Assembly: GCA_028284585.1 (NCBI GenBank)
Contig: JANQRK010000075.1
Span: 1-64,000, forward strand
Direction: 5' to 3'
DNA from: Chromatiales bacterium
GTDB lineage: Bacteria > Pseudomonadota > Gammaproteobacteria > Chromatiales > Chromatiaceae
Length of the DNA: 64,000 bases
The translations under genes were made by a program, and so were the position numbers. Numbering within the stretch: the stretch's first letter is position 1; each line of letters starts with the position of its first letter. The notes beneath the pieces were generated by a model. It searched no databases and was not told the DNA's origin. It saw only the letters and a list, made by a program, of their open reading frames with translations. Positions 1 to 64,000 of this stretch are shown here, one piece after another.

Positions 1-163
1 TTGCCCACAATGCTTGTGCCCTGGCCCTTTGGGAGCCACTGTGCGAGCGCGACTCGGTGTTGCGTTTCTTGCCAAGGGCGCGGCCATTGCCTGCGAAACG
101 CGCCTAGATTCGCGCTCGCACAGTGGCTCTGAGCGTTACAGAATTATCCGCTTGGTCCACTAG
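1..163 (-). mobile_element. Palindromic MITE-like element, family A, copy 1 (truncated by window start)
   Basis: Ends ...CTGAGCGTTACAGAATTATCCGCTTGGTCCACTAG; reverse-complement match to the elements at 7988-8254 and 51701-51968. Confidence 0.85.
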
Positions 164-1521
164 CCGGTGCTGCTTAGGCGTGCGCGGATGTCGGCCTTGG
201 CTTGGTCGACGATGGATTCGCGATCGAGGCTGTCGAGGATCTCGCGGATCGCCAGCTTCGGACCGGCATCGCCCCATGACTTGCCGTTGGCAAGGTAGCG
301 CTCGGCGGCGCGGCCGACCACATAGGTGCTGTAGTAGGCGACGACGCCTTGCGCGCCACCTGTGACCACGGTCGAGATACCGCCGGTGCCCAGCTTCAGC
401 GCCGATGCAACGAAATGCACGGCCCAAACCGTTCCCATCAAGAGCACCATTTGGGCACCAATCGTCGTGACCAGGCCGCCGGCCTCGGTACGACTCAGCG
501 GCAATCCATAGGCACGTGATAGATGAATCACCATGCTGACATCGACCGCCGCGGCCGCGATCAGGTCGGCTACTGGCACCGGATTGATCGCCACCGCGAC
601 ACCCTTGGCGATGCACCAGGTGCGCACAACGCGCTCGCCCAGGGTACGCCGCGCAGCCAGCACGCGTGTTGCGACCTGGTCGGTTAGCTCGCCGGCAAAT
701 AGCGAGGCATTCAATGCGGCCAGGGTCTTGCCCTCGTTGTCCAGTACGTACCACAGTCGCTCCTTGAGCGCGCTGATCTCAGGCGGTGGTTGACGCTGCT
801 CCTCGACCTCTTCGCCGCGCTCGTCCAACCGTACTACCCATTGCGGTGCCGGCTGGGCAGCCGTGAGCACCAGGTTTTCGGGATTGAGTAGTCGTTTACT
901 GTGGCTGCGCAGTGCGTCCAGTAGCTGCACCCGCTCCTCGGTGCTGTAGCGGTCGCTCTTGTTGAGGACCATGATCATCGGTCGCCGAAGCTTCGCCAGC
1001 GTGCGCAATGCCTCTATCTCGATCTGTGTCAGGTCGCCATCGACGACGAACAGGATCAGATCGGCACGGCCGGCGACCTCTCGGGCGAGTTGCTCGCGTG
1101 CCTCACCTTCGACCTCGTTGATACCTGGGGTGTCGATCAGAAAGACATTGCCATCGCGGTATTCGTCCCACTGGCCGCTCTGGATACTGCGGGTCTCGCC
1201 ATGCAATGGGCTGGTCGAGAAGCGCTGCTCACCGAGCAGAGCATTGACCAAGGCAGACTTACCCACACTGACGCGGCCGAACACCGCGATATGGATATGG
1301 CCACGCTCGAGTTTCTCGAGCATCGACTGCACCTGTTTGTAGTCATCTTCCAGGGCAGAACGCACTTCACCGGGGACTCGCTCGTCGTGTAGCAGTTCGC
1401 GCAGGCTCTCGCGCGCCAGCTCTAGGTGGGTATCGCCACTGGGCTCAAGATTTTTCGCTCGTGCGGACCTGTTCCACAACCAGTCGGGCAAGGTTTCGCG
1501 CAGGCGATTCCATATCTTCAC
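160..1521 (-). CDS. GTPase with C-terminal membrane domain (DUF697/YcjF-like)
   Basis: Walker A GRVSVGKSALVNALL, DTPG, NKSD motifs, hydrophobic C-terminus; probable GTG start at 1521 inside the longer ORF; TAG stop lies in the terminal CTAG of the repeat. Confidence 0.8.
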   Translation of the reverse strand: MKIWNRLRETLPDWLWNRSARAKNLEPSGDTHLELARESLRELLHDERVPGEVRSALEDDYKQVQSMLEKLERGHIHIAVFGRVSVGKSALVNALLGEQRFSTSPLHGETRSIQSGQWDEYRDGNVFLIDTPGINEVEGEAREQLAREVAGRADLILFVVDGDLTQIEIEALRTLAKLRRPMIMVLNKSDRYSTEERVQLLDALRSHSKRLLNPENLVLTAAQPAPQWVVRLDERGEEVEEQRQPPPEISALKERLWYVLDNEGKTLAALNASLFAGELTDQVATRVLAARRTLGERVVRTWCIAKGVAVAINPVPVADLIAAAAVDVSMVIHLSRAYGLPLSRTEAGGLVTTIGAQMVLLMGTVWAVHFVASALKLGTGGISTVVTGGAQGVVAYYSTYVVGRAAERYLANGKSWGDAGPKLAIREILDSLDRESIVDQAKADIRARLSSTG

Positions 1522-2941
1522 CAAGTTTCTCCTCAAAGAGTTTTGCAGTCTGGCGCGGGCGCAGTTCACCGCGCGTCGCCAGGGTCGTGACCAAGGCGCG
1601 GCCCAAGGTACGGAAGATGATGCCGTAGGCGACCGCATGCATGGCACCGCCGGCCAGCGTCCCGACCCCGGGAAAGGCTTTGAGTGCATTGCCAGCGACT
1701 GCCAGCAGCAAGGTGTGGGCACGCCCGACGTGCTTCTGCACCAGCTTCAGCAGTAGCTCGGTATCCATCTTCGAGACCTTGACCTCATACAGCGCCGACA
1801 GTTCACGCACCATCTGCGTGCCGAGGTAACCCTGAATGAGCAGGTCCGACCCGGGCGCGATGGCAGCCATTGCACCGATCACTGCCTTGGTGGAGTAGCT
1901 ATCGACCAGTTGTTCGCCTCGCTCACGGCGCGCGGTGGCGATCGCCTGATCGACCTGCTGGGCGGCGAGCACGAAGGTTGCGCTGTCGCGTAGGCGGTCG
2001 AGAATCTCCTGGTTGCCGTCGATCAGGCGTTGCAGTGCATTAGTGAGGGGCTTTACCTTGGGGGTGATCGGACGTGTCTCGAGTTGTTCGCGGCCGTCGG
2101 GGAGTTGGCGTACGATTTGACGCGTAGTCGTGGCCGAGACCTGCACCAGTTGGGCGTATTCATGATCGGCAATTATGTCGCCCAGGCGTTTGGACAGCAG
2201 GGCGATGTCGTCGGCCTGGTAGCGATCCGCTTTGTTGAGCACCACGACCAGCGGTTTACCCAGTGCGAGCAGCCCTTGCAGGGATTTGTGCTCGTTACGG
2301 TTCAGGTCACCATCGGTCACAAATATTACAATATGCGCCCGCTGTGCCTCATCGGCAGCCATCTGGTCCAGGTCGCCGTCGGCCTCGGCGGTACCCGGCA
2401 TATCCGTGATCTGCAAGGTGTCGCCACCCGGGCTGACCCAGCGATAGCGCATCAGGTCGCGGGTGGTGCCGCCGCGCACATCGCTGGTAGCTTCGCAATC
2501 GGGCAACAGTGCGCTTACCAGCGCCGACTTCCCCGTCGAGACCTCGCCGAACAGCGCGACATGAATGTCACCGCTGGCGCGGCGCCGTTTGAGTTCTTCG
2601 AGTTCGCGTTGGGCGGCACTGACATCGGTTCCCAAGGCCTTGGCCTTTTCGATCGCGGCGTCGACCTCCTCGGCGGTGGGTGCTTCGACCTCTTCGTCCT
2701 CGATCACTTCCCGCCGCGGCCGGCTCGGTCGCAGTAGTCGCCAGACGATCCAGGTGATCACCAGGGCCACTGTCCCGACCAGGCCCCACCAGGCGTAACC
2801 CAACCAGCCTACAGTTTCTTGCAGGCGGGCCTGCACATTGAGTGTGGCCTCGCTGATGATCAGGATCAGCAGCAGTGCTCCAAGGCCGAGCACCACCACG
2901 GCCATAGCGATCAGCAGACGAATACTGCGAGGCAGATCCAT
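1445..2941 (-). CDS. GTPase, DUF697/YcjF-like, paralogous to the downstream gene
   Basis: GEVSTGKSALVSALL, DMPGTAEADG, NKADRY motifs, N-terminal TM segments. Confidence 0.8.
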   Translation of the reverse strand: MDLPRSIRLLIAMAVVVLGLGALLLILIISEATLNVQARLQETVGWLGYAWWGLVGTVALVITWIVWRLLRPSRPRREVIEDEEVEAPTAEEVDAAIEKAKALGTDVSAAQRELEELKRRRASGDIHVALFGEVSTGKSALVSALLPDCEATSDVRGGTTRDLMRYRWVSPGGDTLQITDMPGTAEADGDLDQMAADEAQRAHIVIFVTDGDLNRNEHKSLQGLLALGKPLVVVLNKADRYQADDIALLSKRLGDIIADHEYAQLVQVSATTTRQIVRQLPDGREQLETRPITPKVKPLTNALQRLIDGNQEILDRLRDSATFVLAAQQVDQAIATARRERGEQLVDSYSTKAVIGAMAAIAPGSDLLIQGYLGTQMVRELSALYEVKVSKMDTELLLKLVQKHVGRAHTLLLAVAGNALKAFPGVGTLAGGAMHAVAYGIIFRTLGRALVTTLATRGELRPRQTAKLFEEKLGEDMESPARNLARLVVEQVRTSEKS

Positions 2942-3087
2942 GCGGGATTCTCCGGCGCGAGTTGCTGCTTAAGCTACCGCAGTGTGGGTTGGCCGACAAT
3001 GCATGTCGGTTGCGCCTGTAGCGATTAGAATGGGCCGATCGGGTGGCTGTCTCGACAGAGCTCAACCACCCGACCAGGCGTGGCCGC

Positions 3088-3507
3088 TCAGGCCGGGGAG
3101 TAGATAGAGCGGGCTGGGGACTTAACCTTGCCCTGCCTTTTGAGGTAGGCGAGCGTCTGGGCGAGATTGTTGGCTACAACGCCGCGTTTCTCGAGTGCCG
3201 ACTTGATCTCCTTGGTCGACACCTTTTTCGACTTGTGGACGATCTCGAGGACGTGTTCTGTCACGCTACCGTCACCAGACCCACGCCGCTTGGCGCGACG
3301 AGTGCGTCCGCCGAGGGCGCGAATCTCCGCGTCGACTGCAGACAGTTCCTTACGATGACGGGCAACGATGTCACGTCGGGTTTGGCGCAAATCTTCAAGT
3401 TGCGCTCTAGTTTCTTCCTTGGCCTCTTCTTCTTCTTGCAGCTCGCGCTCTTGGGCAAGCCTGTAGAGTTCGTCTGAACTCAAATTCGACAACTGCTTCT
3501 TAGCCAT
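3088..3507 (-). CDS. Small basic protein with coiled coil and winged-helix-like C-terminus; possible DNA-binding protein
   Basis: 139 aa; charged heptad-rich N-half, basic RRAKRRGSG linker, KVSTKEIKSALEKRGVVANNLAQTLAYLKRQGKV resembles a helix-turn-helix/wing. Confidence 0.55.
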   Translation of the reverse strand: MAKKQLSNLSSDELYRLAQERELQEEEEAKEETRAQLEDLRQTRRDIVARHRKELSAVDAEIRALGGRTRRAKRRGSGDGSVTEHVLEIVHKSKKVSTKEIKSALEKRGVVANNLAQTLAYLKRQGKVKSPARSIYSPA

Positions 3508-4109
3508 TTAAATCGGGCTCCATCAAGAAAGTGTTACTGGTACTTTAGTGAAAAACCGGAGAGCAGAATGTAAATACTCTCGAGGATGCGAAATATAGCG
3601 ATATTGTTGCAGCTTTGCAACGATTATGAGATTCGCGCAAAGTCATATCCAGACTCTTCTTGAGCGATATCAATTGACGCTGTTCGTGCTACACACAAGC
3701 TATGCCATCGCCTTCAGGTTAAACGATGGACAATATTGCTTTCTTTTGTAGCAGTTAAATGGGGCATTGCCTGACGATAAGAGGTCTTTTCTGCTCCCGT
3801 CGATGGGCAGTTTAATTATATGTGATCACCTTCCGAATTTTCCGGATGTATTGCGCGATGGCGGCCGGATACTAAACAAATGACCCTTGGGGATCAGGAG
3901 ACTGGGACACCCGCAGCGTGCCTGGCGGATAGGTGGGCCGGTATAGGTTCGCATCCGCCATTCGTGGAGCAGGTGTGCCAAGCGGTGGGGATACAGTGTC
4001 TCTTTAACGCATCCGGATCACCCGACGCACAGTGAGTACTGTTTTGTGTACTGGAGCGCCGTTCATCCGAGGTCGAACATGGCTCATGACCGCTGAACCG
4101 GACCCTCGC

Positions 4110-4361
4110 CCGAATATGTCACCAGCCGAACAAGGTCTGCGTCGCAAGCGGCTGAGCATAAGAGAGAAGGTCGCTGATAAAGGATGGATTCGGCAGGCGG
4201 AATTTGTGCTCGGTGTGGTGCTAACCCGATAGCGGCTGTTTCTTGCCCGCCGTGGCTGGGTTTTCATGCAAGCGATTGCAATGGCCGTCACTTTTGTTCC
4301 AGACCGGCACCACGGCCGCTGCGGATCTCGCCAGTCCCTGGGAAGCTGGTGACATATTCGG
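4110..4361. repeat. Segment bounded by a perfect 17-bp inverted repeat (CCGAATATGTCACCAGC)
   Basis: CCGAATATGTCACCAGC at 4110-4126 and GCTGGTGACATATTCGG at 4345-4361. Confidence 0.7.
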
Positions 4362-4763
4362 ACTAGGGGTTACAAAAACTGCCGAAGTCATCGCGTCGGA
4401 CAAACTAGTCTCGCCAGGCATTGAGGCGATCTCCTCGCATCTTCGAGGGTCGGATGCCAATAGTGGATGCGACGCTAGGCCTCAGAACTCTCTGGGGCGA
4501 AAGTGATAGGGCTGGCTAGCGGCGGAGCTGACGTGGTTCCATTGTAGCGGAACCTCGCTGTCGAGCGCTCCTCTAAGGGCCTCTGAGAGCAAGCAGGGCA
4601 CAGCTGAGGGTTGTTCTAGGATCATCGGAACCTGAGTTTGGTACCTTGCGCTGTGCCGTGGATGTGGCGAGGCCGCGGCTGATCGTTGTCTCGCCTATGC
4701 TATTTTGATCTCTCGAAACTAAAGATGGCGACACAGGCCGAGTACGCCATCACACGCTCTGGT

Positions 4764-5951
4764 TCAGGCGGGGCCCTTGCTGGAGACGCCGTACTCGTGG
4801 TTCAAAAACGCCAGGACCTCGGCACGGTTTCCGCGGAACACGACGCGTTCCGTCTTTTTTCTGAGCTGATACTCGTACATACCGTCGTAGTAGTCACGCA
4901 GTAGGAAACCGACCCATGCACGATGCGGTTCGATCTCACCATCCTGTGCGTGCCGCTCGATCGCTTGGTCCAAGAGTTTGCGCACTAGTGCATGACGTTC
5001 GCCGCCGAGACGACGCTGGATGCGATCGGTGCTGGTGCGCAAAGAGTCGGCCCAGCGTTGGAACCCGTGGGTGTCGCCATACTTGTTGCGGAACTCGGCC
5101 AGGGCATCCTGTGCATACTCCTGCAGCGTGATCTCGACACGTTCCTCGTGGCTGGCCTCGAGCAGGACCAAGGGGGCCGTCTCAAGGCGCTCGAAAAATA
5201 CCTTGGGGACATGGCGGCTGCCGATGTTTCTGCTTTCGTCTTCGACAACGAAATGGGGATTGTCTCCTTGGGTGTGTTTGAGCAAGGTGATCGAGAGCGC
5301 GTTCTCGAAATTGATCTGAGTCGGCTGCGGCGCAACATGGCCACCGTACGCTGAGCCGCGGTGATTGGCCAGGGCCTCCAGATCGATGTGCGTCGCGCAG
5401 TGTGTGAGCAGCCGCGTCTTGCCGACACCGGTTCGACCACCGATCACCACCGGCCGACTGGCGGGGCTATTCTGATCCAACTGTTCGAGTAGGAAGCGCC
5501 GCATTGCCTTGTAGCCGCCGCGTACGCGCGGGCAGTGGATGCCACGCTCTTCGAACAACCAGCGCTGGCTGATCTCGGAGCGTTTGCCGCCACGGAAGCA
5601 GTACAACGCAGCGCCCGGATGGCGCCGTAAAAATGCGCTCCAGTTCTCGATGCGGGCTGCCTTCAGGGTGCCGCTGACTAGTTGCTCGCCGAGTGCAATC
5701 GCCTGTTGCTGGCCTTGGTCTTTATAGGTAGTTCCGATCCGCTGGCGTTCCGAATCGTCGATCAGTGGATGGTTTTCTGCACTGGGGAAGGCGCCCTCGG
5801 CGAACTCGACCGGGGCACGCACATCCATCAAGGGAGTGTCGTCGAGAAATAGTGCGTGCAGGTTGTCGATCTGTTCCAAATCGCGCGAGGATATCGATGG
5901 AAGCTCTTTTGGCACGGTGTCTGGATCGCTTCTGTGCAGGTCGGTAGGCAC
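4764..5951 (-). CDS. mnmH: tRNA 2-selenouridine synthase
   Basis: Rhodanese domain with YCFRGGKRSE followed by P-loop GGRTGVGKTRLL; whole-protein resemblance to MnmH/SelU. Confidence 0.93.
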   Translation of the reverse strand: MPTDLHRSDPDTVPKELPSISSRDLEQIDNLHALFLDDTPLMDVRAPVEFAEGAFPSAENHPLIDDSERQRIGTTYKDQGQQQAIALGEQLVSGTLKAARIENWSAFLRRHPGAALYCFRGGKRSEISQRWLFEERGIHCPRVRGGYKAMRRFLLEQLDQNSPASRPVVIGGRTGVGKTRLLTHCATHIDLEALANHRGSAYGGHVAPQPTQINFENALSITLLKHTQGDNPHFVVEDESRNIGSRHVPKVFFERLETAPLVLLEASHEERVEITLQEYAQDALAEFRNKYGDTHGFQRWADSLRTSTDRIQRRLGGERHALVRKLLDQAIERHAQDGEIEPHRAWVGFLLRDYYDGMYEYQLRKKTERVVFRGNRAEVLAFLNHEYGVSSKGPA

Positions 5952-6062
5952 CCAGGAGGCAGGTGTGACCGTCCCGGCCGCGGCTATTGGCCTTTACTAT
6001 ACAGCGCCCGGGGGTCGGCATCTGCCACAGGTGACTGCATTCAACGGATACTGGGGCGGGAA

Positions 6063-6836
6063 TTGGACTATCAGCGACGATTTGGTGGCTTGGCGCGACT
6101 GTATGGGGAGACCGGCTTGGCGGCCCTGGCGGCCGGCCAGGTTTGTGTGATCGGCGTTGGCGGCGTCGGCTCTTGGGTAGTGGAGGCTTTGGCACGCAGC
6201 GCGGTCGGCAGTATCACGCTGATCGATCTGGATCATCTGAGCGAATCCAATATGAATCGCCAGTTGCCGGCGATCGAGCCGGATCTGGGCCGGGCCAAGG
6301 TCGATGCGCTACGTAATCGGGTTGCACAGATCAACCCAGGCTGTGAGGTGCAGGCCATCGAGGAGTTTGTTTCGATCGACAATGTCAAAACCCTGGTGAC
6401 GCCGGACCACAATTGGGTAATAGACTGTATCGACGATGCGCGTGCTAAGGCCGCTTTGATTGCCTGTTGCCGGCGACGCGGCCAGGCTGTCATTACGGTT
6501 GGTGGAGCTGGTGGGCAGCGGGATGCCACACGGGTTCGTGTGGGCGATCTGTGCAAGACCGAACAAGATCCGTTGCTGGCACGAACGCGTCGGCTATTGC
6601 GCCGCGAATACGGCTTTCCACTCGATTTGAAGCGCAGGTTCCAAGTGCCTTGCGTGTGGTCAGACGAGCCACAACGTGCGCCCCCGAGCAGTGGCGAAGG
6701 GCCAGTCGCGGGTTCGTTGAACTGTGCAGGATACGGTGCCTGTATGCCGGTTACCGCGACCTATGGCTTGGTTGCGGCCGGCTTCGTGATCATGCAACTG
6801 AGTGAAGGCCGCGATACCTCCGCGCCTTCGTATTGA
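6063..6836 (+). CDS. tcdA: tRNA threonylcarbamoyladenosine dehydratase (ThiF/E1-like)
   Basis: RRFGGLARLYG, VIGVGGVGSWVVEALARS, SNMNRQ motifs; probable TTG start at 6063. Confidence 0.88.
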   Translation: MDYQRRFGGLARLYGETGLAALAAGQVCVIGVGGVGSWVVEALARSAVGSITLIDLDHLSESNMNRQLPAIEPDLGRAKVDALRNRVAQINPGCEVQAIEEFVSIDNVKTLVTPDHNWVIDCIDDARAKAALIACCRRRGQAVITVGGAGGQRDATRVRVGDLCKTEQDPLLARTRRLLRREYGFPLDLKRRFQVPCVWSDEPQRAPPSSGEGPVAGSLNCAGYGACMPVTATYGLVAAGFVIMQLSEGRDTSAPSY

Positions 6837-6941
6837 TATACAATCGTGGTGATAACAGATGTGGAGGAAAATCTTGTATTTTCCTGGCCTATAAAGATTT
6901 CTTTACTGGCGTAAATTGACGACAAAGCTAACTTCAGTCTT

Positions 6942-7307
6942 TCAGAAAACCGAATACTTTTTCCCTGTTATTTTTTTTGTATGATCTATTGCTCTACGAA
7001 TAATGCTTCCACAAAAGGCGGCTGCCATAAAATCATCGTCTATGCCGTCGAGCGCGTCAATCCTGTTTTGTATTTCTCTGATTAAAAGCTCTGCTTCTTT
7101 TGCTTGACCAGGTGATCCAGGCCTGTATCTGGTCTCAAAAAAATTTTGCATGAGATCAGAGTAGCCCTCTAGAACAGTTTGAATTATGTCAGGCCTCTGT
7201 TTAAGTGTTGGACTGTTCGGATTTTTTTTATCTATTCGCCAGGTTTTCAGCTCTTGTTCGAAGAGCTTCTTTCCTACCAGTAAGGTACTTTTTTGTATTA
7301 AGTTCAC
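6942..7307 (-). CDS. Hypothetical protein, low-GC
   Basis: 121-aa ORF in an AT-rich pocket; no family recognised. Confidence 0.5.
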   Translation of the reverse strand: MNLIQKSTLLVGKKLFEQELKTWRIDKKNPNSPTLKQRPDIIQTVLEGYSDLMQNFFETRYRPGSPGQAKEAELLIREIQNRIDALDGIDDDFMAAAFCGSIIRRAIDHTKKITGKKYSVF

Positions 7308-7987
7308 TTGTTACCTTACTGTTATTCGTTATATATGATGCGTGAGCTATATCTAGATTTCTTCAGTTTGGGAATCAAAAAGCCCTATATTTTTCTAAAA
7401 GCTATATGCATTCGGTAAAGAACTTATGGGCCTCTTGATGCAATGCCTCTTTAAATGATTAAACTAGCCATTGTGGTCCCATTTACCAAATCAGACAGCA
7501 CTAGTTTATGCGCCAAGTCTTCTGATTTTGGTATTTCTTCTTGACTTAAGACAGCATTGTAGCGAACCTTTTCCAATAGTAAAAAGCGGGCTGTGGGCAC
7601 CTCAAGGATGCCCCGTTTCGGGCAGAGTCGCAGTGAACGGCCACTCACCGGGGCGAATCCCATGCGGCCAAGGTTCTTTGACGACGAGGGTCGACTGGTT
7701 GAGCTTGAGAATCTGGGTGGCCCGCTACCCTGGCCGGGCAGTATTGTAGACTAGCAGGAGTTCCGTCCGTTGTTGAAGGACATCCGCCCGGGGTAGCGAA
7801 AAGCAGTGCCGCGCGCTAATAGGGCAGCTCTTAAAAATGGAGGTGCCCGAGCGGCACAGGGGTCGTCGAGAATAATGCCATGGATGGCATTTTTTGGAGG
7901 TCCGCAAGACTCGGTGGCTGCTGTGTGAACATCTTACCTGACATGGCTAGGTCGACGTGCTGACCCGGCGCTGTGCGGTCACTGATG

Positions 7988-8254
7988 CTAGTGGGCCAAG
8001 CGGATAATTCTGTAACGCTCAGGGCCACTGTGCGGGCGCGAATCAAGGCGTGTTTCGCAGGCAATGGCGCGCCCTTGGCAAGAAACGCAACACCGAGTCG
8101 CGCTCGCACAGTGGCTCCCAAAGGGCCATGGCACAAGCATCGTGGGCTGTGTTGCCGTCCTTGGAAAGGGCCTGCCATTCCCCGCGGACTGCGCCTTGCC
8201 CACAATGCTTGTGCCGCGGCTGAGCGTTACAGAATTATCTGCTTGGCCCACTAG
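7988..8254. mobile_element. Palindromic MITE-like element, family A, copy 2 (complete)
   Basis: CTAG-flanked; ~31-bp terminal inverted repeats TGGGCCAAGC(G/A)GATAATTCTGTAACGCTCAG; internal hairpins at 8024-8115 and 8130-8215. Confidence 0.9.
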
Positions 8255-8306
8255 GCCGGCATTATCCCTCGTCCGGTCGTCACCGACCGGGCGAGCGATC
8301 CCTATA

Positions 8307-8320
8307 TTGATCCAGGTCAT
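8307..8320 (+). promoter_or_regulatory. Candidate FNR/ANR-type site TTGAT-CCAG-GTCAT upstream of bchE
   Basis: Perfect left half-site TTGAT, 4-nt spacer, partial right half-site; ~180 bp upstream of an anaerobic-pathway gene. Confidence 0.4.
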
Positions 8321-8500
8321 AACGCCGCCTCGCCGACATCACACACCATTACTCCAGGTTGTTCCGTATCGACCAGCCGTGAGTTGGGACTCAAAGGGAT
8401 GTCCAAGATCCGGCCGGTCGATGATTCGCGATGTCGCCGCGCTGTCAATGGCCCGAAGCGGTGGCGCGCCCTGTCTTAACTAGAGAGCCGGGAGTCAACA

Positions 8501-10219
8501 ATGCGTATCCTTTTTGTCCACCCCAACTACCGATCAGGCGGCGCCGAGATCGCCGGCAACTGGTCGCCGGCATGGGTTGCCTATATCGCGGGGTATCTGA
8601 AGTCGGCCGGCTACGAGGACTACCGCTTCGTCGATGCCATGGTGGATGAACTCGACGAAGATCAATTGCGCGCGTTGTTCCGCGAAGAGCAATGGGATGT
8701 CATCGGCACCACGGCGATGACGCCGTCGATCTACGCGGCACAGCGCCTAACCGAGATCGCCAAAGAAGAACGACCCAATGCGCTGGTCTTCCTCGGCGGT
8801 GTGCACGGCACCTTTATGTACGAGCAAGTCCTCGAGGAGGCGCCCTGGATAGACGCGGTAGTGCGCGGTGAGGGTGAGGCCATCGTGCTCGACCTGGTGC
8901 GCGCGGTCGACGAAGGCCGTTGGCCGGCGGACCGTGATGCCGTCAAGGGCATCGCCTTTGCTGGCAACGACGGTGCGGCGGTTGCGACCGAGGCCGCGCC
9001 CTCGATCAGGGACCTCGACTCGATCTGGCCGGACTGGAGTGTGCTGGATTGGAAGAAGTACATCTACATCCCGATGAACGTGCCGGTCGCGACACCAAAC
9101 ATGGCGCGCGGTTGTCCCTTCACCTGCAGCTTTTGTTCGCAGTGGAAGTTCTGGCGCGACTACCGGGTGCGCGACCCCAAGCGGGTGGTCGACGAGATCG
9201 AGGAGCTGGTGAAGGTGCACGGCGTCGGCTTCTTCATCCTTGCCGACGAAGAGCCGACCATCAACAAGAACAAGTTCGTCGAGTTCTGCCAGGAGCTGAT
9301 CGACCGTGACCTGGGCGTGCTTTGGGGCATCAATACCCGGGTTACCGATGTGATGCGCGACGAAGACCTGCTGCCGTTCTACCGCAAGGCCGGTTTGGTG
9401 CATATCTCGCTGGGGACCGAGGCCGCCGCGCAGTTGAACCTGGATCGCTTCGTCAAGGAGACCACGGTCGCGCAGAACAAGCGCGCGATCCAGTTGCTGC
9501 GCGACAATGGCATCGTCACCGAGGCGCAGTTCATCGTCGGCCTCGAGAACGAGACCCGTGAGACCTTAGAAGAGACCTACCAGATGGTGATGGACTGGGG
9601 TGCCGACATGGCCAATTGGTCGATGTTCACACCCTGGCCGTTCTCCGATCTGTTCAGCGAGATGGGCGACAAGGTCGAGGTCTTCGACTATTCAAAGTAC
9701 AACTTCGTCTCGCCGATCATGAAGCCCGACAAGATCGACCGCGCCGAGTTACTCGATGGGGTCATGGCCAACTATCGTCGCTTTTATATGAAGAAGATGC
9801 TGCTTCAGTATCCCTTCGTGAAGGACAGGGTGCGCCGTAAATATTTGATCGGCTGCATCAAGGCCTTCTTCCGCAGTGCGGTCCAGCGCCGTTTCTACGA
9901 TCTGGGCAAGCACAATTACTGGGGCCCGCAGTTGAAGAAGCTGATCCGCTTCGACTACGACAAGAGCAAGTTGCAGATCGTCGAGCCGGACCACAATGCC
10001 TGGAAGAAGGCGCCGCCGGCCAAACGCAAGGCGCCGCAGGTGGCAGTTCCTGCAATCAAGGCCTGTGGTGGCGGTGGTGGGCATGTCTGCGAGGGCGGCT
10101 CAAAGCCGATCGACGTGGCATTGCCCCAGTCGGTCAATGTGGCCATACCCGGGGTCAGCGTGGCTGTGCCGCCGAAACAAGTTAACGTGGCGCCGCCGAA
10201 GCCGATGGGAGGTGCTTGA
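8501..10219 (+). CDS. bchE: Anaerobic magnesium-protoporphyrin IX monomethyl ester cyclase (B12-binding radical SAM)
   Basis: N-terminal B12-binding-like domain, radical [11 protein letters not shown] motif, full-length similarity to BchE by recognition. Confidence 0.93.
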
Positions 10220-10389
10220 TCGCGCACCCGCTGTGCGCTCGGCCAAGGGGTCTCTGGCAGGAACCGATTGGCCGGCGCCTGGTGAGGGCCGGGCCGATGC
10301 CGCTCCGAGCACCGGCCCGCGCGCTTAGATCAGCCAGTCCCTAAGGCTTCGGCGTCGCGCCACGTTCGTTTGCGGCGCTCGCGCCCACT

Positions 10390-11958
10390 ATGTCCGACAT
10401 TCCGTCTTTTGCTGAAATCGAACTGCCGCCGTTGCGCGCGGCCGGCCCAAGGCGCGCCAAAGCACTGATGATCCAGGGCACCGCCTCGGATGTCGGTAAG
10501 AGCCTGTTGGTCGCTGGCCTGTGCCGCGCCTATCGACGGCGTGGTCTGATCGTGCGTCCTTTCAAAGCGCAGAACATGAGCAACAATGCGGCGGTCACCG
10601 AGGACAGCGATGCACCGCCCGGCCCCGACGGCGCAACGCCCCGCGGCGAGATCGGGCGCGCCCAGGCGCTGCAGGCAAGGGCCTGTGGCGTGCCGCCCTC
10701 GATCCATATGAACCCGGTGTTGCTCAAGCCGCAGACCAATGTCGGCAGCCAGGTGGTGTTGCGTGGGCGCGTGCTCGGTAACTGCCCGGCACGGGTCTAC
10801 CACCAGATGCGCCAACGGCTGATGCCCGCGGTACTCGACAGCTTCGAGCGCCTGTGCGCCGAGGCCGACCTGGTCTTGGTCGAGGGTGCCGGGAGCGGGG
10901 CCGAGGTCTACCTGCGCGACTGTGATATCACCAATATGCATTTCGCTGAGCGTGCCGAGGTGCCGGTTGTGATCGTCGGCGACCTGGACCGGGGCGGGAC
11001 CATGGCGTCCTTGGTTGGGACCTGGCTGCTGCTCGACCCGGCCGACCGCGCGCGCGTGGTCGGTTATCTGGTGAACAAATTCCGCGGCGACTTCTCGCTG
11101 TTCGAGCCGGCCTGCGCGACCATCACCGCGCACACCGGCTGGCCGTTCCTCGGTGTGCTGCGTTGGTTCGCCGGTGCCCACCGCCTACCGGCCGAGGACT
11201 CGCTGGCGCTCGAGCGACCGGCTGAGAATACCCAAGGTAGCTTGAGCATCGCGGTGCCGCGCTTGTCACGGGTCGCAAACTTCGACGACCTGGATCCGCT
11301 GGCCGCCGAACCGTCGGTCGATCTGCGCTGGGTGCAGCCCGGCCAACCCATCCCGGCCGAGACCGATGTGGTCATCCTGCCCGGTTCCAAGGCCACGCGC
11401 GCCGACCTCGACTGCCTGCATGCCGAAGGCTGGGCGACCGACATCCAGGCGCATGTGCGGCGCGGTGGACGGCTGCTCGGGCTGTGCGCCGGTTTTCAGA
11501 TGCTCGGCCGGGTGGTGCGCGACCCGCATGGGATCGAGGGTCTGCCGGGCGAGACTTTGGGCCTGGGTCTGCTCGATATCGAGACCCAGATCGGCGCCGA
11601 CAAGTGTCTTACCGAAATCAGTGGCATTGATCGGCGCAGTAATTGTCCGGTGACCGGCTATGAGATGCACATGGGCCGCACCCAAGGGGCCGGCCTTGGC
11701 CGGCCCTGGCTGCTGCTCGATGGCGTGGCGGGCGGCGCGCGGCCCGAGGGTGCCATCTCGGCCGACGGCCGGGTCATGGGTGGTTATCTGCATGGCATCT
11801 TCTCCGACGATGCCTTCCGTGCCCACTGGCTTGGTCAGGTGGGCGCCCAGGCCGCCGGCATCGACTTCGAGGCGCGTACCGAGGCGGCGCTCGACGACCT
11901 CGCGGATCACTGCGAGGAGAATCTGGATCTGGACGCCTTGTTGCGTCTGGCGCGCTGA
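10390..11958 (+). CDS. cobQ: Cobyric acid synthase
   Basis: [36 protein letters not shown]-domain [21 protein letters not shown]. Confidence 0.95.
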
Positions 11959-12051
11959 CCGGCGGCGACCTGGTTCAAGGATTTTTGCTATTGTCCGCCT
12001 GTTGTATTCCGGCATTCCGGCCCGCATTCCCGAAAGAGTCCCAGACTGATT

Positions 12052-15814
<3,763 letters not shown>

Positions 15815-15816
<2 letters not shown>

Positions 15817-15956
15817 CAGGCAGTTGAAATTCTACTCATGCGGCACGATACGGCGTTAAAACTGGGCTCAAAATGCTCATTTGCTCGCTGTAAACTGCGC
15901 TTTCTCGCCCCGTTTTGCCTTGTCTCGCACTCGCCTGAGCGAATTTCAACAGCCTG
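15815..15956. mobile_element. Short MITE-like repeat, family B, copy 1
   Basis: AACAGGCAGTTGAAATTC...GCGAATTTCAACAGCCTG imperfect terminal inverted repeats; near-identical interior to 23818-23960. Confidence 0.85.
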
Positions 15957-16028
15957 TCGAAGGCAGCAGCTGTTGACGGCAGCATCTGGCCTCCTCAGGG
16001 AGCGCCATATCACCGGGGAGCATTGGGC

Positions 16029-19025
16029 ATGGCCGCCGACAATACCCATCGCACACCGCGCGTCTTCATCTCCTCGACGGTAAAGGACCTCACCGAGCAC
16101 TGGCTTGCTGTCGAACGCGCGGCGAGCAAGGCCGGTTTTCTCGCCCAACCCTGTGAGGATTGGGAGGCCTCGCCCAAGCAACCGCTGAGCAATTGCCTGG
16201 AGCGCGTCGACCAATGTCATGTGTTGGTCGCGATCCTGGCCGATTGGCACGGCTGGACGCCGGATGATCCGGGCAATACCGAGCATAAGAGCATCACCCG
16301 GCTGGAGTGCGAGCGAGCGGCGCTGAACGGCTATGCAGTGATCCCTTTTCTGCTCGATCCTGAATTTAACACTTGGCCGCTCGAGCACCGCGAGTCGTAT
16401 CGCATGACCGAGGCGATGGATCGTGATTTGACAGAAGAACAACTTCTGGCGCTGCAGCGCGAGGTCAAACGCAACAGGAATGCACTGGACGACTTTCGCA
16501 CCTGGTTGCAGACCGACCGCACGCGCAATCTCTTCACCTCGCCGGGCGATCTCGAAGAAAAGCTCGGCCGGGCATTGCGCACCTGGCTGGATGAAAACCC
16601 GGCGTTCAGGCCAGCGCAGAAGGCGGCGGGATTTGATGCCGCAGCCTATCTCGATTGGGTCCGTAGACAATGCGAATCGGTCGAGCTGCTCGGGATCGAT
16701 CAGCGTGAGGCCAACAATGTGCGTCTGCAGCAGGTCTATGTGCCGGCACGGGTCGCGGCCGAGCGCGATGAGGCTGCCGATCGCGAGCGGCCATGGGCGC
16801 TGTTGATCGATCGCATCGGTGCTGCGTCGCTGTATGTGCCCGGTGCCCCGGGTGCGGGCAAGTCGACCTTTTGCCGCTGGCTCGCCTTGATCCTGGCCGC
16901 GGGGGAAGTGCCGCCGCACCCGGTCGCGGTCCCCGATGAGTACACCGAGCGATTCCCGGCCGCGCTCAAGGGGCGCCTACCGATACTCTGTTACCTGCGC
17001 GATCTCAACGACCACCGATCGCTGCTGCGCGGTGGCGGGCGCTGGTTGCGCTGCGAGCTGGAGCAGGCGCTGGCCAACTGGTTCGACAAGACGCAGCCGG
17101 GGGGCTTGACCGGGTCCGCCTGGCGCGCGTTGTTGGAACAGGGTAGCTGCCTGCTGATCCTGGACGGTGTCGACGAGCTGCAGGCGTCTTTCGAAGAAAA
17201 CGGACAGCGCCATCGGCCGCGCGCCAATCTGCTTAGCGGGCTAGCCGATGCCTTGCCGCATTGGCAGCCGCAGGGCAATCGCCTGCTCTTGACCAGCCGC
17301 CCCTATGGCCTCGGCGTGGCAGATCGGCGCAAGCTGGGATTGGCCGCGGCCGAACTCGAGCCGCTGGATGACGCCCTGCAACAGGTCTTCATAAGGCGCT
17401 GGTATGCAGCGGTCGACCCGGCCCAGGCAGAGCTCAAGGGCGATGGCCTGATCGCGCACCTGGCCGAGCGCGACGATCTGCGCATGCTCGAAGACAGCCC
17501 GATGCTGCTCACCGCCCTGTGCGTACGTTACGACGAGGGTCGCCGGCTGCCACGTGATATCCATGCGCTGTACCACGCGATCATCAATCAGGTGTTGCAT
17601 GGCCGCTATCCAGATCCCGTCGAACAACAAGCGGTCCGCCGCCGCCTGGCCGCGGTGGCGCTGGCGATGCACACCGGCACGGCGATCGGCCAGACACGCC
17701 GCTCACCCGAAGCGGCCGTCGGCTATCATGAACTGGATGCCATCCTCACCGACTACGCCGGTCAGGAGCGGGCCAGCGAGGTCGGAACGACCGACGCCGC
17801 GGCCAAGCGCCAGGACCTGATATCATGCTCGGGACTGCTGCTGCCGCGCGGCGACGAACAGGCCGGGTTCTATCACCTGAGCTTTCAGGAATTCCTGGCC
17901 GCCGAGCGGCTGGATATCCTGCATCGCGACTTGGCCAGCTACTTGCGCCGATGTGCGGCCATCCCCGAATGGCACCGTACGCTAGTGTTTCTGTTCTGTG
18001 CCGTCGCCGAGGATCGCCCGCAGGTCGCGTTGGATGCCCTGCGCGAGGTCTTGTTGCCTTACCTCAGCCTGAAGGCGTTGGCCGAGGACCCCAATCCGGC
18101 TGAATTGCTGCTCGATTGCCTCGACATCGCCCAGGCACGGCGCTTGACGCTGACGGAGTTCACCGATGACCTAGCGCGAAGCTGTGAGGCGAGCCTGCAG
18201 GCCGAACTGGAACCGACAGTGCGCAACAGGATCTGGCTCGCCGCCGGCCGACTGGGCGCTGACCGGCGGCCTGGTGTGGGGGTCACCGACGGCATCCCGG
18301 ACATTGCCTGGTGCGAGGTGCCTGCCGGCCCTGTGATCCTAGAGCATGGCGCCGGGGAATACGCTGTCGGCGCATTCTCGATGGCACGCTACCCGGTCAC
18401 GCATGGTCAGTTTAAGGCCTGTGTCGACGCCGTCGACGGTTATCGCAATCCGGCTTGGTGAGCCGATGAATGGCTGGAGCAGGGGTGGGTCGATCCGCAA
18501 TCGCCAACCGCCGTGCACTGGCGCGAGGCCAATGCGCCGCGCGAGGGTGTTGCTTGGCCCGAGGCAGTTGCCTTTTGTCGCTGGCTGGATACGCGCCTGC
18601 GCAACCAGGGCCACGTTGTGTCCGATCGGCAGCTGCGCCTGCCGACAGAACTTGAGTGGCAGCAGGCCGCGACCGGTGGCGATCCCGAGCATACTCATCC
18701 CTGGGGACCGGACTGGGCAGCGCACGCACTCAACGCCGAGGGGACGATCGGCCGAACCTCAGCGGTCGGTATTTATCAACAAGGTGTCTCGCCAGTCGGC
18801 GCGCTGGACATGGTCGGCAACTGCTGGGAATGGTGCCTGAATCCCCATGACGACCCCACTGCGTTCGCACTGGAAGGGGACGATAAGCGCGCGCTGCGCG
18901 GCGGCTCCTGGATCACTGATCAAGTCAACTGCCGCGCGGCCTGCTGCCTCATCGCCGCGCCAGGCTACCGCAATGACGACGTCGGTTTTCGCGTGTGTTT
19001 GTCGTCTCCCATCGCGGGCTACTGA
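16029..19025 (+). pseudogene. DUF4062-NACHT NTPase-FGE/sulfatase-modifying-factor-like protein, interrupted by an in-frame TGA at 18459-18461
   Basis: N-term RVFISSTVKDLTEHW; Walker A GAPGAGKSTFCRWL; LLILDGVDEL; C-term GNCWEWCLNP...RALRGGSW...GYRNDDVGFRVC. ORFs 16023-18461 and 18513-19025 are in the same frame. Confidence 0.85.
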
Positions 19026-19275
19026 GCACTGCGGCACTGAGTTGCTGAACCGGCGGTCTCAGGCTTGCGCTGCCCTCGACGAATCGGGTGCTACTGTCGC
19101 GCCGAATTGCCAGGTGCTCCGCAAATCGCGGCTTTCAGAGTCCTTAACGGCATCGCCATCTTTTGATTATTCTTTCGGTCTTAGAAGGCTTGTATCGAAG
19201 CCATGTATCACCAATCACTTGGCAAGGATTTCTGCTGGCAGCGAGCAACTCGACTACCGAAGAGGAGACAACGCA

Positions 19276-19929
19276 ATGAGGACGCGCGTGGAGATGCTAA
19301 AAGAAATGGGCGTAGCGACCGAGGATGCGGAGCAGTACATCGGAGACCTGGAGGAGGTGCTCCCGAAGTACGGCATTGCTGATTCGAAATTGCGTTTGGC
19401 GCATTTCTTCTCCCAGGTGCTGCATGAATCGGGCAGCATGAAATACGATATGGAGAATCTGAACTATTCAGCCAAGGCCTTGCGTGCCGTGTTCGGCAAA
19501 TACTTCAAGACCAAGCGCGAGGCAGAGGCCTATGCGCGCCAACCCGAGAAGATTGCCAACCGGGTGTATGCCAAGCGCATGGGAAATGGTAGCGAGGCCA
19601 GCGGTGACGGCTGGCGGTACCGTGGGCGTGGCCTCATACAGCTAACAGGCAAGAACAACTACCAGGCGTTTGCCGCATGGATCGAAGACGAGCGCGTGCT
19701 CGAAGATCCGGATCTTGTCGCCACCGAGTATGCAGTGCAGTCGGCGGTGTTTTACTGGGACAGACACAAGCTCAACAAGATCGCCGACCGGGATGACGTA
19801 GAGCGGTTGACCAAGCGCATCAATGGGGGTCTGAATGGTCTGGCGCACCGCAAGGAGTTGCTGAACAAGGCGAACGGGCTGCTGGCCATGCTCGAACTCG
19901 ACCTCAAACCGGCGAGGAGAACGGCCTAG
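19276..19929 (+). CDS. Glycoside hydrolase family 19 (chitinase/endolysin-like) protein
   Basis: AHFFSQVLHESG, YRGRGLIQLTGKNNYQAF, RINGGLNGLAHR motifs; RBS-like GAGGAG upstream of ATG 19276. Confidence 0.85.
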   Translation: MRTRVEMLKEMGVATEDAEQYIGDLEEVLPKYGIADSKLRLAHFFSQVLHESGSMKYDMENLNYSAKALRAVFGKYFKTKREAEAYARQPEKIANRVYAKRMGNGSEASGDGWRYRGRGLIQLTGKNNYQAFAAWIEDERVLEDPDLVATEYAVQSAVFYWDRHKLNKIADRDDVERLTKRINGGLNGLAHRKELLNKANGLLAMLELDLKPARRTA

Positions 19930-20051
19930 ACGGCTTGTCGCCATGTGGGCAGCTCCTACATCGGGTTTATGCAGGCCCCCATGAGTAACAGCAGCGGGTT
20001 CGGTTTAGGGTTGGGCCGCCGATAAACCGACAAGCATCCGATCGAGGACTA

Positions 20052-20107
20052 TGACGCTCGACCAGGCGGAGCATTGGTTGTCCTCAATGTTGGGTTAGGA
20101 TCCCAAA
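20052..20107 (+). pseudogene. Degenerate second copy of the metH 3' end
   Basis: TGACGCTCGACCAGGCGGAGCATTGGTTGTCCTCAATGTTGGGTTAGGATCCC aligns to metH 15761-15816 with about 47/56 identical positions by hand count. Confidence 0.85.
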
Positions 20108-20131
20108 GATAGCCACCCGTAGGAACTGAAA

Positions 20132-20551
20132 ATGGATCTGCGTAGTGCCCTTATCGCCGTCACCATTGTCATCGCCATGGCAACGTATGCCGTTGCCCAG
20201 GGGTCGGCGTGCCCTGCAGACCTTCAGAGCAGTGTCACGCCACTGTCCGAGGATGGGGAGATGATCGGCAGACCCACACAGCCATCCAGTGAGGCAGCGC
20301 CGGGCACGCAGCCTGGCTTTGGTGTGAATCGACCTGGCCAGCTACCGCTTACGGTCAAGCCGAGCGGGGATGGTCGCTACAGCATCAACAGGCCCGGCCA
20401 ATTGCCCGACTCGGTCAGCGAGAGTGCACAAGGTGGCTATACCATCAACAAGCCGGGGCAGATTCCTACCCGGCTGACTCCCACCGGTGACGGTGGCTAC
20501 AAGATCAATAAGCCGGGGGAGCTGCCGACCTTCGTGACGCCGATCAAGTAG
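20132..20551 (+). CDS. Secreted protein with ~20-aa tandem repeats (YxINKPGQLP...)
   Basis: Signal-peptide-like N-terminus; four units of N[RK]PG[QE][LI]P about 20 aa apart. Confidence 0.7.
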   Translation: MDLRSALIAVTIVIAMATYAVAQGSACPADLQSSVTPLSEDGEMIGRPTQPSSEAAPGTQPGFGVNRPGQLPLTVKPSGDGRYSINRPGQLPDSVSESAQGGYTINKPGQIPTRLTPTGDGGYKINKPGELPTFVTPIK

Positions 20552-20609
20552 ATTGGGTCCTCGTTACCTGAACCCGTATCTCGCGCGTACCGCAACCGGA
20601 TTGCCAGCC

Positions 20610-20900
20610 ATGCATGAATGTCCACATTGCCATGCCGAGATCGGTGCAAGGGCGCTGAGCCAACAAGCGGTGTTCGCGCGCTATAGGATCTGTCCAAGTT
20701 GCAGTGGCAAGTTTACTGTTGATCGGGCTACGAAGTATCGTCAGATAGCTTGCATCGTCCTTGCCATGTTGTCTCTGGTGCTTAGCTTGCTGCTGATCTT
20801 CGATGACTGGGCTTGGCTAGGTCTGGCGGTCTCGAGTTATCTGGCCCTGGGTGTGATGATCTACTGGGGTAACAAGCGACTGTTATTTGTGCCCTATTGA
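20610..20900 (+). CDS. Small zinc-ribbon membrane protein
   Basis: HECPHCHAEIG...CPSCSGKF followed by two TM segments. Confidence 0.55.
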   Translation: MHECPHCHAEIGARALSQQAVFARYRICPSCSGKFTVDRATKYRQIACIVLAMLSLVLSLLLIFDDWAWLGLAVSSYLALGVMIYWGNKRLLFVPY

Positions 20901-21093
20901 ATGACAGGGGCACACCCTTGAAGAAGGGGTATGCTGAGTCCAAGGCAGCGACGCGCTGCCATGAACATTGCACCAGCAGTTACTACTCGCACAGACGTGG
21001 CTAGCGCGCAAATGTTTCTTGCCTACCTTGATTGGATGTCCATCGGCGTCCCCGGACAACCTGCGCGGATCGGCGAATGAACCGCTAATCGGC

Positions 21094-22512
21094 ATGCTGC
21101 TGAAGAATTCCGCCGTTCTGTTTTCCGCCCAGGTACTCAGCCGGTTCATCCGGTTTCTCTACCTGTTGATCTTGGCCCATCTGTTGGGCCCACAGGAGGT
21201 CGGGCTTTTCCTCTATGGGATTGCGCTGTACCTCAGCCTCCTGGTGGTTGCCGAGTTCGGGCAGCATGTCTTTCTGTCGCGGCGACTCGGCAAGACCACC
21301 ATCGCGGTCATTCCGATATTGCGCAATAGCCTGACTATCGTGGCTGTTAGCACCTTGCTCGCGTGTGCGGGTCTTGCGCTGTTCATCGTGCTGAGTGAGC
21401 CCCCGGATACGCTGTGGATCGTCATGAGTTTTGTAGGCGCCTTGGGGGCACGGGCATTGGCCTCCTGGGTGCGATTCGCATTCATTGCTGTGGAAGACCC
21501 CGGTTGGATTCCGCGCGTCGAACTGGCATTCCGGGGTTTGGAGTTAATCCTCGGCAGCCTGCTCTTACTGTCGGGAGGCGGTTTGGTGGCGATCTGCCTG
21601 GTGCATTGCTTGGCTTGGATGGCCGAGGCGGTGTTTGCGCTGTCTCGAGTAGCACGCCGTTTTCCGAGGGTGTTGCACCTGGGCGGTCAAGCCAGGTACC
21701 TGCGGCTGGTCACAGCCGAGTCCAGTGTCTTTCTGGTCAGTGCAGCCGCCATGATGGCATTCAGTCAACTTGCTGTACTGCTGTTGCGACACATCCAGGA
21801 CGACTTGGCGTTCGTGGGCCAGTTCGGAATCGCAATGCAGTTTCTGACCGTCATGCTGATCCTTCCGATGGCGATCGGTGCCGCCTTCCTTCCCCGCTTG
21901 TCGCGCGCCTACCTTCGCGGCGACGGTGGTTCGGACTTGGTCATTGGAGCGAAGCTACTGGGTAGCGTCGCCGTCCTGATCGGCATCCTCGCGGCCGGCT
22001 ACGGGCCTGCCATCATCGAGCGGGTATTGGGTGAGGCCTATGCCCCGACGGCCGACACCTTCGGCCGTTTGAGTTGGGCCTTCATGCCCTACGCCTTAGC
22101 GGTTTTCGTCGGCCAGTCCCTGAATGTCATCGATCGACGCTATGCTGCTGCCACCGTGGCGCTCTTGATGGTGGTGACCCAAGGGGGGTTGCTACTCGGG
22201 TTGTTCCCGTTGCTCGGCGAGGCGGCAATCGTGCTGTCGATTCTAATTGGTAGCCTGGTCGGGATGGCACTGTCGTTGCGCGTCGTGCATCGACAGATCC
22301 CATTCTCGGATACGACTTGGCCACTCAAGTTGCTGGCGACGACCGCGCTTGCTTACACGGTGCTGCACTCGGGATATTTTGCTCCCTGGTTGCTGCCACT
22401 GGTGGCGCTGAGCGTGGCGGTCGCACTGATTGCTGCCCTGGGTGTGTTGAACAGCCATGACCTGCAGGCCCTGCGTAGGATTGTGCGACAGTCGTTGCCC
22501 GTCACGCGCTGA
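21094..22512 (+). CDS. Polysaccharide flippase (Wzx/MATE-like)
   Basis: Polytopic membrane protein; N-terminal NSAVLFSAQVLSRFIRFLYLLILAHLLGPQEVGLF typical of polysaccharide exporters. Confidence 0.85.
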   Translation: MLLKNSAVLFSAQVLSRFIRFLYLLILAHLLGPQEVGLFLYGIALYLSLLVVAEFGQHVFLSRRLGKTTIAVIPILRNSLTIVAVSTLLACAGLALFIVLSEPPDTLWIVMSFVGALGARALASWVRFAFIAVEDPGWIPRVELAFRGLELILGSLLLLSGGGLVAICLVHCLAWMAEAVFALSRVARRFPRVLHLGGQARYLRLVTAESSVFLVSAAAMMAFSQLAVLLLRHIQDDLAFVGQFGIAMQFLTVMLILPMAIGAAFLPRLSRAYLRGDGGSDLVIGAKLLGSVAVLIGILAAGYGPAIIERVLGEAYAPTADTFGRLSWAFMPYALAVFVGQSLNVIDRRYAAATVALLMVVTQGGLLLGLFPLLGEAAIVLSILIGSLVGMALSLRVVHRQIPFSDTTWPLKLLATTALAYTVLHSGYFAPWLLPLVALSVAVALIAALGVLNSHDLQALRRIVRQSLPVTR

Positions 22513-22534
22513 GCGCTGTCACCTCGACGGTGAG

Positions 22535-23770
22535 TCAGGTCGATTCCTGGGGTTGGCCCAGCAGCTGTTTGAACAAGTCATCAAACGCGGCCGCTGACCG
22601 TTCGCGACTGAATCTGTCACGCGCGTGTTGCTCGGCACTGGCGAGCATCGATTGTGTCCGCTCTGGGTCTTGTAGCACCCGCCCGACGGCATTGGCGATC
22701 GCTTGGGCATCGCCCTCAGGTACCAGGAGGCCGGTCTCGCCATCGATGATCGAGTCGACGATGCCACCGGAGCGCGTCGCCACTACCGGTGTTCTGGCGA
22801 TCATCGCCTCGCTGAAGGTAAGCCCCTGCGCCTCGACCCAGCCGTTGCTGGCGGTCTTGGAGGGGCCGACAAAACAATCGGCGGCTGCGATATAAGTAGT
22901 GACCTCATGCGATTGCACCCAACCCATGAAGTGCACCTGGGCGTCGAGGCCCAGCGCTGCCACTTGCTGTTCGAACTCCGCTCTGTGCTGGCCTTCACCG
23001 ATCATCCGGCATTGGATGTTAGGGAAGTCGTTGCGTAGCAAAGCGACCGCCTGGATCAGGTCGTCCACACCCTTTTCTGTCACCAGGCGGCCGACGAAAA
23101 TCAGGTTGGGTGCACCATCGCCGGCCCAACGTGCGCGTAGCTGGTCAACTGCTGACGCTGGTGGGGTGGCGACATCGACGCCCATGGGGATGCGGTGTGC
23201 AGTACAGCGATCGCCGGCGAGCGCCTTGACTGCCGCTTCGGTGAAAGAGCTGTTCACACTGACCGCATCGGCACTGGCGAGCACCAGCCGCTTGAGCGGT
23301 CGGAACAGCCGACCCTTCAAGCCGAACAGGTCGCCACCATGCACGGTGACCACATGCGGTACACCCAGGAGCTTACTGCCGGGTAGAGAGGCGAAGCCCT
23401 GCGGAAGCATCCAGTGCGAGTGAATCAGTGCATAGGGCCGCTTTCTAAGCTCGCTCCGCACTGCCAGAATCTCCGCAGCGACCAGCGCCGGGAGCTTGAG
23501 ATAGTTGGACGGTGAGCGGCGTAGGTTGATCAGCGCACCCCCTTGGTAGCAAACGGTCTGTAGGCGCTCGGGCAGGAAATAGCGAAAGCGTCGTACATGA
23601 ATGCCGTCGATCACCTCGCGCAGTGCGCTGCCCGGGGCGTGCGGCGCGAGCACATGGATTTCCCAGCCCAAGGTCGCAAGATCGCGTGCTAGGTTGAAGA
23701 CAAACGGGGTCGTGCTGTCGCCTTTCCAGCGCGGGAAACTGGATGTCACGCAGAGTATTCGTTGATTCAC
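22535..23770 (-). CDS. Glycosyltransferase family 4
   Basis: HVVTVHGGDLFG, IFVGRLVTEKGVDDLIQA, EAQGLTFSEAMIARTPVVATRSGGIVD. Confidence 0.92.
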   Translation of the reverse strand: MNQRILCVTSSFPRWKGDSTTPFVFNLARDLATLGWEIHVLAPHAPGSALREVIDGIHVRRFRYFLPERLQTVCYQGGALINLRRSPSNYLKLPALVAAEILAVRSELRKRPYALIHSHWMLPQGFASLPGSKLLGVPHVVTVHGGDLFGLKGRLFRPLKRLVLASADAVSVNSSFTEAAVKALAGDRCTAHRIPMGVDVATPPASAVDQLRARWAGDGAPNLIFVGRLVTEKGVDDLIQAVALLRNDFPNIQCRMIGEGQHRAEFEQQVAALGLDAQVHFMGWVQSHEVTTYIAAADCFVGPSKTASNGWVEAQGLTFSEAMIARTPVVATRSGGIVDSIIDGETGLLVPEGDAQAIANAVGRVLQDPERTQSMLASAEQHARDRFSRERSAAAFDDLFKQLLGQPQEST

Positions 23771-23817
23771 GTCGCAGCCGTCAGGGAGTGTTCGAGTTTG
23801 CCATGCAGCCGCGGCCT

Positions 23818-23960
23818 AACAGGCTGCTGAAATTCTACTCATGCGGCACGATACGGCGTTAAAACTGGGCTCAAAATGCTCATTTACTCCCTTGTAAACT
23901 GCGCTTTGTCGCCCCGTTTTGCCTTGTCTCGCACTCACCTGAGCGAATTTCAACAGCCTG
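23818..23960. mobile_element. Short MITE-like repeat, family B, copy 2
   Basis: AACAGGCTGCTGAAATTC...GCGAATTTCAACAGCCTG; same orientation and near-identical to 15815-15956. Confidence 0.85.
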
Positions 23961-24001
23961 CTGCACACCACTGAATCTTTCGTCTCAAGCAGCGGGCGGC
24001 A

Positions 24002-25018
24002 TCAGAACATTTTTTGTTCACCCAGCTCCTGTCCCGCTAGACCGTCGCTTAGCACGCGCGTATAGAAATCGCGGAGGGTCTCGCTGCCGTGACTGGGTGT
24101 GGCGTCTGCGTCATAGGCCTGCGCCTTCTCATCCCATAGCAGCATGGATTCAGTGGCATAGTAGCGGCCGATGCGTGCGAACTCGGCCTTGGCGGCCAGC
24201 GGTGGAATGATGCGCGACAAGGGGGCGAGCACAGCGATCGCAGCGTCGAAAATCCGCGGTGAGACGCGACGGATGCGCAGCGGCTGACCGGCCAAAGTGC
24301 ACAGTAGCTCGCCTTGTTCGTGCGGCGTGATCGCTGGTCCCGGGCCGCCAATCGGCAGTGTGCGATTCGCCAATGCCGCGTCTTCCAGGCAGTCGACGAC
24401 GAAGCTGGCGAGATCGGCCTCGCTGATCGGCTTGCACGCGGTCGCGCGCCCGTTGCCAAACACCAGAAACGGCTTGCCGGCCTGTACCCGCTCGACCTGA
24501 CCGGCGAGCGACTTGAAGAACGCGGTGGGCCGGATAATCGAATAGTCGATGCCGGATTCCTTGAGTGTTGCCTCGAACGCCAGCTTGGCGTGCTGGAAGG
24601 CAAGGCGTGGACGCTGCACACAGATCGCCGACAACAGCACGAAGTGGCGTGCGCCGTTGCGGCGTGCGCCGTCGAGTAGATTGCGGTTGGCCTCGCAGTC
24701 GACTTGCCAGGCGTCCTTGGGTGCGCCGTTGCGCGAGGCGATACAGGAGATCACCGCATCGATCGATACACCCGCGAGCGCGGCCGCGAGATCCTCTGGG
24801 TCCGTGATCTCGGCCATGCGTACCTCGCAGCCGGGTAGGCTGGCGCGCAGCTCATCGGGTTTGCGTGGTGCTTTGCCAGCCGTGGCTGCACGCACCAGCG
24901 CGATGACTTCATAGTCGCGGCGCACCAGTTCGCGTGCCACGCAGCGACCGATGTAGCCGGTCGCTCCGGCGAGCAACACACGCTTTATCGGCGACCGTTC
25001 GTTCGGTGCATTTTCCAA
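24002..25018 (-). CDS. bciA: 3,8-divinyl (proto)chlorophyllide 8-vinyl reductase, NADPH-dependent
   Basis: NAD-binding RVLLAGATGYIGRCVARELVRRDYEVIALVR; full-length resemblance to BciA (RPTAFFKSLAGQVERV, FGNG...CKPISEADLA). Confidence 0.88.
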   Translation of the reverse strand: MENAPNERSPIKRVLLAGATGYIGRCVARELVRRDYEVIALVRAATAGKAPRKPDELRASLPGCEVRMAEITDPEDLAAALAGVSIDAVISCIASRNGAPKDAWQVDCEANRNLLDGARRNGARHFVLLSAICVQRPRLAFQHAKLAFEATLKESGIDYSIIRPTAFFKSLAGQVERVQAGKPFLVFGNGRATACKPISEADLASFVVDCLEDAALANRTLPIGGPGPAITPHEQGELLCTLAGQPLRIRRVSPRIFDAAIAVLAPLSRIIPPLAAKAEFARIGRYYATESMLLWDEKAQAYDADATPSHGSETLRDFYTRVLSDGLAGQELGEQKMF

Positions 25019-25284
25019 TGTCTAACCCCGTCTGCCTCGAGTCACTACGGTTGCCAATCGGCGCCAGCGACCTAGAACGTTAACCCAGCTACGGGTTCCC
25101 ACCTTACACGCGGGCCCGGGCCAATCCTATCGCCCCTGCATAGTTTTCGTCTCTGGTTCGCTGCGCTGCATTGCCATGCCGGGTGCAGTATGTCCGAAGG
25201 ATCCCTGGGTGGCTCGCTACGTTGACTTTCTGCAATACGGTGGCAGACTCAATTCTCGCTTTATGACCATCGTCCTATCCTGAT

Positions 25285-25986
25285 ATGTTGCAGCGCCTTG
25301 CAGGGCCCTTCCGTCGCTTCGGCTTCTTTCCCGGACTCGTCTTGGCGATACACAGGGTGCTCAGCAGACGCTCGCCCCGGCTTGGCCTGCTGTATCACGA
25401 CTGGATGGTGCAGCCGATCCCCGAGAAGCCGCTGCTGTCCGCTCGTCGCAGCCAGGCTTACGAAACCCGAGAGATCCCCAAGGGTGATCCCCTGATCGAC
25501 CGCATGCCGATAAGGCCGGAGATTCGCGTCTCGCGGTTTGCGCAGGATGCCATCTGTCTGGGAACCTTTCGAAACGACGAACTGGTCGGCTACATTTGGT
25601 TGAGCTTCGGGACCTACGAGGAGGACGAGGCACGCTGCACCTTCATCCTCGAACCCGAGTCCGAGTCGGTTTTCGATTTCGACCTGTACATCCCGGAAAA
25701 GCACCGCATGGGGATGGCGTTTGCCGCAGTCTGGGACGGTGCATCCCGCTACCTGCGGGAGCGCGGGGTCAGGTATTCCTATAGCCGCCTGGATCACTTC
25801 AATCGTAAATCGGCCGCGGCGCACGATCATTTTGGTTGGAAGCAGGTCGGGCGCGCGATCATTCTGCGCCTGTGGTCTGTGGAACTCATCGTAGCCAATG
25901 TCCACCCCCATGTGTCCTTACTCTTGACGACCTCACAGCGGGCCCACATCAAGCTGGTCCCGGATGCGCTGCGCGAGGCGGGTTGA
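25285..25986 (+). CDS. GNAT-like acetyltransferase family protein
   Basis: ELVGYIWLSFG..., IPEKHRMGMAFAAVWDGASRYLRERG, N-terminal amphipathic region. Confidence 0.55.
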   Translation: MLQRLAGPFRRFGFFPGLVLAIHRVLSRRSPRLGLLYHDWMVQPIPEKPLLSARRSQAYETREIPKGDPLIDRMPIRPEIRVSRFAQDAICLGTFRNDELVGYIWLSFGTYEEDEARCTFILEPESESVFDFDLYIPEKHRMGMAFAAVWDGASRYLRERGVRYSYSRLDHFNRKSAAAHDHFGWKQVGRAIILRLWSVELIVANVHPHVSLLLTTSQRAHIKLVPDALREAG

Positions 25987-26102
25987 GCGAACGCCCGGCA
26001 GCGCAAGCCATGTCCTGAGGCCTTTCGGTACAATCCGTATTTGCCGTACCGGCTGGCATCACATAATTCGAGCAAAAGAAGATCTGGCCCTTGCCGATTA
26101 GG

Positions 26103-26373
26103 TTAGGGTCTGTTCACACTGCGCGAGGCGCAGCGTTGCTGCCCCAAAACCTGTCAGGCAAGGCGCGAGGAGAGCGATTTAGTGAGCCTAGATGAACGAC
26201 GAGCAACGCCGCGTGGCGCGTTTTGGGGCGCAACCCGAAGGGACGGGGTCGTTTTTCCGCCCAACTTCGTTGCTGCTGGCTCATGTACAGTGAGTACATC
26301 ACGCTCGCAGCGTTTCGGTTGCCGAAAAAACGGCCGCCGTCGCAGCGGCTCGGGTAGTGTGAACAGGCCCTAG
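26103..26373 (+). mobile_element. Palindromic MITE-like element, family C, copy 1 (271 bp)
   Basis: TTAGGGTCTGTTCACACT...AGTGTGAACAGGCCCTAG; internal hairpin arms 26135-26150/26220-26234 and 26242-26265/26318-26341. Confidence 0.9.
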
Positions 26374-26416
26374 AACGCGAGCAACGAGCACGACACACAC
26401 GCCGGCCGGTGCGCGC

Positions 26417-27115
26417 TCAGACCGAGTTCTTCAACATTAGGTTTTTGATATGACCAATCGCCTGGGTCGGATTCAGGCCCTTGGGACAGACCTCGACGCA
26501 GTTCATGATGGTGTGGCAGCGAAACAGCTTGTAGGGGCCTTCGAGGGCGTCGAGCCGTTCGTCGGTTGCTTGGTCGCGGCTGTCTGCGAGGAACCGCCAC
26601 GCGGTCAGCAGCGCCTGCGGGCCGTGAAACTTCTCCGGGTTCCACCAAAACGACGGGCAGGCGGTGGAGCAGCAGCCACACAGGATGCACTCGTACAGGC
26701 CATCGAGTTTGTCACGCTCTGCGGGCGACTGCAGTATCTCTTGCTCCGGCATCGGATCATCACGCACCAACCAAGGTTTTACTGCCTTGTATTGCGCGTA
26801 GAACTGGCTCATGTCGACGACCAGATCGCGAATGATCGGTCGGCCCGGAAAGGGTCGCACGGTAACCGGTTCCTTGAGTTCCGACATCGGCGTAATGCAG
26901 GCCAGCTTGTTCGAACCATTGACGTTGACCCCATCTGAGCCGCAAACACCCTCTCCGCAGGAATGGCGAAACGCGAACGACTCGTCCTGGCGCTTGATAT
27001 CCAGCAGGGCGTCACGCAGCATCATCCCGCGGGTCATTTCCACGTCGTAGCTTTGTAAACGAGGCTCGGCGTCGGTTTCCGGGTTGAATCGCGATATCAA
27101 GAACTTCATCGACAC
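26417..27115 (-). CDS. sdhB: Succinate dehydrogenase iron-sulfur subunit
   Basis: SCGEGVCGSDGVNVNG, CILCGCCSTACPSFWW, CVEVCPKGLNP. Confidence 0.96.
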   Translation of the reverse strand: MSMKFLISRFNPETDAEPRLQSYDVEMTRGMMLRDALLDIKRQDESFAFRHSCGEGVCGSDGVNVNGSNKLACITPMSELKEPVTVRPFPGRPIIRDLVVDMSQFYAQYKAVKPWLVRDDPMPEQEILQSPAERDKLDGLYECILCGCCSTACPSFWWNPEKFHGPQALLTAWRFLADSRDQATDERLDALEGPYKLFRCHTIMNCVEVCPKGLNPTQAIGHIKNLMLKNSV

Positions 27116-27122
27116 AGGCTCC

Positions 27123-28883
27123 TCAGTACACGCGTTCTTTGGGTGGGAAGGTCTCTACGGTCAGCGGTTTGGTACGCACTGGCTTGTATTCCATGCGGTC
27201 GCCTTCTCTGTAGTACAGGCTGTGTTTCAGCCAATTGACGTCATCGCGTTGCGGGTGGTCCGGGCGTGAATGGGCACCGCGGCTCTCTTGGCGCCGCAAC
27301 GCCGAGCAAGCGATCGCAACTCCAGTGTCCACCAGGTTCTCGAGCTCGAGGGCCTCGACGCGCGCCGTATTGAATATCTTCGAATGGTCGGTCAGTCTGA
27401 CCTCCGGCAGTTGCGCGCGCAGGGCCTTGAGTCGCTCGACACCCTCTTGCATGATCTCCTCGGTCCGAAACACGCCGGCGTGATCCTCCATGGTCTTGCG
27501 AAATTCATTGCGCAACGCGTTCACGGAGATGCCGTGTCCGGTCTGATCCCAACGAGTCAAGCGCGCCATCGCCGCATCGACGCTGGTCTGGTTCATTGGC
27601 CGATGGTGCTTGTTCGCGGTGAGGTTCTCGATCACGTCCAGACCCGCGGCCCGACCGAATACCAGAATATCCAGCAGTGAGTTGCCGCCTAGACGGTTGG
27701 CACCATGCACGGATACACAAGCGCACTCACCCGCCGCGTACAAGCCGGGCACCACCTCCTCGCCAGTACCCTGCGGCACAATCACGCGGCCATAAGGGTC
27801 GGTGGGGATGCCGCCCATCACATAGTGTGCCGTGGGAAAGACCGGCAAGGGTTCCTGTGCTGCGTCAACACCGGCGAAGATCCGGCCGCTCTCGCGGATC
27901 CCCGGCAAGCGCTTGCTGACAATCTCTTCGCCCAGGTGGTCGACCTTGAGCAACACATGATCGGCGTCCGGGCCGACCCCGCGGCCCTCCTTGACCTCGG
28001 TGACGATCGCACGCGACACCACATCGCGACTGGCCAGGTCCTTGGCATTCGGCGCATACCGCTCCATGAAGCGCTCGCCGTCTTTGTTGATCAGATAACC
28101 GCCCTCGCCGCGCACCCCCTCGGTGATCAACATACCCTTGCCAGCGATACCGGTCGGGTGGAACTGAAAGAACTCCATGTCCATCAGCGGTACACCGGCG
28201 CGCAGCGCCATCGCATTGCCGTCACCGGTATTGATATGGGCATTCGAGGTGGTCCGATAGACCTGGCCGCAACCGCCGGTCGCCAACACCGTTGCCTTGG
28301 CCTCGATCAACAAGGGTTCGCCGGTCTCGATCTCCAGCACCAGGGCACCGAGGATGGCACCTTCGTCATCGCGGATCAGATCGATTGCGAAATACTCGTC
28401 GAAGAAGTGGGTGCGGGCACGGACATTCTGTTGATACAGGGCATGCAAAATGGCATGCCCGGTGCGGTCAGCCGCGGCACAGGTGCGGGCCGCTTGCGCG
28501 CCGCCGAAATCCTGGCTCTGCCCGCCGAAGGCACGCTGGTAGATCTTGCCGTCGTCGAGGCGCGAAAACGGCACGCCATTGTGCTCGAGCTCATACACCG
28601 TGGGGATTGCCTCGCGGCACATGAACTCGATCGCATCCTGATCGCCCAGGTAATCAGAGCCCTTGACCGTGTCGAACATGTGCCAGTGCCAACTGTCCGG
28701 CAACACGTTCGCCAAGGCGGCATTTACGCCGCCCTGCGCGGCCACCGTGTGCGAGCGGGTCGGGAACACCTTGGAGACCACGGCAACGCGGGCCTCGCTA
28801 TGCGCGAGCTGGATCGCCGCATTCAGGCCGGCACCGCCGGCACCGATGATCAGTGCATCAAATCGTCGTTTGTTCAAGGCCAT
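27123..28883 (-). CDS. sdhA: Succinate dehydrogenase flavoprotein subunit
   Basis: DALIIGAGGAGLNAAIQLA, RSHTVAAQGG, HPTGIAGKGMLITEGVRGEGG, HGANRLGGNSLLD. Confidence 0.97.
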   Translation of the reverse strand: MALNKRRFDALIIGAGGAGLNAAIQLAHSEARVAVVSKVFPTRSHTVAAQGGVNAALANVLPDSWHWHMFDTVKGSDYLGDQDAIEFMCREAIPTVYELEHNGVPFSRLDDGKIYQRAFGGQSQDFGGAQAARTCAAADRTGHAILHALYQQNVRARTHFFDEYFAIDLIRDDEGAILGALVLEIETGEPLLIEAKATVLATGGCGQVYRTTSNAHINTGDGNAMALRAGVPLMDMEFFQFHPTGIAGKGMLITEGVRGEGGYLINKDGERFMERYAPNAKDLASRDVVSRAIVTEVKEGRGVGPDADHVLLKVDHLGEEIVSKRLPGIRESGRIFAGVDAAQEPLPVFPTAHYVMGGIPTDPYGRVIVPQGTGEEVVPGLYAAGECACVSVHGANRLGGNSLLDILVFGRAAGLDVIENLTANKHHRPMNQTSVDAAMARLTRWDQTGHGISVNALRNEFRKTMEDHAGVFRTEEIMQEGVERLKALRAQLPEVRLTDHSKIFNTARVEALELENLVDTGVAIACSALRRQESRGAHSRPDHPQRDDVNWLKHSLYYREGDRMEYKPVRTKPLTVETFPPKERVY

Positions 28884-28954
28884 GCCTCATCCCGTGCCGC
28901 ACAATGCATCCATCCAACCTGCCCTCTTAGTTGAGCTGGCGCTACCCCCCGGCA

Positions 28955-29296
28955 CTAGGCGATACCCGCCTTGATCAGCGTTTGCGCCGCCCAGAGGCCG
29001 AGCCCGACCAACGCCAGGGCGATCAGCCCAAGCAAGGTCGCACGAATGGCAATGGGTCTCACATAGTCGATCAGCACGTCACGCAAGCCTATCCAGGCAT
29101 GCATCAACACGCTGACAACCAACAGCAGCAGCGCCACACTGAGGATCGGGCCGCCTATCCAGGCCCGCCATGCCGCATGATCGGCGGGTGCGGCAAACAG
29201 CAACACACTTAGCAAATAGAGCACGAGCAGCCCAATGTAGATTGCCGTAAGGCGTTGCATCGCCCAGGCCTTCAGTCCGGACGCTTTACGGCTCAC
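28955..29296 (-). CDS. sdhD: Succinate dehydrogenase membrane anchor
   Basis: Position in operon; three TM segments; HAWIGLRDVLIDYV motif; probable GTG start. Confidence 0.9.
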   Translation of the reverse strand: MSRKASGLKAWAMQRLTAIYIGLLVLYLLSVLLFAAPADHAAWRAWIGGPILSVALLLLVVSVLMHAWIGLRDVLIDYVRPIAIRATLLGLIALALVGLGLWAAQTLIKAGIA

Positions 29297-29709
29297 AGTA
29301 CACCCATGGTCAGCGACAACCCGAGTATCAGACCCATGACCAGAATGGCCGAGGCACTGCGTCTGGCCGGCCCCTTTTGCACGCCGACGTCGATGTCGAT
29401 CAGCAGATAGCGGATACCCGCCAACAGATGGTGTGCTAGCGACCACATCAGCAGGAACACGAACACCATGCCGATCGGGCTATGCACCGCCTCCTTGGCC
29501 TGCAGGTAACCCGCCGCATCGGACAATGACAGGTCTAGCAGATAGATCAAGTAAGGAAGCGCCAGAAACAAAAACACGCCTGTCGCACGATGGACGATGG
29601 ACGAGATGGCCCCAATCGGCATCCAGATCTTGAGCAGATTGAGATGGACCGGGCGGCGTAACCTGTTTGCCATAGGTGCTTCAGCGTCGCGCGAGGGTGG
29701 AGTTGGCAC
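29293..29709 (-). CDS. sdhC: Succinate dehydrogenase cytochrome b556 subunit
   Basis: RPVHLNLLKIWMPIGAISSIVHRATGVFLF, HHLLAGIRYLLID. Confidence 0.93.
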   Translation of the reverse strand: MPTPPSRDAEAPMANRLRRPVHLNLLKIWMPIGAISSIVHRATGVFLFLALPYLIYLLDLSLSDAAGYLQAKEAVHSPIGMVFVFLLMWSLAHHLLAGIRYLLIDIDVGVQKGPARRSASAILVMGLILGLSLTMGVL

Positions 29710-29809
29710 TAAGTCTATCGGGCGGACTCACAAACTGGAATCAGTTATTCCATCCTCCACTGGCCACCCATCGCCCCATTCAGCATTGGGCGCAGCAAGG
29801 TGCCTTTGC

Positions 29810-31552
29810 TCAGGACTCCGGTGCCGGTTCCAGATGCTCGATGCGCAACTGCAGGCTCAGCCTGCCCTGCCACTCGTTCTGATCGAGACGGTAGGCCGCG
29901 TGGACCGCCGCCGGCATCACCGGCAAGCGCTCGACCGCGTTGAACGCGATGGCATCCAGACCCAGTTCGGTGCCGAACGGTTGCAGTACCAGCTTCCAGT
30001 GGCGCTCGCCGACCACTCGACTGCTGAGCACCTGAAAGCGATCGTCGAATAGGGGTTCCGGGAAGGCCTGTCCCCAGGGACCGCCGGCAAGGATCGCCCG
30101 CGCGGTCTCCAGAGACAGCTCGCTCGGTGCGATCGGGCCATCCGAGCGGATCACCGGCTGTAGATCTTGGGCCTGCAAACGCGAGCGCACAACCTGATCG
30201 AATACCCCCGAGAAAACCGTCAAGTCCGATTCCGCCAGGGTCATACCGGCGGCCATCGCGTGCCCACCGAAGCGCTGCAGGACGTCGGGCGCGCGGACCG
30301 CAACCTCGTCGAGGGCGTCGCGTATGTGCAAGCCAGGTATCGAGCGCGCGGAGCCCTTGAGCAGACCGTCACCGGCCGCCGCGAAAGCAATCACCGGGCG
30401 ATGGTGGCGATCCTTGATGCGCGAGGCGAGGATGCCGATTACCCCCTGGTGCCAATCCTTTCGATAGAGACACAATCCCCAGGGTAGCTCGTCGGCAGCC
30501 TGGGGTTCGCAGGTGGCCAGCATCGCCTCGGCCTGCTGCCGCATGCCGTCTTCGATAGTGCGGCGTTCGCGATTGAAGCGATCCAGTGTGCCGGCCAGCT
30601 CGCTGGCCTGGTCCGGGTCCTCGGTCACTAGGCAACGGATCCCCAGCGCCATATCGTCTAAGCGGCCGGCGGCATTCAAACGCGGACCGACCGCGAAGCC
30701 CAAATCGCTGGCCTGCGCGCGGGCCGGGTTGCGCCCGGCAATCTGCAACAGCGCGCGGATGCCGGCCCGACAGCGCCCGGCACGGATGCGCTGCAGGCCT
30801 TGGTGGACCAGGATACGATTGTTGCGGTCCAAGGGCACGACGTCGGCCACCGTCCCCAGTGCCACCAGGTCGAGGTAATCGGCCATGTTGGGTACCGGCA
30901 AGCGTTGGCGTTCGAACCAGCCGGTTTCGCGCAGGCGGGCGCGTAATTCCAGCAGCACATAGTAGATAACGCCGACCCCGGCAAGTGCTTTCGACGGGAA
31001 GGAGTCGCCCGGCAGATTGGGATTGACCAAGGCATGCGCGTCCGGCAACTCCGCCCCGGCCAGATGATGATCGGTAATCACCACCTGCCAACCGAGGCGG
31101 CGTGCCGCGGCCACGCCTGCCAGGCTGGAGATGCCGTTGTCGACGGTGACGATCACATCGGGTTCGCGGGTGCGCGCGACCTCGACGATCTCGGGGGTCA
31201 GGCCATAGCCGAATTCGAACCGGTTGGGCACCAGAAAATCCACTGCGGCATGTCCAAAGGCGCGCAACACCAGCACGGCCAAGGCACAGCTGGTCGCACC
31301 GTCGGCATCGAAGTCGCCGATGATCAAGATCCGCTGTTTGTTGTCTAGCGCTGCGGCCAAGACATCGACCGCCTTGTCGATACCGCTCAGGCGTCGTGGC
31401 GGCAACAGGGCCGCGAGACGCAGGTCAAGCTCGTCGGCACTGCGGATACCACGCAGCCGATAGATGCGCCACAGCAGCGGATGGACACCGGCGGGCGGCG
31501 GATCATCGCCCGAATTGGTTAGACTATGCTGGACGATAGCAGTGGACATCAT
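29810..31552 (-). CDS. recJ: Single-stranded-DNA-specific exonuclease
   Basis: DDH motif IIGDFDADGATSCAL, VTVDNGI, VITDHH, GHAMAAGMTL. Confidence 0.96.
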   Translation of the reverse strand: MMSTAIVQHSLTNSGDDPPPAGVHPLLWRIYRLRGIRSADELDLRLAALLPPRRLSGIDKAVDVLAAALDNKQRILIIGDFDADGATSCALAVLVLRAFGHAAVDFLVPNRFEFGYGLTPEIVEVARTREPDVIVTVDNGISSLAGVAAARRLGWQVVITDHHLAGAELPDAHALVNPNLPGDSFPSKALAGVGVIYYVLLELRARLRETGWFERQRLPVPNMADYLDLVALGTVADVVPLDRNNRILVHQGLQRIRAGRCRAGIRALLQIAGRNPARAQASDLGFAVGPRLNAAGRLDDMALGIRCLVTEDPDQASELAGTLDRFNRERRTIEDGMRQQAEAMLATCEPQAADELPWGLCLYRKDWHQGVIGILASRIKDRHHRPVIAFAAAGDGLLKGSARSIPGLHIRDALDEVAVRAPDVLQRFGGHAMAAGMTLAESDLTVFSGVFDQVVRSRLQAQDLQPVIRSDGPIAPSELSLETARAILAGGPWGQAFPEPLFDDRFQVLSSRVVGERHWKLVLQPFGTELGLDAIAFNAVERLPVMPAAVHAAYRLDQNEWQGRLSLQLRIEHLEPAPES

Positions 31553-31652
31553 GTGCTCGCGTTACTCCAGACGGGCAGGCCCCAGCTAAGCTCACCAGCA
31601 TAGCAGTTGGGACTGCTATCATCCGCTCGCACCCGCCGCTTGCGGTCACAGC

Positions 31653-32294
31653 ATGCATCACGCCGTCACAGCACACTGGCGCCAACCGCCCACCAGACTA
31701 GATCTGCAACCCGAGCGGATCGATGTATGGCGAATCGATCTAGACCGCGCGGGTCGCCGACACCACCCCGCTAGCGCAGCGCAAGCGTCGCGACGCGGAA
31801 CCGCCCGCCAAGTCCTGTTGGATATCCTGGCGGCCCACCTCGGGGCAACCGTCCGGCCACTGCGCATCGCCTTGCATCCCGGCGGCAAGCCCTACCTCGC
31901 AGATCCGGCAGGGGTGATTGCGTTCAACCTCTCCCATGCTCAGGAACTTTGCCTACTAGCCGTAGGCTGCGATTGCGATCTTGGAATCGACGTCGAGCAA
32001 CGGCGACGCATAGATAATCCCTTGCGTCTGGCGCAGCGTGCCTTGTCGACGGCCGAGCTGTCGCACTTGCATAGCCTCCCGGACGATCAGCGCAGCACCT
32101 GCTTTCTCGACCTATGGACCCGGATGGAATCTCGCCAGAAGGCGCTGGGCAGGGGCATATTCTCAGAACCTGCCGATCCCGAACGATTATCGAGCATTAG
32201 CTTCCAACCCAGCCCCGGGCAATTTGCCTGCGTATCGGTCAGCCCGCCATGCCGCGAACTGCGCCTGCGCTTCTTTGACTATCGTGCCCGGTGA
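31653..32294 (+). CDS. 4'-phosphopantetheinyl transferase (Sfp-like)
   Basis: FNLSHAQELCLLAVG, DLGIDVEQ, WTRMESRQKALGRG motifs. Confidence 0.9.
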   Translation: MHHAVTAHWRQPPTRLDLQPERIDVWRIDLDRAGRRHHPASAAQASRRGTARQVLLDILAAHLGATVRPLRIALHPGGKPYLADPAGVIAFNLSHAQELCLLAVGCDCDLGIDVEQRRRIDNPLRLAQRALSTAELSHLHSLPDDQRSTCFLDLWTRMESRQKALGRGIFSEPADPERLSSISFQPSPGQFACVSVSPPCRELRLRFFDYRAR

Positions 32295-32383
32295 GCAGAT
32301 CGCAGGGTACCCAGGGTGCGGCTAGCGGTTATGATTGGCGGTCCGATACGTTCACTTAACCCCATTCAGTTTCAAGGACCACG

Positions 32384-33376
32384 ATGTCTGGCAATGCGAT
32401 CCTAGTCACCGGCGGTGCCGGCTATATTGGCAGTCACACGGTACGTCAGCTCGGCGAGCGCGGTGAGCGGGTGGTTACCCTCGACAACCTCTCCAAGGGC
32501 TTTCGTGAAAACGTGCTGTACGGCGAGTTCGTCGAGGGAGATACCGCGGACAAGGTGCTGGTTTCGCGTCTGCTCGACGAGCACCGCATCGATACCGTGA
32601 TCCATTTCGCAGCCCATACGGTCGTGCCCGAATCCGTAGCCGATCCGCTCAAGTATTACCGCAATAACACCTGTGCGACACGCAATCTGCTTGAATGCTG
32701 CGCCGCGGGTGGAATTCGCCAGTTCGTCTTTTCCTCGACCGCCGCCGTCTATGGCATCCCCGAGCAAGAGCGCTGCTCGGAGGACACCCCGACCCGCCCG
32801 ATCAACCCCTATGGGATGTCGAAGTTGATGAGCGAGCAGATGCTACGCGACCTCGGCGCAGCCAGCGATCTGCGCTATGTAGTGCTGCGCTATTTCAACG
32901 TGGCCGGCTCGGATCCAGAAGGCCGAATCGGCCAATCGACACCCGATGCCACCCTGCTGATCAAGGTAGCGGCCGAACTGGCCTTGGGGAAGCGCGACGT
33001 CTTGAGCATCTTCGGTACCGATTACCCGACCCGCGACGGTACTGGCGTGCGTGACTATATCCATGTCGAGGACCTGGCGGATGCCCATTTGAAGGCACTG
33101 GATTATCTGCGGACGGGCGCCGAATCGCAGATTCTCAACTGTGGCTATGGGCAGGGTTACAGCGTACGCGAGGTCTTGGACACTATGCAGCGAGTGCACG
33201 GTGCACCGCTCAACATCATCGAGCAGGACAGGCGTGCCGGCGACCCACCGGCATTGATCGCCGGCGCCGACAAGATACGCCAGGTACTCGGTTGGACCCC
33301 GCGCTTCGATGATCTCGAAGAGATCACACGCAGTTCACTCAATTGGGAGCGTAAGCTGACCGGGCGCTCCAGATGA
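32384..33376 (+). CDS. galE: UDP-glucose 4-epimerase
   Basis: VTGGAGYIGSHTVRQL, YRNNTCATRNLLE, NPYGMSKLMSEQ, RDGTGVRDYIHVEDLA. Confidence 0.95.
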   Translation: MSGNAILVTGGAGYIGSHTVRQLGERGERVVTLDNLSKGFRENVLYGEFVEGDTADKVLVSRLLDEHRIDTVIHFAAHTVVPESVADPLKYYRNNTCATRNLLECCAAGGIRQFVFSSTAAVYGIPEQERCSEDTPTRPINPYGMSKLMSEQMLRDLGAASDLRYVVLRYFNVAGSDPEGRIGQSTPDATLLIKVAAELALGKRDVLSIFGTDYPTRDGTGVRDYIHVEDLADAHLKALDYLRTGAESQILNCGYGQGYSVREVLDTMQRVHGAPLNIIEQDRRAGDPPALIAGADKIRQVLGWTPRFDDLEEITRSSLNWERKLTGRSR

Positions 33377-34173
33377 GCGAAGTCCAAATCCTGGTCCTGG
33401 CGTTGGTCCAGGGCCTGACCGAGTTCCTACCGATCTCCAGCTCGGGCCATCTGATCCTCGCACCCTACCTGTTTGGCTTTAAAGACCAAGGGCTCGCCTT
33501 CGACGTTGCCGTCCATCTCGGTACCCTGGTCGCGGTCGTCGGCTATTTCCGTTGCGACGTCACCCAGATCGTGCTGGCCTGGTTCGGCTCACTCGCGCCC
33601 GGCCGACAAGCAACGCCACACAGCCGACTCGGCTGGGCGATCATCGTCGGGACCCTCCCGGTGGTGGTCGCCGGGCTGCTGTTCAAACCCTTGGTCGAGG
33701 GGGAACTGCGTGCGCCCTGGGTGATTGCGCTGGCGACCATCCTGTTCGGCCTGCTATTGGGCTGGGCCGATCTGCGGGCACGTCGGCGGCGCGACATCGA
33801 TGGCTTGTCGATCGGTGACGCCTTACTGATCGGAGTCAGCCAGGTCCTGGCGTTGATCCCGGGGACCTCGCGTTCCGGCATCACGATGACCGCAGCACTG
33901 TTGTTGGGATTCACCCGCGAGGCCGCGGCGCGGTTCTCGTTCCTACTCGCGATGCCGACCATCCTGGCCTCGAGCCTGGTGATCACCCACGACCTGCTCG
34001 AGTCCGATGGCCCAGTCGACTGGGCGGCGCTTGGTCTGGGGGTAGTGTTGTCCGGCATTGCCGCTTACCTGGCGATCTTTCTCTTCCTGCGCCTGATCGA
34101 ACGGATCGGGATGTGGCCGTTCGTGCTCTACCGCCTGCTACTGGGCGGACTGATCCTGCTGATCGTTTACTGA
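33373..34173 (+). CDS. uppP: Undecaprenyl-diphosphate phosphatase
   Basis: LVQGLTEFLPISSSGHLIL, PGTSRSGITMTAALLLGFTREAAARFSFLLAMP. Confidence 0.96.
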   Translation: MSEVQILVLALVQGLTEFLPISSSGHLILAPYLFGFKDQGLAFDVAVHLGTLVAVVGYFRCDVTQIVLAWFGSLAPGRQATPHSRLGWAIIVGTLPVVVAGLLFKPLVEGELRAPWVIALATILFGLLLGWADLRARRRRDIDGLSIGDALLIGVSQVLALIPGTSRSGITMTAALLLGFTREAAARFSFLLAMPTILASSLVITHDLLESDGPVDWAALGLGVVLSGIAAYLAIFLFLRLIERIGMWPFVLYRLLLGGLILLIVY

Positions 34174-34985
34174 GGTGCCTTCTCGAGCAATGCGTGGACG
34201 AAGCTTACCGGTATCGCATAGCTGATGCCCGAGGGGTCCGCGATCGCCGCCTCCTTGCTGCCCTTGACCAGCACGCTGTTGATGACGCCGACGACTCGGC
34301 CGTTCCGCCGGTCGAGCACCGGGCTACCACTGTTGCCCGGATAGGCGGTGGCATCCAGTTGCAAGACGTCGTAGGGGTCGCGCATCGCCCGAATCATCTT
34401 CGCCGTCAGCACCTTCGACCCGGCCTGCGGCGGCGCCATCGGGCTGATCGCCGAGACGATTCCCCGATGGGTCACCGGATAGAGTCCGAGCGCCATACCG
34501 ATCGGGAAACCGGTGAACACGATTTCGGTGCCGGCGCGCACCGGTCGCGCCTCCGCCAATGCTAGCGCTGGTAAGGGTGCAGTGATGTACAGCAGGGCCA
34601 GGTCGTGTACTGGGTCGCGCGCGACGATCTTTGCGGCATGAAAGCGCGCCTGGCGACCCCGTCCCGAGAACACCGCTAGCTGCTCGCGTCGAGCGGTATC
34701 GAGGTTCGTCGGTAGCAAATGATGATTGGTCACTACTAGATGACCATTGCCCACCACGAAGCCGGTACCGCTGAAGCGTTGGCGCGGGCTGCCGCTAGGT
34801 CGATAGGTACCGACCGCGACCACCGAGGGCTGAATACGGCCAATGAGATCGGGCAATTCCGCCGCTGCAACCGAAAAGGTATTCAGGGCAACACCAAGCA
34901 ACATCAGGCCGAAGCCGAGCAACCCGATGCCCCTGCCTGCAGCAGGCTTCGGGGTATACTTTGCGACCGAGGAGATCTGCTGCAT
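34167..34985 (-). CDS. Trypsin-like serine protease (S1), secreted
   Basis: TNHHLLP, HDLALLYI, GNSGSPVLDRRNG catalytic motifs; the true start may lie downstream because 34985 overlaps the divergent gene's start. Confidence 0.8.
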   Translation of the reverse strand: MQQISSVAKYTPKPAAGRGIGLLGFGLMLLGVALNTFSVAAAELPDLIGRIQPSVVAVGTYRPSGSPRQRFSGTGFVVGNGHLVVTNHHLLPTNLDTARREQLAVFSGRGRQARFHAAKIVARDPVHDLALLYITAPLPALALAEARPVRAGTEIVFTGFPIGMALGLYPVTHRGIVSAISPMAPPQAGSKVLTAKMIRAMRDPYDVLQLDATAYPGNSGSPVLDRRNGRVVGVINSVLVKGSKEAAIADPSGISYAIPVSFVHALLEKAPQ

Positions 34986-36579
34986 GTCGATGGCTTTCTT
35001 GCTACACCAGCTCATTGTGGATTCCGCGCGCCGCACGCCCGATGCGCCGGCATTGTTGTTCAAGCAGGAGACGCTAAGCTACGCGGCGCTGCAACAGAAT
35101 GTCGCCCAGGTTGCATCTGGGCTGAAGGCGCTTGGCATCGCCTGCGATGAACGGGTCGCAGTATACCTGCCGAAACAATTCGAGATGGTCACGGCCCTGT
35201 TCGGTGCGGCAGCCGCCGGTGGGGTCTTCGTACCGGTCAACCCAATACTCAAACCGGCCCAGGTCGGCCACATCTTGCGCGACTGCGCCACACGGGTCTT
35301 GATCACCAGTCCGGATCGGGTCGAGATCTTGCGCGATACCCTAGCCGACTGCAACGAGCTGACGCACATCGTCGTGACCGGCGCCGAGTCGGCGCCGCCC
35401 GCCGGCCTTTCCCAGACCCTGATCCCATGGCAGACGATGTGTGGCCCGGCTGAATTCCCGCCACTACGCCGCATCGATGCCGACATGGCCGCGATCCTAT
35501 ACACCTCGGGGAGCACTGGCCGTCCCAAGGGCGTCGTGCTCTCGCATCGCAATCTGCTGGCTGGCGCACAGAGCGTTGCCAACTATCTCGACAATCGTGC
35601 CGAGGACCGCCTGCTCGCGGTGCTGCCCTTCAGTTTTGACTATGGTTTGAATCAATTGACCACCAGTTTCTTGGTCGGGGCCTCGGTGGTGCTGATGGAT
35701 TATCTATTGCCGCGCGACGTGATCCGGGCGGTCGAACGCCATGGGGTTACCGGCCTGGCAGCCGTGCCGCCGCTTTGGAACCAGCTCGCCGCCTTGCCCT
35801 GGCCCCCGGCCGCGGTCGAGAGCCTGCGCTATCTGACCAACTCGGGCGGGGCGATGCCGGTCAAGACGACCGCGGCACTGCGCGCTGCCCTTCCCGACAC
35901 ACAGGTCTTTTTGATGTATGGATTGACCGAGGCGTTTCGCTCTACCTACCTGCCCCCGGATCAAGTGGCGCAGAGACCGGAATCCATGGGCATGGCAATA
36001 CCCAACGCCGATGTCATGGTGGTTCGACCGGACGGCACCGAATGCGATCCCGAAGAACCGGGCGAACTGGTCCACCGTGGCGCCTTGGTGGCACTGGGTT
36101 ACTGGGGTGACCCGGACAAGACCGCGCAGCGCTTCAAGCCGGCACCCGGACAGCCCGCCGGTCTGCCCAACCCAGAGATCGCCGTCTGGTCAGGCGATCA
36201 AGTGCGGCGCGACCAAGACGGCTTCCTGTATTTCATCGGGCGCAATGACGAGATGATCAAGACCTCCGGCTACCGGGTCAGCCCGGGTGAGATCGAAGAG
36301 GTCGTATACCAACTACCGGCGGTGAAGCAGGCAGTCGCCCTGGGTGCGCCGCATCCCCAGCTCGGTTACGGGATCGTGCTCTTGGTACAAGCCGATGGCG
36401 ACGGACTGGATATCGAGGCCGTTACCGCCCATTGCCGGACCCATCTGCCGCTGTACATGGTGCCTGGGCACCTGGAGCACCTATCCGAATTGCCGCGCAA
36501 TCCCAATGGCAAGATTGATCGCAAGACGCTTGCGACGCGCTTCGCCGAAGTCTTTACCGGAGCCGAGCAGCCCGCATGA
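34984..36579 (+). CDS. AMP-forming acyl-CoA ligase, exosortase A-system type
   Basis: AMP-binding YTSGSTGRPKGVVLSHRN, MYGLTEAFRST; gene order matches exosortase-A loci. Confidence 0.85.
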   Translation: MSMAFLLHQLIVDSARRTPDAPALLFKQETLSYAALQQNVAQVASGLKALGIACDERVAVYLPKQFEMVTALFGAAAAGGVFVPVNPILKPAQVGHILRDCATRVLITSPDRVEILRDTLADCNELTHIVVTGAESAPPAGLSQTLIPWQTMCGPAEFPPLRRIDADMAAILYTSGSTGRPKGVVLSHRNLLAGAQSVANYLDNRAEDRLLAVLPFSFDYGLNQLTTSFLVGASVVLMDYLLPRDVIRAVERHGVTGLAAVPPLWNQLAALPWPPAAVESLRYLTNSGGAMPVKTTAALRAALPDTQVFLMYGLTEAFRSTYLPPDQVAQRPESMGMAIPNADVMVVRPDGTECDPEEPGELVHRGALVALGYWGDPDKTAQRFKPAPGQPAGLPNPEIAVWSGDQVRRDQDGFLYFIGRNDEMIKTSGYRVSPGEIEEVVYQLPAVKQAVALGAPHPQLGYGIVLLVQADGDGLDIEAVTAHCRTHLPLYMVPGHLEHLSELPRNPNGKIDRKTLATRFAEVFTGAEQPA

Positions 36580-37808
36580 GCAATCGACCCCAGCATGCCC
36601 CTCTGACCCAGTTTCCCGTTGTCGACGATGCCTTGCAGATCGGTGGAATGCCGGTCACCCAGCTAGCCGCTCAAGTGGGGCAGACGCCTTTCTATGCCTA
36701 CGAACGCGCAGCCATGACCCGCCGCGTCGCCGAGCTGCGTGCACTCTTGCCGGACGGCGTATCCATCCACTACGCGATGAAGGCCAACCCAATGCCGGCC
36801 GTGGTCGACCATATGGCCGGTCTGGTCGACGGACTGGATGTCGCCTCCCTGGGCGAACTACAGACTGCCCTGGGCAGTGGCATGGCCGCCGCCGAGATCA
36901 GCTTCGCCGGGCCTGGCAAGGCCGACAAAGAACTGCGCGGCGCGGTGGGCGCGGGTATCACCTTGAACATCGAGTCGGCCGGCGAACTCGAACGCCTGGT
37001 CCGCATCGGTGAAACCCTGGGTATCGCACCGCGCGTGGCAGTACGCGTGAATCCGGATTTCGAACTCAAGTCGTCTGGCATGAAGATGAGTGGCGGACCC
37101 AAGCCGTTTGGCATCGATGCCGAACAGGTGCCCCAAGTACTGGAGCGGATTGCCACCTCGGGTGTCCACTTTCGGGGCCTGCACATCTTCAGCGGCTCAC
37201 AAAACTTAAAGCCCGACAGTCTGATCGAAGCCCAGGATGCGACCTTCGAGCTGGCCTACCGATTGGCCGAGGTTGCGCCCTCAGCCCTCGAGACGCTGAA
37301 CATCGGCGGTGGTTTCGGCATACCCTATTTCCCGGGGGAGCAACGCCTGGACCTGGCGCCGGTCAGCGACAATCTCGGCGCGCGCCTGGCAGAGTGCCGG
37401 CAACGCCTGGGCGAGGTCGAGGTGGTCATCGAACTGGGCCGCTACCTGGTCGCCGAGGCCGGCGTCTATGTGTGCGAAGTCATCGATAAGAAGCAATCAC
37501 GCGGCACGACCTATCTCGTAACCAACGGCGGGCTGCATCACCACTTGGCGGCGTCCGGTAACTTCGGCCAGGTGATCCGTAAGAATTATCCTGTGATCAC
37601 TGCCCATCGGGTAGCCTTTGGCCCGCGCGAGCTGGTTAGTGTGGTCGGCCCCTTGTGCACACCGCTCGACATCCTGGGCGAGAAGATGGAGCTGGGACAG
37701 GCCGAGGTGGGTGAACTGATCGTGGTGTTGCAGTCCGGCGCTTATGGCTACAGCGCCAGCCCACACTTTTTCCTGGGACACCCGGCGCCGCTACAGGTCT
37801 TGGTCTGA
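36576..37808 (+). CDS. Pyridoxal-dependent decarboxylase, exosortase A-system type
   Basis: YAMKANPMPAVV, RVNPDFELK, GLHIFSGSQ, NIGGGFGIPYF; LysA-fold decarboxylase; 4-bp overlap with the ligase gene. Confidence 0.88.
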   Translation: MSNRPQHAPLTQFPVVDDALQIGGMPVTQLAAQVGQTPFYAYERAAMTRRVAELRALLPDGVSIHYAMKANPMPAVVDHMAGLVDGLDVASLGELQTALGSGMAAAEISFAGPGKADKELRGAVGAGITLNIESAGELERLVRIGETLGIAPRVAVRVNPDFELKSSGMKMSGGPKPFGIDAEQVPQVLERIATSGVHFRGLHIFSGSQNLKPDSLIEAQDATFELAYRLAEVAPSALETLNIGGGFGIPYFPGEQRLDLAPVSDNLGARLAECRQRLGEVEVVIELGRYLVAEAGVYVCEVIDKKQSRGTTYLVTNGGLHHHLAASGNFGQVIRKNYPVITAHRVAFGPRELVSVVGPLCTPLDILGEKMELGQAEVGELIVVLQSGAYGYSASPHFFLGHPAPLQVLV

Positions 37809-38672
37809 GCGATCAGTCAAACCGAACTGGCGCACCAACCAGTCCCGCGAGCAAGTCGCGACCCGGTCGCGCCAAACGGCCCGCGAGAAGGTGTGGTCGG
37901 CCTCGTTGAGACGCTCTACTGTCACTTGCTCCGAGGCCATCCAGCCTTGCCACTCGGCAGATTCGGTAACCCGCATTTCGTACTCCTTGGCCGTCAGGTC
38001 TTGCCCACTGAGGATCAGCAGCGTTGGGTTGTCATAGGCAAGTTGGGCCTCACACAGCCGCACCGGTAGCGGTCGGTCGTCGCGCCCTGCGGTGGCACTC
38101 GAACCCGAGGCGCGACTCTGCGCCAGCTTGCGCAGAAAATCACGCATGGCCCCGGCGATATCGAACTGACCTGTAACGACCTTGCGCCAGAAGGCCGGGT
38201 TCAATACACGCTGCCGGTAGTAGTGCTTGATGTAGGCCTGGGCTTCCCCCTCCTCGGTGCGCACCCAGGGGTTGAGCGCAATTTGGCCGACCACCCGCGG
38301 ATCACCAACCGCGTAGAAGGCGTTCGCTGTTGCCGCATCGCACAGGCCCCACAATACCGCCCGACGCACCCCACCCGAGTGCTCCAAAAAGGTCTGCAAA
38401 GCCGCTCGTATGTCGTCCGAGATTTCTGTGAAGGTGCGCCGCTCACCGCTGCTGTCGCCCATACCTCGGTAGTCAAAGCGAAACACCGGGATGCCGGCCG
38501 CGGCCAACGCACGGGCGAGCAACACGAACTGGCGGTGGCTGCCTATCCGGTACTGCGGCCCACCCACCACCAACAGCACCCCGACATCACCACTCGGATG
38601 CGCAGGGCTGTGCAGGATTCCAAGCAGACGCTGCGCGGCACAATCAAAGCTCAGCGGCTGTTCAGTCGACAC
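37791..38672 (-). CDS. Alpha/beta hydrolase, exosortase A-system hydrolase 1 type
   Basis: VVGGPQYRIGSHRQFVLLARALAAAGIPVFRFDYRGMGDSSG; probable GTG start at 38672, just after the MITE end. Confidence 0.82.
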   Translation of the reverse strand: MSTEQPLSFDCAAQRLLGILHSPAHPSGDVGVLLVVGGPQYRIGSHRQFVLLARALAAAGIPVFRFDYRGMGDSSGERRTFTEISDDIRAALQTFLEHSGGVRRAVLWGLCDAATANAFYAVGDPRVVGQIALNPWVRTEEGEAQAYIKHYYRQRVLNPAFWRKVVTGQFDIAGAMRDFLRKLAQSRASGSSATAGRDDRPLPVRLCEAQLAYDNPTLLILSGQDLTAKEYEMRVTESAEWQGWMASEQVTVERLNEADHTFSRAVWRDRVATCSRDWLVRQFGLTDRSDQDL

Positions 38673-38673
38673 G

Positions 38674-38944
38674 CTAGGGCCTGTTCACACTACGCGAGGT
38701 GCAGCGACGGGGGCCGTTTTTTCGGCCAACAAGGCGCTGCGAGTGTGATGTACTCACTGTACATGAGCGAGCAGCAACACAGTTGGACGGAAAAACGGCC
38801 CCGTCCCTTCGGGTTGCGCCCCAAAACGCGCCACGCGGCGTTGCTCGTCGTTCATTTAGACTCACTAAACCTCTCTCCTCTCGCCTTGCCTGGCACGTTG
38901 TGGGGCAGCAACGCTGCGCCTCGCGTAGTGTGAACAGGCCCTAG
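38674..38944 (-). mobile_element. Palindromic MITE-like element, family C, copy 2 (271 bp)
   Basis: CTAGGGCCTGTTCACACTACGCGAGG...CTCGCGTAGTGTGAACAGGCCCTAG; reverse-complement homologue of 26103-26373, same length. Confidence 0.92.
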
Positions 38945-39745
38945 TCAGTTCCCGAGTCGATCCAGGACCTTGGCCACCATGGGCGCGCAATCGGCGATCT
39001 CCTGGGTGGCCCAGAAGGCATCACAGGCGACGACCTCGGCGTCGACTCTGATGCCGCGTGCAACCCAGGCGTCTACCAGGCGACGGCTGACCGGCATCAA
39101 GGGTCTATCGGTCTGGGGTGCGGCCTCTAACCAGTGGATGTGGTCGATATCTGGCAGTGTCATCTGCCCCATCGACAGAGATTCGATACCGGCAGCTAGG
39201 GTGCCGGAGAGGCAGTAACCGGCAATTTCTAGGTCTTCCCCGTCGGCAAGGCGCTGCCTTAGCGAGGCTGCAGTCTCTTTCTCAGCACTGCCCGTCAGAC
39301 TGGCGGCGAGGCGCAAACGCAGCATCTGGGTGAGCTGCTGGCGACCCTCGCTGACCGGCTGGAGCAGGGTCAGTGAGCGAACCGGATGGCGCTGCACTAG
39401 GTCGGCGGCCAACAAGGTACCGAAGCGCAGGCCGACTACATCCAAGGGCAAGGCGGCATCCATCTGCGCAATCGCATGATCGAGGTCTGAGCGCCAAGTC
39501 GCGAGCGTCGCCTCGCCGAAATCACCAGCGCTATCGCCGGTACCGAACAGGTCGGGCAGGATCACCTGTTGGCCAGTATCGGCCAGACCCCGCAGGATTG
39601 CCGACAACAGATGCCGCGACTTGTTCATCTCCTCAGCAAAAGGCGGCACCAACAGAACACGCCCTGTGGTCACAGCGGCATGTCGCAACGCACCAACACA
39701 GAACAAGGGGCCGGCCGATCCCTCGGCAAAAAAAGCGACCGACAT
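38945..39745 (-). CDS. Alpha/beta hydrolase, exosortase A-system hydrolase 2 type
   Basis: VLLVPPFAEEMNKSRHLLSAILRGLADTGQQVILPDLFGTGDSAGDF. Confidence 0.85.
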   Translation of the reverse strand: MSVAFFAEGSAGPLFCVGALRHAAVTTGRVLLVPPFAEEMNKSRHLLSAILRGLADTGQQVILPDLFGTGDSAGDFGEATLATWRSDLDHAIAQMDAALPLDVVGLRFGTLLAADLVQRHPVRSLTLLQPVSEGRQQLTQMLRLRLAASLTGSAEKETAASLRQRLADGEDLEIAGYCLSGTLAAGIESLSMGQMTLPDIDHIHWLEAAPQTDRPLMPVSRRLVDAWVARGIRVDAEVVACDAFWATQEIADCAPMVAKVLDRLGN

Positions 39746-39759
39746 AGACGACCCCGGGT

Positions 39760-40005
39760 TTAGCGTTTGCTTTGCACGAACTCGGTTAGACTGCCGAGCG
39801 TCTCGAAGGTCTCTCCTGAGATATCATCATCTTCCACGAAGATACCCAGTTGGTCCTCTAGCGCGGTAATAACGCTAACCACGGCCATGGAATCGAATTC
39901 AGGGATGTTGCCGAGCAGTGCGCTGTCTGGTTGTAGCGCATGGGTGCGGTCTCCAAGCTGCAAGACGTCGCCGACGATCTGCCGCACTTCTTCGAAGGTT
40001 GCCAT
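39760..40005 (-). CDS. Acyl carrier protein
   Basis: 81 aa; PEFDSMAVVSVITALEDQLGI phosphopantetheine-attachment motif. Confidence 0.88.
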   Translation of the reverse strand: MATFEEVRQIVGDVLQLGDRTHALQPDSALLGNIPEFDSMAVVSVITALEDQLGIFVEDDDISGETFETLGSLTEFVQSKR

Positions 40006-40098
40006 CAGAAAACAGGTCCCAGGTTGGTCGAGGCGAAATGAAGCAGGCAGTATACCAAAGCAGCACTTCGCGTTGCGGTTGGGGAGCGTGGGCCTGTC

Positions 40099-42000
40099 AT
40101 GCATAATCCCGTGCCACAGCGTGCGGCGCTGCAACGCAGTACCCGAGGCCGAGGTGGCAAAAGTTTGAAGATTCCAGGAATAGTGGGCCGGATCTGGGGC
40201 GATCCGGGCAGACCCAGTCAAGTCGAGGACATTGCTTCCTTCGCCGCAGCATCGTCAGCCTTCGATACCGGCGAGCAGCTCGATGCACCAGGCCTGAGTG
40301 CCGCCGCGCTGCGTGGCTGGTCACTGCAAGATAGCGGTATCTGCTGTGCTATCTCCGGCCGCGTTGACTGGCTCGACTACGAACTTGCCGACCTGCAGAT
40401 CAAGCAGGGCACCGCCTGCGCCTTGCTGCAGGGGTACCGCCGCCATGGGCTCGATCTGTTGTCGCGCATCGGCGGTCGATTCGCACTCATGGTTTGGGAT
40501 CATGGCCAACGCAGGGGGTTGATTGCCAATGATCGCTTCGGCCAGCTACCGGTGTTCTGGGCACATGACAACGCTGGTGATCTCCTGTTTGGCCCAACCG
40601 CCATCGCCGTTAGCCGCCTACGCGGGACACAGGTCCGGTTGTCCGAGCAGGGGCTTTTCAACTATCTCCACTACCATATGGTGCCGGGACCAGGGACGGT
40701 GTTCGAGGGCATCTCCAAGCTGCGCGCGGCCCATGTACTAGTGGGTGAGCAAGGGCGCTGGCATGTCGAGCGCTACTGGCAGCCCGATTTCCGCGAAGCC
40801 GCGGATGGTCCCTTCTCCGACGCCTCCGAAGAAATGCTCGGTTTGCTCAGGACCTCGGTGGCGAGGCTGGCCGACGGCGCCGACACCGGCGCGTTCCTGA
40901 GTGGTGGCCTGGACAGCTCGACCGTGTCTGGCCTGCTGGCTCAGCATACTGCACGGCCCAAGACTTACTCGATCGGCTTTCATGCCAAAGGCTATGACGA
41001 GATCGGGTTTGCACAAATCGCCAGCCAACACTTCGATACCGAGTTCTGCACCTACTATGTGACGCCGGAAGATGTCCTGGCTGAATTGCCGCGCATTGCC
41101 GCTGCCTATGACGAGCCTTTCGGTAACTCTTCGGCACTGCCGGCCTATTTCTGCGCCCGGTTCGCGGCCAGTGACGGCCGCCAGCGGCTGCTCGCAGGGG
41201 ATGGCGGAGACGAATTGTTCGCGGGCAATGAACGCTATGCGAAACAGACAGTGTTCGAGCGCTATGCACAGCTACCGGCCTGGTCTCGGCAGTGGCTACT
41301 AGAACCTGTGCTGTTCGGCTTGCCGCCGAGTATGCCGTCGATCTTCGGTAAGGCGCGGCGCTACATCGAGCAGGCCAAGGTGCCACTGCCCGACCGCTTG
41401 CAGACCTATAACTTCATTAATCAATTCGGCGGTCAGCAGATTGTTACCGAGGAATTCTGGCATAGCATCGACGCCCAACAGCCCAGCATGCTGGATCGCG
41501 AACTCTATGGCGAGCCCGAGAACGCTTCACGGCTCAATCGCATGCTCTATCTCGACTGGCAACACACCCTGACAGACAACGATCTACGCAAGGTGAATCG
41601 CATGTGCGAACTGGCCGGGATCGAAGTCGAGTACCCGATGCTAGACGATCGCCTGGTGGAGTTCTCGACGCGCGTATCCAGTCAACGCAAGATGGCGCGC
41701 AATCGCTTGCGTGACTTTTACAAGCGTGCAGTCGACGGCTTTCTACCACGCAGCATCATCGACAAACCGAAGCACGGCTTCGGTCTGCCGTTCGGCGTGT
41801 GGATGGCAGAACATGCCGGTCTACAGGAACTCGCACTGGACAATCTCTCACGGATGAAACGCCGTCCCTATATCCGTAGCGAGTTCATCGACGAAATCAT
41901 TCGCCGGCATCGCGATCAGCACGCCGGCTATTATGGCGAATTCATTTGGGTCTTGATAATGCTCGAGCTGTGGCTGACTGCACAGGGTCACCAACCCTAA
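40099..42000 (+). CDS. Asparagine synthase-like amidotransferase, exosortase A-system type
   Basis: GATase-II-like N-terminus; SGGLDSSTVSGLL, LLAGDGGDELFAGNERY. Confidence 0.88.
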   Translation: MHNPVPQRAALQRSTRGRGGKSLKIPGIVGRIWGDPGRPSQVEDIASFAAASSAFDTGEQLDAPGLSAAALRGWSLQDSGICCAISGRVDWLDYELADLQIKQGTACALLQGYRRHGLDLLSRIGGRFALMVWDHGQRRGLIANDRFGQLPVFWAHDNAGDLLFGPTAIAVSRLRGTQVRLSEQGLFNYLHYHMVPGPGTVFEGISKLRAAHVLVGEQGRWHVERYWQPDFREAADGPFSDASEEMLGLLRTSVARLADGADTGAFLSGGLDSSTVSGLLAQHTARPKTYSIGFHAKGYDEIGFAQIASQHFDTEFCTYYVTPEDVLAELPRIAAAYDEPFGNSSALPAYFCARFAASDGRQRLLAGDGGDELFAGNERYAKQTVFERYAQLPAWSRQWLLEPVLFGLPPSMPSIFGKARRYIEQAKVPLPDRLQTYNFINQFGGQQIVTEEFWHSIDAQQPSMLDRELYGEPENASRLNRMLYLDWQHTLTDNDLRKVNRMCELAGIEVEYPMLDDRLVEFSTRVSSQRKMARNRLRDFYKRAVDGFLPRSIIDKPKHGFGLPFGVWMAEHAGLQELALDNLSRMKRRPYIRSEFIDEIIRRHRDQHAGYYGEFIWVLIMLELWLTAQGHQP

Positions 42001-42043
42001 TTCAGAACACTAGCCGCACTGCTATCTCGGTGATGTTGCGGAT

Positions 42044-42988
42044 TCAGACCCCAAGAAGCCCATAGTGACAACGCGCCAGATCGATCGAGAAACGCGAGAG
42101 ATTGCGGTGCCAGGGGGTGAAGCGAGGAATCCTAAACCGATCGGTGTTCGCATCCAGTGTGCCCCAATCGGTCGCCACGGCGGCTTGAAAACCGGCCTGG
42201 CGCACCAATTCGGCATGCTCCAAGCGGAAATCCACGACTTGCTTGCCATTGGGGTATGCGAACAGGGTTAGCTCCTGTTGCAACAGATCTTCGAGGTCGC
42301 GCTTGCCGTTCTCGATTTCACTGCGTGCTTGAGCAGCGTCGAGCTTGGCCAAGATCGGATGGCTGCGGGTGTGACCGCCGATGGTCACGCCTGGCGTGTT
42401 CGCTAGTGCGCGCAACTGGTTTGAGCTCATCATCAAATCGCTGGGTAGTTCAGCGACTTTAGCCGCCAGTTGGTCGACGCAGGCCTGGCGATCGGCCAGC
42501 GGCAAGTGTTTCCAGGCAATAATAGTGCTTGCCGCCGCCGTGCGCCTGGACTCCCAATCCGACAGTTCAAAGGCAACCGGCGTTGGCCCGTCGATCGAGT
42601 ATCGGCCTTCGGGAAGGCGCCGAATTGTCTCGATGATGGTGTCATTCCACATGCGCCCACCGTCGAGAAAACCACTGGCTACAAAAAAAGTTGCAGGCGC
42701 GTTGAACTCGGCGAGGATCGGCAGCGCCACGGTCTGATTGTCAGCGTAGCCGTCATCGAAAGTGATGCTCACCGAGCGGCCGGAGAGCCGGCCTTCGACG
42801 GCACGCTGTACGGCAGTCGACAAGCTGAGTAGCTCGAAGTCGTTCGCCAACATCTGGACCAAGCCACGGAACCAGTTGGTCGTCGGCTCGCTCGGGCTCA
42901 TCGGATCCGGTTGATTCCGGACCCGATGAAAGATAAGGGTCTGGTGGCGCGGTCGACGCATCGCCAAGGCGGCCAATCGTCGAATCAT
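42044..42988 (-). CDS. Polysaccharide deacetylase
   Basis: LIFHRV, SVSITFDDGYADNQTVALPIL, ATFFVASGFLDGG, IGGHTRSHPIL (NodB motifs). Confidence 0.92.
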   Translation of the reverse strand: MIRRLAALAMRRPRHQTLIFHRVRNQPDPMSPSEPTTNWFRGLVQMLANDFELLSLSTAVQRAVEGRLSGRSVSITFDDGYADNQTVALPILAEFNAPATFFVASGFLDGGRMWNDTIIETIRRLPEGRYSIDGPTPVAFELSDWESRRTAAASTIIAWKHLPLADRQACVDQLAAKVAELPSDLMMSSNQLRALANTPGVTIGGHTRSHPILAKLDAAQARSEIENGKRDLEDLLQQELTLFAYPNGKQVVDFRLEHAELVRQAGFQAAVATDWGTLDANTDRFRIPRFTPWHRNLSRFSIDLARCHYGLLGV

Positions 42989-43186
42989 GCCCGGGCCCTA
43001 AGCGTCGGCATCGCGTACCTCGCGAAGCACCAGCTACTGGTTGAAGCGAATGCCAGTTGATTCCAGTGAGTGCGCAGGTGCCACTGGATGAGCGGGAGGA
43101 GCGCCCCAATGGAAACCAAGAACAAGGCTACATCGCACATGCTGAGGTCCTACTATCAACGGCGTAATCAAGATTGGCTTACCCGG

Positions 43187-43900
43187 CTATTCGCCAAACT
43201 CTTTGGTGATTTGGTCGAGGCTGGTGTGGCGTACATCCTTGCCCTCAACGAAATAGATGACGTACTCGGAGATATTGCAGCATCTATCCCCTATGCGCTC
43301 GAGTGAGCGGGCCGCCCAGGTGAGATCGAGTACACCTGGGATCGAGCGTGGATCTTCCATCATGAAGGTCATGCTCTGACGCATGACACTTTCGTACTCT
43401 CGATCAATCTCCACGTCTTCGTGTGCGACCCGGATCGCCGCGTCGACATCCATGCGCGCGAATGCGTCCAGCGCCGCGTGCAACATCTGCTGCACCAGGG
43501 TGCCCAGGTGCGCAATCCGGCCGAACAAGTTGCGTCCATAGTCGACTCCGGCCGCGCGGATCGCCATTCTGGCGACACGTTTGGCTTCATCTCCAATCCG
43601 TTCGAGATCCGCCGTGGTCTTGATGACGGCCAAGACCAAACGGAGGTCACTCGCGGTAGGTTGGCGCAAGGCCAGAATCTTGGTGCAACGCTCGTCGATG
43701 TCCACATCATAGGCATTTACCTTGTAGTCGTTCGATACGACGGCCTCCGCGCCCGCCGATTCGCCCCGGTTGAGGGCATCGATCGCCGTTTCCAGCTGTT
43801 GCTCGACCAGACCGCCCATTTCCAGCACACAGGTCCGGATCTCTTCGAGCTCAGTATTGAACTGCTGTGAGTAATGATGTTTGAGTTCGGAGGTATCCAT
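43187..43900 (-). CDS. phoU: Phosphate transport system regulator
   Basis: RPTASDLRLVLAVIKTTADLERIGDEAKRVAR and RSLERIGDRCCNISEYVIYFVEG repeats. Confidence 0.95.
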   Translation of the reverse strand: MDTSELKHHYSQQFNTELEEIRTCVLEMGGLVEQQLETAIDALNRGESAGAEAVVSNDYKVNAYDVDIDERCTKILALRQPTASDLRLVLAVIKTTADLERIGDEAKRVARMAIRAAGVDYGRNLFGRIAHLGTLVQQMLHAALDAFARMDVDAAIRVAHEDVEIDREYESVMRQSMTFMMEDPRSIPGVLDLTWAARSLERIGDRCCNISEYVIYFVEGKDVRHTSLDQITKEFGE

Positions 43901-43980
43901 AGCGCCCTCGAGTGGACAATGCAGAGAGTTGTCGGCAGAAAGTTCCCATCTCCAATGGCTTCTGCTCGCTACTAATTCTA

Positions 43981-45276
43981 TCAGCCAGCCAGGCGCGGTG
44001 CGGGGAAGTAGCACAAAAATCGGCTGCCTTCCCCTAGCCGGCTTTTGATCTCCAAGCTCGCCCCATGTCTCTTCAAGACGTGCTTGACGATCGCCAGCCC
44101 CAACCCGGTACCGCCGCGCTCGCGCGAACGCCCTGCATCGACGCGGTAAAAGCGCTCGGTTAGGCGCGGGATATGCTCGGGGGCGACACCCTCCCCATCA
44201 TCGCTCACCTCGAGCAGACAGGTGTTGCCTCGATCCTCCCAGGTCAGGGTGATGAGTCCGTCGGCGGTAGTATGGTGGACCGCGTTGACCAACAGGTTAG
44301 TCACTGCGCTACGCAGCTGTTTCTCGTCACCCAGCACACGCCGCATCGAGCGAATGTCGCACACGATTTCGGCTACCTCCGAACCCAGGGTCCGACATTC
44401 ATCGGCAACCAGGTGCAGCATAGAACCGACGTCGACCTCCGCATCGCGCACCTCGGTCGAATCACTCTCCAAGCGGGCCAGAAGCAGCAGATCCTCGACG
44501 ATCTGGCGCATGCGCGCCGCCTGCTGGCCCATGAGCTCCAATGGCCGGCGCAGTCTTGGATCCTGCAAATTCTCGTCGGTCTGAACATTTTCGATGAAAC
44601 CGCTCAAGACCGTTAGCGGGGTTCGCAGCTCGTGCGAAACATTGGCAACAAAGTCCTTGCGTACTCGCTCAAGACGCAAGCGGTCACTGATGTCCTGCGC
44701 CAGCAACAGTGTCTGGCCCTCACCATAGGGGGCTAGCCGGACCTCGAGCTTGCAATCGTAGTTACCCGGAGCAACCGTTTGCAGCGCGGTGCTATGGTCA
44801 CCGCTGCGCAGAAAGGCACCGATCTCGGGATTGCGGAAGAAATTGGCCAGCGGTTGGCCAATGTCCTTGGCCGCCTGCAGCCCTAGCAATCTGTTTGCAG
44901 CCTCGTTGAACCAGCGTATTCGACCTTCCGAATCGAGCGCGACAGCGGCATCGGGCAGGGCCGAGGTCGACGCGGAGTATTCATTGAGTAAAGTCGTGAG
45001 GCGCCTCTCACGCTGTGCCTGATGTGCAGACACCCGGGCGATGCGCGAGTAAATGTCGCCCCAGAGACCGACATTGACGGGGATCTCTCCGGTCTTCTGA
45101 TCCCCTAGCCAGTTCGCAAGGCGCTGCAAGTTGAAGAGGTTGTAGGCCGTGTAGGCGAGTAATGCCAGTAGCAAGAGCAACGTGGCCTGCTGAAAGAGTG
45201 ATCCAACGGCCCAGGCAACGAGAACGATGAGACCGATTCGCCAGGCCTCTTGGACCCAACCGGACCTCGCGTTCAA
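43981..45276 (-). CDS. phoR: Phosphate regulon sensor histidine kinase
   Basis: PAS domain, H-box FVANVSHELRTPLTVLSGFIE, G-box GGTGLGLAIVKHVLKRHG; adjacent to phoB. Confidence 0.94.
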   Translation of the reverse strand: MNARSGWVQEAWRIGLIVLVAWAVGSLFQQATLLLLLALLAYTAYNLFNLQRLANWLGDQKTGEIPVNVGLWGDIYSRIARVSAHQAQRERRLTTLLNEYSASTSALPDAAVALDSEGRIRWFNEAANRLLGLQAAKDIGQPLANFFRNPEIGAFLRSGDHSTALQTVAPGNYDCKLEVRLAPYGEGQTLLLAQDISDRLRLERVRKDFVANVSHELRTPLTVLSGFIENVQTDENLQDPRLRRPLELMGQQAARMRQIVEDLLLLARLESDSTEVRDAEVDVGSMLHLVADECRTLGSEVAEIVCDIRSMRRVLGDEKQLRSAVTNLLVNAVHHTTADGLITLTWEDRGNTCLLEVSDDGEGVAPEHIPRLTERFYRVDAGRSRERGGTGLGLAIVKHVLKRHGASLEIKSRLGEGSRFLCYFPAPRLAG

Positions 45277-45974
45277 CTCGGCCTCACAGAAAACCTATAG
45301 CCGACACCACGCACTGTCTGTACCAGATTCTCCAGGGCATAGGGCTCGAGGGCCTTGCGCAAGCGCCGAATATGGACGTCGACCGTCCGTTCTTCGATGT
45401 AGACATTGCGGCCCCAAACCAAGTCAAGTAGCTGGGCCCGAGAATAGACGCGCTCCTGATGGGTTAGGAAAAAATGTAGCAGCTTAAATTCGGTCGGGCC
45501 AACCGACAACGGCTGATCGTCCGCCAGCACGCGATGTTGTACGAGATCCATCTCCAGTCGGTTTCCTACCCGGATCAGCTCGCTACTATCGCTACCGGCA
45601 CGCCGTAAAACGGCCTTGATGCGGGCCAGCAGTTCGCGAGTGGAAAAAGGTTTGGTGACATAGTCATCAACCCCGGCATCCAGGCCCTGAACCTTGAAAT
45701 TCTCTTCATCACGGGCCGTCAGCATGATCACCGGGATCTCGCACAATCGCTCGTCGCGCTTCAGCCATTTGGCGAACTCCAGGCCACTCATGCCGGGCAA
45801 CATCCAATCGAGCAGTATGAGTGCGGGATCATCATCGCTGACTAACCGCTGTGCCTCGCTGCCGCTGGCCGCCTCGAGCACCTGGTATCCCGCCCCGACG
45901 AGCGTTGCTGCCAACAGCTCGCGCACTGCAAGCTCGTCCTCGACCACCAAGATCGTTGTCATTGTCACCGTCAA
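45273..45974 (-). CDS. phoB: Phosphate regulon response regulator
   Basis: Receiver LILLDWMLPGMSGLE, winged helix RVYSRAQLLDLVWGRNVYIEERTVDVHIRRLRKAL. Confidence 0.96.
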   Translation of the reverse strand: MTVTMTTILVVEDELAVRELLAATLVGAGYQVLEAASGSEAQRLVSDDDPALILLDWMLPGMSGLEFAKWLKRDERLCEIPVIMLTARDEENFKVQGLDAGVDDYVTKPFSTRELLARIKAVLRRAGSDSSELIRVGNRLEMDLVQHRVLADDQPLSVGPTEFKLLHFFLTHQERVYSRAQLLDLVWGRNVYIEERTVDVHIRRLRKALEPYALENLVQTVRGVGYRFSVRPS

Positions 45975-46017
45975 GTCACCCGCGTCAGATCCAACCCCGG
46001 CGAATTACAGAGGGCTA

Positions 46018-46037
46018 TTGTGACAAAGACGTGACTG
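46018..46037 (-). promoter_or_regulatory. Candidate Pho box upstream of phoB
   Basis: Minus-strand CAGTCACGTCTTTGTCACAA: GTCAC direct repeats with 11-bp periodicity, ~44 bp upstream of the phoB start. Confidence 0.55.
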
Positions 46038-46046
46038 AATTAAGAA

Positions 46047-47009
46047 TCAGCGGAATTGAATCAGTCCCGAGATACCGATGACATGGGCAATACCCTCACC
46101 GATGGCGGCGCCAAACCGATGCGCCAGACGCTCGAAGGGATCGGCTTTGGCGGTGAAATCGACGATCTCCTCCTCACCGACGATCTCGCGGGCCACATAG
46201 CCTGTGCTGCCAATGCGATCTGCCAGGCCAAGGGTAATACCCTCCGCGCCGCTCCAGTAGAGACCATTGAACAGCTCCTGGTCCTCGCCCTTCAGACGGT
46301 CACCACGTCCGACCTTTACCGCATCGATGAAGGCCCCGTGCAGGTCGTCAAGCAAGCGTGCTGCATGCTCGCGGTCAAACTCGCTGAGTGGGCTGAAGGG
46401 ATCGAGGATGCCTTTATGGGTACCGGCGGTTAGCAGGCGGCGTTCGACACCCAGTTCGTCCATCGCATCGACGAATCCGAACCCATTCATCAACACACCG
46501 ATCGAGCCGATGATGCTCGACTCATTAACGAATATCTCGTCGGCCGCCGAGGCGACGAAGTAACCGCCCGAGGCGCAGATGTCGCTGACTACCGCATACA
46601 GCGGGATATCCGGGTACTTGGCCCGCAGGCGCAAAATTTCCTTGTGAATATCGCTGGATTGCACCGGCGAACCGCCAGGCGAGTTGATGCGCAAAACGAC
46701 TGCCCGGGTGCCCGCATCTTCAAATGCATTACGCAGGCCGGTAACCACGCTATCGGCCGACGCCTGACTGTCCTTGGCGATCACGCCATCCAGCTCGACC
46801 AGCGCGGTATGCGCCTTGGTGCCAATCGCCTGCCCAGACCAGTCCTTGGGCAACAGCAGCAACAGCACCACGAGCAAGTAGGCGAAGGTGAGCAACTTGA
46901 AAAAGATCCCCCAACGCCGCGCCCGCCGACGTTCGACCAAGGCATCGCCAGCTAATCTTTCCACCAAGTCTCTGTGCCAGTTACCGGTCGATTCCTCTTT
47001 GCCCATCAC
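46047..47009 (-). CDS. sppA: Signal peptide peptidase, S49 family
   Basis: VVLRINSPGGSPVQSSDIHKEI, DICASGGYFVASAADEIFVNESSIIGSIGV. Confidence 0.93.
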   Translation of the reverse strand: MMGKEESTGNWHRDLVERLAGDALVERRRARRWGIFFKLLTFAYLLVVLLLLLPKDWSGQAIGTKAHTALVELDGVIAKDSQASADSVVTGLRNAFEDAGTRAVVLRINSPGGSPVQSSDIHKEILRLRAKYPDIPLYAVVSDICASGGYFVASAADEIFVNESSIIGSIGVLMNGFGFVDAMDELGVERRLLTAGTHKGILDPFSPLSEFDREHAARLLDDLHGAFIDAVKVGRGDRLKGEDQELFNGLYWSGAEGITLGLADRIGSTGYVAREIVGEEEIVDFTAKADPFERLAHRFGAAIGEGIAHVIGISGLIQFR

Positions 47010-47012
47010 TGC

Positions 47013-47687
47013 TCAAACTCCTGCCTGCTGCTCTTGAAACGGCACGCTCAGCCAGCGCGCCAGCGTGGTCAGTTCATCGAAGCACGCCAAGGCGCCCGTA
47101 GCGAGCAACCGCTCGCGAGAGTGCACTCCGTGCGTCACGCCAACGGCATCCACCCGTGCGCTGTGCGCCATCTGCATGTCATACACAGTGTCCCCGATCA
47201 TCAGCGCCTCCGCAGCAGGGGTATTCAGATCGGTCAGAATCTCCTCGAGCATCTGAGGGTTTGGCTTGGAGAAGGTCTCATCCGCACAGCGGGTGGCACG
47301 AAATAGGTCGGTCAATCCGCTGTCGCTCAAGGATTTGTCCAGGCCGCGCCGACTTTTTCCGGTCGCTACCGCTAGAAGATAGCCTGCGGCGTGCAGATCG
47401 TGGATCAGTTGCTGGGCCTCTGCGAACATGTAGGCGGGCTCCAACCCCTCGCCCATCCAATGCGCCCGATAGCCTTCGATCAGGCGTTGCTCGGCGGCCT
47501 TGTCTGTGCCCGGAAACAACCGCTGCATCGCCTGCTGCAGGCCGAGGCCAATCACATCGCGAGCTACGCCTGCAGTGGGCACCGGGCACCCCGAATCGCG
47601 CGCTGCATGCTGCATGCAGGCGACTATCCGCGCCTCAGAGTCCATTAAAGTGCCGTCCCAGTCGAATACGATCAGTGAGTAGCGCAT
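47013..47687 (-). CDS. HAD-superfamily hydrolase (phosphoglycolate phosphatase-like)
   Basis: FDWDGTLMDSE, VATGKSRRGLD, KPNPQMLEEIL, MIGDTVYDMQMA. Confidence 0.9.
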   Translation of the reverse strand: MRYSLIVFDWDGTLMDSEARIVACMQHAARDSGCPVPTAGVARDVIGLGLQQAMQRLFPGTDKAAEQRLIEGYRAHWMGEGLEPAYMFAEAQQLIHDLHAAGYLLAVATGKSRRGLDKSLSDSGLTDLFRATRCADETFSKPNPQMLEEILTDLNTPAAEALMIGDTVYDMQMAHSARVDAVGVTHGVHSRERLLATGALACFDELTTLARWLSVPFQEQQAGV

Positions 47688-47689
47688 GT

Positions 47690-48625
47690 TTAGTTTAAGT
47701 CCTCGATCAACTTCTGTAGTAAGGCGTCCAAAGGGGCCTCAACCTTTACCCGGCTGCCGTCCGGCCATTTGAAGCGCAAGCTGGCGGCATGCAGGAACAG
47801 GCGTCGCAGTCCCAGCGCCCGAAATGGCCGATCCGCTGCCGCGTCACCGTATTTCGGATCGCCACAGATCGGATGGCCTTCCGTCGCGGCGTGCACCCGG
47901 ACCTGGTGGGTACGGCCGGTCTCCAGGGTCGCCTCCAGCAAGGTCGCTGCATGGAATCGCTGCGCGACCTGGAACCGAGTCCGCGATGGCTTACCGGACG
48001 GATCCACCCGAACAACCCGCTCGCCGCCCTGCAGTGTGTTCTTGCGCAACGGCCGATCACAGGTCCAGGCCCGAGACCGCACCCGCCCGTGTACCAACGC
48101 GAAATACCGCTTTTCGATTTGCCGCGCGCGCTGAAGTTCCTGCAGCTTGACCAGGGCACTGCGCCGTTTGGCCAGCAGCAGACAACCTGAGGTCTCGCGG
48201 TCGAGCCGATGTACCAGTTCCAGATACTTGGCCTCTGGGCGGGCCGCTCGCATGGCCTCGATCACGCCATACGAAAGCCCGCTGCCGCCATGTACCGCCA
48301 ACCCAGCCGGCTTATTCACAACGATTACTAAGTTATCCTCATAAATTATTGATTTATTTATTTTATGAATTACATAATCAGGCTGATTTGAGGCTGTTTT
48401 TGGTGCCTGCCGCAGGGGCGGAATGCGCACGACATCGCCGACTTGCAGTCGGTAGGCCGGCTTGCTGCGACCCTTGTTGACCCGTACCTCACCCTTGCGC
48501 AGGATCCGATAGACTAGGGTCCGAGGTACGCCTTTGAGGCGTCCGAGGAGAAAGTTGTCGAGGCGTTGACCATCGTGGTTTTCGTCGACAGTGACCCACT
48601 CGACACTTCCGATGCGCTCTGCCAT
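47690..48625 (-). CDS. rluC: 23S rRNA pseudouridine synthase
   Basis: S4 domain DGQRLDNFLLGRLKGVPRTLVYRILRKGEVRVNKGR; catalytic LVHRLDRETSGCLLLAK; divergent from rne. Confidence 0.93.
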   Translation of the reverse strand: MAERIGSVEWVTVDENHDGQRLDNFLLGRLKGVPRTLVYRILRKGEVRVNKGRSKPAYRLQVGDVVRIPPLRQAPKTASNQPDYVIHKINKSIIYEDNLVIVVNKPAGLAVHGGSGLSYGVIEAMRAARPEAKYLELVHRLDRETSGCLLLAKRRSALVKLQELQRARQIEKRYFALVHGRVRSRAWTCDRPLRKNTLQGGERVVRVDPSGKPSRTRFQVAQRFHAATLLEATLETGRTHQVRVHAATEGHPICGDPKYGDAAADRPFRALGLRRLFLHAASLRFKWPDGSRVKVEAPLDALLQKLIEDLN

Positions 48626-49079
48626 GTCAGGCTTCACCTCAGTAAAAAATGATGCATCTGTCTGATAATCTGATATCTTTTGCGGCACACATGGTGTCTG
48701 AGCGCGGGTAATACAGCGTACCGACAAGCCGACATCCTGACTAAGTTTTGTTGCCCTGGGAGGATCCCAGCGCAAATATCGACAAAGGTGCATGCGACGC
48801 CTTTGTCTCCACGTAGCCCCGCAGATCATGGTGAGCAAAATGCATCCGGAGCGCAGAAGTGGATGCTAACTGACCACATGCATCGCGGGCCAGAGTTTCG
48901 CGGCATGACCGCTTGGTGAACTTGGCTGCGACCGATTTTGAGTCCGCCAACCCTCACCACGGATGCCTAAATTGAATTTGTTCTCGTTCGGTTTCGGGGC
49001 CGGCAGCCAGCGCAGCGATCCAGCCCGCGCGGCGCACGCCCAGGGGCACTGAGGCGAGCGAGAAGACAGGGAATTTTGC

Positions 49080-51668
49080 ATGAAGCGAATGCTGATTAAC
49101 GCGACTCAGCCAGAAGAGTTGCGCGTCGCCATCGTAGATGGCCAAAAACTGTTCAACCTCGATATCGAATCTCCCGGCCGGGAGATGAAGAAGGCCAACA
49201 TCTACAAGGGCCGGATCACCCGCGTCGAACCCAGCCTTGAAGCCGCTTTTATCGATTACGGCGCGGAACGCCATGGCTTCCTGCCGATGAAGGAGATCGC
49301 CCGCGCCTATTTCAACGCGGCGGCGTTCGACAACGGCAAGCGCAACATCAACGACTTGCTGAAGGAGGGCCAGGAGCTCATCGTCCAGGTCGAGAAGGAG
49401 GAGCGCGGCAACAAGGGTGCCGCCCTGACCACCTTCCTCTCGCTGGCCGGGCGTTATCTCGTCCTGATGCCCAATAACCCTCGCGCAGGTGGGGTATCGC
49501 GGCGCATCGAGGGTCAAGACAGGTCCGAGCTGCGCGAGGCCATGAGCAACTTGGAGATCCCCGAGGGTATGGGGCTAATCGTGCGCACCGCCGGCGTAGG
49601 CAAGGTCTCCGAAGAACTGCAGTGGGACCTCGACTATCTGCTGCAGCTATGGCGGGCAATCGAGCAAAGCGCCGCCGAACGCAAGGCCCCGTTTTTGATC
49701 TACCAGGAAAGCAACGTCATCATCCGCTCCATACGCGACCATTTGCGCGCCGATATCGGCGAGATCGTGGTCGATCAGGCCGATACCCACGAACAGGCCC
49801 GTCAGTTCATTGAGCAGGTGATGCCAAAGTACCTGCGCAAGCTCCGGCTCTACGACGACGAGGTGCCGCTGTTTTCGCGCTACCAGATCGAATCCCAGAT
49901 CGAGTCGGCCTTCCGGCGCGAGCTGCGGCTGCCATCCGGTGGGTCTATCGTGATTGATCACACCGAGGCCTTGACCTCGATCGACATCAATTCGGCGCGC
50001 GCCACAAAGGGCTCGGATATCGAGGAAACCGCGCGCAACACCAACCTCGAGGCAGCCGAAGAGATTGCGCGCCAGCTCCGGCTGCGTGATCTCGGCGGAC
50101 TATTCGTTATCGACTTCATTGACATGACGCCCTCGCGTAATCAGCGCGAAGTCGAAAACCGACTGAAGGAGGCAATGAAAGAGGACCGCGCCAGAGTCCA
50201 AATCGGCCGCATATCCCGGTTCGGCTTGCTGGAGATGTCGCGCCAGCGATTGCGTCCCTCACTTGGCGAATCGGCGCATCAAGTCTGCCCGCGCTGCGAC
50301 GGACAGGGCCACATCCGCAGCGTGGATTCGCTCGCGCTGTCGGTCCTGCGGATTATCGAGGAGGAGGCACTGAAGGAGAACACCGGCCGGGTCTCTGCGC
50401 AACTCCCTATCGAGGTCGCTACCTATCTGCTCAATGAAAAGCGCCAGATGATCGCTGATATCGAGGCCAGGCACCAAGTTGCCATTGTCCTGATTCCGAA
50501 TCGGCAGCTCGAGACCCCAAAGTACGAAATCGAACGCGTTCGTCGCCAAGATACGCAGGAAGAAGACACGCGCAGCCATGAGCTGGAGAAGAGCTTCACG
50601 CCGGACAGCCAACCGCCCGTGGAGCGTGCGCCTACGCGCACTGAAAGACCCGCAGTTGAGAACATCGCGCCAACCTCGCCGGTGCCGCAGCGCCCTCAGT
50701 CGCAACATGTGTCGCCAGATCAAGCGATGCTGCCGGGCAGCAGCGAGAGCGGCTTTATCAAGCGACTGTTCAGTGGGCTATTCACTGGGCGCGAGGAAGC
50801 GGCCGCACCGACTGAGGAATCCGGCGCACCCAAACAAAGTGAGGGCGAATCATCGACGACCCCTTCGTCTGCCGGCTCGCGGCAGCGCCGCGGTGCCAAC
50901 AGTGAGCGCCGCTCCCAGCGCAGCAGCACAAAATCCGGCGAATCTCGTCAGGGACGCTCGAGTCGACGCGGCGGGCGATCCAGCCAGTCGGTCTCGAAAG
51001 CCGCTGGTCCGGCAACCGACAAGGGCGCCTCAGAATCCACCGATGACAACAAACCGAGCAAGGAGAAGGCGGCACAGGGTACGTCCCAATCCGATGCGGC
51101 CACTTCCGGCGAGGCTCCGGCAAAGCGCAGTTCCCGGCGCGGCCGGCGTGGTGGTCGCCGGCGACGCGGCGGTGGTGGCGACAAGACCCCAGCTGCCGAG
51201 CAATCGACGGGCTCCAGCGGCTCCCCCAACCAGGAACAATCCACGACGCCATCAAAGGACGTCAAACCGGCCAGCGAGCAACCTCAGGCTGACGAGTCCA
51301 CGACGGCATCGGCGCAACGCAGCCGCAGGCCCAGGCGGTCTGAACCCTCGTCCGCCGAGTCGTCCCAGGCGCGGCCAGTTGCCGAGGCATCCGACAAGGC
51401 ACTGGCCGACGCCCGTCCTCAATCCGCACCTGGGCCCAAAGCAGCGGCGCGCTCTTCAGAATCCGCGCCCGCCGCAGAAGCGAAACCCGCTCCCGTCGAG
51501 AGCAAACCCACGGCCCCAGCGCGCAATGCGGAGCAACCGCCGGGGCCTGTGTCGAGCGAGCCGCCACAGCCCTCCTCGATCGAGCGAGCGGTGTCCAGCA
51601 CGCCGCAGAAAAAAACCGCGGCCAAGCCAGCGCCGCCCCAGACCGAGGCCGATCCGGGTGAGAACTGA
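49080..51668 (+). CDS. rne: Ribonuclease E
   Basis: [31 protein letters not shown]1 domain, [32 protein letters not shown], disordered Arg/Ser-rich C-terminal half. Confidence 0.96.
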
Positions 51669-51700
51669 CGCTTGGTGACTGCGGAGAGGCCTCAGCTCGC

Positions 51701-51968
51701 CTAGTGGGCCAAGCGGATAATTCTGTAACGCTCAGAGCCACTGTGCGAGTGCGAATCAAGGCGCGTTTCGCAGGCAATGGCCGCACCCTTGGCAAGAAAC
51801 GCAACACAGAGTCGCGCTCGCACAGTGGCTCCCAAAGGGCCAGGGCACAAGCATCGTGGGCTGTGTTGCCGTTCTTGGAAAGGGCCTGCCATTCCCCGCG
51901 GACTGCGCCTTGCCCACAATGCTTGTGCCGTGGCTGAGCGTTACAGAATTATCCGCTTGGCCCACTAG
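51701..51968. mobile_element. Palindromic MITE-like element, family A, copy 3 (complete)
   Basis: CTAGTGGGCCAAGCGGATAATTCTGTAACGCTCAG with a perfect inverted copy at the other end; between convergent rne and the LMW-PTP gene. Confidence 0.92.
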
Positions 51969-52447
51969 CAGTGGCGTCGTCGGATGTCTTCGAGCAGACC
52001 CTGAGCTGCGGCCTCGATCAAGTCGAACGCACGTTCGAAACCAGCCGACCCGCCACTGTAGGGATCCGGGACCTCGCGGGTGCGCACATCCGGTGCGAAA
52101 TCCATGAACAACTGAATCTTTTCGCGATGCCGCTCGTCACACAGCTCGCCCAGATCCATAAAGTTTTCCTGGTCCATGACCAGCACATAGTCGAAGGCAT
52201 CGAGATCCTCTGCCGACACGCGTCGCGCCACCAAATCAGATAGATCTATGCCACGCTTAGATGCTGTGGCCTGGGCGCGATGGTCCACGCCACTGCCTTC
52301 ATGATAAGCGTGGGTACCTGCTGAATCGACCTCGATCAGGTGTGCCATATCCTCGCGTTCCGCCAGAGCACGAAACACGCCATGGGCAGTAGGCGATCGG
52401 CAAATATTGGCCGTACAAACGAAGAGTACGCGGGTCTGTTCTCTCAT
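51965..52447 (-). CDS. Low-molecular-weight protein-tyrosine-phosphatase
   Basis: VLFVCTANICRSPTAHGVFR, VMDQENFMDL, DPYSGG; TAG stop lies in the repeat's terminal CTAG. Confidence 0.95.
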   Translation of the reverse strand: MREQTRVLFVCTANICRSPTAHGVFRALAEREDMAHLIEVDSAGTHAYHEGSGVDHRAQATASKRGIDLSDLVARRVSAEDLDAFDYVLVMDQENFMDLGELCDERHREKIQLFMDFAPDVRTREVPDPYSGGSAGFERAFDLIEAAAQGLLEDIRRRHC

Positions 52448-52511
52448 TGTCGATTCGCCAGGAGATACCGGTTATCCACCGGAAAGTTTTCGAGGAATAT
52501 TCAGATCGAGC

Positions 52512-52542
52512 GCAGTGTCAACAACTGCCCTAGCAGTGTCAA
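52512..52542. promoter_or_regulatory. Direct repeat GCAGTGTCAA x2 upstream of the TIR-CHASE2 gene
   Basis: GCAGTGTCAA at 52512-52521 and 52533-52542, 21-bp spacing. Confidence 0.4.
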
Positions 52543-52752
52543 TCCTTACTCGAATCCAATACCCGTGTGGGTACGCGGAACTGCCCGAGGCCGCAGGAGT
52601 CGCGGCCTCTACCCACCGACGTGCCATGGCGGCTATGCTTGGTAAACGCAGTGACACGAAGCATGTGATGCTGCCGGCAGGTGCCAAATCTAGGAACCGG
52701 GTCTTTTCCGGTCTATGGATATTGGCACGAGGCAGCAACGGACGCAGGGGTC

Positions 52753-54540
52753 ATGGGCAATCGGCGCAAGCTGAAGTTGTTCATTAGTTATAGGCGTGCC
52801 GATGCAAGCGGCAGCGCCGGGCGGCTGTTCGATTGGTTGACACGCCAGTTTGGACGCCGCCGAATATTTTTAGACACCGACAAGATCGCCGCCGGGGACC
52901 GCTTTCCCGAGGTACTCGCACAACGCATAGCGAACGCCGATGTCGTGCTTGCTGTAATTGGCCCAGGGTGGTTGACGATCGCCAACCAAGACGGCCGACG
53001 TCTCGATCAGGTCGACGACTATGTCCGCATCGAGATTTCTAAGGCGTTGGAGAGCGGCAAGCGTGTCATTCCGGTGCTGGTCGGTGGCGCAGAGGTGCCC
53101 GACCGTGCGGCGTTGCCGCCGGCCCTGCAAGGGCTCGCCGATCGCCATGCGATGGTGCTGCGCGATGCCTTCTTCGAACAAGACTTCGATCTGTTGATAG
53201 ACGATCTGCTGGGCCGCCAACGCGGCTATGCCAGGACAGAACTGGACCGACTACAGCGTCTACTTCTGGCCATAAAGCTGTCTTCACTGCTGGTGCCCAG
53301 TCTGACGCTGCTGGCGGTACTCGGTCTCTGGCTGGGACTGCTCGACAAACTGGCACTTGGCACCGGGGTATCCAGCCACCTGCTCGCCCTGGCCAACGAG
53401 GTATCTCCGCCACCGAGCGACCCCGGTGTTATCTTGGTGGCGATCGACCCAGCCAGCGAGCAACAGCTGCAGCGACCGTTTGGTGGCTCTCCGGCTTGGC
53501 GTCTCGACCACGCCCGGCTGATCGACCGCGCTGCGGCCGCGGGGGCACGCGCGGTAGTGTTCGACCTGTTTTTCGAACAGCCCACCACGGCCGATGCAAG
53601 CCTAGCGGCCGCCGCATCGCGTGCCGGCGAATCACCGGCCAGGACCCGCGTGGTGTTCGGGGTGCGTGCCCTCACAGATGATCAGCCACGGCTGTTGCCG
53701 GTCCTGTACGAGGCCGCCGCGTGGGGCTCGCTATGTCTGCGCCGCCCGTTCGGACACCACAGCTATGCGGCACCACTCGCGGTGCTCGGTGACCGACGTC
53801 TGGGTCCCGCATCCAGGGCAGCCCACACCCCGGCCCTGGCATTGGCCGCTCTGGGCGGAAATTTGCAAGCTGTCGATTCAGCACGGCGCACTATCCTCAC
53901 TACCGACCCTGCAAACCAGGTTGGCGCGCCGCGCTTTTCGCAGATCAGACGCATCCGGGGTAGCTGGGGCAACTGCGCCACCCTCGCCGACGGCGATGAC
54001 GTGGCGATGCTGCTGATCCAACCGGCACCCGATGGCTATTGGGGGCAACCGGCGCGACGCATCTCCTATGCGGATGCCGTCCATGGCGATGGCCGATCCA
54101 CGCAAGCCCTGCGCGACCGTATCCTGCTGGTCGGAGTCACACTCCCTGGGCTGGACCAATATCCAGTGGTCAGCGGCTTTTTACGCCGCCAGTCATTCGG
54201 CGTTGAACTGCACGCCGATGCGATCGCGGCACTGCGCAACGGGCGCGAGATCGTGACGCCGTCAGTCGATCGCGGGGCTATCATTCTGCTGTTAATGGTT
54301 AGCACCGGGGCAAGCATTGGGTTTCTCACCGCGACCTGGGCGCGCGCCCGTCGGAGTTTTGCATTAGGCAGCCTTGCCCTGACCTACCTGCTGATCGCGC
54401 TCGGCCTAGCCAGCCAGGGGCTGCTGCTCAACTTGGTGTACGATGCCACGGCGTTCCTGGTTGCCTATGCAGTGTTACGCCGATTGCGGACTGGCGGCTT
54501 CACATCCAAGGCAAGCACTTTGACGGAGGCATGTGAATGA
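52753..54540 (+). CDS. TIR-CHASE2 membrane protein
   Basis: N-terminal TIR (KLFISYRRADASGSAGRLFDWL...DDYVRIEISKALESGKRVIPVLV), TM, CHASE2-like extracytoplasmic region (VILVAIDPASEQQL...ARLIDRAAAAGARAVVFDLFF), C-terminal TM segments. Confidence 0.85.
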   Translation: MGNRRKLKLFISYRRADASGSAGRLFDWLTRQFGRRRIFLDTDKIAAGDRFPEVLAQRIANADVVLAVIGPGWLTIANQDGRRLDQVDDYVRIEISKALESGKRVIPVLVGGAEVPDRAALPPALQGLADRHAMVLRDAFFEQDFDLLIDDLLGRQRGYARTELDRLQRLLLAIKLSSLLVPSLTLLAVLGLWLGLLDKLALGTGVSSHLLALANEVSPPPSDPGVILVAIDPASEQQLQRPFGGSPAWRLDHARLIDRAAAAGARAVVFDLFFEQPTTADASLAAAASRAGESPARTRVVFGVRALTDDQPRLLPVLYEAAAWGSLCLRRPFGHHSYAAPLAVLGDRRLGPASRAAHTPALALAALGGNLQAVDSARRTILTTDPANQVGAPRFSQIRRIRGSWGNCATLADGDDVAMLLIQPAPDGYWGQPARRISYADAVHGDGRSTQALRDRILLVGVTLPGLDQYPVVSGFLRRQSFGVELHADAIAALRNGREIVTPSVDRGAIILLLMVSTGASIGFLTATWARARRSFALGSLALTYLLIALGLASQGLLLNLVYDATAFLVAYAVLRRLRTGGFTSKASTLTEACE

Positions 54541-55388
54541 GATCGGCACACGCGCAGCGCTGGCGCCTGGCTCGGCTAGTCATCGGGCTCTGTTGCTTAT
54601 GGCTGGCCGGCTGTGCCGGTACCCAGTTGAAGAAGGTCGTTCACGAAGATGCCGCAAGCCCCAACGGCTATGTCGAGGTCAGCACGCCGCACCGCGGGCT
54701 GCTGACAGTCTCGCGCGCTGGTGAGGCGCTGCCGGTAAGCACCCCACTACAGCTGCGCGAGGGCGACGAAATCGAGACCGGCCCTGATGCCGGGGCGGTG
54801 ATCCGCTTTGACGATGGTAACCAAGTCGTGCTCGGGCCCAGCACTAGGGTCCGCCTGGGCTCCCTTGAGGTGCTGTTTGGCCGGCTGCTGGCCGAGGTAC
54901 GTGGCCTGTTCAGCGTCGAGGACGACACCCTTGTCGCCGGCGTCGAGGGGACCCGCTTCTTGTTCGAGTCCAAGCGCGGCGGTCCTACCAAGGTTATGGT
55001 ACTGGAGGGCGTCGTGCATTGCAGCTCCAAGACCACGAGCTGGCCAATGATCCGACTGACCGGCGCGCAGGCATTGAGCGCAGCCTACGGCAGCGCTGAG
55101 CCGCGTATCGCCCAGGTGAGCCACGCCGAGCTGTCCGAGATCGAGCAATGGGCAAATGCCATCCGAACCGCGCCACGTGCTGGATTTTGCTGCAGCGGCG
55201 GTGCGGTGGCAGGCGCCTATTCCGATGCTTGCCGCGGCCGCTTCTTCACCGACGAGGCCGCTGCCACAGCGGCCTGTAAGCGGGTCGGGCATGCACCACC
55301 CCCGGCAATCACCCCTAGCCGTATCCCCGCGCCGCATCGGGTGCCAACCGATGTGCGCAGGCTGCCGCCGCGGCCGGCGATCGAGTAA
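54537..55388 (+). CDS. FecR-domain lipoprotein
   Basis: Lipobox LAGC; FecR-like GDEIETGPDAGAVIRFDDGNQVVLGPSTRVRLGS; ATGA overlap with upstream gene. Confidence 0.82.
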   Translation: MRSAHAQRWRLARLVIGLCCLWLAGCAGTQLKKVVHEDAASPNGYVEVSTPHRGLLTVSRAGEALPVSTPLQLREGDEIETGPDAGAVIRFDDGNQVVLGPSTRVRLGSLEVLFGRLLAEVRGLFSVEDDTLVAGVEGTRFLFESKRGGPTKVMVLEGVVHCSSKTTSWPMIRLTGAQALSAAYGSAEPRIAQVSHAELSEIEQWANAIRTAPRAGFCCSGGAVAGAYSDACRGRFFTDEAAATAACKRVGHAPPPAITPSRIPAPHRVPTDVRRLPPRPAIE

Positions 55389-55398
55389 GCACGGCATC

Positions 55399-55704
55399 AT
55401 GGGTAATACAAACCTGCATCAGCGCTTGCAACAACTTCTGGGCGGCCGTTTCCACTATCTCGGCGAGCGCTGGGTGCTGATCGAAGTCCTCGCGGACACC
55501 GACAGCGTGGTCCTGCGCCGCTGCACCCAACACCCAGATTGGACGGTCCAGCGCAACGCCTATGGGGTACCGAATCGTCGGGTCGAAGACACCCTGACAC
55601 TGCGAATCTCCGACGACGACGGCGGATATTCTCAAGACCTGTTGGTCTTACTCGAGGGTCATCAGCCCGACTCCGACTCAACTTCAGGCTCCAACTCTGG
55701 CTAA
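55399..55704 (+). CDS. Small hypothetical protein
   Basis: ATG 55399 within the longer ORF; 101 aa, compact beta-rich looking sequence; follows fecR closely. Confidence 0.55.
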   Translation: MGNTNLHQRLQQLLGGRFHYLGERWVLIEVLADTDSVVLRRCTQHPDWTVQRNAYGVPNRRVEDTLTLRISDDDGGYSQDLLVLLEGHQPDSDSTSGSNSG

Positions 55705-55707
55705 AAC

Positions 55708-56475
55708 TCAGGCCCCGGCTAGGATGGCGTCTACGCGGGCCAGATCCTCGGCGGTATCGACGCCCGCTGGTGGCGCTGCATCTGCCAGCTCAACCGCGAT
55801 CTTGCCACCGTTCCAAAGTACGCGGAGCTGTTCTAGTGATTCCATGCGCTCCAGCGGCGAGATCGGCAGCGCCGCATAGCCGGCGAGAAAACCGGCACGG
55901 TAGGCATATATCCCGAGGTGGCGATGCACGCCCTCCAACCAATCGACGGTTGGCGGCCGCGTCGAATCGAACAGGTCGCGCTTCCACGGGATTGCCGCCC
56001 GGCTGAAATACAAGGCATGTCCGCAGCGATCCATGACTACCTTGACCACGCTGGTGTCGAACAGTTGTCCCGAATCACACAAGGGTGTCGCCAGTGTCGC
56101 CATCTCGGCGGCCGGGTGAGAAACAAGCGCCTCGGCAACTTGCGACAACAAGGACGGTGGCATCAGTGGTTCGTCACCTTGCAAATTGACGACCACCGTA
56201 TCGTCGGGCCATTTGAACAGCCTCACGACCTCGGCGATTCGATCGGTCCCGCTGGCATGCTCGGCTGCGGTCATACACACCTGGTCGGCAAACTGCCGGG
56301 CCGCAGCCGCGATCCGCTGGTCATCGGTTGCAATAACCACTTCCTCAGCACCGCTGTCGCGAGCGCGCTGATATACATGCTGGATCATCGGTCGGCCAGC
56401 GATCTCGCGCAGCGGTTTACCCGGCAAGCGCAGCGAACCGTAGCGCGCCGGTATGACGACATTGAAGGCCGCCAC
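55708..56475 (-). CDS. kdsB: 3-deoxy-manno-octulosonate cytidylyltransferase
   Basis: VVIPARYGSLRLPGKPL, VVNLQGDEPLMPPSLL, HLGIYAYRAGFL. Confidence 0.96.
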   Translation of the reverse strand: MAAFNVVIPARYGSLRLPGKPLREIAGRPMIQHVYQRARDSGAEEVVIATDDQRIAAAARQFADQVCMTAAEHASGTDRIAEVVRLFKWPDDTVVVNLQGDEPLMPPSLLSQVAEALVSHPAAEMATLATPLCDSGQLFDTSVVKVVMDRCGHALYFSRAAIPWKRDLFDSTRPPTVDWLEGVHRHLGIYAYRAGFLAGYAALPISPLERMESLEQLRVLWNGGKIAVELADAAPPAGVDTAEDLARVDAILAGA

Positions 56476-56478
56476 TGT

Positions 56479-56667
56479 TCAGTCCACAACCTCTTCATCG
56501 GCGGGTAGCTGTCGTGCCTCGTGCTCGAGCATGACGGGTATGCCATCGCGGATCGGAAACCCCAGCCGATCCACCTTGCACACCAGCTCAGCGATATCCG
56601 ACCGATAGACCAGCTTGCCCTTGCAGATCGGACATACCAGGATTTCAAGTAATTTTTTGTCCATCAA
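56479..56667 (-). CDS. Trm112/YcaR family protein
   Basis: [17 protein letters not shown]...[16 protein letters not shown]. Confidence 0.9.
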
Positions 56668-57637
56668 CTATGTCCTGTAGTGCCGTCTCTAGACGGCGAA
56701 TGAAGGCGTCATCCGGTTGCACTGAGATGTCCACCACCCAGCAATCCCGACAAAGGATGCGCCGGCATTTTACGGCATCTTTGGCGGTCATCAGAATCGG
56801 TAGTCCGTCGTCGAACACGAGATCGGTTGCCCGAAACACATGATGGTCTGGAAACGGATGGGCCTCAATCTGGACACCCGCATCGGTCAATAGCTCAAAA
56901 AAGCGCAGTGGATTGCCGATCCCGGCCACCGCGTGCACTCGGCATCCAGCGAACTCCGCCAGCTGGACCACTCGGTCAGCGCGTAGCTCACGCACCCGAG
57001 GCCGTTGCAGACTCATCGCATACTCGCCGGGTCCGACCGGTCCGTTAGCAACCACCAAATCCGCCGCACGCAGGCGCGATGCCGGCTCGCGCAGCGGGCC
57101 TGCGGGCAACATGAATCCATTGCCCAAACGCCGCCGCCCATCGATCACGGCAATCTCTAGATCACGGCCCAAGGCGTAGTGCTGCAAACCGTCGTCGGAC
57201 AGCACCAGGTCAATGTCAGTATGTTCGAGCAGCGCAGCAACCGCCGCTGGCCGGTCGGGGCCGACACAGACTGGACAACGAGTAGCTGCCGCCAACAGCA
57301 CCGCCTCGTCACCGACCATGGCCGGATCGCTGTCCGAGCGCACCTGCTGCGGCCAGAATCGCGCCCGCCCACCGTAACCACGCGCCACGATCCCGGGGCG
57401 CCATCCGCGACCGCGCAGATAGTCAGCCAACCAGATCACCAAGGGTGTCTTGCCTGTACCACCCACGGTCAGGTTGCCGACCACCAGTACCGGGGCGGTG
57501 CTGCGCTGCACCCGGCGCAGACCCACACGATAGAGAATGCGGCGAACTGCGACTGCACTTGCAAAGAGCAGGGACAGCGGCAGCAGCGCCAAGGACACCG
57601 GATTGACCGTATCCCAGAAGGATTCCAAACGCGGCAC
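56645..57637 (-). CDS. lpxK: Tetraacyldisaccharide 4'-kinase
   Basis: [45 protein letters not shown]. Confidence 0.95.
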
Positions 57638-57649
57638 TGCGACGGTCGT

Positions 57650-58078
57650 TTAGTCGCCGTCCGGTGTCGACTGGCGCGCGACGAAACTTAGGCGCGTCAT
57701 CCCGATCTGGCCGGCGACGTCGAGCACGCTCATCATCGATTGCAACGGTGCGTTGCGGTCACCGGAAACGATGATCGGCAAATCCTTGCGGTCTTTGGCG
57801 ATCTTGAGGAGTGTGCGACGCAGCGTCTCGGCATCGTGTCTCACCAGTTCGCGCTCGTTGACATAGAATTGCCCTTTGCGGTCAATCGTGATCTCGATCT
57901 TCTCTTCGACCTGCTCCGCCGGCGCCTCTTTCTCGGCCTGCGGCAAATCGACCTTCAATTGAGTCTGTTTGTCGAAGGTGGTCGAGACCATGAAAAAAAT
58001 CAGCATCAAAAATACCACGTCGATCAAGGGCGTGATATCGACGCGAGGCGGTTCAGCGCGGCGCGGCCGTAGGTTCAT
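57650..58078 (-). CDS. exbD: Biopolymer transport protein ExbD/TolR family
   Basis: PRVDITPLIDVVFLMLIFFMVSTTF. Confidence 0.93.
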   Translation of the reverse strand: MNLRPRRAEPPRVDITPLIDVVFLMLIFFMVSTTFDKQTQLKVDLPQAEKEAPAEQVEEKIEITIDRKGQFYVNERELVRHDAETLRRTLLKIAKDRKDLPIIVSGDRNAPLQSMMSVLDVAGQIGMTRLSFVARQSTPDGD

Positions 58079-58082
58079 GCGC

Positions 58083-58694
58083 TCAGCGCTCTCGCTCGCC
58101 GTGCATCACCTCGACCATCTTCAGGGCCTGCTCCTCCATGCGCACGACAATCCGGTCGACCCGACCACTCAGGTAGCGATGAAAGATCAGCGCCGGGATG
58201 GCGACCGATAGCCCGGCCGCTGTGGTGATCAGGGCTTCGGATATTCCACCGGCGAGGACTGCGGGATTGCCGACGCCGGAACTGGTGATGGCACTGAACA
58301 CCTTGATCATACCGATGACGGTCCCGAGTAGCCCGAGCAGCGGCGAGATATTGGCGATCGTACCCAGGGGATTGAGATACTGTTCCAATTCGTGCACCAC
58401 CTGGCGCCCCTCTTCCTCGATTGCCTCTTTCATGACCTCGCGGGAATGCGCACGGTTGACGAGTCCGGCGGCGAGGATTCGGCCCAGTGGTGAGCTACTG
58501 CGAACGGTCGCAACGTGCGCAGCGGTGAGCTCACTCTTCTGATGGAGTTGCCAGATCTGGGCGACCAGGTTGGCCGGCAGCACCTTGCTGTGCCGATAGG
58601 CCCACAAACGTTCGATGACGATCGCCATAGCGATAACAGAACAAGCGATGATCGGCCACATCAGCCAGCCACCGGCCTTCACGAGTTCCAGCAC
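58083..58694 (-). CDS. exbB: MotA/TolQ/ExbB proton channel family protein
   Basis: SPLLGLLGTVIGMIKVFSAI, SEALITTAAGLSVAIPALIFHRYL. Confidence 0.93.
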   Translation of the reverse strand: MLELVKAGGWLMWPIIACSVIAMAIVIERLWAYRHSKVLPANLVAQIWQLHQKSELTAAHVATVRSSSPLGRILAAGLVNRAHSREVMKEAIEEEGRQVVHELEQYLNPLGTIANISPLLGLLGTVIGMIKVFSAITSSGVGNPAVLAGGISEALITTAAGLSVAIPALIFHRYLSGRVDRIVVRMEEQALKMVEVMHGERER

Positions 58695-58748
58695 GTCGGA
58701 TCTTCCTCCCGAGGGAATTGCCGGTGGGCAACCGCCTACTGCGATCGC

Positions 58749-61088
58749 TCATTCGGCCTGCCTGCGATCGACGGATGATACTGCATGCCAGGGTGCGGCC
58801 GAAATACGACCATGCCACCAATAGCGTGCGGAGTTGAGCCGATGGGCCTTGGGTCCGATCAACCCGTGCTCGAGCGCTAGGCGAAAACCGATCGTTCCCA
58901 GCCGAGCTGTATTGAGTGTGATTGCACCGGCATCACGCCAGCGCTGGTCTACTGCCGGGTGCGGAAAACCATAACGATTGGCCCAGCCAGCGGTATAAAC
59001 AACAAAAACCGGGCGGGTCGCCTCGATGAGTTCCGCGGTCGAAGAGCTGCTACTACCATGGTGTGGTGCCAGTAAGATATCACTGCGCAAGCGCTTCCCA
59101 TAAGCTGCTACCAGTCGCCGTTCGAGCGCTGCCTCGATGTCGCCCGTCAGCAACACCGCGCCGACGCGATTACTGACCCGTAACACGCAGGACGCGTTGT
59201 TACCGGTATACCGGGCATCGGCAGCAGGGTGCAGGAACTCGAAGCTGACACCGTCCCACGACCAGCGCTCGCCGGCCAGGCAGTAGCGAGCGCCAAAACC
59301 AACCCGCTGCGGTTCGCCCGACTGCACCAACCCCACGCTCCATCGCCCGATCAGAGATGCCAAATCGCCAGCGTGGTCACGGTCGCCATGGCTAAGCACC
59401 ACGCGATCGATGCGCGCGACCCCGCGCTGACTCAGAAAAGGTGCGACGACCGCCTTGGCAGTGGAGAAACCAGAGGGGTATGCCGGCCCAGTGTCGTATA
59501 GCAGGGTGTGCTGGTGGGTCTCGATGACGACGCTTGTGCCCTGCCCCACATCGAGCACATGCAGCACGAAGTCGCCGCTGGCCACGCGCGGCACCATCGG
59601 CAACCAGGGGACCAGCAGCAGTGGTAGGGCCGCACCACGGATCGGCACACCGCGTGGCGCGAGCAGCAGCATGAGACCTGCCGCGAAGGCCAGCAACGCG
59701 GCACTACTGGGAGGCGAATGCATAACCTCCGTCCATGGGCCTTGTGTTGCCAGCAGCAGCCCCTGGCGTACCAAATCGAGCAATTCAGCAAGCCATTGCA
59801 GCCCCCAGGTAGCGAGTGACGCAGATACACCCAGCATCAGCGAGCCCAACAGGCTAAGTGGGACAATCACCAGGCCGAACAGCGGGACCAACAGCAGATT
59901 GACGAGCGGCGCGACCCAGCTGGCCGGCATCGCAAACGCGGTGAGTATTGGCCACAACGCCAGACTCAGGGCCAGCTGGATCCGGATCGCGACCCGCCAA
60001 CGGGGCTTGCGAGGGCTGAGCGCCAAAACCGCCAAGATGGTCAACACGGCGCCGAAAGACAACCAGAATCCAGCGGACACGATCGAGGGCGGATGCCACA
60101 CCAGCACAACCACTGCGGCCAAGGCCAAGGTATTCAGCGAACAACTTTCGCGGCGCGCCACCAGGCTGAGCGCAAACACCAGCAACATAGCCAAGGCACG
60201 CTGGGTCGGCAACGACATCCCAGCGATCAGGGCGTAGCCCAGGGCCGCGCCACTACCCGCGATCGCCCCCGCCAGACGCGCCGGAAACCGCTCGCACAGC
60301 GGCGGGATACGTCGCCATAGCCAGGTCACGGCCACCAGCCCCAAGCCAGCCAGCAAACCGATATGCAGCCCCGAAATCGCCATCAGATGGCTGCTACCTG
60401 TGGCCCGAAACAGCGCCTTGTGCTCAGGCGCCAACGCCGACTGATCTCCGACTACCAGCGCCCGGATCACACCGCGCGAAAACGCCGAGGTCGGTAACTC
60501 GCCGATTGCCGTGGCCAAGGCCGCGCGCAGCCGAGTTAGTGCACAACAACGCCGATCGCCGAGCCTTAGTGCCTCAGCAGAAGAGCGGACATAGCCGGTA
60601 TAGCGAATACCCTGCCAATACAGCCATCCCTCGTAGTCCCAGGCGCCAGGACTGGCATACCCATGCACGGGCTTGAGCCGTACTGGCAGACGCCAGGCCT
60701 GCCCGGCAAGCAGCGGCGGTGGATCGCGCCAGCTCAGGCGCAAACGCCAGCGGCCCGGGTGCGTGGCACCCTGCCCCTCGAGGTGCTGCACCTCGAAGAC
60801 AAAGCGGCTGACCGACGCGCCATCTTGCACCAGCGAAACTATGTGCCCGGTCGCAAACCACTCCTGCACCCTGTCGCCGTCGGGCAGGGCGGGCGGCACA
60901 CTGAGCAGTGCATACAGGTACGCCCAGGTGCAGCCAATCGCCAACGCGGACATTGGGCGCAGGCGCTGCACTCGCCATGCCAGGATCGCAACGAAAACTG
61001 GGAGTGCCAGCCAACCAGGACCCGGCAATGCCGGCAGTTGCTGGAAGGCCCATACCCCAAGGCCGAAAAACAACGCGAATCGCAGCAC
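58749..61088 (-). CDS. comEC: DNA internalization-related competence protein ComEC/Rec2
   Basis: Polytopic competence domain (HLMAISGLHIGLLAG) plus metallo-beta-lactamase domain (VLDVGQGTSVVIE, SHGDRDHAGDL). Confidence 0.94.
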   Translation of the reverse strand: MLRFALFFGLGVWAFQQLPALPGPGWLALPVFVAILAWRVQRLRPMSALAIGCTWAYLYALLSVPPALPDGDRVQEWFATGHIVSLVQDGASVSRFVFEVQHLEGQGATHPGRWRLRLSWRDPPPLLAGQAWRLPVRLKPVHGYASPGAWDYEGWLYWQGIRYTGYVRSSAEALRLGDRRCCALTRLRAALATAIGELPTSAFSRGVIRALVVGDQSALAPEHKALFRATGSSHLMAISGLHIGLLAGLGLVAVTWLWRRIPPLCERFPARLAGAIAGSGAALGYALIAGMSLPTQRALAMLLVFALSLVARRESCSLNTLALAAVVVLVWHPPSIVSAGFWLSFGAVLTILAVLALSPRKPRWRVAIRIQLALSLALWPILTAFAMPASWVAPLVNLLLVPLFGLVIVPLSLLGSLMLGVSASLATWGLQWLAELLDLVRQGLLLATQGPWTEVMHSPPSSAALLAFAAGLMLLLAPRGVPIRGAALPLLLVPWLPMVPRVASGDFVLHVLDVGQGTSVVIETHQHTLLYDTGPAYPSGFSTAKAVVAPFLSQRGVARIDRVVLSHGDRDHAGDLASLIGRWSVGLVQSGEPQRVGFGARYCLAGERWSWDGVSFEFLHPAADARYTGNNASCVLRVSNRVGAVLLTGDIEAALERRLVAAYGKRLRSDILLAPHHGSSSSSTAELIEATRPVFVVYTAGWANRYGFPHPAVDQRWRDAGAITLNTARLGTIGFRLALEHGLIGPKAHRLNSARYWWHGRISAAPWHAVSSVDRRQAE

Positions 61089-61331
61089 TTTCCCTCCCTG
61101 GAAGGTGATCCGAATCGACCGCGCCGGGCGCGCTGCCGCACGCTAGCGGAGGCAACTGTGCGTCGCGGGACGGTCGCTGCTCGGGTAGCCATGTCAACCC
61201 GACCGATATCTTTATTCTGTCACAGCAGGCTGGTTCAATGCGGAATGTTTCGGATTTCGGAAAACCGGACGATGTAGTCAATTATCGGCAAGCATGCTTC
61301 AATTGACGCGCATCTCAACGCACCGTGGTTT

Positions 61332-61868
61332 ATGCCCAGACGCTTCATCAAACGCTATACGCCGGACCGCACGGCACTGAAAAGGCACAGATATCTTCGA
61401 CACCTGGGCACCCTGCTACACGATGAGAATCTGTGGCATCTAAACCGTCGCTCGGTATCCGGTGGCGTGGCCTCGGGCCTGTTTTGGGCCATGATCCCCC
61501 TGCCAACACAGATGATCGCCTCGGCGCTATCGGCGGTGTTTTTTCGCATCAACCTGCCGATTTCAGTTGCGCTGGTCTGGATTACCAACCCAGTCACCAT
61601 CCCGCCGGTGTTCTATTTCAACTACCTAGTGGGGACCTGGCTGCTCGGCACGCCGACGGACATCGGCAAATTCGAGCTCTCCATCGACTGGATCACTACA
61701 GAGATCGGTGTGATTTGGAAACCGCTGTTTGCCGGCAGCCTGTTGATCGGTACTGCGCTTGGCATCACCGGCTATGCGGCTACACGACTGTATTGGCGCT
61801 GGCACGTTCTGCGCCGCTTCCGGGACCGCGGTGGCAGGCCTAAGGCGGTACGTTCCTATAATTCCTAG
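61332..61868 (+). CDS. DUF2062 membrane protein
   Basis: [61 protein letters not shown]. Confidence 0.88.
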
Positions 61869-62551
61869 TCGTTAGGCTGTAGACGGCCATCGCGCAGCGT
61901 GAGGATTCGATCCATTCGCGATGCCAACTCCTGATCATGGGTGACGATCACGAAACTGGTACCTTGTTCGCGATTCAGTTCAAGCAGCAAATCGTACACC
62001 GACTGCGCATTCTGGCGGTCCAGGTTCCCGGTCGGCTCATCAGCGAGCACGCAGGCGGGATTGGCGACTAGCGCACGTGCAACCGCGGTGCGCTGACGTT
62101 CACCCCCTGACAGCTCCGAGGGTTTGTGCCGGACGCGTGCTCGCAGCCCGACGCGCTCTAGTATCGCAGCTGCCCGCGCGCTCGCCTCGGCCGCGGCAAC
62201 ACCGCGAATCAACAACGGCATCGCGACATTCTCTAAGGCGCTGAACTCGGGCAACAGATGATGAAACTGATAGACGAAGCCGATCGCCCGGTTGCGCGCG
62301 AGTCCGCGCTGCCGCTCGTCGAGGGTGCTGAATGGCTGCCCCATCAGCAACACCTCTCCAGTGCTGGGAAGATCAAGTCCGCCAAGGCAATGCATGAGGG
62401 TGCTTTTACCGGATCCCGAGGCGCCAACGACCGCGACCTGTTCGGCGTTGTCGAGCACGAAATCGACATCACGCAGTACCTCGACTCGCGCCGGGCCGTT
62501 GTCGAAGGCCCGGCTCAGGCCTCGACAAGCCAGAACCGCCTGCTCACTCAT
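61865..62551 (-). CDS. lolD: Lipoprotein-releasing ABC transporter ATP-binding protein
   Basis: [50 protein letters not shown]. Confidence 0.95.
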
Positions 62552-63791
62552 AGCGGAGTGCCTCGGCCGGCTGTGTCCGATAGGCGCGCCAAGCCGGCGC
62601 CAAGGTCATCAACAAACTGAGAAGGAAGGAGCCGATACCCACCATGGCGACATCGGCACCCTGGACATCGGACGGTAGTTTCGCGATGTAATAGACACTC
62701 GGATCGATGAACTGCACACCGAACAGGCGCTCTACTGCCGCAACTGCGGATTCGATATTCAAGGCCAGGGCCACGCCCAAGACCACACCGATCAAAGTGC
62801 CGATCGCGCCCAGTGTCGCGCCCTGGACTATGAACACGCGCATCACTTGGCCGGGACTGGCACCGAATGTCTTCAAGATCGCGATATCGCTTTGCTTGTC
62901 CACGACCATCATGACCAAAGTGGACACGATGTTGAACGCGGCAATCACGACGATGAAAAACAACAGCAGGCCCATCATCCGCTTTTCCATCTTCAGCGCA
63001 GCGAAGAAGTTGCGATGGTAGTCGGTCCAATTCAGCACCCGATAGCGGCCGCTCAGCGACTCGGCCAGTTCCAGCGCAACCCTGCGAGCCTCCCATACAT
63101 CGTCGATCCGCAGACGGACACCGGTCACCGCGTCACCCATACGCTGCAGTAAGGCAGCATCGGCAATGTGCACCATGGCCACGCCGCGGTCATACTCTCC
63201 CATGCCTACCTCGAACAGGCCAGACACCGTGAAGCGTTTGAGACGCGGCAGACTGCCGGCAACCGTGACCGCGATCTGCGGCACGATCACCGTGACCTTG
63301 TCCCCGACCGAAACACCGAGCACATTTGCCAACTCGCTACCCAGGATGATTCGGAATCCCTCGGGTTCCAGATCAGACAGCTTGCCAGCCACCATATGAC
63401 TCGCCACATCGACGACCTCCGGTTCCAAGCTCGGGTCGATACCGCGCACGATCGCTCCAGTCACCTCCCGCTTGTGACTGAGCATCGCCTGGCCTTCCAC
63501 ATACGGGGCCGCACCCAGTACGCGCGAATGCTGGCGCGCTTGCGCCATCGCATCCCGCCAATCTGTCATCCGGCCATCAATGGCCTGAACGTCGCCATGC
63601 GAGGCCATGCCCAGGATGCGCTCGCGCACCTCCTTGTGAAAACCATTCATCACCGACAACACAGTGATCAACACCACGACCCCAAGTGCGATACCCAAGG
63701 TGGAGATCAGCGAGATGAAAGAAATAAAGTGGTTGCGTCGGCGCGATCGCGTATAACGCAGGCCGACAAAGAGCGACAGCGGGTGATGCAT
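62544..63791 (-). CDS. lolC: Lipoprotein-releasing ABC transporter permease (LolC/LolE)
   Basis: [56 protein letters not shown]. Confidence 0.93.
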
Positions 63792-63949
63792 ACCCGGATT
63801 AAATCACAAAGCGGCCGTTGCCGGCCGCGAGATGTCTGTCGCTGCAGGTTGTGCGTTGTGGTTTCGTGGGTAAACTCAAGCTATCGGACATTGACGGCGA
63901 GTGGATGGGCCTTGCCGATCGCGAGACTATCTTTATGGGAGGGTTATCG

Positions 63950-64000
63950 ATGAGTCGACTTGGTTTGACGCTGGTGCTATTGATCGCTGGCGCATTTCAT
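63950..64000 (+). CDS. Partial CDS with signal-peptide-like N-terminus (cut by window end)
   Basis: GGGAGG RBS, then MSRLGLTLVLLIAGAFH. Confidence 0.5.
   Translation, partial: MSRLGLTLVLLIAGAFH

Follow-up and report, generated by a model that had tools for sequence, protein, structure and literature searches.

Y-shaped modules of two inverted hairpins with a shared internal loop in IS5-type non-autonomous elements of a Chromatiales bacterium and beyond

We find that two repeat families, A and C, in a 64,000-nt stretch of DNA from a Chromatiales bacterium (the window) belong to one class of Y-shaped elements, which are MITEs by their mobility but have an unusual, conserved body. Our best reading is a superfamily of IS5-mobilised non-autonomous elements with a selected, orientation-independent structured module. 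Specifically, we favor, with a probability of about 0.6, a non-autonomous IS5-type element carrying a conserved Y-shaped module that probably resides in read-through RNA, its loop bound or processed by a host factor. A first-pass annotation had taken the elements for a class under structural constraint and not for randomly decayed MITEs, and our results support this view; we correct it in that the elements are of the IS5 type with a TA target, and in that the class is spread far beyond the genome that contains the window (G000).

The two family C copies in the window (Table 1) lie as inverted homologues exactly where the first-pass annotation had placed them, and are 90% identical over 270 nt. 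The CTAG-type ends that it had described are TTAG/CTAG in one copy and CTAG/CTAG in the other, and both internal hairpins that it had quoted for copy 1, with the GTACAGTGAGTAC loop, are present. Folding of the family C copies as RNA yielded z scores of -7.86 and -13.1 relative to dinucleotide shuffles, with 0 of 200 shuffles as good, and folding of copy 1 with DNA parameters yielded a z score of -6.2; the family A element at 7988-8254 has an RNA fold z score of -14.5. The topology is common to both families, such that the proposed outer stem with two hairpins stands, with the correction that the shape is a Y in which a 7-nt CCNNNGG mini-hairpin occupies the junction. Copy 2 of family C separates hydrolase 2 from hydrolase 1 of an exosortase-A cluster, lying after the stop codon of the former and ahead of the start codon of the latter, and the RNase E gene (49080-51668) is followed closely by the second full family A copy. 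The window also codes for BchE, which makes a phototrophic purple bacterium the probable host. The genome (4.06 Mb in 119 contigs) carries at least 40 copies or fragments of family C and at least 40 of family A, and many of its contigs terminate within an element copy.

Table 1. Y elements, their parts and possible relatives in the window (CM, covariance model; R2 was built with family A held out)
Feature	Coordinates	Strand	Remarks
Family C copy 1	26103..26373	+	TA..TA 26104-26372; target TTAG left, CTAG right
Hairpin 1 of family C copy 1	26135..26234	+ (core-motif orientation)	CM R1 E=1.9e-19; CM R2
Junction mini-hairpin CCGAAGG, 7 nt, copy 1	26235..26241	.	RNA fold
Hairpin 2 of family C copy 1	26242..26341	- (core-motif orientation)	CM R1 E=3.4e-12
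Family C copy 2	38674..38944	-	insert missing in sibling genome G002
Hairpin 1 of family C copy 2	38813..38912	-	CM R1 E=7.2e-20
Hairpin 2 of family C copy 2	38706..38805	+	CM R1 E=4.4e-19
Family A element, same Y fold	7988..8254	+	hairpins 8022-8118 (+), 8124-8220 (-); CM R2 E=1.3e-7 and 1.1e-8
Family A, second full copy	51701..51968	+	hairpins 51735-51832 (+), 51838-51934 (-); CM R2 E=1.1e-9 and 3.9e-9
Family A element cut by window/contig edge	1..166	-	hairpin 32-129 (-)
Possible single-hairpin relative, other ends CAGGCTGTTGAAATT	15812..15956	-	CM R2 E=0.005; RNA fold z -7.0
Possible single-hairpin relative, second copy	23815..23960	-	CM R2 E=0.022; 95% identical to 15812 copy

We scanned fetched loci, unsupervised, for inverted repeats bounded by TA and folded the results; this yielded 136 elements, of which 100 show the complete Y, with outer stem, first branch, mini-hairpin and second branch. 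Lengths do not vary freely: the branches cluster at 99-100 nt in C-type and 96-97 nt in A-type elements, the spacer is 7 nt, the outer part measures 32-34 nt in the majority, and a nested 27-bp insertion accounts in part for the longer element classes. The junction is CCCNNNGGG in nearly all elements of the folded set, although part of that set was fetched by a pattern containing the junction motif, which biases its conservation in that part; the motif is present too in relatives of families A and C fetched by DNA similarity. The geometry was also measured in a search of 100 loci with a single-hairpin covariance model (R1), which gave 173 matches, 150 of them aligned. Adjacent hairpins among the aligned matches are convergent in 57 of 58 pairs, and 52 of the convergent pairs are spaced by exactly 7 nt; larger gaps, of 31 and 34 nt, would fit inserts at the junction, and L207, one of the loci with a 34-nt gap, has a nested 27-bp insertion there. 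The sole same-orientation (tandem) pair is at L201:4068-4274. Some elements are shortened, to about 204-240 nt, by loss of part of one hairpin (L203, L205, L111, L114, L171), and these might reveal a dispensable arm.

When hairpin 2 was reverse-complemented and aligned with hairpin 1 across diverse families, one motif emerged in both: the ascending side reads 5' CAAGGC, the descending side 5' CAACGC, and together they make an internal loop. This loop surrounds two nearly invariant pairs (C-G in 43 and G-C in 44 of 45 hairpins). Over the same 45 diverse hairpins, paired bases occupy 91.7% of cells, compared to 37-42% after a shift of the partner by 1-3 columns, and the covariation score is 0.846, compared to 0.12-0.18 after the shift. 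Moreover, double-changed cells number 429 (143 in shuffles), and 26 of 28 base pairs covary by double changes. A second covariance model (R2), built from C-like hairpins only with family A held out, recovered every hairpin of both full family A copies in the window, four in all (E 1e-7 to 1e-9). Since this held-out model finds them, families A and C are by this measure homologous in their core, and the earlier description of the two as sequence-unrelated gives way to a short conserved core common to both. We take the aligned sequences to establish both the constraint on the fold and the shared core, and we conclude that the Y shape is kept for a reason in bacteria as far apart as Pseudomonas and Acidobacteria.

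We considered which molecule folds. In motif orientation, T.G and G.T pairs outnumber A.C and C.A pairs by 61 to 19 (63 diverse hairpins, symmetric scoring), an asymmetry that owes something to one or two conserved positions shared by descent and thus weighs less than the raw counts; a larger set gave 131 G.U-type to 44 A.C-type pairs, but with a model that itself favors G.U. An excess of G.U favors folding of the motif strand, as RNA or as single-stranded DNA, over a cruciform of both strands, although we regard this evidence as suggestive only. Furthermore, the motif is inverted, with one on each strand, and therefore a transcript of either direction contains one motif; for this reason we prefer a role in read-through RNA, and the module probably acts as transcribed RNA. 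The hairpins might instead work at the DNA level, as extruded cruciforms or on single-stranded DNA at replication forks, bound by a host or transposition protein. The strand symmetry of the whole element is also compatible with this alternative and counts against the RNA reading; the fold is significant with DNA parameters too, and the element is mobile DNA. We nonetheless consider a DNA-level role unlikely, because a cruciform formed by both strands would not give the excess of G.U-type over A.C-type pairs, and because the IS5 partners have no such hairpin.

A function may not be needed at all if the elements are ordinary MITEs with an inherited shape, the stems of which are kept complementary by quasi-palindrome (template-switch) correction. 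Template switching does correct long near-perfect palindromes, and the copies are numerous and mostly intergenic, which speaks for this explanation. Such correction would, however, erase an asymmetric internal loop, yet the unpaired bases of this loop rank among the most conserved (alignment columns A125, 98%; A29, 96%; G31, 94%). Moreover, hairpin length and the 7-nt spacing persist despite complete divergence of the stems, across classes and in a second phylum. We thus consider it quite improbable that the elements lack a function.

The ends of the elements point to IS5-family transposases. Copies are flanked as YTA-element-TAR, with CTAG..CTAG, CTAG..CTAA and TTAG..CTAG all common; the latter two arrangements fit duplication of TA only, within YTAR. 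The sibling genome G002 has an uninterrupted junction between hydrolase 2 and hydrolase 1 (ACTGACTTGCG), where the genome with the window has the element in ACTGACTAGCG. IS5-family insertion sequences with family C ends span 815 and 809 bp from TA to TA and encode DUF4096 and DDE_Tnp_1 in two overlapping frames; those on plasmids bear GGGCCTGTTCACACTA / GGGCCTGTTAACACTA ends, which match the terminal inverted repeats of the elements. Thus, like MITEs, the elements have no transposase gene and have terminal inverted repeats in common with an autonomous IS, and the target duplication and empty site are those of an IS5-family (IS427-like) MITE. Another end type, AGAGCCTATCC, is carried by a second IS5 lineage (about 25-30% amino acid identity), and cores of one kind have received different ends from at least two distant IS5 lineages. 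The core hairpin is absent from the examined IS5 insertion sequences of both end types. Furthermore, in one element (L036) hairpin 1 shares 90% identity with family C, whereas the outer stems look unrelated (54-57% identical), from which we infer that ends and core are exchangeable. As far as DNA comparison can establish them, the mobility type (ends, target and empty site) and the exchange of ends are settled. A search of the genome with the window found no IS with family C ends, so current mobility there is only putative, and a search for a partner of the family A ends identified none. An IS630/Tc1-type partner, suspected first from the TA duplication, was set aside, since the three DDE_3 loci of this genome, which the test covered, have no matching ends and the IS5 ends match.

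Y1 transposases recognise imperfect hairpins, and the hairpins could in principle be substrates of REP-associated Y1 tyrosine transposases (RAYT/TIRYT), as REPs and REPINs are. TIR-flanked Y1 genes are indeed reported in hosts that include Koribacter (PMC3733652), but this origin is very improbable and a Y1 partner largely refuted, because 29 Y1_Tnp loci of the genome with the window and its relatives have no core hairpin, and because the TA target, terminal repeats of ~20 nt and IS5 partners fit a DDE transposase.

In the IS5-based reading that we prefer, resident or visiting IS5-family transposases would act in trans on the terminal repeats, with insertion at YTAR sites (preferably CTAG) and duplication of TA. 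The body is a conserved module, not decayed IS sequence, made of a ~33-bp outer stem and two ~100-nt inverted hairpins with the 7-nt mini-hairpin between them; the internal loop (5' C-AA-G-GC-G / 5' C-AA-C-GCn-G) lies at the same height in each hairpin. Stem sequences drift freely yet remain complementary, with loop and geometry kept, and the terminal repeats can be swapped for those of another IS5 lineage. The module would work as a single-stranded nucleic acid, most likely RNA produced by read-through from neighboring genes, in which a widely conserved host factor would bind or process the internal loop; the inverted duplication would supply one correctly oriented loop whichever the direction of transcription.

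The class is widely distributed. We obtained an R1 match (E<=1e-5, these E-values being rough) in 137 of 399 sampled Pseudomonadota genomes, representing 70 of 213 genera. A pattern search, some matches of which are due to chance (e.g., L185, Bacteroidales), added Candidatus Thiodiazotropha, Chromatiales, Pseudomonas, Azotobacter, Thiobacillus, Nitrosospira, Kiloniellaceae and Acidobacteriaceae. Copies on plasmids are rare and, where present, intergenic, and the Pseudomonas element had no match among 50,697 phage records. When the empty site was reconstructed for 32 testable copies, an ORF of at least 450 nt ran across it in 6, compared to 61% of YTAR control sites, which indicates that copies persist mostly between genes; the orientation of the genes flanking these 32 copies displayed no clear bias. 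We tentatively suggest, at somewhat less than even odds, that these are orientation-independent, Y-shaped, protein-binding mobile RNA modules forming a superfamily that crosses phyla and persists by swapping IS5 terminal repeats. If so, a protein-binding RNA superfamily would occur in about one-third of the sampled Pseudomonadota genera and in Acidobacteria.

We found no description of this class in Rfam or in the literature searched, which excludes most subscription journals. No covariance model of Rfam 15 matched above its gathering score, and the lenient matches were limited to low-scoring microRNA models, which we reject as generic long hairpins. The hairpins are presumably not attC sites either, since the box order does not fit. 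Several known systems share some features, each compared here by the description cited. MITEPsy1 of Pseudomonas syringae, the transposition of which was demonstrated in vivo, likewise has no genes, IS5-type ends and a CTAG/YTAA target, but is 100 nt long with a reported 4-bp duplication and a restricted distribution, and no double-hairpin core is mentioned there (PMC3189936). Correia/NEMIS and ERIC repeats are also non-autonomous MITEs with TA at their ends, and their transcripts fold, can be cut by RNase III (Correia) and can alter mRNA levels; in contrast to Y elements, they form one long stem-loop of 100-200 bp in narrower host groups, and neither an inverted pair of conserved internal loops nor an exchange of ends is reported in these accounts (PMC2229807, PMC10969869). 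The CIR repeats of Caulobacter and Brucella have a predicted RNA of two arms and a linker that is conserved across genera, but by description no outer stem (the authors set them against repeats with paired 5' and 3' ends), and GANTC in the loop (PMC2229807). REPIN/BIME repeats with RAYTs are likewise inverted hairpin pairs, intergenic and of high copy number, but have units of 20-40 bp tagged GTAG or CGTC, the GTAG type being accompanied by Y1 transposases (PMC3116915, PMC3733652). The R0 and R2 repeats of P. fluorescens are gene-less with IS-like ends, but are single hairpins of 89 and 110 bp; R200 (320 bp), compared by description, could overlap with the Y-element class (PMC2718517). Going by these descriptions, none of the nearest systems unites the traits of the Y elements: the outer stem, the inverted pair of hairpins with a conserved internal loop in common, the spread across phyla and the swapping of ends.

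Bacterial MITEs are usually seen as decayed insertion sequences; here, the would-be junk body is conserved across classes and in a second phylum, and it is the transposon ends that are replaceable. The role of MITE bodies thus becomes directly testable, also in Pseudomonas strains common in the laboratory, and the covariance model enables annotation of many copies now in unannotated stretches.

Two other repeats were noted. The ~146-bp repeat with CAGGCTGTTGAAATT ends, of which only two copies were found in the genome with the window, may be a single-hairpin relative of the Y elements, with a visible CAAGGC/AACGCC core and borderline statistics. The nested 27-bp insertion, which includes a 23-bp palindrome (CCCCAAGGGCACTTCCTTCGGGG) and lies at GCGYR sites, occurs at differing places in seven loci (L134, L156, L159, L207, L147, L148, L235); perhaps with duplication of CGYR, it looks like a separate, very small mobile palindrome.
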